Assembly: GCA_900317375.1 (NCBI GenBank)
Contig: ONGJ01000024.1
Span: 1 to 36,354 of the forward strand
Length of the DNA: 36,354 nucleotides
DNA from: an uncultured Eubacteriales bacterium
GTDB taxonomy: Bacteria > Bacillota > Clostridia > Oscillospirales > Oscillospiraceae
Direction of reading: 5' to 3'
Both the position numbers and the translations under genes were made by a program. Below the pieces are notes generated by a model. That model saw nothing but the letters and a program-made list of their open reading frames with translations, was not told where the DNA came from and made no database searches. Position 1 is the first letter of the stretch. The number at the start of each line of letters is the position of its first letter. Below are positions 1 through 36,354 of the stretch, piece after piece.

Positions 1-153
1 GAACCGCAGCTCGCCCGGTGTGCACTTTCCGCGGCAGCTTCCGCAGATGGTTTTGCCGTCGGCGAGATCTTCAGAGGTAAAGATTCCGCCCAGAAGGCCA
101 ATTTTTTCTCCGCAGAGGTCGCATGTTTTTTTGTTGCCGTCAAAAAGTCCCAT
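1..153 (-). CDS. DUF4428 zinc-ribbon protein, N-terminal 51 residues only (cut by window edge)
   Basis: Only the first 51 codons lie in the window; the gene runs off the left edge. The translation starts MGLFDGNKKTCDLCGEKIG and has two Cys pairs of zinc-ribbon type (CDLC near residues 11-14 and CGSC near 37-40), which with the opening MGLFDGNKK matches the DUF4428 family of small Bacillota proteins. The ATG is supported by an AAGGAG ribosome binding site eight to nine bases upstream. It lies 87 bases downstream of the S41 peptidase A gene on the same strand and could be the last gene of the protease cluster, or an unrelated gene with its own promoter in that AT-rich gap. The function of DUF4428 is not established; such proteins often carry further domains that would lie outside the window. 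Confidence 0.75.
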   Translation of the reverse strand, partial: MGLFDGNKKTCDLCGEKIGLLGGIFTSEDLADGKTICGSCRGKCTPGELRF

Positions 154-240
154 TTTTACATTCTCCTTTTATATATAAATTTTTATGGGATACAGAATGA
201 GTTTGCCCGTTTCACGGGGAGTGCCGGTTACCATGTTTTC

Positions 241-2076
241 TCAGTAAATGCTGTTGATGTAATCGGTCAGGGCCGCGCGGTCATAGTACCGTTCGGGCTC
301 AGAGATGGTGTAGTCCGGGTCCGCGCCGCGGTCGACATCGTAGAAGGAACCGTTCTTCATGAACGAGGAGCAGTTGGTGCCCGAGATCTGGAAGCAGGTA
401 CCCCAGGCCGAGGACAGGGGCTGCACGCTGCAGCTGCCGCCGCCGGAGGTGCGGCCCAGCATGGTGACGACACCCGACTCCTTGAGCATGCAGGGCACCA
501 GGTTGCCGTTGGAGAAGCTGAAGGAGGACGTCATGCAGAACAGCCGTTTGCCCTGCAGGGTGTCCTTCTCGTCAAAGACGCGGTCGCGGTTGACGTCGGC
601 CCGGTAGAAGGAGTTGCCCATGGCGCCGGTCATGGTGTTCTTCGCGCCGAAGGAGGCCTCGCCCAGGAACCAGGCGACCGTAAAGACCGCCGCGTCATTG
701 ATGCCGCCGTGGTTGGCACTCAGGTCGAGAACCACGTTCTCGATGGGGCTGTCCTCGCGGTTGATGAGCGCGTGGGCCTTCATGATCAGGCCGATGGTTT
801 CTTCCTCGGGCAGATCCATGGGGTCTTCCACACTGTAAAGAGCTTCGGGGTCTCCGTAAATATCAAAACCGTCAAAGGTGATGTAGGCCGTGTTGCCGAT
901 CTCCTCATAGCCGGGTACGCCGTCGGGGTAGAACTTCTCTCTGGCGTCCAGCTGACGCTGGCGGAAGTTGCCCATCCGGGCACGCGAGACGCCGGTGACC
1001 TCATAATCGACAGGACCGGTCAGATAGGAGAAGCCCAGGAACTTGCTGTGGTTGTCATCGAGATAGTCGGTGATCAGGCGATAGATCGCGCCGTCCGCCT
1101 GCTTCACCTCCGGCCCCAGCAGGAACTCTTTGAAGCCGACCTCGTCGAACAGCCGGTCAAAGGTCTCGATGTCGTGGGTATCCTTCAGGCCGTATAACAT
1201 GTCCAGCGCCATGCACAGCTCGCCGTAGCCGAACTGTGCCAGTTCCTCGCTGCGCTCGCCGGTGGGGGCGGCGTAGTAAAGCTCGGGGCATGCCGTGACA
1301 TCCGAAGTGAGGATGAGGCTCTGGCCGTTGAAGAACATCAGGTTCATCAGGTTGGGCGCAATCAGCAGGTCGATGACCGTCTGCAGCGGGATCAGGTACT
1401 GTCCGTCCTGCTGGATCAGGTCGATGCCGTAATCCCCCAGGTCGATCTCGACCGATTTGCCGTAGCGGACAAGACTGCCGTTGTCGACCTTCTGCAGGAT
1501 CGAAGGCTCGCCCTCGGCGTTGAAGCCCGTCAGTCTGGTCGTATCCAGGATGTTGGAGGCGCCTGCCTTCATGTTGAACAGGTCATAATCAATGAAGTAG
1601 ATGACATTGCTGTCGAAATCGATGGTCATCGGGATATCCGCATCAAAAAGCTCGTTATGCCGGTTGACGGTCAGAACAGGTCCCTCTGTCGACATGCTGC
1701 ATTGGAAATTCATGAGCTCTCCGAGCAGAAACTGCAGGCCATCGAGATTGACATAGGGCAGGTCATTCACGCCGTCCAGGAAGTAGAGCGGCATGCTGAT
1801 ACCGGTATCTTCTGTAGCGAGATAAATGGGGAAATCAGCGCTGCTGATCTCGTGCACGGCTTCCGCGGTCTGCCCGCCGGTCGCTTCTTTGACGATGAGG
1901 TCGCCCAGAAGCTGGAGCGCCGTGTTCAGGTCTTCGTCTGTGAGCTCGTCCTTGTTCAGCAGTTCGGTCAGCGCCGCGGACGGGTCCTCATCTTTCTTTT
2001 CGCCGTCGGCAAAAGCCGGGATGCCCAGGGCGAACAGCAGGCTGACCGCCAGGAGAATGCTGAGAAGTTTCTTCAT
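241..2076 (-). CDS. Secreted S41-type peptidase A (611 aa)
   Basis: The protein has a Sec signal peptide (MKKLLSILLA onward, ending AFAD), a short acidic pro-region, a long N-terminal domain of unknown fold and a C-terminal S41 (tail-specific/tricorn-type) domain. The S41 domain shows the VVLDLSANHGG strand and the FSFSNGN nucleophile segment (Ser near 522), then GRTSGGG. Aligned to E. coli Tsp, the catalytic Lys position (in GEPTFGKG) is occupied by Gly, so a Ser-Lys dyad is not visible; tricorn-like members use other residues. I chose the ATG at 2076 rather than the GTG two codons upstream because AAGGAAAGG sits at a suitable distance from it. It is the last of four secreted hydrolase genes, 44 bases after the C1 peptidase. 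The product is probably exported and could be surface-associated, but no anchor is visible. It is a clear paralogue of the gene ending at 6812. Confidence 0.82.
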   Translation of the reverse strand: MKKLLSILLAVSLLFALGIPAFADGEKKDEDPSAALTELLNKDELTDEDLNTALQLLGDLIVKEATGGQTAEAVHEISSADFPIYLATEDTGISMPLYFLDGVNDLPYVNLDGLQFLLGELMNFQCSMSTEGPVLTVNRHNELFDADIPMTIDFDSNVIYFIDYDLFNMKAGASNILDTTRLTGFNAEGEPSILQKVDNGSLVRYGKSVEIDLGDYGIDLIQQDGQYLIPLQTVIDLLIAPNLMNLMFFNGQSLILTSDVTACPELYYAAPTGERSEELAQFGYGELCMALDMLYGLKDTHDIETFDRLFDEVGFKEFLLGPEVKQADGAIYRLITDYLDDNHSKFLGFSYLTGPVDYEVTGVSRARMGNFRQRQLDAREKFYPDGVPGYEEIGNTAYITFDGFDIYGDPEALYSVEDPMDLPEEETIGLIMKAHALINREDSPIENVVLDLSANHGGINDAAVFTVAWFLGEASFGAKNTMTGAMGNSFYRADVNRDRVFDEKDTLQGKRLFCMTSSFSFSNGNLVPCMLKESGVVTMLGRTSGGGSCSVQPLSSAWGTCFQISGTNCSSFMKNGSFYDVDRGADPDYTISEPERYYDRAALTDYINSIY

Positions 2077-2120
2077 AAACACCTTTCCTTTCTTTTGCTT
2101 TCGATTCTGTCTTTATCGTT

Positions 2121-4220
2121 TTAAGCCTTGTCGGGCTTGACGATCATATATGCCTTGATGCTGAAATTGTCGATCGCGTAATCATCCAGAAGCCTTGTCC
2201 TGGGCTCGTATTCCGTCCAATCCGTCCACGCGCCGTTGTCATAGATATAGCTTTCGCCCTTGTTCACCACCGCGACGCCGTATTCATCCGCGTTTCTGTC
2301 TCTGTCGTCGGAGGAAACATCGTTTTCCGCTTCCTCAGCCTGTACCGCTTCCGCATGTGCCTTCGAATACGAAACGTTTACAGCGTATTCGTACAGCGTA
2401 TTCCCGTTTTCAATGACCGTTTCTTCCGCCACGACGGCGAAGCTCTCCCCCGCTCCGATGACGATGGAGCCGTCCAGCTTCTCGCGGTGGAAGCCCGCGT
2501 ATTCATAGGCAGCCGTGCTTGTGCCCAGCAGCTCACCGTCCTCTGGATTCTGGAATCCTTCGTTGAGGCGGTAAACGGAATAGGTCACCGTGGCATTCGG
2601 GTGGGCCGTTTTGGTGGAGACGGAAACCAGCTGCGCGTCAAGGCCGGTATCGTTTGTGAACACGTTCGCCGTTTTGAGGACGTCGGCGCTCTCTTCTCTG
2701 CTATCCTGGCCGGTGCGGACGCCGATCAGAGAGGGCATATAGTCGTACATCAGAACGACCGGTTCTCCGTCCGCTTTGGCAATGTCAGTGTCAAAGGACA
2801 TGCTCTCGCAGAAGTTCAGGGACTTGTCATAGTAGGAAATCCAGAAATAGCCGGTGGTTTTGCCCTCATCATTCCTGATTCCCCATTCGTTTTTGCCGAT
2901 ATCCTTGCCGGTGGGGCTCTTTACGTACTCGGTCTCCGAACCCCAGGAGTTTTTCACCAGCCAGGCGCCGTCCGCGGGCGGCTGATGGCCGTCCAGGAAA
3001 CTGGAGGCGGGATATTCATCGTCCCAGCCGACGATGCAGATCATGTGATTCGTGCCCTTGTCCTCATAGGTATAGTGCGCGTAGGTCTTGAGGCTCATAT
3101 AGACCTCGTTGCCGATATCCCCGGGCTCGGATGTGTCTGCCTGGAAGCCGGCGGAAACGCCGTAGCCTTTCATCAGTTCCGATTTGACGGCATTGACGCC
3201 GTCCCAATTGACGCTCTCCCATTTGCCGTCCGCGTCCCTGTTGATCAGACTGGGAAGCTTGTTCCCGTCTACCAGCGTATAGCCGGAGGTGAGGTTGCGG
3301 CTCAAAACTTCCTCGCCGTCAACGGTCATGGTCTCCGGAATCGTCCAGTCATCCAGCTTGGTGTAGCGGTTGTCCTTCACTTCCTTCGCCATATAAAGAT
3401 TGATAAAAGCCTGTCTCAGATCGTCAACGGTCAGGTTTTCGTCAATCTCCTTCTCCAGATAGCCGGAGACTTTCATGAAGTTGAGAAGCATACCGGTCAT
3501 GGGGTCATCGAGGTTGTTGAGCACGTCTTCCAGCGAATCCTGCCCCAAGGTAACCAGGCCGAATTCGGTGGCCAGGTCGATGTATCTGTCGTCCTGCATC
3601 ACGTACTCGTAATCCGTAAGGCCCGAGCTGCCCTGATACGGGAAATACTTCTCCAGCACAGGACCGACGCCGGAAGCAAACAGCGTTGACGTATTCAGTC
3701 CATAGCCTCCGTTGCCGTAAATGGAAGATGTATAGCTGTTGTCATCCTTTCCGGTAATATACATGCCCTCGCCAACCTGTTCTGGATTGATTGCTTCCGT
3801 GATCGGATTTGTACCGAACCAGATCAAATGCTTTTCCGACAGGTCAAAGGTCTTCGGGTCGATGGCTTCGCCCTTCTCTTTCAGCATCGACAGGATGCTG
3901 GTTTCCGCCGCCGCAATGCTGCCAAAGGCCCAGCAGGATCCCCAGGGTTCCTGTGTCCTGATCGGTGTCACGACGTCGTTGTCCCGAAGGTCGAATCGAA
4001 CGGGGAGGGCGTTTTCCTTATTGGCTTCCGCCTGGATGATATCGCCCACCAGGTTAAGCAGAGTTTCCACATCGCTGTCCTGGAGCTCGCCCTTTTCCGT
4101 TAATTCATTCAGGTACGAAACCAGGGCCTCCTCTTCCTGCGTCTGGGTATCCGCGAAAGCCGAGATTCCCAGAGACAGAAGCAGGGTCAGCGCGAGCAGG
4201 ATGCTGAGAAGCTTCTTCAT
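2121..4220 (-). CDS. Secreted papain-like (C1 family) cysteine peptidase (699 aa)
   Basis: The signal peptide (MKKLLSILLA...AFAD) is nearly identical to that of S41 peptidase A and is followed by a similar pro-segment. The mature enzyme opens with LPVRFDLRD, the usual N-terminus of bacterial C1 peptidases. The active site is complete: TQEPWGSCWAF (Cys96, with the oxyanion Gln at 90), TNHMICIVGWD (His392) and WLVKNSWGS (Asn424). Cys to His is about 296 residues against about 134 in papain, so roughly 160 extra residues sit inside the catalytic domain. About 270 residues follow the Asn, matching the C-terminal lectin-like or beta domain seen in several clostridial secreted C1 peptidases (family knowledge). 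The ATG at 4220 has AGAAAGGAAGA upstream; an upstream in-frame GTG at 4253 would add 11 basic residues and lacks a good site. It is one of four consecutive secreted hydrolase genes. Confidence 0.9.
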   Translation of the reverse strand: MKKLLSILLALTLLLSLGISAFADTQTQEEEALVSYLNELTEKGELQDSDVETLLNLVGDIIQAEANKENALPVRFDLRDNDVVTPIRTQEPWGSCWAFGSIAAAETSILSMLKEKGEAIDPKTFDLSEKHLIWFGTNPITEAINPEQVGEGMYITGKDDNSYTSSIYGNGGYGLNTSTLFASGVGPVLEKYFPYQGSSGLTDYEYVMQDDRYIDLATEFGLVTLGQDSLEDVLNNLDDPMTGMLLNFMKVSGYLEKEIDENLTVDDLRQAFINLYMAKEVKDNRYTKLDDWTIPETMTVDGEEVLSRNLTSGYTLVDGNKLPSLINRDADGKWESVNWDGVNAVKSELMKGYGVSAGFQADTSEPGDIGNEVYMSLKTYAHYTYEDKGTNHMICIVGWDDEYPASSFLDGHQPPADGAWLVKNSWGSETEYVKSPTGKDIGKNEWGIRNDEGKTTGYFWISYYDKSLNFCESMSFDTDIAKADGEPVVLMYDYMPSLIGVRTGQDSREESADVLKTANVFTNDTGLDAQLVSVSTKTAHPNATVTYSVYRLNEGFQNPEDGELLGTSTAAYEYAGFHREKLDGSIVIGAGESFAVVAEETVIENGNTLYEYAVNVSYSKAHAEAVQAEEAENDVSSDDRDRNADEYGVAVVNKGESYIYDNGAWTDWTEYEPRTRLLDDYAIDNFSIKAYMIVKPDKA

Positions 4221-4265
4221 TGTGTGATCTTCCTTTCTGCTTTTTCTCTTCACGGCGAAAGCATC

Positions 4266-6734
4266 TTATTCGGCTTCTGCCGGGGCCTCTGCTGCCGGAG
4301 TTTCTGCCGGGGCCGCTGCCGGAGCTTCTGCCGGGGCCGCTGCCGGAGCCGCTGCCGGAGTTTCTGCCGGGGCTGCTGCCGGGGCCGCTGCCGGGGCTGC
4401 TGCCGGGGCTGCTGCCGGAGCCGTTGCCGGGGCTGCTGCCGGGGCCGCTGCCGGGGCTTCTGCCGGGACTTCTGCCGGGGCTTCTGCCGGGACTTCTGCC
4501 GGGGCCGCTGCCGGAGTCGCTGCCGGAGCTTCTGCCGGAGCTTCTGCCGGGGCCGCTGCCGGGGCTGCTGCCGCCGGGGCATTGCTCTCGGCTGCGGGTA
4601 CGTTGCTCTCGGCCGCGGGTGCGTTGCTCTCGGCCGCGGGTGCGTTGCTCTCGGCTGCGGGTGCGTTGCTCTCGGCTGCGGGTGCGTTGCTCTCGGCCGC
4701 GGGTGCGTTGCTCTCGGCCGCGGGTGCGTTGCTCTCGGCCTCAGCCGCGTCGTTCTCGGCCTCTGCTGCGTCGTTTTCGGCCTCAGCTGCCTCGTTTTCG
4801 GCCTCAGCTGCGTCGTTCTCGGCCTCTGCTTCGTCGTTCTCGGCCTCTGCTTCGTCGTTCTCGGCCTCAGCCGCATCATCATTGGCCTCAGCCGCGTTTT
4901 CGTCGATCACATCTGCATCCTCGACGGTGTTACCGGCATCTTCATTGGCATCAGCTGCTTCCTGCGCGTCTTCGGTCACTCCCGCCGCTTCCTTTGAAGT
5001 CCCTTCAGCAATATTCCAGTTCTCTTTGGCGGCGTTTGCCTGCTGTGTTCCAAAGTCTCTGGCGTCATTCCACGTATCAAAAACACCGGCAGTTGTTTTT
5101 GTCATTTCGTGAGTTACGGTAGACTCAATATAATCATTGTCGTCACCGATCACCATGGTTTTCTGAGTTGAACTGTCCTCCGTTCTTCCCTCCAGAATGG
5201 AAGTCGCGGTGCTGTCAAAGTCCAGAAGAATACTGCCTGTAGCCCGTTCTCCTTCCCCGCCGACTGCATCCAGCCTGTTCAGGAACTCGGCAACAAACAC
5301 AGTGGACGGATCTTCTGTACCAAGAAACTTGGCTTCGAAATCATGAATTCCGGCATACGCGCCTGTATTTTTGATGATCGTGTCCAGCGGCGTTCCGTTG
5401 TGAAGTTCTTTCAGGATGGTATTCAGACCGTCCCGGACCTCTGCGCTTGTGATTGTGTTGCCGTCGGCTTCGGACTTCGCAACCAGCTTTGAAAGATAAA
5501 TAATTGCAAGGGAACCGGCGCCATAATTGCCCTTGGCAGACGGCGTGCCTGTCTCATCCCTGTCAAAATGATATTGGTTGTTTTCGCCTCTGAACGACGT
5601 GGAAATACTTTCGGTGGTAAATTTACCGTCAGCCGCCTTTGCCTTGTTAAAGGTTTCTTCTCCAAATTGGAACCCGTTTTCAATTGCCGTTGCGGAGCCT
5701 TCACAGAACCAACCGGGAAAACGGTTCCAATCTTCTTCCGAATCAGATGGATCGTAATGAACGGAGGCCATTCCGGTTCTCACATAGTCATCCATCATTG
5801 CGTGCATAAACTCATGGGTGATGGTATTTTCGAGCGTTACAAATTCACTTTCGATCGGCACCATTTCGCCGTCCTTGAGCTCATACAGAGAAGCTGCATT
5901 CACACAGAAACGATAGAAGTAGACACCTTCGTCATCATAGGCTCCGCCCACATAGGCAAGCGCGCCGTCTTTGTTTCTGTTATCGTCCGCTCTGCTCTCA
6001 ACATTTTCGTTATAAATGTAAAGTCCGATTTTTGTTCCGATTTCGCCTTTCTCCGCGCCCTCGGCAAATGCCGGGAAGCCATCCAGGAGCGCGGCGACGG
6101 CCCGCGGTTCGATGACATTCTTGATCAGATAAACCAGATCCTTCAGATTGTTCTCGCCGATACTCTCAATGGCTTTTTTTGAGCAATGCAGCTCAACTTC
6201 CTTGTCAATTGCGGGAGTGCTCGGGGTACCCGAAGAACCCGTATTATCGTACGCGGGATTATAGGAATAAATGACTTTTACCTTATCAAGGTTAAACGTG
6301 ATATAGGTGATTCCCGCATCTTTATCAACAACAAAGAGCAGATTGTTGGAGCCCAGCAGGTTTTCCAGAAAAGCCGGAAGTTTTATCGCAAAGACTCCGT
6401 TTTCATCTGCTTTGACCGTATATCCCTCCGGAACAAAAAACGCGAAGGTCGGAAGATAGCCCTTCCCTGCTTCCGCAATCGTCGCCTCGTTTCCGTTCTG
6501 GTCAATCCAGACCACCGGGATTTCCCAGCTTACGCCTTCCGCAGACACAACGGTTGCTGTTTGATCCAGCGGCCTCCCCACGATGGGGGCGTCGACGTCC
6601 TTCAGTACGAGGCCTGTCAGTTCTTTCATCCCGCTCTGGCCTGCTTCGTCAGCAAAGGCGGGAACCGCTGCCGCAGCTGCGAATGCCAGCATCAGCACCA
6701 GTACCAGACTCAGAATGGTTTTCCAGTGTTTCAT
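4266..6734 (-). CDS. Secreted zinc metalloprotease with HEFMH motif and long Ala/Pro/Glu repeat tail (822 aa)
   Basis: The signal peptide (residues 1 to about 28, ending PAFA) is followed by a beta-rich domain of about 150 residues. The catalytic part has TITHEFMHAMMDD (zinc ligands His307 and His311, catalytic Glu308) and GWFCEGSATA with Glu345 as the probable third ligand, the gluzincin arrangement. I cannot assign a MEROPS family with confidence; the EGSA element recalls M9-like and flagellinolysin-type peptidases. From about residue 585 the chain becomes low complexity: a heptad array (about 614-720) and then a Pro/Ala/Glu tail to the end. No LPxTG anchor is seen; the tail could be a wall-spanning or binding spacer. 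The ATG has GGAGGAACC upstream. The gene lies between S41-B (77 bases upstream) and the C1 peptidase (45 bases downstream), all on one strand. Confidence 0.85.
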   Translation of the reverse strand: MKHWKTILSLVLVLMLAFAAAAAVPAFADEAGQSGMKELTGLVLKDVDAPIVGRPLDQTATVVSAEGVSWEIPVVWIDQNGNEATIAEAGKGYLPTFAFFVPEGYTVKADENGVFAIKLPAFLENLLGSNNLLFVVDKDAGITYITFNLDKVKVIYSYNPAYDNTGSSGTPSTPAIDKEVELHCSKKAIESIGENNLKDLVYLIKNVIEPRAVAALLDGFPAFAEGAEKGEIGTKIGLYIYNENVESRADDNRNKDGALAYVGGAYDDEGVYFYRFCVNAASLYELKDGEMVPIESEFVTLENTITHEFMHAMMDDYVRTGMASVHYDPSDSEEDWNRFPGWFCEGSATAIENGFQFGEETFNKAKAADGKFTTESISTSFRGENNQYHFDRDETGTPSAKGNYGAGSLAIIYLSKLVAKSEADGNTITSAEVRDGLNTILKELHNGTPLDTIIKNTGAYAGIHDFEAKFLGTEDPSTVFVAEFLNRLDAVGGEGERATGSILLDFDSTATSILEGRTEDSSTQKTMVIGDDNDYIESTVTHEMTKTTAGVFDTWNDARDFGTQQANAAKENWNIAEGTSKEAAGVTEDAQEAADANEDAGNTVEDADVIDENAAEANDDAAEAENDEAEAENDEAEAENDAAEAENEAAEAENDAAEAENDAAEAESNAPAAESNAPAAESNAPAAESNAPAAESNAPAAESNAPAAESNVPAAESNAPAAAAPAAAPAEAPAEAPAATPAAAPAEVPAEAPAEVPAEAPAAAPAAAPATAPAAAPAAAPAAAPAAAPAETPAAAPAAAPAEAPAAAPAETPAAEAPAEAE
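4269..4574 (-). repeat. Low-complexity Pro/Ala/Glu tail-coding DNA
   Basis: The last hundred or so codons of the metalloprotease alternate Pro, Ala and Glu (PAAAPAEAPAE style). The DNA consists of irregular 6-, 12- and 18-bp units built on GCCGGGGCT-like blocks. The same DNA read in other frames gives long Cys/Arg-rich or Arg/Gln-rich frames; these are artefacts of the repeat. Confidence 0.85.
4575..4895 (-). repeat. 21-bp coding tandem repeat array, about 15 heptad units
   Basis: The part of the metalloprotease gene encoding residues about 614-720 is a tandem array with a 21-bp period. Seven or so units read AAEAEND (with E/A and N/E variants) and then, without a break in the period, eight units read APAAESN. 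The Ser-Asn-Ala-Pro units are nearly identical at the DNA level (Ala codons alternate GCC/GCT), which suggests recent expansion by slippage or unequal exchange. The unit length keeps the frame. Confidence 0.9.
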
Positions 6735-6811
6735 ATCATGGTTCCTCCATTATTTTCATGGGGAGACAGATTCTGTTCCCCATGGATTCGCGAAAATGAG
6801 AATGAACAGGC

Positions 6812-8548
6812 TCAGGCGGCCTTCCAGCAGATGCTGTTGAGATAGTCCGTCAGGGCGGCGCGGTCGTAGTACTGCGCGGGCGTGGGCAGGACGAAGTCCG
6901 GGTCCGCGCCGCGGTCGACGTCATAGAAGGCGCCGTTCTTGAGGAAGGACATGCGCCGCGGGCCGGAGATGGCAAACGACGTACCCCAGGCGCTGGAGAC
7001 GGGCTGCACGACGCAGGCACCGCCGCCGGAGGTGCGGCCCAGGAGGGTCACCTTCCCGGATTCCTTGAGCATGCAGGGCACCAGATTGCCGCCGGAGAAG
7101 CTGAAGGGCGAGATGAGGCAGAACAGGTTTTTGTCCGTCACGGCGTCGCTCTCGTCAAACTGCCGGTCGCGGTTGGTGTCGCCCCGGTAGGTGGTCGAGC
7201 ACATCGCGCCGGTCATGGTGTCGTTCATGCCGATGGCGGCCTCCCCCAGGAACCAGGCGATGGTGAACACCGCGGCATCCGTCGCGCCGCCGCCGTTGGC
7301 GCTCAGGTCGAGGACGATGTTCTCGATGGGGCTGTCCTCGCGGTTGATCATCGCATGGGCCTTCATGATGAGGCCGACGGTGTCGTCGGGCAGGTCTGCG
7401 ACGTCCTCCGCCCGATAGTAGACATCGGGGTCATCGGTGTTCATGTCGAACGAGTCAAAGCTGATGTAGGCGGTGTTGCCGACCTCCTCATAGCCGGGGA
7501 TGCCGTCGGGGTATACCGCTGCCCGGGCGTCCATCTGCCGCTGCCGGTGCTCGGCCATACGGGTGCGCGAGAGGCCCTCGGCCTGATAATCGTTCGGGCC
7601 GGTCAGATACGAGAAGGCATAAAACTTGCTGTGGTTGTCATCCAGGAAGTCGGTGATCAGGCGATAGATCGCCCCGTCCGCCTGCTTCACTTCCGGACCC
7701 CTCAGATAGGCGTCAAAGCCGACTTCATGGAACAGTCCGCCGAAGCTGTCGATGGCGTGGGCTTCCTTCAGGCCGTAGAGGCAGTCCAGCATCACGCACA
7801 GCTCGTTAAATCCGAATTCCGTCAGCTCCTCGCTGCGCTCGCCGGCGGGGGCGCTGTAGTAGACATCGGGGCAGGCTCTCAGATCCCCGGAAAAGATCAC
7901 GCTTTGCCCGTTGAAGTAAAAGCTCTGGGCCAGGTTCGGCGCGGTGAAGAAATCCGAGACCGTCTGCAGCGGGATCAGGTACAGGCCGTCCTGCCGGACA
8001 AGGTCAATGCCGTAGTCCCCCAGACGGATTTCCACGGCGTCGCCGAAGCGCTCGAAGGATTTCGTGCCGACCTTCTGCAGGACCGCCGGCTCGCCATTGT
8101 CGTTGAAGCCTTTGGACATGGTCAGATCCAGGATGTTGGGGGCCACGGGCAGCATGCAGAACAGGTTATAGTCCTGAAACCACAGGACGCTGCTGTCAAA
8201 ATCGATGGTCATCGGGACCTTCGCGGAGTAGGCTTCGTTCGTCCTCGTGATCGTTACGACGGCGTCCTCCGCGGATACCGCGAACTCGCTTTCGAAAAAC
8301 ATCCGCAGCAGCGTGACCAGGTCGTTGACCTCCATATAGGGCAGGTCTCCGACGCCGTCCAGGAAGTAGAGCTTCATCTCCATGCCCGTGTTCATGCTGT
8401 TGGCGTAAAGGGGGAACGCGCCGTCGCTGATCTCATGCGTCCCCGCGGCAAAGGCCGCTGCGCTGAGCGTCAGCAGCAGCGTCAGCGTCAGCAGAAGGCA
8501 CACAAGCTTCTTCGCCGGATGCTTTCTATAATTGGATGTCGTGCTCAT
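6812..8548 (-). CDS. Secreted S41-type peptidase B (578 aa), paralogue of peptidase A
   Basis: It is a close relative of the gene at 241-2076: the same HEIS...FPLYA opening after the signal peptide, the same FLDGVGDLPY segment, NIVLDLSANGGG, FSFSGGN with the nucleophile Ser near 485, and GRTSGGG with Gly where E. coli Tsp has its catalytic Lys. It lacks the 40-residue pro-segment found in peptidase A. The N-terminus (MSTTSNYRKHPAKKLVCLLL) is a longer Sec signal with a charged start. The ATG at 8548 has AGGAGGA ten bases upstream, so I prefer it to the in-frame ATG 21 codons earlier. It is the first gene of the protease cluster, and its upstream region holds the direct-repeat promoter at 8633-8667. 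The predicted untranslated leader is about 78 bases. Confidence 0.82.
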   Translation of the reverse strand: MSTTSNYRKHPAKKLVCLLLTLTLLLTLSAAAFAAGTHEISDGAFPLYANSMNTGMEMKLYFLDGVGDLPYMEVNDLVTLLRMFFESEFAVSAEDAVVTITRTNEAYSAKVPMTIDFDSSVLWFQDYNLFCMLPVAPNILDLTMSKGFNDNGEPAVLQKVGTKSFERFGDAVEIRLGDYGIDLVRQDGLYLIPLQTVSDFFTAPNLAQSFYFNGQSVIFSGDLRACPDVYYSAPAGERSEELTEFGFNELCVMLDCLYGLKEAHAIDSFGGLFHEVGFDAYLRGPEVKQADGAIYRLITDFLDDNHSKFYAFSYLTGPNDYQAEGLSRTRMAEHRQRQMDARAAVYPDGIPGYEEVGNTAYISFDSFDMNTDDPDVYYRAEDVADLPDDTVGLIMKAHAMINREDSPIENIVLDLSANGGGATDAAVFTIAWFLGEAAIGMNDTMTGAMCSTTYRGDTNRDRQFDESDAVTDKNLFCLISPFSFSGGNLVPCMLKESGKVTLLGRTSGGGACVVQPVSSAWGTSFAISGPRRMSFLKNGAFYDVDRGADPDFVLPTPAQYYDRAALTDYLNSICWKAA

Positions 8549-8632
8549 GGATCCCGAGTCCTCCTGAATTTGGAAAATGTTTGTCATCCGTTTTGATTCG
8601 CTGATTTGCATAATTATTACATCATCATTGCA

Positions 8633-8667
8633 ATAATATGCGAAAAGCGCTCAAAAACGTCTCAAAA
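8633..8667 (-). promoter_or_regulatory. Direct-repeat (SARP-type) promoter of the protease cluster
   Basis: On the minus strand two TTTTGAG heptamers (8667-8661 and 8656-8650) lie 11 bp apart, followed after 11 bases by a -10-like TATTAT (8638-8633). No -35 hexamer is present; the repeats take its place. The 20-bp core TTTGAGACGTTTTTGAGCGC (8666-8647) recurs exactly at 9615-9596. Family knowledge: SARP regulators bind direct repeats 11 bp apart just upstream of the -10. The four SARP-type regulators nearby make this a probable operator. Confidence 0.65.
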
Positions 8668-8732
8668 TCTATTTTGTAAATAAATTGTAAATTCGATAAC
8701 TCACGCCGCGCGCAGGCTCCGAACGCCCCGGA

Positions 8733-9536
8733 TCAGGGTTTTTTCTGAAACTGCAGGCTTCCCCTTGTCGGTTCCGCCCAGCTGTAGCTGCTCATGTATT
8801 CGTCGCTGAATTCTTTGACCGCCTTGCTGTCCTTCTCCAGCAGCCGGTAATAATCGCAGTCCAGCATGGCGGGGCGAATGGCGACACGCGCGCCATCCCG
8901 GATCAGGACATCCTGCATGCCGATGCTCCCGAGGGTCGCACGCAGGTCAGAGAGGAAGTTCCGGATCCGGTGCTTCGCCTTATCCATGTCGTCCGCATCC
9001 CCCCACAGCATGAGGATCATCTCTTCCGCCGTGATGCCCTCGTCTCTCCGGTCGACAAGCATGGCCAGCACTTCCTTTGTCTGCCGCCGCGCAAACTTCA
9101 GCGGTTCTCCCTTCCAGAAGACCTCAAATCTGCCGAAGCAGCGGACCTCCAGCCTGTTCAGTTCCTTTCTTTCCTTCTTCAGTTCATGAAGCTCCGTCAG
9201 CACATCCTCCGGCGTCAGCGGGCTGATGATATAGTTCTTCGCCCGTACCCCGAAAGCGTCCAGCGCATACTGCGGCTTGTCCGCTACAAAGACCATGGCC
9301 GTGTCGGGCAGCATCTTCCGGAGTGTGGCGGCAAACACCAGGCCGGACATCCCCGGCATCTCGATGCCGCTGAACACGATGTCCGGGCACAGTCCGCCGT
9401 CCCGGACGGCGGAGAGCGCATCGCCCGCAAGCGCAAAGCCCGTGAGCGCCGCATCCGGGGCCGCCTTTCGGATGGCTGTCTTTATTTCTTCCAGGCTTTT
9501 CGGGTCGTTGGCTACGGCAAAGATCTGCATAATCAT
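8733..9536 (-). CDS. REC-SARP (SAPR family) regulator with a degenerate receiver domain (267 aa)
   Basis: Residues 1 to about 120 have the receiver fold and from about 128 a winged-helix SARP/OmpR-type DNA-binding domain (LEVRCFGRFEVFWKGEPLKF, KFARRQTKEVLAML), ending in the family motif EYMSSYSWAE. The receiver residues are lost: the acidic pair is Ala9-Asn10, the phospho-acceptor is Gly57 (FSGIEMPGMSG), the Thr is Ala85 and the Lys is Ser105. The next gene upstream encodes a paralogue with all of these intact, and its acceptor codon is GAC against GGC here. The protein therefore probably acts without phosphorylation. It has its own promoter, separated from the kinase/regulator operon by a terminator. 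The ribosome binding site is weak; an alternative ATG lies two codons downstream. Its DNA-recognition segment (AKH.IRN..SDLR.TL) resembles that of the paralogue, so the two may bind the same sites. Confidence 0.88.
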   Translation of the reverse strand: MIMQIFAVANDPKSLEEIKTAIRKAAPDAALTGFALAGDALSAVRDGGLCPDIVFSGIEMPGMSGLVFAATLRKMLPDTAMVFVADKPQYALDAFGVRAKNYIISPLTPEDVLTELHELKKERKELNRLEVRCFGRFEVFWKGEPLKFARRQTKEVLAMLVDRRDEGITAEEMILMLWGDADDMDKAKHRIRNFLSDLRATLGSIGMQDVLIRDGARVAIRPAMLDCDYYRLLEKDSKAVKEFSDEYMSSYSWAEPTRGSLQFQKKP

Positions 9537-9580
9537 TTACTCTTTCTTCGTTTATGTGAAAGTTTATAAAATCCCACAGC

Positions 9581-9615
9581 ATCTTAACACAGTAGGCGCT
9601 CAAAAACGTCTCAAA
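9581..9615 (-). promoter_or_regulatory. Direct-repeat (SARP-type) promoter of the degenerate regulator gene
   Basis: The 20-bp element at 9615-9596 (minus strand) is identical to that at 8666-8647, with TTTGAG repeats 11 bp apart. A -10-like TTAAGA (9587-9582), or TAAGAT with an upstream TG one base further on, lies at the same distance as TATTAT in the other copy. The predicted start of transcription is about 38 bases before the ATG at 9536. Since the downstream gene encodes a SARP-type protein, autoregulation is a natural reading (inference). Confidence 0.65.
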
Positions 9616-9642
9616 CCGGCCGCCGATATTATGCAGTCTGTG

Positions 9643-9672
9643 AAAAAACCCGGGACGCACTGCGTCCCGGGT
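9643..9672 (-). terminator. Rho-independent terminator of the kinase/regulator operon
   Basis: An 11-bp GC-rich stem (9672-9662 with 9658-9648, loop of 3) is followed on the minus strand by TTTTTT. It lies just after the stop codon of the canonical regulator at 9695 and separates that operon from the degenerate regulator gene. Confidence 0.85.
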
Positions 9673-9694
9673 CTGATGCTTCTTCACTCTGTGT

Positions 9695-10522
9695 TCATGC
9701 GTCGGCGGACCTGTCCGCCTGCCGCAGCATGCTGCGGAAATGCAGCGTTCCCGCCGTCAGCTCCGCCCAGCTGTAATTGCTCATATATTCACCACGAAAG
9801 GCGTTGACCGCCGCCATGTCGCCGGTCAGCATCCGGTAATAATCGCAGTCCAGCAGCTCCTCGCGTACGGCGATGTGCCCTCCGCGGCGGATCAGGACCT
9901 CCTCCATCCCGATCTGCTTCAGGGTCTCCCGCAGATCGCTGACGAGATTGCGGATCGCATGCTTGGCGTCTTTCAGATTGCCGGGGTCGTCCCACAGCAC
10001 CGTGATCAGCTCCTCCGACGTGCAGGACACGCCCATCCGGTCGATCAGATACGCCAGCAGCTCTTTCGTCTGCCTCCGTTTGAACTTCAGCGGTTCCTCC
10101 TGCCAGAACACCTCAAAGCTGCCGAAGCACCGGACCCGCAGCCGGTTCTTCTGCGGCTTCATCGCCATCGGCAGTTCGTCCAGTTCCGTCCGCACGTCCT
10201 CCGGCGTCAGCGGCTTCATGATATAGCCGTGCGCGCGTACCCGGAAGGCTTCCATCGCATATTGGGAAAAGGCCGTGACGAATACCACCTTTGTATCCGG
10301 GGAGGCTGTCTTGAGCGCGACGGCAAATTCCAGCCCCGAGATGGCCGGCATCTCGATGTCGCTGAAAACGACCTGCGGTCTCAGCCCTCCGCTCCGGATG
10401 GCATCCAGCGCCTCGACGGCCGTGTCAAAGGCGCGCAGCACGGCGCCCGGTTCCGCCTCTTCGATGCAGCGGCAGAGCACCCGCAGCGCTTTGGGTTCAT
10501 CGTCTATGGCAAAGATCAGCAC
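9695..10522 (-). CDS. REC-SARP (SAPR family) response regulator, canonical (275 aa)
   Basis: The protein has a full receiver domain: acidic pair Asp7-Asp8, acceptor Asp55 in FSDIEMPAISG, Thr83 and Lys103. A winged-helix SARP-type DNA-binding domain follows (LRVRCFGSFEVFWQEEPLKF, FKRRQTKELLAYL) and then a short C-terminal segment with EYMSNYSWAE. This is the layout of COG3947-type regulators with a much reduced BTAD part. The start is a GTG at 10522 with GAAGGAGGAG upstream; it overlaps the kinase stop codon by 7 bases (GTGCTGA), indicating translational coupling. The partner is the histidine kinase directly upstream. It is probably the phosphorylated activator or repressor of the sites at 8633-8667 and 9581-9615 (inference from location and from similarity to the adjacent regulator). 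Confidence 0.9.
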   Translation of the reverse strand: MLIFAIDDEPKALRVLCRCIEEAEPGAVLRAFDTAVEALDAIRSGGLRPQVVFSDIEMPAISGLEFAVALKTASPDTKVVFVTAFSQYAMEAFRVRAHGYIMKPLTPEDVRTELDELPMAMKPQKNRLRVRCFGSFEVFWQEEPLKFKRRQTKELLAYLIDRMGVSCTSEELITVLWDDPGNLKDAKHAIRNLVSDLRETLKQIGMEEVLIRRGGHIAVREELLDCDYYRMLTGDMAAVNAFRGEYMSNYSWAELTAGTLHFRSMLRQADRSADA

Positions 10523-11913
10523 GGTTTGTTCTCCTCCTTCGGCAGAGTGACGGTCACGGTGGTCCCCGTTCCCGGTGTGGATTCGACGCGCAGGCTGCCC
10601 CCGCACATCTGGGCCAGGCGCTCGCGCACATTCTGGATGCCCACATGGGATTTCCCGGGGTCCTTCTCCTGCTTTTCCGGCTCACAGCCGGGGCCGTTGT
10701 CGGTCACGGTGATCTCATAGCGGTCGGGATACTCCCTTGTGGCGATGAGCACCTCCCCTTTTCCGTCGGCGTTGCCGCGGACGCCGTGGCGCACGGCGTT
10801 CTCCACGATGGGCTGCAGGGTCAGGATCGGCAGGGTAAAGGACATGCACGGGATGTCGTACCGCACGGTCAGCTTCTCCTCGAAGCGCATCTTCTCCAGC
10901 GCCAGATACTGCCGGGTATGCTCCATCTCCCTGGCGAAGGGGATCGGGGCGGTCGTCTGCAGCGCGTCCATGTTCCCGCGCAGATAGTTTGCAAACTGCA
11001 CGGTGGCTTCCTCCGCCTGGGCCGGGTCTGAGCGGCAGAGCTCCTGGATCACGGTGAGCGAGTTGTAGAGGAAATGGGGCCGGATCTGGGTCATCATGAT
11101 CTGGATCCGCTGTTCCGCCTGCAGCGCCCGCTCGTGCTCGCGCACGAACTGAAAGTGCAGCCAGATGTAGTTGATCACGCAGTCAACGACGGCGGCGATG
11201 GTGAGATAGGCGATGGGCTGGTCGAAGTCGTAGGTGTTGAAGTCCAGCGCCAGCGCGCCGATGATCAGCTCCAGCATCAGCACCGGCAGCCAGGTCTCGC
11301 GGCGCGTCGTCGGCTCAAACACGCGTATCGTCAGCACCAGCCAGTAGATGAGCAGGACCGTACTGACATAAAAGCTCATGTCGCCCAGGGGCCCGCGCAG
11401 AAAATGGTTGTCATACGAGATGTGGAAGCAGACGTCCGAAAACAGCGCCGTCAGGTAGACCGCGGCGTTCAGGCCCAGCAGCGCCCACACCCACCGCAGG
11501 CGCTTTTCCGGCGCGATCATCCGCATGAACAGGGCCAGCGCCGCCGGCCAGACCGCATAGCCGTAGATCGCCGTCAGCGTCCGCGCCGTGACATGCGGCT
11601 GGCCGATCATCAGGCGGTATTCCAGATGATCCTGGATCACCAGGCTGAACACCACCGCGATGATGATCCGCATGATCCGCTTGCGGTCGGGGCGGATATA
11701 GTCGTCGATGTTCACCACGATCGCCAGCATGCCCAGCAGCGTCAGCGTGGGCAGCAGCGCCAGCGTCGCCTGATAGTTGCTGACGAGGAACACGCAGAGA
11801 TTGTGATGATGAAAAGCAAGGGCCCACACCGCGAACAGGACGGTCGCCGTGACCAGCAGCGCGATGAGCACAAATCTGCCGCGGTTCGGGCTCTCCTTTT
11901 GCTTGATCCCCAT
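10516..11913 (-). CDS. Membrane sensor histidine kinase, LytS/YehU type (465 aa)
   Basis: The N-terminal 255 residues hold about seven hydrophobic segments (roughly 14-34, 48-69, 82-98, 112-132, 141-160, 180-198 and 208-226, with a further one near 236-252). The kinase core is of the HPK7/LytS class: TQIRPHFLYNSL with His280, the N box VENAVRHGVRG, and the G boxes DNGPGCEP and GIQNVRERL. There is no HAMP or PAS domain, so sensing is likely through the membrane domain; 7TM LytS-like sensors often detect peptides or the membrane state (family knowledge). The ATG at 11913 has AAGGAG eight bases upstream. It is transcribed from a consensus promoter at 11948-11976 and coupled to the regulator that follows. 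Confidence 0.9.
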   Translation of the reverse strand: MGIKQKESPNRGRFVLIALLVTATVLFAVWALAFHHHNLCVFLVSNYQATLALLPTLTLLGMLAIVVNIDDYIRPDRKRIMRIIIAVVFSLVIQDHLEYRLMIGQPHVTARTLTAIYGYAVWPAALALFMRMIAPEKRLRWVWALLGLNAAVYLTALFSDVCFHISYDNHFLRGPLGDMSFYVSTVLLIYWLVLTIRVFEPTTRRETWLPVLMLELIIGALALDFNTYDFDQPIAYLTIAAVVDCVINYIWLHFQFVREHERALQAEQRIQIMMTQIRPHFLYNSLTVIQELCRSDPAQAEEATVQFANYLRGNMDALQTTAPIPFAREMEHTRQYLALEKMRFEEKLTVRYDIPCMSFTLPILTLQPIVENAVRHGVRGNADGKGEVLIATREYPDRYEITVTDNGPGCEPEKQEKDPGKSHVGIQNVRERLAQMCGGSLRVESTPGTGTTVTVTLPKEENKPC

Positions 11914-11947
11914 CGTTCCGTCTCCTTCTCATTTCCTTACCGGCAGA

Positions 11948-11976
11948 ATGATACAGGAAGTGATTCGGATTGTCAA
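11948..11976 (-). promoter_or_regulatory. Consensus housekeeping promoter of the kinase/regulator operon
   Basis: On the minus strand TTGACA (11976-11971), a spacer of 17 and TATCAT (11953-11948) form a near-perfect vegetative promoter about 35 bases before the kinase ATG. The kinase and canonical regulator would therefore be made constitutively, unlike the direct-repeat promoters of their probable targets. Confidence 0.8.
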
Positions 11977-11988
11977 TCTGCAGTGCGC

Positions 11989-12026
11989 AAAACCGCCGGG
12001 CATATCCGTGAAGACATGCCCGGCGG
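11989..12026 (-). terminator. Terminator of the exporter/YdcF operon
   Basis: An 11-bp stem CCGCCGGGCAT/ATGCCCGGCGG (11993-12003 with 12016-12026) with a 12-base loop is followed on the minus strand by TTTT. It lies between the ydcF-like stop codon and the kinase promoter, both on the minus strand. Confidence 0.65.
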
Positions 12027-12086
12027 CGGTTTCTCCCCTGCAGTTATACGCCTTGAAAAGCCTGCTTCGATGGATAAAAGAGCGGA

Positions 12087-12132
12087 GGCCATTGAGAACT
12101 TCTCTCATATGCAAAGGAAGTTCTCAATGGCC
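12087..12132. repeat. Perfect 16-bp inverted repeat (14-base loop)
   Basis: GGCCATTGAGAACTTC at 12087-12102 pairs exactly with 12117-12132. It begins about 30 bases after the ydcF-like stop codon. No proper T-run follows on either strand, so it is not a typical terminator; it could protect the 3' end of the exporter mRNA or bind a dimeric protein. Confidence 0.75.
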
Positions 12133-12161
12133 ATCTTGACGATCCGGCGGGATTTCTCTTT

Positions 12162-13601
12162 TTAAAGGGCCAATGTGAGGGCAGCGGAGATCAGGGTGAT
12201 CACCGCGACGGCGATGATCTGTTGGATGCGGCTTTCCGCCAGCAGGCCGACAAACTCGCGCAGGAAGGCGTTTGGCCAGAAATACCATTTGGTATGGCTC
12301 CCCATACCGTCGATGTTCCAGCCCATCTCGTCGGCGAGGATGCCGCCGCGGCAGACATGATAGCTCGACGTGGAGAAGGCCACCCGCGCATCCTCGTCCC
12401 GCTTCGTGATCAGGTCCTTGGAGAAGGTCAAATTCTCCTTCGTGGTCATCGAGCGGTTTTCCTTCAGGATCTCCTCTTCGGGGACGCCCTGCTCCACCAG
12501 CCAGTTGGCCATGGCCTCGGACTCCGATGTCGGCTCGTCGCTCCCCTGCCCGCCGCTGGGCACCAGGATGGCCCGCTTGCCGGTGGCGGCGGCCTGGGCC
12601 CGGACAAAGCGGACGGCCCGCTCCACCCGGCCGCGGATCAGCGGATACAGGCTTCCGTCCGGCCGGATGCGGCAGCCGAGGATGATGACATAGTCCTTGT
12701 CGAAGTCCGGCTGATGCCGTCCGGCCTCAAAGGCGCGGATGACGGTGGCCGTCAGCAGGCATTCGAAATAGACGAACAGCCCCGCATAGACGTTGCAGAG
12801 GACGTTTCGCAGCGCGAAGGTGAAATGCGAGTGCGACAGCCGCACCCCGAGCCAGGCCCCGCCGATGATCAGCACGGCCGCCGCGATGCCCAGCATGTTG
12901 GCCGGGCGGAAGCCCTCGTGGGCCAGCAGGAAAAGATTGCTCACCGCCATGACGGCGGCAAAGGCCCCGATGACATAGGCCGTCCAGCGCATGAAGCTCT
13001 GCGCCGACGAGATGAGGCCCACCATCAGGGACCAGACCGTCCCCGCGCCGTTTCCGCGCAGATAGTCGATCAGGTCCGGCAGGCGGAGCAGGCCCAGCAC
13101 GAGGAAGAAGATCGCCAGGCCGAACATCCGGATCGAGCCGTACGAAAAGCACTTGATCTTTCTCTCCCGCACCGAGGCGAAGTAAAAGATCCCCGCGATG
13201 GTCAGAAAGCAGCCCGGCAGGCAGTAGAGCAGGTACTCCCAGCCCGTGAAGTTCCAGGTGATGCTGTCGTGCAGGATGCCGAAGGGCAGCGAGCGCAGCG
13301 TCATGGGCATCTCGCCGGCATAGAGGCTGTCCGCCGGGATGCCCTCCCAGCTGGCCTTCGCCTCCGTAACGCCCTGCGAGAGGGCGGCAAAGCGCACCTC
13401 GGTCTCGAGGCCGTCCGGCAGAAGCGCCGTGCCGCTCACCGCGGCGATGCCCTCCGGGTCAAAGCGGATCCTGAGCGTCCCGCCCTCCGGGGGCGTCTCA
13501 AAGCGCAGCGCGAGTCCGTCGGACAGATACACCGCACAGAGGAAGAAGATCACGATCCAGATCAGCAGCGCCGCCAGGATCGGCAGGATCAGCCGTTTCA
13601 C
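12162..13601 (-). CDS. YdcF/ElyC-family (DUF218) membrane protein (479 aa)
   Basis: The C-terminal part is a YdcF-type domain: DYVIILGCRIRPDGSLYPLI near residues 303-322, RGRVERA, LVPSGGQGSDEPTSES, and later STSSYHVCRGG. YdcF/SanA/ElyC proteins act in envelope or wall precursor metabolism, but their chemistry is unclear (family knowledge). The N-terminal 290 residues include a first membrane segment (residues 3-26), an extracytoplasmic section of about 90 residues and five or so further helices. The start is a GTG at 13601 overlapping the preceding exporter stop codon by four bases (GTGA), so it belongs to the same operon and is translationally coupled. Its link to export is unknown; it may act on the envelope or simply be co-expressed. 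Confidence 0.85.
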   Translation of the reverse strand: MKRLILPILAALLIWIVIFFLCAVYLSDGLALRFETPPEGGTLRIRFDPEGIAAVSGTALLPDGLETEVRFAALSQGVTEAKASWEGIPADSLYAGEMPMTLRSLPFGILHDSITWNFTGWEYLLYCLPGCFLTIAGIFYFASVRERKIKCFSYGSIRMFGLAIFFLVLGLLRLPDLIDYLRGNGAGTVWSLMVGLISSAQSFMRWTAYVIGAFAAVMAVSNLFLLAHEGFRPANMLGIAAAVLIIGGAWLGVRLSHSHFTFALRNVLCNVYAGLFVYFECLLTATVIRAFEAGRHQPDFDKDYVIILGCRIRPDGSLYPLIRGRVERAVRFVRAQAAATGKRAILVPSGGQGSDEPTSESEAMANWLVEQGVPEEEILKENRSMTTKENLTFSKDLITKRDEDARVAFSTSSYHVCRGGILADEMGWNIDGMGSHTKWYFWPNAFLREFVGLLAESRIQQIIAVAVITLISAALTLAL

Positions 13602-15781
13602 TTGTCCAGGCGCTGGCGCTCGACCAGCTCGGCGAAGAAGCCGTTCTTGGCGATCAGCTCGTCATAGGTGCCGTCCTCCAGGATCCTGCCCTGGTCCAGC
13701 ACGAGGATGCGGTCGCAGTTGCGGATGGTGCTCAGGCGGTGGGCGATGACGATGCGGGTGCATTTCATTCTGTCCAGCGCGTCCGAGACCTGCTTCTGCG
13801 TCCTGTTGTCCAGGGCGCTGGTCGCCTCGTCGAACATCAGGATCTTCGGCTTCGGCGCCACCGCGCGGGCGATCATCAGGCGCTGCTTCTGCCCGCCCGA
13901 GATACCGCCATGGCCTTCGGCCAGGATGGTGTTCATCCCCATGGGCATGGCGCGGATGTCGTCGGCGATGCCGGCGATCTCGGCGGCCTCCCAGGCGTCC
14001 TGCAGCGACAGCTGCGGCGCCGAGATCACGATATTGCTGTAGATGTCCCCCTGGAAGAGGCTGCCGTCCTGCGTGACCACGCCCATGCGCCGCCGCAGCG
14101 AGCGCAGATCCAGCTTGCTCATGTCCTTGCCGTCGTAATAGATGGCGCCGCGCTCGGGCACCTCAAAGCCCAGCAGCAGGCGCAGCAGCGTCGATTTGCC
14201 GCAGCCGGTCCGGCCCACCAGGGCGATATACTCCCCTGCGCGGATTTTCAGGCTCATGCCGTCCACCACATAGGGCATGTTCTCGTTGTAGCGGAAGTAC
14301 ACGTTCGAAAGCTCGATGTTGCCCTTGAGCGACGAGACCATGGTCTTGTTCTCCGAGGACTCGGGCTCGGTCTTCAAAATGGGCTCCGCCATCTCGAGGA
14401 TGGGCTTGATCTGGGCAATCGACAGCGCCACCCCCGACAGGGCCGTGAAGGCCCCCATCACCGAACCGTAAGCCACGTTGAAGGCGATGTATTCCGAGGG
14501 CGAGACATTGGTCTTCACCGCGAGGTAATAGATGACGATGGTCCCGATCAGCGATACCGCGACGCTGATCGCGCTGTTGGCCTTGATCAGCATCGGCGGG
14601 TTATAGCTGTACTCGGCAGCCTCGGCATAGGTCTTCGCCCAGCGGGCGAAGGCGCGCTTCTCGGCGCCGGCCAGCTTGATCTTCTGCACGCCGGTGATCA
14701 TGGCATAGCTGAGGCCGTTTTCCTTGGCCCCCTTCTGCATGACCTGGCGCGAGATGTTCATCTGCATGAAGGTCGATGCGACGCTGATGAGCACCGTGAC
14801 CAGGATGATGATCAGCGCGGGCACCACCAGTGCGGGCGCATAGTGGAAGATCTGCGTGATGTACATCAGGGACATCAGGCTCGTCAGGCCCATGGAAAAG
14901 ACATTCCCCAGCAGCAGCGAGCACAGCTGATTCACCGCGCTGTAGCGGCTGGACAGTTCACCGGAGGAATACTGCCGGAAGAAGTTGGCCGGCAGGTTCA
15001 TCACCCGCATCATCATGGCCGCCTCCACCGACAGCGAGGTCTTGATCTCGATGCGGTTCATCATCAGCTCCCGCACGGTCGAGATGATCTGTGTCGAGAG
15101 GATCACGCACAGCATGAACACCGCCGTCCCGTACAGCAGCGTGTAGTTTCCGCTGTTCAGGACGAAGCCCGTCAGCGCCCTCGTCAGGTTCGTCATCAGC
15201 AGGCCGAAGAGCGTGGCCGCAAAGGTCAGCGCGACGATCATGACGATGTCCCCGGTGTTCAGGCAGTTCCACATATAGGTGATCAGGTCGGGGATGCCCA
15301 GCTTCTTGAGCGGCAGCGGCTTGTAGAAGCAGATGGCCTCTTCATCCAGCAGCTCCGCCGTCTTCGCCGTGAGGTTTACGCGTTTTCCCGTTGCGGGGTC
15401 CAGGAAGGTGTAGCCGATAAAGGGCTTCGGCAGCAGCGCCACCGGCGTGCCGTCCTCCTTGCGGAAGGCCAGCATGGGGCCGAAGGCGTCATTGTACCAG
15501 CCCTTTTCCAGCTTGACCGTGCGCCGCATGATGCCGTGCGGGCGCAGGCAGAACTCCAGCTGTTCATCCGGGTCCTTGATGGTGTCGGGAATCTCAGCCG
15601 GTTTGTAATGATAATACTTTAAGATCTCATCGATCGCCGCTTTGGTGATGATGCGTTCCGAATCCGCGATGCCGGCCTTCTGCCGTCCGAGGACAACGGA
15701 AGCCATGCGGAAGATGGAATCCTCAAAGACCTCCTGGTCCCGTTCCTTCCGCTCGCGGATCTGTTCGTCAAACCAACCCAT
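13598..15781 (-). CDS. NHLM/NHLP-type ABC exporter, permease-ATPase without peptidase (727 aa)
   Basis: The first 155 or so residues form a soluble N-terminal domain that replaces the C39 peptidase. A six-helix ABC transmembrane domain follows (about 175-460), then an ATPase with Walker A GRTGCGKST, signature ISGGQKQR, Walker B ILMFDEATSALD and the H-loop IVIAHRLST. This layout, next to a C39-peptidase ABC protein and a small HlyD-like protein, matches the permease/ATPase partner of the NHLM bacteriocin export systems (TIGR03797-like, from family knowledge). The two ABC proteins probably form a heterodimeric exporter. The gene starts 12 bases after the upstream exporter and is preceded by a GGGGGCGCGGAG site very close to the ATG. 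Confidence 0.85.
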   Translation of the reverse strand: MGWFDEQIRERKERDQEVFEDSIFRMASVVLGRQKAGIADSERIITKAAIDEILKYYHYKPAEIPDTIKDPDEQLEFCLRPHGIMRRTVKLEKGWYNDAFGPMLAFRKEDGTPVALLPKPFIGYTFLDPATGKRVNLTAKTAELLDEEAICFYKPLPLKKLGIPDLITYMWNCLNTGDIVMIVALTFAATLFGLLMTNLTRALTGFVLNSGNYTLLYGTAVFMLCVILSTQIISTVRELMMNRIEIKTSLSVEAAMMMRVMNLPANFFRQYSSGELSSRYSAVNQLCSLLLGNVFSMGLTSLMSLMYITQIFHYAPALVVPALIIILVTVLISVASTFMQMNISRQVMQKGAKENGLSYAMITGVQKIKLAGAEKRAFARWAKTYAEAAEYSYNPPMLIKANSAISVAVSLIGTIVIYYLAVKTNVSPSEYIAFNVAYGSVMGAFTALSGVALSIAQIKPILEMAEPILKTEPESSENKTMVSSLKGNIELSNVYFRYNENMPYVVDGMSLKIRAGEYIALVGRTGCGKSTLLRLLLGFEVPERGAIYYDGKDMSKLDLRSLRRRMGVVTQDGSLFQGDIYSNIVISAPQLSLQDAWEAAEIAGIADDIRAMPMGMNTILAEGHGGISGGQKQRLMIARAVAPKPKILMFDEATSALDNRTQKQVSDALDRMKCTRIVIAHRLSTIRNCDRILVLDQGRILEDGTYDELIAKNGFFAELVERQRLDK

Positions 15782-15793
15782 CTCCGCGCCCCC

Positions 15794-17974
15794 TTAATCG
15801 CTCGAAATCAGGTCGGCATAATAGCCGCCTTTGGCATACAGTTCGTCATGCGTGCCGCGCTCGACCACCACGCCCTTGTCCAGCACGATGATCTCGTCAC
15901 AGTCGCGGATGGTGCTCAGACGGTGCGCGATGACGATGCAGGTGATGCCCCGGTCCTTGACTGCCTTGACCAGCTCGTACTCGGTCTTGGCATCCAGCGC
16001 GCTCGTGGCCTCGTCCATGATGATGACCGAGGGGTCCTCCGCCAGGACGCGGGCGATCTCCAGACGCTGCCGCTGGCCGCCGGAGAGATCCTTGCCGCCC
16101 TCGGTCAGCTTCCCGTAGAAGCCGCCGTCGCGGGCCATGATGTCGTCATAGATCTGCGCGTCCCGCGCAGCGAGGATCATCTCGAAGTCCTCGATCGAGT
16201 CGTCCCACATCTTGATGTTGTTGGCGATGGTGTCCTCGAACAGGACGATGTCCTGGTCCACGACGGCCACCGACCCGGTGAACACGCTGCGGTCGATCTC
16301 GCTCAGCGGTCTGCCGTCAAAGAGGATCTCGCCCTCCCAGGGCTGATACAGACCCGAGATCAGCTTGGCAAGCGTCGATTTGCCGCAGCCCGAGGTGCCC
16401 ACGAAGGCGACCCGGCTGCCCGGCTTCATCGTCATCGAAAAGTCCCGGATCAGCGGCGGGGCGAGCCGCGAATAGCCGAAGGTGACATGCCTGAGCTCCA
16501 CGTTCCCGGTCAGCTTGGAATAGTCCGCGTCCTCATCCAGCGGCACTTCCTTAAAGACCGAGTCCGAGGGGTACTGCATGACGTCTTCCACGCGCTCCAT
16601 CTCGGTGCGCATCTCCTGGATGGTCTGCCCGGCCGAGATGAGCGTCATGGCCGGCGACATGAACGAGCTCAGAAAGCCCTGGAACACCATGATGCTGCCC
16701 AGGCTGAACTTGCCCTCCATGGTCAGCAGCACGCCCAGCACCAGGACGGTCGAGGTGGCGACCGTGCTCAGGATAGCCGGGATGGCGCCGAGATACTGGT
16801 TCAGCTTGGCATAACGCACCTTCTGGGTGTTCACCGATGCCTGGTACCCGGACCATTTCTGGAAGAAGCCGTTTTCCGCGCCGCTGGATTTGATGGTCTC
16901 CACCATCTGGATGCCCGACACCGTCGCCGACGAGAGCTTGCCCGCGTCGCGCATCTGCACGCGGGTGATGTTCACGCGCTTGGCCGAGATGATCCGCGAG
17001 ACGATCAGGTTCAGCACGATGGTCGTAATGCCCACCAGCGTCAGCACCGCGCTGTAGCGCAGCATCAGCACCAGGTAAAAGATCATCATGATCGTGTTCA
17101 GCGCCAGCGGCGTAAAGGTGTTCACCAGGGTGCCTGCGATCGAGGCGTTCGTGCCCTGCCGCTGCAGGATATCGCCCGCCAGCCGCTGCGAGAAGAACTC
17201 CATCGGCATCCGCAGGACCTTCCACATGAAGGTGCTGCTGCCCTCTACGGCCATCTTGCCGTTGATTTTCAGCGAATAGATCGCCTGCACCAGCGCCACG
17301 ACCACCTGCGCCAGCCCGAACACCGACATCAGGATGATGAACGGCATCAGCAGCTCCCGGTTTTCCCCCGTCAGCAGACGGTCCATGAAGAAGCGTGAGA
17401 ACACAGGGTTGATGATCCCGAACAGATAGCCGATGATCGTGGAAAGCAGTACGAACGCGACGGCTGCACCGGCACCGGACAGCCGCTTTTTTGCAAATTC
17501 CAGCGTGCTTTTCTTTTTTCCGCCCGGCTGGAAGTTCGGCCCCGGCGTGATCTGCAGGCAGATGCCCGTAAACGCCTTGTCAAACTCCTCCATCGGGACC
17601 TTGACCTCGCCTCTGGCCGGGTCGTTGATGTAGGCGTATTTCCCCTTGAATCCATCCAGAACCACAAAGTGGTTGAAGTTCCAGTGGATGATGGCGGGAT
17701 AGCAGATATCCTCCTGCAGGGAATGCAGCTCGCAGCGGAAGCCCTCCGCCTCAAAGCCGTAGTTTCTTGCCGCGAGCAGCACGTTTCTCGCGTTGGACCC
17801 GTCCCGGGACACGCCGCAGTCAAGCCGGACCTGTTCCAGCGGGATCCAGAGGCCGTAATAGGCCATAACCATGGCAAGGGAAGCCGCCCCGCATTCCAGT
17901 GCTTCCATCTGCATGATCACCGGAACCTTGGCTCTTCCCTTTACAACCGGTTTTTTAATTTTTTTCTCACTCAT
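15794..17974 (-). CDS. C39-peptidase ABC exporter, NHLM/NHLP type (726 aa)
   Basis: The N-terminal C39 domain is intact: Cys28 in MEALECGAASLAM, His102 in WNFNHFVVLDGF and Asp118 in YINDPARG. A six-helix transmembrane domain follows, and then an ATPase with Walker A GTSGCGKST, signature LSGGQRQR, Walker B VIIMDEATSALD and VIAHRLST. C39 exporters cleave double-glycine type leaders while exporting peptides; with the adjacent partner this fits the NHLM peptidase/permease/ATPase (TIGR03796-like). The ATG at 17974 follows GAGGG at a spacing of 7 and is preferred to an in-frame TTG nine codons upstream. A 29-codon frame ends in TGATG on this start, which suggests coupling. No precursor with an NHLP leader is visible in the window. 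Confidence 0.9.
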   Translation of the reverse strand: MSEKKIKKPVVKGRAKVPVIMQMEALECGAASLAMVMAYYGLWIPLEQVRLDCGVSRDGSNARNVLLAARNYGFEAEGFRCELHSLQEDICYPAIIHWNFNHFVVLDGFKGKYAYINDPARGEVKVPMEEFDKAFTGICLQITPGPNFQPGGKKKSTLEFAKKRLSGAGAAVAFVLLSTIIGYLFGIINPVFSRFFMDRLLTGENRELLMPFIILMSVFGLAQVVVALVQAIYSLKINGKMAVEGSSTFMWKVLRMPMEFFSQRLAGDILQRQGTNASIAGTLVNTFTPLALNTIMMIFYLVLMLRYSAVLTLVGITTIVLNLIVSRIISAKRVNITRVQMRDAGKLSSATVSGIQMVETIKSSGAENGFFQKWSGYQASVNTQKVRYAKLNQYLGAIPAILSTVATSTVLVLGVLLTMEGKFSLGSIMVFQGFLSSFMSPAMTLISAGQTIQEMRTEMERVEDVMQYPSDSVFKEVPLDEDADYSKLTGNVELRHVTFGYSRLAPPLIRDFSMTMKPGSRVAFVGTSGCGKSTLAKLISGLYQPWEGEILFDGRPLSEIDRSVFTGSVAVVDQDIVLFEDTIANNIKMWDDSIEDFEMILAARDAQIYDDIMARDGGFYGKLTEGGKDLSGGQRQRLEIARVLAEDPSVIIMDEATSALDAKTEYELVKAVKDRGITCIVIAHRLSTIRDCDEIIVLDKGVVVERGTHDELYAKGGYYADLISSD

Positions 17975-18063
17975 CAGCCGGCCCTCAAAGATATGCCGCA
18001 ATCCCCCGCCGGGAAAGCGGAGGATTGCATAAGTATTTCGCTGCCTGTTCCCTTCGGCCGCAT
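17974..18063 (-). CDS. Possible 29-residue leader or small peptide frame between HlyD-like and exporter genes
   Basis: The frame starts at ATG 18063, seven bases after GAGGT (which overlaps the preceding stop codon region), and encodes MRPKGTGSEILMQSSAFPAG plus nine more residues. Its TGA overlaps the exporter ATG by one base (TGATG). It has no hydrophobic or NHLP-like leader, so it may simply carry ribosomes through the intergenic hairpin and couple translation of the exporter. There is no similarity evidence that the peptide matters. Confidence 0.3.
   Translation of the reverse strand: MRPKGTGSEILMQSSAFPAGDCGISLRAG
17998..18028 (-). promoter_or_regulatory. Intercistronic hairpin before the C39 exporter
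   Basis: GCAATCC and GGATTGC arms, extended inward by CCGC/GCGG across one mismatch position, form a strong stem of about 12 bp with a loop of about 6, ending about ten bases before the exporter ribosome binding site. There is no T-run. It could tune expression of the exporter relative to the upstream STAS and HlyD-like genes. Confidence 0.5.
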
Positions 18064-18073
18064 CCAGCGGACC

Positions 18074-18502
18074 TCAGTTAAACAGCAGTCTGATAACCTG
18101 ACCCTGCCCCAAAACGACTCTGGCGGGATAGGATCCGTCCGCCAGCGTCGTATCGGCCACGGCAAACGGCGTCCCGTCTTCGTTGTGTCCGACGCTGGCT
18201 ACCTTGACCGAGGTGTCGCTCACCAGCACCCTCATGCCGCTCTTGACCGTCTTCGCCATGTTGGGGTCATCGATCTGAATGACCATGCTGCCGTCATTCA
18301 CGGTGGCGGTGGCGCTTGCGAACACATCGTTCGATGCCGCGGAAACCCAGATCAGGCAGCCGACAAGCAGCAGAATGACTGCCGCCAGAGCCAGCCAGAC
18401 CGTTGGGTTCGTCACGTGCAGGTAATCATGCAGCTGTTCCGGCGACGAAATCTGGTCCAGACTCTTCTGGCGAAAGATCTGATTCTGATTCTGATTGTCC
18501 AT
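18074..18502 (-). CDS. Miniature NHLM-type HlyD-like secretion protein (142 aa)
   Basis: The N-terminus (IFRQKSLDQISSPEQLHDYL) followed by one membrane helix at about residues 34-55 is the hallmark opening of NHLM bacteriocin secretion proteins (TIGR03794-like, from family knowledge). Those proteins usually have about 400 residues with a coiled-coil hairpin; here only about 85 residues follow the helix, ending in a beta-barrel-like VVLGQGQVIRLLFN. It therefore keeps the membrane anchor and part of the barrel but no periplasmic-type hairpin. It probably assists the two ABC proteins on the outer face of the membrane. The gene lies 10 bases after the STAS gene, with AAAAGGA before its ATG. There is no sign of a frameshift remnant after the stop, so I read it as a real short form. 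Confidence 0.75.
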   Translation of the reverse strand: MDNQNQNQIFRQKSLDQISSPEQLHDYLHVTNPTVWLALAAVILLLVGCLIWVSAASNDVFASATATVNDGSMVIQIDDPNMAKTVKSGMRVLVSDTSVKVASVGHNEDGTPFAVADTTLADGSYPARVVLGQGQVIRLLFN

Positions 18503-18512
18503 GCTGTCCTTT

Positions 18513-18812
18513 TTACTCGATGGTCAGGATGTCAACAAAGCCGGTGACTTCGAAGATCTCCATGATCACATCACTGACATGGATGAGCTTCATGCTCCCC
18601 TGCTTGGCCATGTTCTTCTGGGCGGAGAGAAGCACGCGCAGACCGGCGGAAGAAATGTACTCCAGGTTTGCAAAGTCCAGGATCAGTTCCTTGATGCCGA
18701 CCATGCTCTCCTTGAGGCTCTCCTCCAGCTGGGGTGCCGTCGTGGTGTCCAGACGCCCCTCCAGGGAAACCGTCAGCGTTTCACCGTTGAGATTCTTGTT
18801 GATGTTCAGCAT
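18513..18812 (-). CDS. STAS-domain protein, anti-anti-sigma factor type (99 aa)
   Basis: A single STAS domain starts MLNINKNLNGETLTVSLEGR and has the switch-loop motif LEYISSAGLRVLLSAQ, with the Ser that is phosphorylated in SpoIIAA/RsbV-type antagonists. The start at 18812 is chosen because GGAGGG lies ten bases upstream; the upstream frame adds only 16 residues without a site. In the family such proteins bind an RsbW/SpoIIAB-type kinase, but neither a kinase nor a PP2C phosphatase is in the window. It is the first gene of the exporter operon and lies behind the direct-repeat promoter at 18867-18902. Its role with an NHLM-type exporter is not known to me. Confidence 0.9.
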   Translation of the reverse strand: MLNINKNLNGETLTVSLEGRLDTTTAPQLEESLKESMVGIKELILDFANLEYISSAGLRVLLSAQKNMAKQGSMKLIHVSDVIMEIFEVTGFVDILTIE

Positions 18813-18866
18813 GATAATACCCTCCATATAGAAAAATTCTAACTTGCTGCTGTTTGCCAAAGAACA

Positions 18867-18902
18867 ATTTTAAGTTTGTCTGTCCAACAAATGTCCAACA
18901 AA
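18867..18902 (-). promoter_or_regulatory. Direct-repeat promoter of the STAS/exporter operon
   Basis: Two exact tandem copies of TTTGTTGGACA (minus strand, 18902-18892 and 18891-18881) are followed seven to eight bases later by a -10-like TTAAAA/TAAAAT (18873-18867). The geometry (11-bp direct repeats, no -35, fixed distance to the -10) is the same as at 8633-8667 and 9581-9615, but the repeat sequence differs. Transcription would start about 48 bases before the STAS ATG. Confidence 0.65.
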
Positions 18903-18916
18903 CTCTATAAACAACC

Positions 18917-20044
18917 TTATTCGATATAAACCCTTGGGACACGTTTGGTGACCGAGCAGAGCAGCTCGTAGGGGATCGTCTGCGCGGCGTCCGAGAGCAT
19001 GTGAATGTCGTTTTCCGGCCCGAAAAGCTCCACCTCGCTGCCGACCTCCGCCTTCTCGTGGTCCGTCAGGTCCACCATGCACATGTCCATGCAGATCGTG
19101 CCGCACTGCGGGACCGACCTGCCGGCAACCCGGTAGCTGCACTTGCCGGAGCTCAGCCTCGGCAGCCCGTCGGCATAGCCTGCCGCGATGACGCCCATGC
19201 GGGTCGTCCGCTTCGTCTCAAAGCGCCTGCCGTAGCTGACAAAGGTCCCGGGCTCGTAGATCTTGATGGTGCTGACCGTCGTCACCAGCCGCATGGCGGG
19301 CTGCAGGCCCAGTTTCCCGTCGTCCCCGTAGCCGTACAGCAGCAGGCCCGGCCGGACCATGTCCAGCAGGCACTCGGGATTGTGCATCACTGCCCCGCTG
19401 TTGGCACAGTGCCGGATGGGAAATCGGATTCCCTCCTGCTCCTCCAGCCTGCGGATCATCCCGGTGAAAAGCGCAAACTGCGCCTTCGTATAGGCCTGGC
19501 TTTCCGGGTCCGTCTCGTCCGAAACGGCGAAATGGGTATAGATCCCTTCGTATTCCAGGTTCGGCAGCGCGCAGGACCGCACGATGTTGCGGACGCCTTC
19601 GTCAAAATAGCTCCCGGCGCAGAGATAGCCGAGGCGCGACATCCCGGTGTCCAGCTTGATGTGCAGCTTCAGGACCCCGCCGAGCCTTCCCGCCTCTTCG
19701 GAATACTCCTCCGCCTTGGCAAGGCAGGTCGCCGTCTGGGTCAGCCGGTTCTCCAGCAGCACCGACGTGTATTCCACCGGCGTGTGCCCGAGGATCAAAA
19801 TCGGCATCGTGATGCCGCCCCTGCGAAGCTCCAGCGCCTCGTCCAGGCAGCTCACGGCGAGATAGTCCGCGCCTTCCCGCTGCAGCAGCTCTGATACGCG
19901 AAGCGCCCCGTGCCCATAGGCATCGGCCTTCACCACGCCGAGAAAGCGGCATTCCGGCGGCAGGACAGCCCGGATCGCATGATAGTTGTGAGAAAGAGCC
20001 GGCAGGCTGATTTCCGCCCAGGTCCGCTTCGACGGGTTCTCCAC
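18917..20044 (-). CDS. alr: Alanine racemase (375 aa)
   Basis: This is a PLP enzyme interconverting L- and D-alanine for peptidoglycan synthesis. It opens with RTWAEISLPALSHNYHAIR and has the PLP-lysine motif VVKADAYGHG, then IKLDTGMSRLG, HCANSGAVM and, near the end, QCGTICMDMCMVDLTD. The length is normal for Alr. The start is decided by the ribosome binding site: AAGGAGGG lies six bases before a GTG at 20044. The ATG at 20062 has no site and would be only a few bases from the predicted transcription start. It has its own promoter overlapping the stop of the regulator gene upstream. Whether it is the main cell-wall racemase or a second copy cannot be told from here. Confidence 0.92.
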   Translation of the reverse strand: MENPSKRTWAEISLPALSHNYHAIRAVLPPECRFLGVVKADAYGHGALRVSELLQREGADYLAVSCLDEALELRRGGITMPILILGHTPVEYTSVLLENRLTQTATCLAKAEEYSEEAGRLGGVLKLHIKLDTGMSRLGYLCAGSYFDEGVRNIVRSCALPNLEYEGIYTHFAVSDETDPESQAYTKAQFALFTGMIRRLEEQEGIRFPIRHCANSGAVMHNPECLLDMVRPGLLLYGYGDDGKLGLQPAMRLVTTVSTIKIYEPGTFVSYGRRFETKRTTRMGVIAAGYADGLPRLSSGKCSYRVAGRSVPQCGTICMDMCMVDLTDHEKAEVGSEVELFGPENDIHMLSDAAQTIPYELLCSVTKRVPRVYIE

Positions 20045-20071
20045 CGCATGCCCTCCTTCCATGAATAATTC

Positions 20072-20101
20072 AGTATAACACGCTGAAGGCATGATGGTCA
20101 A
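20072..20101 (-). promoter_or_regulatory. Promoter of alr
   Basis: TTGACC (20101-20096), a spacer of 18 and TATACT (20077-20072) on the minus strand. The -35 overlaps the stop codon of the preceding regulator gene. The predicted start near 20065 leaves a leader of about 20 bases before the GTG start of alr. Confidence 0.7.
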
Positions 20102-20901
20102 GACTGCTCTTGCAGAATTCTGTCAAGATAGGCCTCCGTCTGGCTCGCCCAGGAATAGGCGCTCATATATTCCCCGCGGTACTCCTGGATGGCCTCCCGG
20201 TTCCCGTCCAGAAATCGGAAGAGGTCGCTGTCCATCCGCTCCGGCAGGATCCGCATCCACCCGCTCTGGATCTCGAAGATTTCCCCGACGCCCGCTTCCT
20301 CCAGGGTCGAGCGCAGGCTACGGATCACCACGTCCATCTGTTTCTGCATGGCGCGGTCGTAAAAGGTATCCTCCCACAGCACCGCAAAGGCCTCCGGCCG
20401 GGATACGTTCCCGCCGTGGCGGTCCACCAGGTAGGCCAGCAGCTCCTTGGATTTGGAACGCTTGAAGACCAGCGGCCTGCCGTCCACCAGCAGGTCGAAG
20501 TTGCCGAAGGTTTTGGCGAACACGTTCGAGGCCTTTCCGCGGTTCCTGCCCGAGAGGGCGTATTCCACCTCCGAGGCCAGCTTCTCGCGGTTGATCGGCT
20601 TCATCAGATAGCCGGAGGCATGCAGCTGGAAGGCATCCAGGGCGTATTCCGAATACCCGGTCAGAAAGATGACCGCGGTGTCCGGATGCATGTCCCGGAT
20701 GCGTCTGGCCAGCTCCAGGCCGTTCATCCCCGGCATGTCGATGTCCAGCAGCGCAATGTCCGGCGTGTGGTTCTCCAGCCAGTCCAGCGCCTCCAGCGGT
20801 CCGGCAAAGCCCTCCACCTCCTGGAAGCCGGGAAGGTCCCGGAACAGGGACAGTGTCAGCTGCAGAACCAGCGGTTCGTCGTCCACACAGATGGCCGTCA
20901 T
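20098..20901 (-). CDS. REC-SARP (SAPR family) response regulator, canonical (267 aa)
   Basis: The receiver domain is complete: Asp7-Asp8, Asp53 in LLDIDMPGMNG, Thr81 and Lys101. The DNA-binding part (KTFGNFDLLVDGRPLVFKRS, KSKELLAYLVDRHGG) is a SARP-type winged helix, and the C-terminus carries EYMSAYSWAS. Its recognition region differs from that of the two regulators at 8733-10522, so a different operator is expected. The ATG overlaps the stop of the small kinase gene by 4 bases (ATGA). It is the third gene of the lipoprotein/kinase/regulator operon, whose promoter carries CTGTGACAG repeats 11 bp apart, the probable autoregulatory site (inference). Confidence 0.9.
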   Translation of the reverse strand: MTAICVDDEPLVLQLTLSLFRDLPGFQEVEGFAGPLEALDWLENHTPDIALLDIDMPGMNGLELARRIRDMHPDTAVIFLTGYSEYALDAFQLHASGYLMKPINREKLASEVEYALSGRNRGKASNVFAKTFGNFDLLVDGRPLVFKRSKSKELLAYLVDRHGGNVSRPEAFAVLWEDTFYDRAMQKQMDVVIRSLRSTLEEAGVGEIFEIQSGWMRILPERMDSDLFRFLDGNREAIQEYRGEYMSAYSWASQTEAYLDRILQEQS

Positions 20902-21503
20902 GCTTCCTCTCTCCCTCCCGGAATGGTCATGGTGACCGTTGTGCCCTTCCAGGGCTCGCTCTCGATGCGCATGGTTCCCTGACACATGCTCTCGATCCGT
21001 TCGCGGACGTTCCGTATGCCGATGTGGCTTCGTTCGCCGTCCTCCGCAAGGGCCTCGGGGTCGAAGCCGCGTCCGTTGTCCCGGATGGTCACGATGTGCT
21101 CGCCGCCTTCTTCGCGGCTTGCGATCACCACTTCCCCGCCGTACTTTCCCCGGACCCCGTGCCGGATGGCGTTCTCCACCATCGGCTGCACGCTCAGGGC
21201 GGGCAGCTCGAAATCATCGTCACGGATGTCGTAGACGATATGGATCTCCGGATAGCGCAGCATTTCGATCTCCGCATAGATCCGGGTATGCTCCAGCTCC
21301 TTCTGAAACGGGATCAGCGTCGGCTCCCCCAGGGACTCCAGATTCATCCTCAGATACGAGCCGAATTTTTCGATGGTGTCGAAGGCCTTCTCCGGGTCGA
21401 TCCGGCACAGCGCCTGGATCGTGGAGAGGGTGTTGAAGATGAAGTGCGGCTGGATCTGCGAAACCAGAAGCTGGTTTCTCTGGTCATCGCTGTTCGTTGA
21501 CAT
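20898..21503 (-). CDS. Soluble LytS-type histidine kinase core without sensor domain (201 aa)
   Basis: The protein is only the catalytic core: SQIQPHFIFNTL with His20, the N box VENAIRHGVRG, DNGRGFDPE and GIRNVRERIES. There is no membrane helix and no input domain; an in-frame stop codon lies eight codons before the ATG, so a longer form is excluded. The gene overlaps the lipoprotein gene by 20 bases and the regulator gene by 4, so all three are translationally coupled. LytS-class kinases normally have several membrane helices, so this one must take its signal from a partner protein or a cytoplasmic cue. AAGGCGGTG precedes the start. It is the likely kinase for the adjacent regulator. Confidence 0.88.
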   Translation of the reverse strand: MSTNSDDQRNQLLVSQIQPHFIFNTLSTIQALCRIDPEKAFDTIEKFGSYLRMNLESLGEPTLIPFQKELEHTRIYAEIEMLRYPEIHIVYDIRDDDFELPALSVQPMVENAIRHGVRGKYGGEVVIASREEGGEHIVTIRDNGRGFDPEALAEDGERSHIGIRNVRERIESMCQGTMRIESEPWKGTTVTMTIPGGREEA

Positions 21504-24081
21504 ACAGCACCGCCTTGCTCTGGATCAGTTTTGCCGCTTCCTCGGCGCTGCGCTGTCCGGCAAAGAACGGCGCCGCACCCTCGGTGATGATCGCCTTCAT
21601 GCTGTCATCCATGCCGAGCACCCGCGTGGTTGCCGCGATCACCTTTTCCACCAGGGCCACGTCCTCCTCCGACACGATGCGGAACTGATAGAGCCTGCCG
21701 TTGACGGTGGTGGTGTCCCGCTCGGCTTCCTTTCTGCTGCCGTCCTCGTTCAGGACGAAGCTGCCGTCCGGGTTGCGCTCGTACTTCACGGTCATGGCGT
21801 CTTCCTTCATGTTCTCATACACCTGCAGGTTCGTCGGGAACACGAAGCCCATGAACTGCTCCTGATAATCCGGCAGGAAGAACTGCCGCACGAACTGCCA
21901 GGCCGCTTCCTTGTCCCTGCAGTTCGAGGTGATAGCAAAGGAGTTGCCGATCTGCGCGAACATGCTGCCGTAGCCGTTCTCCGTCGGGTATCCGACAAAG
22001 GTGGCCGGGACGTCGCCGAAGCCGGCATTGTTTGCCTGGGCGTCTTCAAAGCGGTTGAAGTTGCACTGCTTCAGCAGCTGGATCCCCTCCATGATCCTGG
22101 CGTCCGAATCCATGTCTGCCAGGGTCGGGTTCTCCGCCTCCCAGTCGAAGGAGGACGGGAAGCTGGCGACGAACTCCAGCAGCTTGACAAAGCTCTCCGA
22201 GTCAAAGCGGCACTCGCCCGTTGTCCAGTCCACATAGTCCTCCAGCTCCAGATAGAGCAGGAAGGTCAGCACGTCGTCGGCCGTGATGAAGCGGTCGAAA
22301 ACCGTGCTCTCCGGGTTTTCCGCCCGCAGGTTCTGCATGGCCTGCTGCAGGCTGTCCATGGTCCAGCCCATCTCGCTGCCTACGCGCGAGGCCAGGCCCG
22401 CCGTCGTCAGGATATAGAAGTTGCTGACCGTCTGATAGAGCTTTCCGTCCTCCTCAAAGGCTTTCAGGACATGCTCGTTCAGGTCGCTGCGGTTCAGCTC
22501 CGGGTCCGCGTCGATCAGCGGGTACAGATCCTCCAGCAGTCCGGAGGATCCGAAGCGGTCCGCCGAGAGCAGGCTGATGTCGATCAGGTCCGGGGCGTTG
22601 CCCGCGATGATCTCGGTCTGCAGCCGGTTGACGCCGGCGTTCCAGTCCGCCTCGTCGTCGCTGCTGTAGTCGTCATACTCCGAATAGTCCGTCACTTCGA
22701 TGCGGTAATTCGGATTGTTGCGGTTGAAGCGGATGACCATCTCACTCGTAAACGGATAGAGGTTCAGAACCGCCAGGCGGATGACCTCCTTCTCGCTGCC
22801 CGTGCCGCCGGCATCCGGGCTGAGCACGACCAGCTCGTTCTGCACGCCCTTGGAGGTATCCCGCTCGTGCACGGCCGCGATCTGCCTGTCGCCGAACAGG
22901 CAGAAGCTGTCGCTCGCCGTGTGCATCACGTCGCTCTCCGTCCAGCCGAGGACCTTGCCGACCTCGCCGTCCTCCAGATTCATCCGGTACAGGCTGTCAC
23001 CGGCGCTGTAATAGACGGCGCTGCTGTCCTGTCCGGCCGCCAGCAGATCGATAAAGTCTTCCGTCTTCCAGGTCGCCTCGACGCTGAGCGTCTTTCCGTC
23101 GAGCACGCTGACGGCGGGCTGGCCCTCCGCGTAGGTCGCGACGGCAATCCTGCCGTCCGGCAGCGAGACGATATAATCCGCCGAGTCTTCCAGCGACACG
23201 GTCTTCAGCACCGCGCCCGTTTTGCCGTCCAGCATGACGATGCGGTTATCCTCAAAGAAGTTGCCTCTGCCGACGAACCATTCGCTGACGGAAAGGCAGA
23301 TCTGTCCCTCACCGTTCAGCGCAATGCCGTTCATCATCAGTGTATAGCTGCCGTCAGCCGACTGCACCTCCTGGGCATGGCTTTCCAGGCTGTCCAGCGG
23401 GATGTGCGAGATCAGGCTTCCGTCCGGCTTCAGCGAGGTCAGATAATACAGGTCCCGGCTCGGCGCTTCCTCTTCCATGCCCGTCTCTTCCGCCGGCATC
23501 TCTGCAGGCATCTCCGCCGGCTGCTGCGCGGGCGCTTCCGCAGGCTGCTCCGCAGCCGCCTCCGAACTCTCGCCCGCGCTCTCACCCGCGGCACGCTTTG
23601 TCAGCGTGTGCTTTTCCAGGATCCAGAGCGTCCCGTCCTGCCCGACGCAGAGCTTGTCGAACACGATGCTGGCATGCTCGCCTTCCGCTGCCTCGTTCTC
23701 CGGCACATACGCGATCCTTTCCAGCGCGCCGTCTGTGCCGACCTTGCAGAGAATGGGCCCGTAGACCCAGTACTGCTCCTCCCATTCCGGCGTGACGCCG
23801 TCCGGCGTCCGGTCATCGATGACGCCGAGGGACGTGAAGTACAGGTTCTCCCCGTCCGCCGCGGCATTCTGCAGTCCGGCCGTCAGGCGGCTGTCGCTGA
23901 TTGCGAAGTACTGTCCCCGGTATCTCAGCTTCTCCTCTGCCGCCGGCGCGGATTCCTCTGCCGCCTTCTCCGTCGTATTTTCTGCCGGGGTTTCTGCCAT
24001 CTTGGTCTCTTTTCCTCCGCATCCCGTCATCATGCTGACGCAGAGGATCAGGGCCAGAATCACGGCTGTTATTCTTCTCAT
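21484..24081 (-). CDS. Lipoprotein with propeller-like N-terminal half and ABC solute-binding C-terminal half (865 aa)
   Basis: A lipoprotein signal with lipobox MMTGC (Cys21) is followed by Glu/Ala-rich linkers. The region of about residues 50-430 has repeated short strands typical of a beta-propeller (for example GYTL-, NRIVMLDGKTGAVLKTVSL, LYRMNLEDGEVGKVLG), with a second Pro/Ala/Glu linker near 170-200. From about 435 the sequence is that of an extracellular solute-binding protein family 1 (IRLAVLNLYPFTSEMVIRFN, APDLIDISLL, the late AWQFVRQFFLP and FVFPTN). No permease genes are nearby. Instead it heads an operon with a kinase and a regulator, which suggests a sensing rather than a transport role (inference). 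The ATG has AGGAGG at a good distance. Its promoter carries the CTGTGACAG repeats. Confidence 0.82.
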   Translation of the reverse strand: MRRITAVILALILCVSMMTGCGGKETKMAETPAENTTEKAAEESAPAAEEKLRYRGQYFAISDSRLTAGLQNAAADGENLYFTSLGVIDDRTPDGVTPEWEEQYWVYGPILCKVGTDGALERIAYVPENEAAEGEHASIVFDKLCVGQDGTLWILEKHTLTKRAAGESAGESSEAAAEQPAEAPAQQPAEMPAEMPAEETGMEEEAPSRDLYYLTSLKPDGSLISHIPLDSLESHAQEVQSADGSYTLMMNGIALNGEGQICLSVSEWFVGRGNFFEDNRIVMLDGKTGAVLKTVSLEDSADYIVSLPDGRIAVATYAEGQPAVSVLDGKTLSVEATWKTEDFIDLLAAGQDSSAVYYSAGDSLYRMNLEDGEVGKVLGWTESDVMHTASDSFCLFGDRQIAAVHERDTSKGVQNELVVLSPDAGGTGSEKEVIRLAVLNLYPFTSEMVIRFNRNNPNYRIEVTDYSEYDDYSSDDEADWNAGVNRLQTEIIAGNAPDLIDISLLSADRFGSSGLLEDLYPLIDADPELNRSDLNEHVLKAFEEDGKLYQTVSNFYILTTAGLASRVGSEMGWTMDSLQQAMQNLRAENPESTVFDRFITADDVLTFLLYLELEDYVDWTTGECRFDSESFVKLLEFVASFPSSFDWEAENPTLADMDSDARIMEGIQLLKQCNFNRFEDAQANNAGFGDVPATFVGYPTENGYGSMFAQIGNSFAITSNCRDKEAAWQFVRQFFLPDYQEQFMGFVFPTNLQVYENMKEDAMTVKYERNPDGSFVLNEDGSRKEAERDTTTVNGRLYQFRIVSEEDVALVEKVIAATTRVLGMDDSMKAIITEGAAPFFAGQRSAEEAAKLIQSKAVLYVNEQR

Positions 24082-24113
24082 GGATGCCTCCTGTGGTAAA
24101 ATGGAATAGGCCT

Positions 24114-24148
24114 ATGCTATCACGGGGCCTGTCACAGTTCTGTCACAG
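24114..24148 (-). promoter_or_regulatory. Direct-repeat promoter of the lipoprotein/kinase/regulator operon
   Basis: CTGTGACAG occurs twice on the minus strand, 24148-24140 and 24137-24129, with an 11-bp period. A -10-like TAGCAT (24119-24114) follows nine bases later, and no -35 is present. The geometry matches the other direct-repeat promoters here. Each repeat is itself nearly palindromic, so orientation cannot be fixed. The predicted leader is about 25 bases with an AGGAGG site. Confidence 0.55.
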
Positions 24149-24295
24149 CGCGCTTCCGCTCACCGCGCAGCACGCCGTGCCGCGAAAAGCCGCAGGAACC
24201 GGACACTTTTCAGCGGCGCCGCATCAGCACCCCGGCATGATATCACACCGCCCGCCAAATGTCCAGTCTCCCGGCCCAGGATGCCGCAGAGGGTG
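24149..24295. other. GC-rich divergent intergenic region, nothing recognised
   Basis: Between the two divergent promoters (24114-24148 and 24296-24324) there are about 150 GC-rich bases in which I see no conserved gene, RNA or strong hairpin. Confidence 0.5.
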
Positions 24296-24324
24296 TTGAA
24301 TTCTGTTTCATACTCTGTTATAAT
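24296..24324 (+). promoter_or_regulatory. Consensus promoter of the fusion operon
   Basis: TTGAAT (24296-24301), a spacer of 17 and TATAAT (24319-24324). It drives the plus-strand genes from 24392 and is divergent from the lipoprotein operon. Confidence 0.85.
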
Positions 24325-24342
24325 ATGGAAAAACATACAAAC

Positions 24343-24360
24343 CCGGCCTGTTTTGGCCGG
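24343..24360 (+). promoter_or_regulatory. Leader hairpin of the fusion operon
   Basis: CCGGCC and GGCCGG arms with a six-base loop lie about 12 bases after the predicted transcription start and about 30 before the first ATG. The following AAAATCC is not a T-run, so this is a 5' stabilising or regulatory stem rather than a terminator. Confidence 0.5.
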
Positions 24361-24391
24361 AAAATCCGACGATTTGTTTGGGGAGTAAGAC

Positions 24392-24886
24392 ATGGCTAAC
24401 ACATTGATAGACCGCAGATTCTATGACGCCATTGTAAATTTTGAAGGCTCTGAGGCTGCGCAGGATTATTACTATTCGGTCATGAATGCCGAGATGGACC
24501 GCGACGGGAAAAAGGACACCGTCAGGAACATGATCCTGCGTGTCTACTCGATGCTGTTCTGTGACGATCTCGGGGCTCTCCCCGGTCAGATCGCCGGTCC
24601 GGACGACGTGGTGGCGACCGCGGACCGCCTCCACACCGGCACAATGGGCTTTGACCGGCAGCACTGGTACCGCATGCAGCATCATTTCCCGGTCATCGAC
24701 GATGACAATTATGACCGTTTTGCTGCCCTGGTCATCTCGGACCTGAACGCCGGGCCCCTTCACGAGGCCGCGCTGAACGACGGCGATATGCTGCTGGTCG
24801 GCGCGCCGGATCCGCTTCACATGACGCAGGAGCAGCTTGAAAAGCAGGAGGTCCGTGTCGTACGCATGAAAGGAGACGTGCAATGA
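24392..24886 (+). CDS. Unrecognised cytoplasmic protein (164 aa), first gene of the fusion operon
   Basis: I do not recognise this protein. It has no signal peptide or membrane helix, is acidic overall, and contains several Asp/Asn clusters (MDRDGKKDT, VIDDDNYDRF) and a Met/His-containing stretch (HWYRMQHHF). The ATG is preceded by GGGGAG. It overlaps the REC-SARP fusion gene by 4 bases (ATGA), so the two are made together and may interact. It shows no similarity that I can see to barnase or another RNase, which would have been expected if the barstar domain of the next protein had its target here. Confidence 0.8.
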   Translation: MANTLIDRRFYDAIVNFEGSEAAQDYYYSVMNAEMDRDGKKDTVRNMILRVYSMLFCDDLGALPGQIAGPDDVVATADRLHTGTMGFDRQHWYRMQHHFPVIDDDNYDRFAALVISDLNAGPLHEAALNDGDMLLVGAPDPLHMTQEQLEKQEVRVVRMKGDVQ

Positions 24887-26421
24887 CGATCTTTACGGTA
24901 AACAGCAATTCCGAAACCCTCCGTCAGATCTCCGACATGCTTCTGGACCTCTATCCCGACGCCAGGCAGAAGAGCTTTCAGAGCAGTCTGCAGGCGCTGG
25001 CCGCCGCCCGTGAGGAGGAGGTCGACGTGGCCGTCCTGGATGTCATGCTTCCCGAGATGAGCGGTCTGGATCTCGGCCAGTACCTGAAGGATCTCAATCC
25101 CTTCGTCAACCTCATCTATCTGACGCATGCACGGGATTACGGCTACGACGCCATGTGCCTCCATGCCAGCGGCTGCCTTCTGAAGCCGGTCACGCGGGAA
25201 CAGCTTCAGACCGAGTTTTCGGATCTCCGCCACCCGGCCATCATGAAAAAGCAGAAGCGCCTGTTTGCCCAGACCTTCGGGAACTTTGAGCTTTTCTGTG
25301 ACGGCAAGCCTGTCGTCTTCAAATACTCCAAGACGAAAGAGATCGTCGCCCTGCTCATCAACAACCGCGGCGCCCAGACCAGCAACGGCGAGATCATCGC
25401 CTCGCTCTGGGAGGATGACGGCGATCCGGATAAAAAGGGTTCCTATCTTTCGAATCTCCGGCAGGACCTGCAGAACACCTTTGACCGCCTGAAGCTGCAC
25501 GGGATCCTCCTCAAGCAGCGCGGCAGTCTTGCCATCGCCGTCGACCGCATCGAGTGCGACCTCTATGACTGGCTCGACAAGAAGAAGGAATCGCGCTATC
25601 AGTATCTCGGCGACTATATGAACCAGTACAGCTGGGCGGAATATATCCACGCCGAGCTGGATGAGATCAGCTATGCCATGGAGGATCAAACTGTTCGGGA
25701 TGTGAAGGTACCTGCTATGACCAGAATTCTCTTTGTATGTCACGGCAATATCTGCCGAAGTCCGGCTGCCGAAATCCTGCTTCGTGATATGATCGCGCGC
25801 AGCGGCCTTTCGGAAGATTACACGGTCTCTTCCGCCGCTACGACGACGGAGGAAATCGGAAATCCTGTCTACCCGCCGATGCGGCGCCTTCTGGAAGCGC
25901 GCGGTCTGGACTGTTCCGGCAAAACCGCCAGAAAGGTAAGACGCTCGGATTACGACAGCTATGATCTGATCATCGGGATGGACGAGGAAAACCGCTGGGA
26001 TCTTCGGCGTATCTTTCACGGCGACCCCGACGGCCGGATTCATAACCTGCTGGAATATCTCGGCCGCGGAGACGAATCGATCCCCGACCCCTGGTACACG
26101 CGCGATTTTTCCGGCTGTCTGGATGTCATCGAGCAGGCCTGTTATGCCCTTCTCGAGACGCTGAGCGGCGTGGTCTTCCTGGATTTCTCTGCCTGCGCCG
26201 ATATCCCGTCTCTCTATTCCGAAATGCGCCAGAAGATGGCATGGAAAGCCTGGTACGGTGAAAACCTGGATGCACTTCACGATATCCTGACCGGGCTCCC
26301 TCATCGCGGCACCCGTTTTGTTCTCACTCTTCCCTCCGTGGACGCGCCGCCCGAAGTCCGTCTCTACGCCGACCGCATCGCATCCGTTTTTCAAGATTAT
26401 GAAAAGGACAATCCATCATGA
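24883..26421 (+). CDS. Fusion protein: REC-SARP regulator + LMW protein tyrosine phosphatase + barstar-like domain (512 aa)
   Basis: One uninterrupted frame carries three modules. Residues 1 to about 265: a receiver with Asp53 (VLDVMLPEMSG), Thr81 and Lys101, but Asn7-Ser8 instead of the acidic pair, then a SARP-type winged helix (QTFGNFELFCDGKPVVFKYS) and the family motif DYMNQYSWAE. Residues about 279-425: a low-molecular-weight phosphatase with CHGNICRS (Cys286, Arg292) and the acid loop DPWYT (Asp402). Residues about 429-512: a barstar-like domain with WYGENLDALHDILTG, closely matching the core of barstar. The start has AAAGGAGACG upstream. An internal ATG at 25717 with GAAGG nearby could also give the phosphatase-barstar part alone. 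The phosphatase may act on protein phosphotyrosine or phosphoarginine; the target of the barstar part is unknown. Confidence 0.88.
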   Translation: MTIFTVNSNSETLRQISDMLLDLYPDARQKSFQSSLQALAAAREEEVDVAVLDVMLPEMSGLDLGQYLKDLNPFVNLIYLTHARDYGYDAMCLHASGCLLKPVTREQLQTEFSDLRHPAIMKKQKRLFAQTFGNFELFCDGKPVVFKYSKTKEIVALLINNRGAQTSNGEIIASLWEDDGDPDKKGSYLSNLRQDLQNTFDRLKLHGILLKQRGSLAIAVDRIECDLYDWLDKKKESRYQYLGDYMNQYSWAEYIHAELDEISYAMEDQTVRDVKVPAMTRILFVCHGNICRSPAAEILLRDMIARSGLSEDYTVSSAATTTEEIGNPVYPPMRRLLEARGLDCSGKTARKVRRSDYDSYDLIIGMDEENRWDLRRIFHGDPDGRIHNLLEYLGRGDESIPDPWYTRDFSGCLDVIEQACYALLETLSGVVFLDFSACADIPSLYSEMRQKMAWKAWYGENLDALHDILTGLPHRGTRFVLTLPSVDAPPEVRLYADRIASVFQDYEKDNPS

Positions 26422-27455
26422 GTTCTTCTGCTTCCACTTCAAAAAAGCGTCACCCCATCGGGCGTTTTTTTGCTTTTCTCGGTGTCACGCTGCTTTGCCT
26501 GGTCCTGACGCTGTTGGGCTTGATCTGGGTCCTTGAGCGGGGCCCCTCCCCGACTGTCACCGGCATGTTCACCCGTTCGGTGCGTGAGACCAGCGCCATT
26601 CGCTGGATCAGCAACATTTTCCTCAGCGATGAGGAGCTGGAAAACTATAAAAGCGTCAGCACCGAGAACACGGTTACCGAGGCCGTCAACACCTCTCTGA
26701 TCCATATCGCCGAGGGCACGGCATCCCTCCCGCCCTCCGAATCGGTTCAGCTTATCGATATCGCCGAGGGCACCTGCAAGGGGAAGCTTCTGATCGTGTC
26801 CGATCCGAAGCAGGTGATCCTCGGGACCTCGGATGAGTTTGTGAGACAGCCGGGGCTGCTGCTTACGGATATGGTCGCCAAATATGACGGCATCGCCGGA
26901 ATCAACGCCGGCGGCTTCAACGATGAAAACGGCAGCGGCAACGGCGGCATCCCGCAGGGCCTCGTGATTACGAACGGCGAAATCATCTGGGGCGACGCCA
27001 CGACGCCCTACCACATGGTCGGTCTGGATTCTGACGGGATTCTTCATGTCGGCGCTATGAGCGGCAATACTGCTGTCGAACAGGGTGTCCAGTGGGCAGT
27101 CAGCTTTATTACCCACGACGGGCTTGCATCCTCCCTGATCATCAACGGCGAGGTTCAGCAGCAGAATCTCGGCGGCGGCGTCAATCCGCGCACAGCGCTC
27201 GGCCAGCGTGCTGACGGTGCCCTGCTGCTGCTTGTTCTGGACGGTCGCAGCATCAACACCCTCGGTGCGACCATGGAGGATGTCGTCAATATCATGCTGG
27301 AATACGGTGCGGTCAATGCCGGCAATCTGGACGGCGGCTCGTCGTCCGTCATGGTTTATGACGGTGAAATCATCAACCACTGCGCCTCCGTTACGGGCCC
27401 GCGCAGGATCCCGACAGGCTTTATTGTGCTGAAAGAAGGTGCTGCTCATGGCTGA
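26418..27455 (+). CDS. Phosphodiester glycosidase family (NAGPA-like) membrane-anchored protein (345 aa)
   Basis: One N-terminal membrane helix (about residues 12-34) is followed by an extracytoplasmic domain of the NAGPA/DUF2233 family. Diagnostic segments are GIAGINAGGFNDENG, PQGLVITNGEIIWG, NPRTALGQRADG and NAGNLDGGSSSVM near the end. In the family this fold cleaves GlcNAc-1-phosphodiester or acts in exopolysaccharide and cell-wall glycan processing; the bacterial substrates are largely undefined. The ATG overlaps the fusion gene stop by 4 bases (ATGA), with AAGGA ten bases upstream. It shares an operon with signalling genes, so expression may follow the signal system, but a shared pathway is inference only. 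Confidence 0.88.
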   Translation: MSSSASTSKKRHPIGRFFAFLGVTLLCLVLTLLGLIWVLERGPSPTVTGMFTRSVRETSAIRWISNIFLSDEELENYKSVSTENTVTEAVNTSLIHIAEGTASLPPSESVQLIDIAEGTCKGKLLIVSDPKQVILGTSDEFVRQPGLLLTDMVAKYDGIAGINAGGFNDENGSGNGGIPQGLVITNGEIIWGDATTPYHMVGLDSDGILHVGAMSGNTAVEQGVQWAVSFITHDGLASSLIINGEVQQQNLGGGVNPRTALGQRADGALLLLVLDGRSINTLGATMEDVVNIMLEYGAVNAGNLDGGSSSVMVYDGEIINHCASVTGPRRIPTGFIVLKEGAAHG

Positions 27456-28842
27456 AGCCGGTCAGCGCAAAAAGGACCGCTGGGGGCTGTTTCTTCTGAT
27501 CTGGGCGCTGGTGCTCCTGCTTTTGGGCGTCGGCTGCTGCTGCTTCCTCTATCGCTATCTTGACGTTTATGAAAAGACCCGCCCGGAGCCGGTTGTCGAT
27601 GCCTATCTGGCGCAGAACAGTGCCGAGCAGCTTCTGAAAACGGCGCAGAGCAATGTTCAGCTGGATGTAACGGAATTTGAAGATCCTTCCGATCTCTATG
27701 CTGCCTATCTCTCAACCGTCGACACCGACCGTCCCCTGACCTATCGCCCCCGCACGAAGGACAGCAGTGAGCAGCAGCTTGTTTATATCGTCTATTGCGG
27801 AAACAAGGAAATCTGTACCCTGGTATTGTCGCCCGAAGGGACATCGCCGGGCTTCGGCCGTCACAGCTGGACCGTTTCCGAGGTCCGCTCGGCACCGATC
27901 ACCGATACCCTGCCTTCTCTTCAGGTTGCGGTGGATGCGCTTGCGGATGAAACGCTGTCTTTGAACGGCAGGCCTCTCACCGCACAGTACATCACGGACA
28001 ATGCGATTGCCATACCGGATCTGAGCAGGGTCGAAGCCGCCCTCTCTCCGAAGCCCAGCTTTGTCCGGTATGAAGTCGGTCCCCTGTACGGTGAAATCCG
28101 TGTCACTGATGGCAAGGGGAACACACTCTCCCCTGTCGGCGATGCCGAAGACGGGACCCTGCGTTTTCTCGCTTCTGCTGAAAAGCAGAGCGTTCGGATC
28201 CGTGCCCCGGAGGACATGCGCGTTTCCGTGAACGGCGTTGAACTCGGCGCTGAGGATGTTGCCTCCTCTTCGCTCGGCGTTCTGGAAGGCCTTGACGTCT
28301 ATACCAAGGATGCTGCCTGCCGTACCAACATCTACATATTGGACGGTCTTTACGCCGTCCCGACGGTGACAGCCGTCGATGCCCGGGGGCAGAGCGTTGC
28401 TCCGGTCGCCGGCGCAGACAACAGCTTTTCGTTTTTCTATCCGAATGATGCCGGGACGGAGGAAATCCTGCGTCCGTCGGCTGAGATGTTTTTCAATGCC
28501 TACATGGATTATTCCGCGCATGCTTACGATGCGACGCGCTTCTACAATCTTCTCAGCTGTATCCTGCCTGGCACGGCGCTGTATGAGTATGTATCCACTT
28601 CCCAGCAGGCGATGGTCTGGGCTTCCGGCACTTCTACGGAATACAAGGATCTGCGTTATGATCATTTCCATAAGGTCAGCGATTACTGCTGTACCTGCAC
28701 GGTCCTTTACAGTGCCGACATGACCGCCACCAGCTGGTACGAGCAGTACAGCTACAGTCTGGAAAACGCCTATGAGCTTGCCTTTGTCAGCGAAGGCGGC
28801 AGATGGTACTGTGCCGCGATGAATGTCATCAGCGCATTCTGA
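27448..28842 (+). CDS. Unrecognised membrane-anchored extracytoplasmic protein (464 aa)
   Basis: I do not recognise a family. There is a short charged N-terminus (MAEAGQRKKDRW) and one membrane helix (about 13-35, with a Cys-Cys-Cys run at its end), and the rest is likely outside the cell. The outer part contains several short beta-rich segments (SVRIRAPEDMRVSVNGVELG resembles a TarP/TcaA-like repeat) and ends in an NTF2-like region (AEMFFNAYMDYSAHAYDA...WYCAAMNVISAF). The ATG at 27448 has AGAAGGTG six bases upstream and overlaps the glycosidase stop by 8 bases; an upstream GTG would add only three residues. A strong terminator follows. Location and topology suggest an envelope role. Confidence 0.8.
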   Translation: MAEAGQRKKDRWGLFLLIWALVLLLLGVGCCCFLYRYLDVYEKTRPEPVVDAYLAQNSAEQLLKTAQSNVQLDVTEFEDPSDLYAAYLSTVDTDRPLTYRPRTKDSSEQQLVYIVYCGNKEICTLVLSPEGTSPGFGRHSWTVSEVRSAPITDTLPSLQVAVDALADETLSLNGRPLTAQYITDNAIAIPDLSRVEAALSPKPSFVRYEVGPLYGEIRVTDGKGNTLSPVGDAEDGTLRFLASAEKQSVRIRAPEDMRVSVNGVELGAEDVASSSLGVLEGLDVYTKDAACRTNIYILDGLYAVPTVTAVDARGQSVAPVAGADNSFSFFYPNDAGTEEILRPSAEMFFNAYMDYSAHAYDATRFYNLLSCILPGTALYEYVSTSQQAMVWASGTSTEYKDLRYDHFHKVSDYCCTCTVLYSADMTATSWYEQYSYSLENAYELAFVSEGGRWYCAAMNVISAF

Positions 28843-28852
28843 AGAAACAGCA

Positions 28853-28892
28853 GGATCCCCCCGCATCCAGCGGGGGGATCCTTTTGTCTTTT
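28853..28892. terminator. Bidirectional terminator between convergent genes
   Basis: A 12-bp stem, GGATCCCCCCGC (28853-28864) with 28870-28881 and a 5-base loop, is followed by TTTTGTCTTTT on the plus strand. It ends the fusion operon and also lies just after the convergent DivIVA-like gene. Confidence 0.88.
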
Positions 28893-29499
28893 ATTCGGTT
28901 TCGAGAGCCTTTATTTCTCTTGTCAGGCGGTTGATTTTTGAAACCAGGTCTTCCGGCATGTCGTCCTCAGCTTCTCCTTCCGGACCGTCTCTCCGGTCCC
29001 TGGAGGGCAGCGCCGGCAGCTTCCCGTCTTCCTCCTCGCCCGGGTTTTCTTCCCGGTCCGCGTCATACAGTTCTGCCAGAAATGTCTGCATCTGAGAATT
29101 CAGGTACTCGATATTCTGCTCTTCGCGGCGCCGCAGCGTACTCATGACGCTCTCCAGCTGTCTGGCAGCATAGCTGCAGCGCTGCTCGGCCAGCTTTTCC
29201 ATGGCCGTCCTGTATTCTTCGGCATCGGATACGATCGCCTCGGCCCGCACATGTGCCTTCGCAAGAAGCTCGCGGTACGTCTCCTGTACCTCTTTCAGGG
29301 AAGCCCTTTCCGCCTGTTCCTTTTTCTCCAGGTCTTCCTTTTCCTGAATCTGCACCTGCAGCCGCTCGTTCTCGTCAACCATCTTTTCGGCCAGACTGCG
29401 GATTTCCTCGAAAACAGCATTGACCTTATTGGCATTGTAGTATTTTCTTTTCACGACATCGATCTGGATGGAGTCCAGATAAGACAGTATTTCGTCCAT
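28891..29499 (-). CDS. DivIVA-like coiled-coil protein (202 aa)
   Basis: The protein is mostly helical and charged: a short N-terminal segment (MDEILSYLDSIQIDVVKRKY, YNANKVNAVFEEIR) followed by coiled coil from about residue 25 to 135, then a Glu/Asp/Pro-rich linker and a final short helix (DLVSKINRLTREIKALETE). This is the general plan of DivIVA/GpsB-family proteins in Bacillota, which mark division sites or poles, but the match is by architecture rather than a decisive motif. The ATG at 29499 is chosen for AGGCGGGCG upstream; the ATG at 29520 has no site. It has its own consensus promoter. Confidence 0.65.
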   Translation of the reverse strand: MDEILSYLDSIQIDVVKRKYYNANKVNAVFEEIRSLAEKMVDENERLQVQIQEKEDLEKKEQAERASLKEVQETYRELLAKAHVRAEAIVSDAEEYRTAMEKLAEQRCSYAARQLESVMSTLRRREEQNIEYLNSQMQTFLAELYDADREENPGEEEDGKLPALPSRDRRDGPEGEAEDDMPEDLVSKINRLTREIKALETE

Positions 29500-29541
29500 G
29501 ATAACGCCCGCCTGAATCATATTCTGGTTTTTATCAGCAGC

Positions 29542-29570
29542 ATTATAGCACAGAGATGCCGGAGTCTCAA
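29542..29570 (-). promoter_or_regulatory. Promoter of the DivIVA-like gene
   Basis: TTGAGA (29570-29565), a spacer of 17 and TATAAT (29547-29542) on the minus strand, about 40 bases before the ATG at 29499. Confidence 0.8.
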
Positions 29571-29611
29571 GAGAAAAGCGGTCCCGAACTCGCTGCGGAT
29601 CATTTTTTCTG

Positions 29612-29640
29612 TGGAAAAATCATGCAGGACATGGTAGAAT
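29612..29640 (+). promoter_or_regulatory. Probable promoter of the YwaF-like gene
   Basis: TGGAAA (29612-29617), a spacer of 17 and TAGAAT (29635-29640), about 44 bases before the ATG at 29684. The match is weaker than for the divergent promoter. Confidence 0.5.
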
Positions 29641-29683
29641 GGGAGCAGATGCAGTATCTCCATCTCTTAACGGAGGTCGCTTT

Positions 29684-30478
29684 ATGCGTTTTGATTCGGA
29701 TTTTTGGATCATCAGACCGTTCAACCCGGTTTTTATGCTTGTTTTTGCTTTCTTTCTGCTGCTGCTGATCGTCTCGAGCATTCTGCTGAAGGGCAAGAGC
29801 GAGAAGCTTCGGACAACCGTACTGGTTACGGCCTGTATGATTACACTTGTCGGGTTTTTCGTCTATAAATACTATCTCTCCCTCGATACGGCCTTTAATG
29901 AGATTACGGCTTCGAAGGGCGGTTTCAACTGGTGGGGTGAGCTTCCCCTGCAGATGTGCAACATCAACATGATTCTGATCCCCATCGCCGTTACGAAGAA
30001 GAGCAGGCCCCTGATGAGCTTCTGTTTCTTCGTCGGGCCGCTCGGGGCCATGATGGCGCTGGCCATGCCGGGCCTTGGCTTTGACGGCTATTCCCTGCTT
30101 CTGCCCCGCATGCTCGGTTATTACGGAACCCATTTCATGGTTGTCATTGAAGGTCTGGCCATCGTGACCTACGGCTTTTTCCGTCCTTCTTTTCGGGACC
30201 TGCCCCGCACGATTCTCGCCACGTTTGTGATATCCTTCTGCATCTTCATGATCAACATGCTGCTGCGCTGGACCCAGCTGCATCCCAATGCCAATTACTT
30301 TTTCAATGTGGAGACCGAGGGAAACGCCCTTCTTGAAATCTTCCATAAATGGATTCCCATCGCCTTTGTGTATCAGATCCCCTGCGTTCTGATCCTCGGC
30401 GTTTACATGCTGCTGATCACCTCCGGTTTTGCTCTTGCAGACCGGCTGCGTGAAAAGAAGGCCGACAGCAAAAACTGA
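29684..30478 (+). CDS. YwaF/TIGR02206-like integral membrane protein (264 aa)
   Basis: The protein has seven or so membrane helices. Features resembling the YwaF/TIGR02206 family are a Trp-containing loop before the third helix (GGFNWWGELPLQMCNINMIL), the GPLGAMMALAMPG helix, and YYGTHFMVVIEGLAI followed by further helices. The biochemical role of this family is unknown. The ATG at 29684 has CGGAGGT six bases upstream; 15 further upstream codons lack a site. A short basic-protein gene follows within 25 bases on the same strand, probably co-transcribed. Confidence 0.7.
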   Translation: MRFDSDFWIIRPFNPVFMLVFAFFLLLLIVSSILLKGKSEKLRTTVLVTACMITLVGFFVYKYYLSLDTAFNEITASKGGFNWWGELPLQMCNINMILIPIAVTKKSRPLMSFCFFVGPLGAMMALAMPGLGFDGYSLLLPRMLGYYGTHFMVVIEGLAIVTYGFFRPSFRDLPRTILATFVISFCIFMINMLLRWTQLHPNANYFFNVETEGNALLEIFHKWIPIAFVYQIPCVLILGVYMLLITSGFALADRLREKKADSKN

Positions 30479-30500
30479 CGCACGGAAAGAGGTGTCGCGT

Positions 30501-30683
30501 TTGAAACGATTTGTTCCCTATAAGAAGCTCTCAAAGAAGCAAAAGAGGGCTGTCAATGCTGAGAAGCGGGCCATGTGGCGGATCAGCCCGGTCACCCGCC
30601 GTCCTGACAACCCGAAGGCCTACAACAGAAAGAAAGCACGGAAGTGGGAGGATGACTCCTCTTCCGTGCTCTCTTTTTACTGA
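30501..30683 (+). CDS. Small basic protein of 60 residues, conserved-looking
   Basis: It starts at a TTG codon preceded by AAAGAGGTG at a spacing of about 8 and reads [20 protein letters not shown] and on to [20 protein letters not shown]. From memory, short proteins of this PVTRxxxNPKAYxRKK form are widespread and uncharacterised in Clostridia; I cannot name a function. It is highly basic, so nucleic-acid or ribosome contact is possible (inference). Its last codons form the right arm of a terminator, and its stop codon overlaps the yifB stop region on the other strand. Confidence 0.6.
30635..30679 (+). terminator. Terminator overlapping the end of the small basic protein gene
   Basis: AGCACGGAAG (30635-30644) pairs with CTTCCGTGCT (30661-30670), followed by CTCTTTTT. 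The stem lies inside the reading frame and the stop codon comes in the T-rich end, so the gene and its terminator share sequence. Confidence 0.75.
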
Positions 30684-32194
30684 CCTGTCGGGTCGAAGGT
30701 CCGGTATTGAATCGCCTCGGCAAGATGCTCGATCCCGATGTCCTCTGCCCCGTCAAGGTCGGCGATGGTTCTGGCCACCCGCAGGATTCGGTCATGGCTG
30801 CGTGCAGAAAGGCCCATTCTTTCGAAGGCATCCTTCATCAGCTCTTCCCCTTCCGGGCTCAGGCGGCAGAAGCGCCGCAGATCTCTGCTGTCCATATGGG
30901 AATTGCACATCGTATCGGCATTGTCGAAACGCTGCTGCTGGCGCTGCCGTGCCAGATTGACCCGCGTTCGTATTTCAGCCGAGCTTTCCGACGGCGCTTT
31001 GCTTCTCAGCTCTTCATAGTCCAGTGCGGGCGCTTCGACGATCATGTCGATGCGGTCGAGAAGCGGGCCGGATATGCGGCTCTGATAGCGCCGAACGTCA
31101 TTCAGGCTGCAGCGGCAGCGACCTGACGGATGTCCGTACCAGCCGCATTTGCAGGGGTTCATCGCGCAGACCAGCATGAACCGGCTGGGAAAGGTAACCG
31201 TTCCCGATGCGCGGGAAACCGTCACCTGGCCGTCCTCAAGCGGCTGCCGAAGCACTTCCAGCACGTCGCTGCGAAATTCCGGGAGTTCGTCCAGGAACAG
31301 GACGCCGTTGTGTGCCAGGCTGATCTCTCCCGGTCGGGGATTGGACCCTCCGCCGGAAAGGCCGGCCGCGGAAATGCTGTGATGCGGAGAGCGAAACGGC
31401 CGGCTGCAGACAATCGGATTCCCGATTCCCGTCAGACCGGCAACCGAGTGAATCTCCGTCGTCTGGATGATCTCCTCCCGGTTCATATCCGGCAGGATGG
31501 TCGGTAGGCGCTTTGCCATCATGGATTTTCCCGACCCGGGAGGGCCTACGATCAGGATGTTGTGCCCTCCGGCAGCGGCGATCTCCATCGCCCGCCTGAC
31601 ATTTTCCTGTCCCTTGACATCCGCAAAATCCGGGAGGTTCTCATCGTTGCGGATCACGGCCGGCACCGCTGCCGGTTCGATCCGTTCCTCGCCGTTCAGG
31701 TGCTTCAGAAGCTGGCGGATATCACGGACCGGATAGACCTTGATTTCTTCCGCAAAGGCGGCCTCCGCCGCGTTCGCCTCCGGGACGTAGAGCTCCCTGA
31801 TGCCGCAGCGCATTGCGGCGATGGCCATCGGCAGGGCGCCCGCCGCCGGGCGCAGCTCGCCCGTCAGGGAAAGCTCGCCGATAAAGGCGCAGTCCGAAGA
31901 AGGCGTTTTGATTTCACCGGCGGCACTGAGGATTCCGATCAGAATGGGCAGATCGTAGATCGTCCCCGCCTTTCGTTTGTCCGCCGGGGCAAGGTTGACC
32001 GTCATACGGCTTACGGGAAACTTGAAGCCGTTGTTCTTGATGGCGGCGCGTACCCGTTCGCGCGATTCCTTCACCGCAGCATCCGGAAGGCCGACAACGT
32101 CAAAGGCCGGCAGACCGTTGGTGATGTAGATTTCAACGCTGACCTCATAGCCGCCGACACCGGTCACGCCAAGGCTCTTGATGCAGGAAAACAT
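30677..32194 (-). CDS. yifB: YifB/ComM-family Mg-chelatase-like AAA+ ATPase (505 aa)
   Basis: The layout is standard: an N-terminal Lon-protease-like fold domain ([20 protein letters not shown]), an AAA+ core with Walker A GPPGSGKS, Walker [12 protein letters not shown], then CNMNPC-like [14 protein letters not shown] with a Cys cluster, and a C-terminal Mg_chelatase_C domain ([19 protein letters not shown]). ComM/YifB is a branch-migration helicase in natural transformation in some bacteria (family knowledge). The ATG at 32194 ([12 protein letters not shown]) is the usual start, with GAGGGG five bases upstream. It lies downstream of aspS on the same strand. Confidence 0.93.
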
Positions 32195-32221
32195 CTTGCC
32201 CCTCACCTTCTTTCACATTTT

Positions 32222-32265
32222 TCGGCAGTCTCCCCGCCAAAAGCGGGGAGACTGCCGATTTTTTT
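32222..32265 (+). terminator. Strong hairpin with T-run in plus orientation between aspS and yifB
   Basis: A perfect 16-bp stem (32222-32237 with 32243-32258, 5-base loop) is followed on the plus strand by seven T residues, which run into the aspS stop codon. On the minus strand, where both neighbours are transcribed, only A-runs flank the stem, so it is a canonical terminator only for plus-strand (antisense) transcripts. Confidence 0.75.
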
Positions 32266-34042
32266 ATTCTTCGACGGCCGTAACGGCAATATGCAGCTCG
32301 TCAAGCTGCTTCTGTTCGACGGTAGACGGTGCGCCCATCATGACGTCCTGCGCGCTCTTGTTCATCGGGAAGGGAATGATCTCGCGGATGCTGTCTTCCC
32401 CGGCGAGCAGCATGACCATGCGGTCGACGCCCGGTGCGATGCCGGCGTGCGGCGGAGCGCCGTAGCAGAAGGCGTTGTACATGGCCGGGAATTTCTTCTT
32501 GACATCTTCCTCTCCCAGCCGGACCATCTCAAAGGCCTTGATCATGATCTCGGGGTCGTGGTTCCGGACGGCGCCGGAGGACAGCTCGACACCGTTGCAG
32601 ACCAGGTCATACTGGTCGGCCGTGATGCTGAGCGGGTCGATCTCTCCCTTTTCCGCCTTCAGCAGCACGTCCAGGCCGCCGGAGGGCATGGAGAAGGGGT
32701 TGTGGCAGAATTCGAGCTCGCCGGATTCCTCTCCGATCTCGTACATCGGGAAATCGACGATCCAGCAGAATTTGTAGCGCTCTTTGTCCATATGAGCGGG
32801 AATCTGAGCGGCGAAGAGTTTGATGGCAACGCCGGCGGTCTTCTGCGCCTGCGAGCGGTTCGAAGACGAGACGACCACAAGTGTCCCGGGCTTCAGGCCG
32901 AGGCGCTCGGTCAGGCGGTCCTTCACCGCATCCAGGAACTTTGACACGCCGCCCACAAAGGCCCCGTTCTCGTCCATGCGGAACCAGTAGGGCTTCATAC
33001 CGGACTGGACCTCGACGTCTGCAATCAGCTTATCGATCTGCTTGCGTGTCAGGTCACATCCGCTGATCGGGATGGCCTTGCTGACATTCCCGCCGCGGAA
33101 GGGCTCAAACTCTGTCTCGCTGAGCAGGTCCGTCACGTCCTGCGCGGTCAGGTCGATGCGCAGGTCGGGCTTGTCCGTGCCGTAGGTCTCCAGCGCGTCG
33201 TTGTAGCGGATGCGGCGGAAAGGTGCGGTGGAAGCGATGCTGTACTTTCCGTACCTAGCAAAGATTGGGGGCAGAACGTCCTCGAGAACCGCAAACACAT
33301 CCTCCTGGGTGGCAAAGGCCATCTCCATATCCAGCTGATAGAACTCGCCGGGGCTGCGGTCGCCGCGGGCATCCTCATCACGGAAGCAGGGGGCGATCTG
33401 GAAATAGCGGTCAAAGCCCGAGGTCATCAGCAGCTGCTTGAACTGCTGCGGCGCCTGCGGGAGGGCATAAAACTTGCCGGGGTGCTTGCGGGCCGGGACC
33501 AGATAGTCACGCGCGCCCTCGGGCGAGGAGGCTGTCAGGATCGGCGTCGTGATCTCGAGGAAGCCGTGGTCGTTCATGGCACTCCGCAGGGCCGAAATCA
33601 CCTGGCAGCGCAGAATGATGTTCTGCTTGACCTCGGGATTGCGGAGGTCAAGATAGCGGTACTTCAGGCGCTGGGACTCGTCCGCCTCGCGGCTGCGGTT
33701 GATTTCAAAGGGAAGCTCCCGGTAAATGCACTTGCCGGTCACGGTCACGGCATCGGGGACCACCTCGATATCGCCGGTGGGCATGTTCGGGTTCTTGCTG
33801 TCGCGCTCCCGGACGGTGCCGGAAACGATAACCGTCGATTCCTTGTTGATCGCCTTCACCTGCTGCAGCAGGTCCTCTCGCTCGATGACGAGCTGGGTCT
33901 TGCCGTAAAAGTCGCGGACGACGACGAAAGCCAGGCTGCCGCCGACCTCGCGTACATTTTCCATCCAGCCGGCCAGCTGAACATGCTCTCCGACATTCTC
34001 TATGCGGAGCTCTCCGCAGGTATGGGTACGGGACTGCATCAT
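32264..34042 (-). CDS. aspS: Aspartate-tRNA ligase, bacterial type (592 aa)
   Basis: It charges tRNA(Asp). It has an N-terminal OB fold (QLAGWMENVREVGG), the class II motif 2 FRDEDARGDRSPGEFYQLD, a GAD insertion domain, and motif 3 with APGVDRMVMLL followed by IREIIPFPMN. The PFPMNKSAQD ending is the variant common in Clostridia. The length is that of bacterial AspRS. The ATG at 34042 is one of two adjacent ATGs behind AGAGGA. It follows hisS by 44 bases, the usual hisS-aspS pair in Bacillota. Confidence 0.97.
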   Translation of the reverse strand: MMQSRTHTCGELRIENVGEHVQLAGWMENVREVGGSLAFVVVRDFYGKTQLVIEREDLLQQVKAINKESTVIVSGTVRERDSKNPNMPTGDIEVVPDAVTVTGKCIYRELPFEINRSREADESQRLKYRYLDLRNPEVKQNIILRCQVISALRSAMNDHGFLEITTPILTASSPEGARDYLVPARKHPGKFYALPQAPQQFKQLLMTSGFDRYFQIAPCFRDEDARGDRSPGEFYQLDMEMAFATQEDVFAVLEDVLPPIFARYGKYSIASTAPFRRIRYNDALETYGTDKPDLRIDLTAQDVTDLLSETEFEPFRGGNVSKAIPISGCDLTRKQIDKLIADVEVQSGMKPYWFRMDENGAFVGGVSKFLDAVKDRLTERLGLKPGTLVVVSSSNRSQAQKTAGVAIKLFAAQIPAHMDKERYKFCWIVDFPMYEIGEESGELEFCHNPFSMPSGGLDVLLKAEKGEIDPLSITADQYDLVCNGVELSSGAVRNHDPEIMIKAFEMVRLGEEDVKKKFPAMYNAFCYGAPPHAGIAPGVDRMVMLLAGEDSIREIIPFPMNKSAQDVMMGAPSTVEQKQLDELHIAVTAVEE

Positions 34043-34086
34043 TTTACCATCCTCTTTTCTGCTGCCGCGGCAGCATTCTTTTCTGT

Positions 34087-35439
34087 TCAGCCGCGGATTG
34101 GCGCGGCGCTGTTTTTCTTCTGAACCGCCTCAGAGATGATCCCTGCGGCTTCTTCCGCGGTGAGCAGAAGCTGCTCGCCGGTTTCCATGTTTTTCAGGGA
34201 AAGGAGGCCTTTTGCCAGTTCATCCTCGCCCAGCAGCACCGCAAAGGGCACCCCGATGCGGTCGGCATAGCTCATCTTTGCCTTGAACTTTCGGTTCTCG
34301 GCATAGATCTGGCAGCGGATGCCGGCGCTGCGGAAGGCCGTGGCCGCGGTGACGGCGGGGCCGAGTTCCTTCGTCATGGGAATCACCAGGACATCGCAGG
34401 GGGCGGTCGGAAGCTCGTCGGAGAGCAGCTTCTGCTCCTGCAGGACGTAGAAAAGGCGCGTCAGGCCGATGGAGATGCCGACACCGGGAAGCGGTCTGTC
34501 GATGTAATACTCGGCCAGGTTGTCATAGCGGCCGCCGGAGCAGACCGAGCCGATCTCAGGATAGTCCGGCAGTTCGGTCTCGTATACGGTCCCGGTATAG
34601 TAGTCGAGGCCGCGTGCGATCCGCAGGTCAACGGCGAAGTTCTCTTCCGGTACGCCGAAGGCGGCCAGATGGCCGGTGACGATGCGCAGTTCGTCCAGGC
34701 CCTGATCAAAGGTCGCATCCATCCCGCGGAAGGACTCCAGCCTTTCGATGATCTCGGCATTGCTGCCGCGGATGGCCATGAAGTCGAGCACGTTCTCCGC
34801 CTTGTAGGGGCGCATCTGGAGCTCGTCGATGAGCATCTGCTTGACCTTGACCTCGCCGATCTTGTCCATCTTGTCCACGATGCGCATGATGTCCGAGGCC
34901 TTCTCCGACATGCCGTTCATGGCATAAAAGCCGTTGAGGAGCTTGCGGTTATTGACCTTGATCTGAAAGCGCCGGAGGCCGAGGCGGGTGAAGGCGGTAT
35001 AGATGATGGCCGGTATCTCGGCTTCGTTGATGATATCCAGACTGCCGTCGCCGATGACGTCGATATCCGCCTGATAAAACTCGCGAAAACGGCCGCGCTG
35101 GGCGCGCTCGCCGCGATAGACCTTGCCGATCTGATAGCGCCGGAACGGGAAGGCCAGATCGCCGTAGTGCGCGGCGACGTATTTGGCCAGCGGGACGGTC
35201 AGATCGAAGCGCAGCGACAGGTCGCTGTCCCCTTTCTGGAAACGGTAGATCTGCTTCTCCGTCTCTCCCCCGCCCTTGGCCAGGAGAACATCAGAGGCTT
35301 CGATAACCGGGGTATCCAGCGGATAGAAGGCGAAGAGCGAATAGGTGTCCCGCAGGATCTGCATCATGCGCTCCATCTTCATCTGGTCCTCCGGCAGAAG
35401 CTCCATAAAGCCGGAGAGGGTTCTGGGTTTTACTTTCAT
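34087..35439 (-). CDS. hisS: Histidine-tRNA ligase (450 aa)
   Basis: It charges tRNA(His). Motifs visible: LRFDLTVPLAKYVAAH, RRYQIGKVYRGERAQRGRFR, EFYQADIDVIG, the HisB-like ARGLDYYTGTVYE and CSGGRYDNL, then a C-terminal anticodon-binding domain (CDVLVIPM, FKAKMSYADRIG). The ATG at 35439 is preferred to an in-frame TTG two codons upstream. The ribosome binding site is weak (AAAGTGAG). I looked for a T-box leader: the gap to mgsA is about 87 bases and holds only a GC hairpin, so none is present. Confidence 0.95.
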   Translation of the reverse strand: MKVKPRTLSGFMELLPEDQMKMERMMQILRDTYSLFAFYPLDTPVIEASDVLLAKGGGETEKQIYRFQKGDSDLSLRFDLTVPLAKYVAAHYGDLAFPFRRYQIGKVYRGERAQRGRFREFYQADIDVIGDGSLDIINEAEIPAIIYTAFTRLGLRRFQIKVNNRKLLNGFYAMNGMSEKASDIMRIVDKMDKIGEVKVKQMLIDELQMRPYKAENVLDFMAIRGSNAEIIERLESFRGMDATFDQGLDELRIVTGHLAAFGVPEENFAVDLRIARGLDYYTGTVYETELPDYPEIGSVCSGGRYDNLAEYYIDRPLPGVGISIGLTRLFYVLQEQKLLSDELPTAPCDVLVIPMTKELGPAVTAATAFRSAGIRCQIYAENRKFKAKMSYADRIGVPFAVLLGEDELAKGLLSLKNMETGEQLLLTAEEAAGIISEAVQKKNSAAPIRG

Positions 35440-35487
35440 GTTCAAAATCTCACTTTCTCTCTGGAGAAGGTTTACGACAGTGTATAA

Positions 35488-35510
35488 TCCCCCCGCCTGC
35501 GGCGGGGGGA
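35488..35510. other. GC-rich hairpin between the mgsA remnant and hisS
   Basis: A 10-bp stem built on CCCCCCGCC/GGCGGGGGG with a three-base loop. Downstream on the minus strand there is only ATTATA, so if it is the terminator of the mgsA region it is an imperfect one. Confidence 0.5.
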
Positions 35511-35526
35511 ATCCGTCTGGTTTTGC

Positions 35527-35905
35527 TTATCGTTTCTGTGGGTTGACGATGTTTCTCCAATCCAGGTCACCGCGCCGCAGGCCCTGGACCAGGACCTCAG
35601 CCGTGGCCGCGTTGGTGGCAAAGGGGATCTGGTGCTGATCGCAGAGGCGTTCGACCTTGTTGATGTCGTCAAAGCCCTTGGGGTTCGCCGGATCGCAGAA
35701 GAACAGGACCAGGTCGATCTCGTTGTAGGAGATGCGGGACCCGATCTGCTGGGCACCGCCCTGGTCCGCGTGCAGATACAGCGTAATCGGAAGCCGTCAC
35801 ATGGGTGGCACAGAGATTATGCTCGGCAAGGATACCGCAGTAGGCAATGCAGAACTGAACCATCAGTTCCTTTTTTCGGTCATGCGCCATTAAGGCAATG
35901 TTCAT
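35527..35905 (-). pseudogene. mgsA: Methylglyoxal synthase, broken by a small out-of-frame deletion
   Basis: The first 36 or so codons are typical MgsA ([34 protein letters not shown]) and the last part, in another frame, is also typical ([30 protein letters not shown]). Between LCAT and LPIT only about ten bases remain where the family has about twelve codons, so roughly 26 bases are missing. These encode the GTTG phosphate-binding loop and the following helix. The length of 379 bases is not a multiple of three, so translation shifts into a nonsense tail. MgsA makes methylglyoxal from dihydroxyacetone phosphate; this copy should be inactive unless the deletion is a sequencing or assembly error. 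The gene lies beside a PBP2-like gene, as often seen in Clostridia. Confidence 0.85.
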
Positions 35906-35956
35906 TCAATTTCCTCCGAAATCACACAGCAATCTTGATTCACCATTCGACACTTT

Positions 35957-35985
35957 ATTATAGCTGTTATTCTCTGTTTTCGCAA
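35957..35985 (-). promoter_or_regulatory. Promoter of the mgsA region
   Basis: TTGCGA (35985-35980), a spacer of 17 and TATAAT (35962-35957) on the minus strand, about 50 bases before the mgsA start. Confidence 0.7.
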
Positions 35986-36014
35986 GGGAAAATGCGTGTG
36001 TTACGATACATTTT

Positions 36015-36354
36015 TTATCTCAGGAGGCGCATTTCCTCTTCGGAGGAGTCGGTATAGCTGCAGATGTTGATGTAGGCGTCCATGATGCGGCGCGCGATGC
36101 GCTGGACATTTGCACCCGATCCGCCGCGTTCGACCACGACGGCGATGGCGACATCGGGATCGGTATAGGGGCCGTAGACGAGGAAAATACCGTCGTTGGT
36201 GATCTTCTCGCCCTTCTGTGCGGTTCCGGTCTTGCCGGCGCAGATCCAGGGGCAGGCGGTCCAGACCTCGGCATTCGGTTCGTTGATCCAGTCGTTCAGC
36301 ACCATGTACATGCCTTCGTGAATGGCAACCCAGTTGTATTCGGCCGAGCGGATG
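36015..36354 (-). CDS. Class B penicillin-binding protein (PBP2-like), C-terminal part only
   Basis: Only the last 113 or so residues lie in the window; the gene enters from the right edge. The KTG box is present in AGKTGTAQKGEKITNDG, preceded by the EGMYMVLND helix and followed by the DVAIAVVVERGG strand and a C-terminal helix. This is the transpeptidase end of an elongation-type class B PBP, periplasm-facing in cell-wall synthesis. The neighbouring mgsA favours PBP2/MrdA over PBP3-type proteins (family synteny, inference). The stop codon is at 36015-36017. Confidence 0.85.
   Translation of the reverse strand, partial: IRSAEYNWVAIHEGMYMVLNDWINEPNAEVWTACPWICAGKTGTAQKGEKITNDGIFLVYGPYTDPDVAIAVVVERGGSGANVQRIARRIMDAYINICSYTDSSEEEMRLLR

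Follow-up and report, generated by a model that had tools for sequence, protein, structure and literature searches.

The 512-codon frame and its surroundings

The window, i.e. the whole stretch of 36,354 nucleotides analysed here, is an entire contig (C69), one of the 161 contigs of the draft genome G000. On its forward strand a single frame of 512 codons starts with ATG and stays open throughout positions 24883-26421; an earlier sequence-only reading had described it as a REC-SARP regulator, a low-molecular-weight (LMW) tyrosine phosphatase and a barstar-like domain joined in one chain. Most of these components were recovered in Pfam. The receiver domain (Response_reg, REC; 24916..25212, residues 12-110) passed its cut-off of 30.2 with 51.7 bits. 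The phosphatase domain (LMWPc, PF01451; 25726..26154, residues 282-424) scored 110.4 bits, above the curated cut-off, and contains both motifs that had been claimed for it, the CX5R P-loop CHGNICR at 25738-25758 and the DP (Asp-Pro) loop at 26086-26091. The barstar domain (PF01337; 26170..26406, residues 430-508) passed with 45.8 bits against 23.4, and scored 49.2 bits in a profile search of the G000 genome. The SARP part of the description did not hold up to the same extent: the winged helix (Trans_reg_C) reached 15.3 bits, below the cut-off of 26.2, and no Pfam match to BTAD at E≤1 was found in the frame. A BTAD domain after the winged helix is the hallmark of SARP proteins; with the former unmatched and the latter sub-threshold, the regulator is ‘SARP-like’ at best.

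The regulator, with its REC and winged-helix regions, occupies 24883..25682 (+), up to which point the DNA is collinear with contig C34 of the nearest relative, G015; only about its final two to three codons and the stop are missing. Several similar proteins are encoded in G000, and the relatives of the regulator come mostly from uncultured gut and rumen Clostridia. Overlapping the regulator start by ATGA is a gene (24392..24886, +) whose 164-aa product belongs to no known family, Pfam (at E≤1) and NCBIfam both giving no match. This gene was situated directly upstream of the regulator in all 38 scanned loci holding the regulator (L060-L096 and L098, with L099-L139 outside the scan), and the two make up a tight, uncharacterised gene pair.

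A junction of 34 bases (25683..25716, +) separates the regulator from the internal ATG at 25717, which had been pointed out as a possible separate start; the GAAGG at 25704-25708 in this linker provides a plausible ribosome site. From this ATG to the end of the frame (25717..26421, +) runs a conserved unit of 234 aa, the LMWPc-Barstar gene. Its stop shares an ATGA overlap with a phosphodiester glycosidase gene (NAGPA, PF09992, 119.4 bits; 26418..27455, +). The NAGPA gene also directly follows LMWPc-Barstar in G015, G041, G053, G108 and G131; it was not seen in this place in, e.g. G046 and G013.

The regulator/phosphatase join

The combination of domains had been noted as an unfamiliar one that would bring DNA binding, protein dephosphorylation and an inhibitor-type interaction together in one chain. 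A query across the junction found matches in 89 of the 102 genomes of the genus, none of which spans the junction besides G000 itself. Given that the regulator-phosphatase join is spanned in none of the 101 other genomes, a conserved REC-SARP-LMWPc-Barstar architecture was rejected, and the evidence for one chain with DNA-binding, phosphatase and inhibitor functions is limited to one contig, which may be misassembled. Regulator-side matches in G017, G020, G025 and G056 reach query residues 50-57, past the junction, but contain stop codons.

Both halves were seen in 27 other genomes (counted by eye in the matches of the junction query). In 24 of them the best LMWPc match was on a different contig from the regulator; in the other three (G131, G105 and G132) the regulator and an LMWPc gene share a contig at a distance of 24-76 kb, the LMWPc gene of G105 and G132 being a different, tail-less copy. 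G053 has, in addition, a partial second LMWPc copy 18 kb from the regulator on the same contig. A stop codon occurs within a few codons of the tail end in all 20 regulator genes read (≥60% identity), and an ATG, TTG or GTG stands at the aligned start in all 16 LMWPc-Barstar genes with the start covered, one further gene in this comparison being truncated by a contig end. Contig L117 opens in the regulator tail, matched at 92% over 25 residues. A stop comes next, and after it an unrelated gene, for an insulinase-like peptidase (named by eye); here, too, the regulator ends by itself. When relatives were checked for separate genes with a stop between them, such a stop was found at the regulator/phosphatase join and not at the phosphatase/barstar join, which is a true fusion.

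In comparison with G015, collinearity is with C34 to the left of 25682 and with C22 to the right of 25718, so that it switches contigs within 25683-25717. The 34-base linker has no significant similarity to either G015 flank (shuffle p 0.08 and 0.85), and an 81-base junction query has one match in G000, while in G015 it matches on the regulator side only. The regulator-phosphatase frame is probably a one-genome event, a rearrangement or a misassembly; in either case the second gene, judging from the ATG at 25717 preceded by GAAGG, could still be made alone.

Which of the two events produced the join is a nearly balanced matter. An error of the draft assembly at 25683-25717, to which we give a chance close to even, is in line with the 161-contig state of the genome, with collinearity passing between two G015 contigs exactly at the join and with a linker whose origin is not explained. 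It also agrees with the breaks that are common in the genus just upstream of LMWPc-Barstar: a contig end lies within 1.5 kb upstream in 20 of the 55 measurable genes, hinting at a repeat or a hypervariable stretch there. This same proneness to breaks speaks against the other reading, somewhat short of an even chance in our estimate, that a recent local deletion or rearrangement created a genuine expressed protein, with the regulator tethered to the phosphatase and barstar. Such a protein would be known from one contig of one strain, and the internal ATG with its GAAGG could yield a separate product; on the other hand, the frame is open and in phase across the 34-base linker. As well, within G000 the junction sequence has no match other than itself, so no repeat accounts for a false join.

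The genome G131 bears on both readings. In the window, a gene for a solute-binding protein and LMWPc-Barstar flank the regulator pair; in G131 these two neighbouring blocks share one contig, keep the relative orientation that they have in the window and are separated by ∼12 kb with accessory genes. This physical closeness favours a genuine local rearrangement over an assembly error and weakens the possibility of a random chimera of two distant loci, but the regulator pair of G131 is located on the far side of the block, not between its two parts. A further argument against a false join is that the genes expected from G015 beside each half were not found elsewhere in G000 or have weak matches only. 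For the operon downstream of the regulator in G015, a search of G000 with the 7.9-kb region returned only short dispersed repeats and a single 278-base stretch at 66%, with 40 of 105 candidates scored. The gene right after the regulator had no match in G000, an empty result that alone shows nothing, and the GNAT gene that precedes LMWPc-Barstar in G015 had two weak matches. Weighing these points together, we lean slightly towards an artefact.

Of the matches of the 7.9-kb query, 26 in G000 and 58 in G015, almost all fall on two short sites within it; dispersed repeats of ∼75 bases were seen at C85:2042-2115 and C55:33547-33619 of G000 and at G015:C22:4444-4517.

The phosphatase-barstar protein and the barnase of the genus

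The LMWPc-Barstar fusion is present in 65 of the 81 genus genomes with an extracted LMWPc gene, G000 included. Among 66 fused rows, the P-loop Cys is kept in 63/63 and the Arg in 64/64 of the rows that cover the column, and the DP loop in all 66. Alignment to a solved barstar places a DxxxD motif at 26269..26283 (+); we take its two acids to be the Asp35 and Asp39 of the barnase-binding helix in barstar numbering. Each of these equivalents is kept in 66/66 fused rows, and an acid is found at position 76 in 63/66. When compared with PDB, the barstar part gave 15 matches at E≤1, 14 of them to barstar (best E 0.0012), and the closest solved relative of the phosphatase domain was YfkJ (PDB 4etm, E 1.8e-26). 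An AlphaFold model of the LMWPc-Barstar half (4 rows) supports the phosphatase half, with predicted blocks at pLDDT 77-94; the barstar blocks have pLDDT 40-66, and the order beta-alpha-alpha-beta-alpha is seen there at low confidence. On this sequence evidence, the phosphatase-barstar fusion is a true one, conserved across the genus.

No fusion outside the genus was found among the matches listed for an order sample of 394 genomes, of which a few reach residue 160-195 into the barstar part, through stop codons; nor was one found, by match range, in a phylum sample of 398 genomes. In the latter, 11 other genomes gave weak matches, which their range assigns to long frames, to LMWPc tails or to free frames of barstar size; the one long frame that was read, in G675, resembles a DinG-type helicase (by eye).

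In the LMWPc tree, genes without the barstar tail fall into two sets. Those of G001, G056, G059, G105, G115 and G132, along with extra copies in G011, G012 and G120, group with the order outgroups at moderate support. Eight others (G003, G008, G018, G029, G048, G135, G138 and G139) are located inside the part of the tree occupied by the fusion, and beside seven of these eight lies the convergent DivIVA-like gene (a Pfam match below cut-off) that also neighbours the fused relatives; it was not seen beside the G029 gene within the stretch covered. The eight unfused genes do not form one clade (rejected, AU p 0.0099), and a single clade of all fused genes is disfavoured (AU p 0.036), both p-values being optimistic because the eight rows were chosen after the first tree; the fused state requires a minimum of three changes on the LMWPc tree. 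None of the eight genomes has a barnase match; in these barnase-less genomes the same gene lacks barstar. The persistence of the phosphatase without the tail in these genomes suggests that it has a job of its own, and the failure to keep the tail there suggests that the job of the tail concerns barnase.

A barnase-like partner had been reported as absent from the surroundings of the frame. This is correct for the window and not for the genome, a search of which, as had been proposed, detected a barnase-type RNase (PF00545) at G000:C81:15124-15417 with 67.7 bits. The frame of this gene, when read from an inner Met, has a hydrophobic segment at its N-terminus, and its product aligns to solved RNases of the barnase family, binase and barnase among them, with E from 2.4e-29 to 4e-28; the catalytic E, R, R and H are among the aligned residues. 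G000 has one barnase match and one barstar match, the latter being that of the window; with the barstar on C69 and the barnase on C81, the two genes are not adjacent. The barnase gene adjoins an enolase gene (C81:13396-14682 and 14908-15429), an adjacency that is also found in near relatives, e.g. G015, G041, G053 and G131. Tandem double-barnase frames occur in G046:C32, G013:C109, G103:C69 and G020:C121 (that of G046 was read).

We observed barnase in 85 of the 102 genus genomes and in 1 of 14 control genomes, and barstar in 73 of 102 (72 over cut-off) and 2 of 14, respectively. Over the 102 genomes, the drafts of which are incomplete, 70 have both, 15 barnase only, 2 barstar only and 15 neither, with a sub-cut-off barstar match in G001 scored as absent (Fisher p 4e-8, relatedness ignored). 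In the 37 genomes that are ≥90% complete, the corresponding numbers are 28, 2, 0 and 7 (p 3.5e-6). Tests that take relatedness into account are too small for significance: pairs in the enolase tree of 70 genomes change the same way in 4.0 cases and the opposite way in 0.8 (sign test p 0.375), and those in the LMWPc tree in 2 and 0 (p 0.5).

The association follows the state of the phosphatase gene. Barnase is present in 63 of the 65 fusion genomes (no match in G119 and G126) and in 5 of the 16 genomes with unfused LMWPc only. Among these five exceptions, the barnase of G105 and G132 has a separate barstar next to it, as has that of G103, where a contig end truncates the LMWPc row and a tail may have been missed; the gene of G123 is partial and shares its contig with a barstar match, and G115 is unexplained. 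In 58 barnase genomes every barstar match is on the contig of the phosphatase gene. A barstar match is missing in 15 barnase genomes, two of them ≥90% complete (G027 and G110); the LMWPc gene was not recovered in 14 of the 15, which suggests assembly gaps.

Taken as a whole, the explanation that we consider likely is that of two run-together genes, the second of which encodes a phosphatase whose barstar would block the genome's own barnase. The 512-codon frame would consist of a REC-winged-helix regulator, with its upstream partner, and an LMW phosphatase-barstar protein; the genes would have been merged in this genome only, either by a rearrangement that deleted the last codons and stop of the regulator or by a join introduced in assembly. 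LMWPc-Barstar would then be the functional unit, a predicted tyrosine phosphatase with an intact active site, the C-terminal barstar of which would bind and block, in the cytoplasm, the barnase-family RNase encoded on another contig. As far as can be judged from sequence, the barstar tail is most likely a cytoplasmic antidote, carried by an otherwise working LMW phosphatase, to the genus's own, presumably exported, barnase.

Two other roles of the tail deserve mention. The barstar could be an interaction module unrelated to the C81 barnase, regulating the phosphatase itself or meeting another RNase. Barstar matches in the controls E. coli and B. subtilis, where the barnase model is unmatched, agree with this, and a table in a polymorphic-toxin comparison (PMC3482391) lists Imm-Barstar also with the RNase toxin family Ntox21, so that barnase may not be the sole possible target. 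Still, barnase and the fused barstar co-occur across the genus, the barstar domain is absent from the gene in all eight barnase-less genomes of the fusion's part of the tree, and Asp35 and Asp39 are invariant in the fused rows; we regard this role as improbable. It is also unlikely, in our view, that LMWPc-Barstar would combine sensor and antidote, the barstar capturing unexported barnase and the bound state switching the tyrosine phosphatase; if true, a secretion fault or RNase load would be tied to the dephosphorylation of envelope or exopolysaccharide regulators.

With regard to the antidote role, in a large part of this genus of gut and rumen Clostridia the inhibitor seems to be attached to the end of a signalling phosphatase, with RNase-less relatives lacking the tail. 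If this is confirmed, nature would here have placed an immunity domain inside a signalling enzyme, and the idea of toxin capture feeding into signalling would become testable. The locus also illustrates that a conspicuous frame of four domains, seen in a single draft genome, is not evidence for a four-domain family.

Comparison with known systems

The window regulator shares the REC and winged-helix region with the REC-SARP-like regulators of Clostridia and differs from them in that BTAD is undetected and that it continues into another gene. With the LMW protein-tyrosine phosphatases (YfkJ, 4etm) the second gene has in common a complete PF01451 domain, the CX5R motif and the DP loop, to which the window protein adds a C-terminal barstar domain. 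Among the papers listed in searches of a limited literature collection, none describes a phosphatase-barstar fusion.

Barnase and barstar are a model of tight protein recognition, with barstar generally known as a free-standing inhibitor. In the polymorphic-toxin comparison (PMC3482391), Imm-barstar is reported to be specifically tied to barnase-like toxins and to carry DxxxD, and simple barnase-barstar gene pairs are described.

A second carrier of barstar was observed in the same genus: in G105:C15 (L241) and G132:C1 (L242) a barstar and a GtrA-type membrane domain are found in one frame directly beside the barnase gene (Pfam was run on L241 only). This frame and LMWPc-Barstar are alike in that barstar is fused to an unrelated carrier; in the former, GtrA is C-terminal to barstar and the gene is adjacent to barnase. 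With the classical barnase-barstar system, LMWPc-Barstar shares the barstar domain with its DxxxD, and the barnase of the genome aligns to the solved RNases of the barnase family. It departs from that system in that the usual, though not obligatory, adjacency of the inhibitor and RNase genes is missing in G000, the inhibitor here being the C-terminal domain of a phosphatase encoded on a contig other than that of the RNase.
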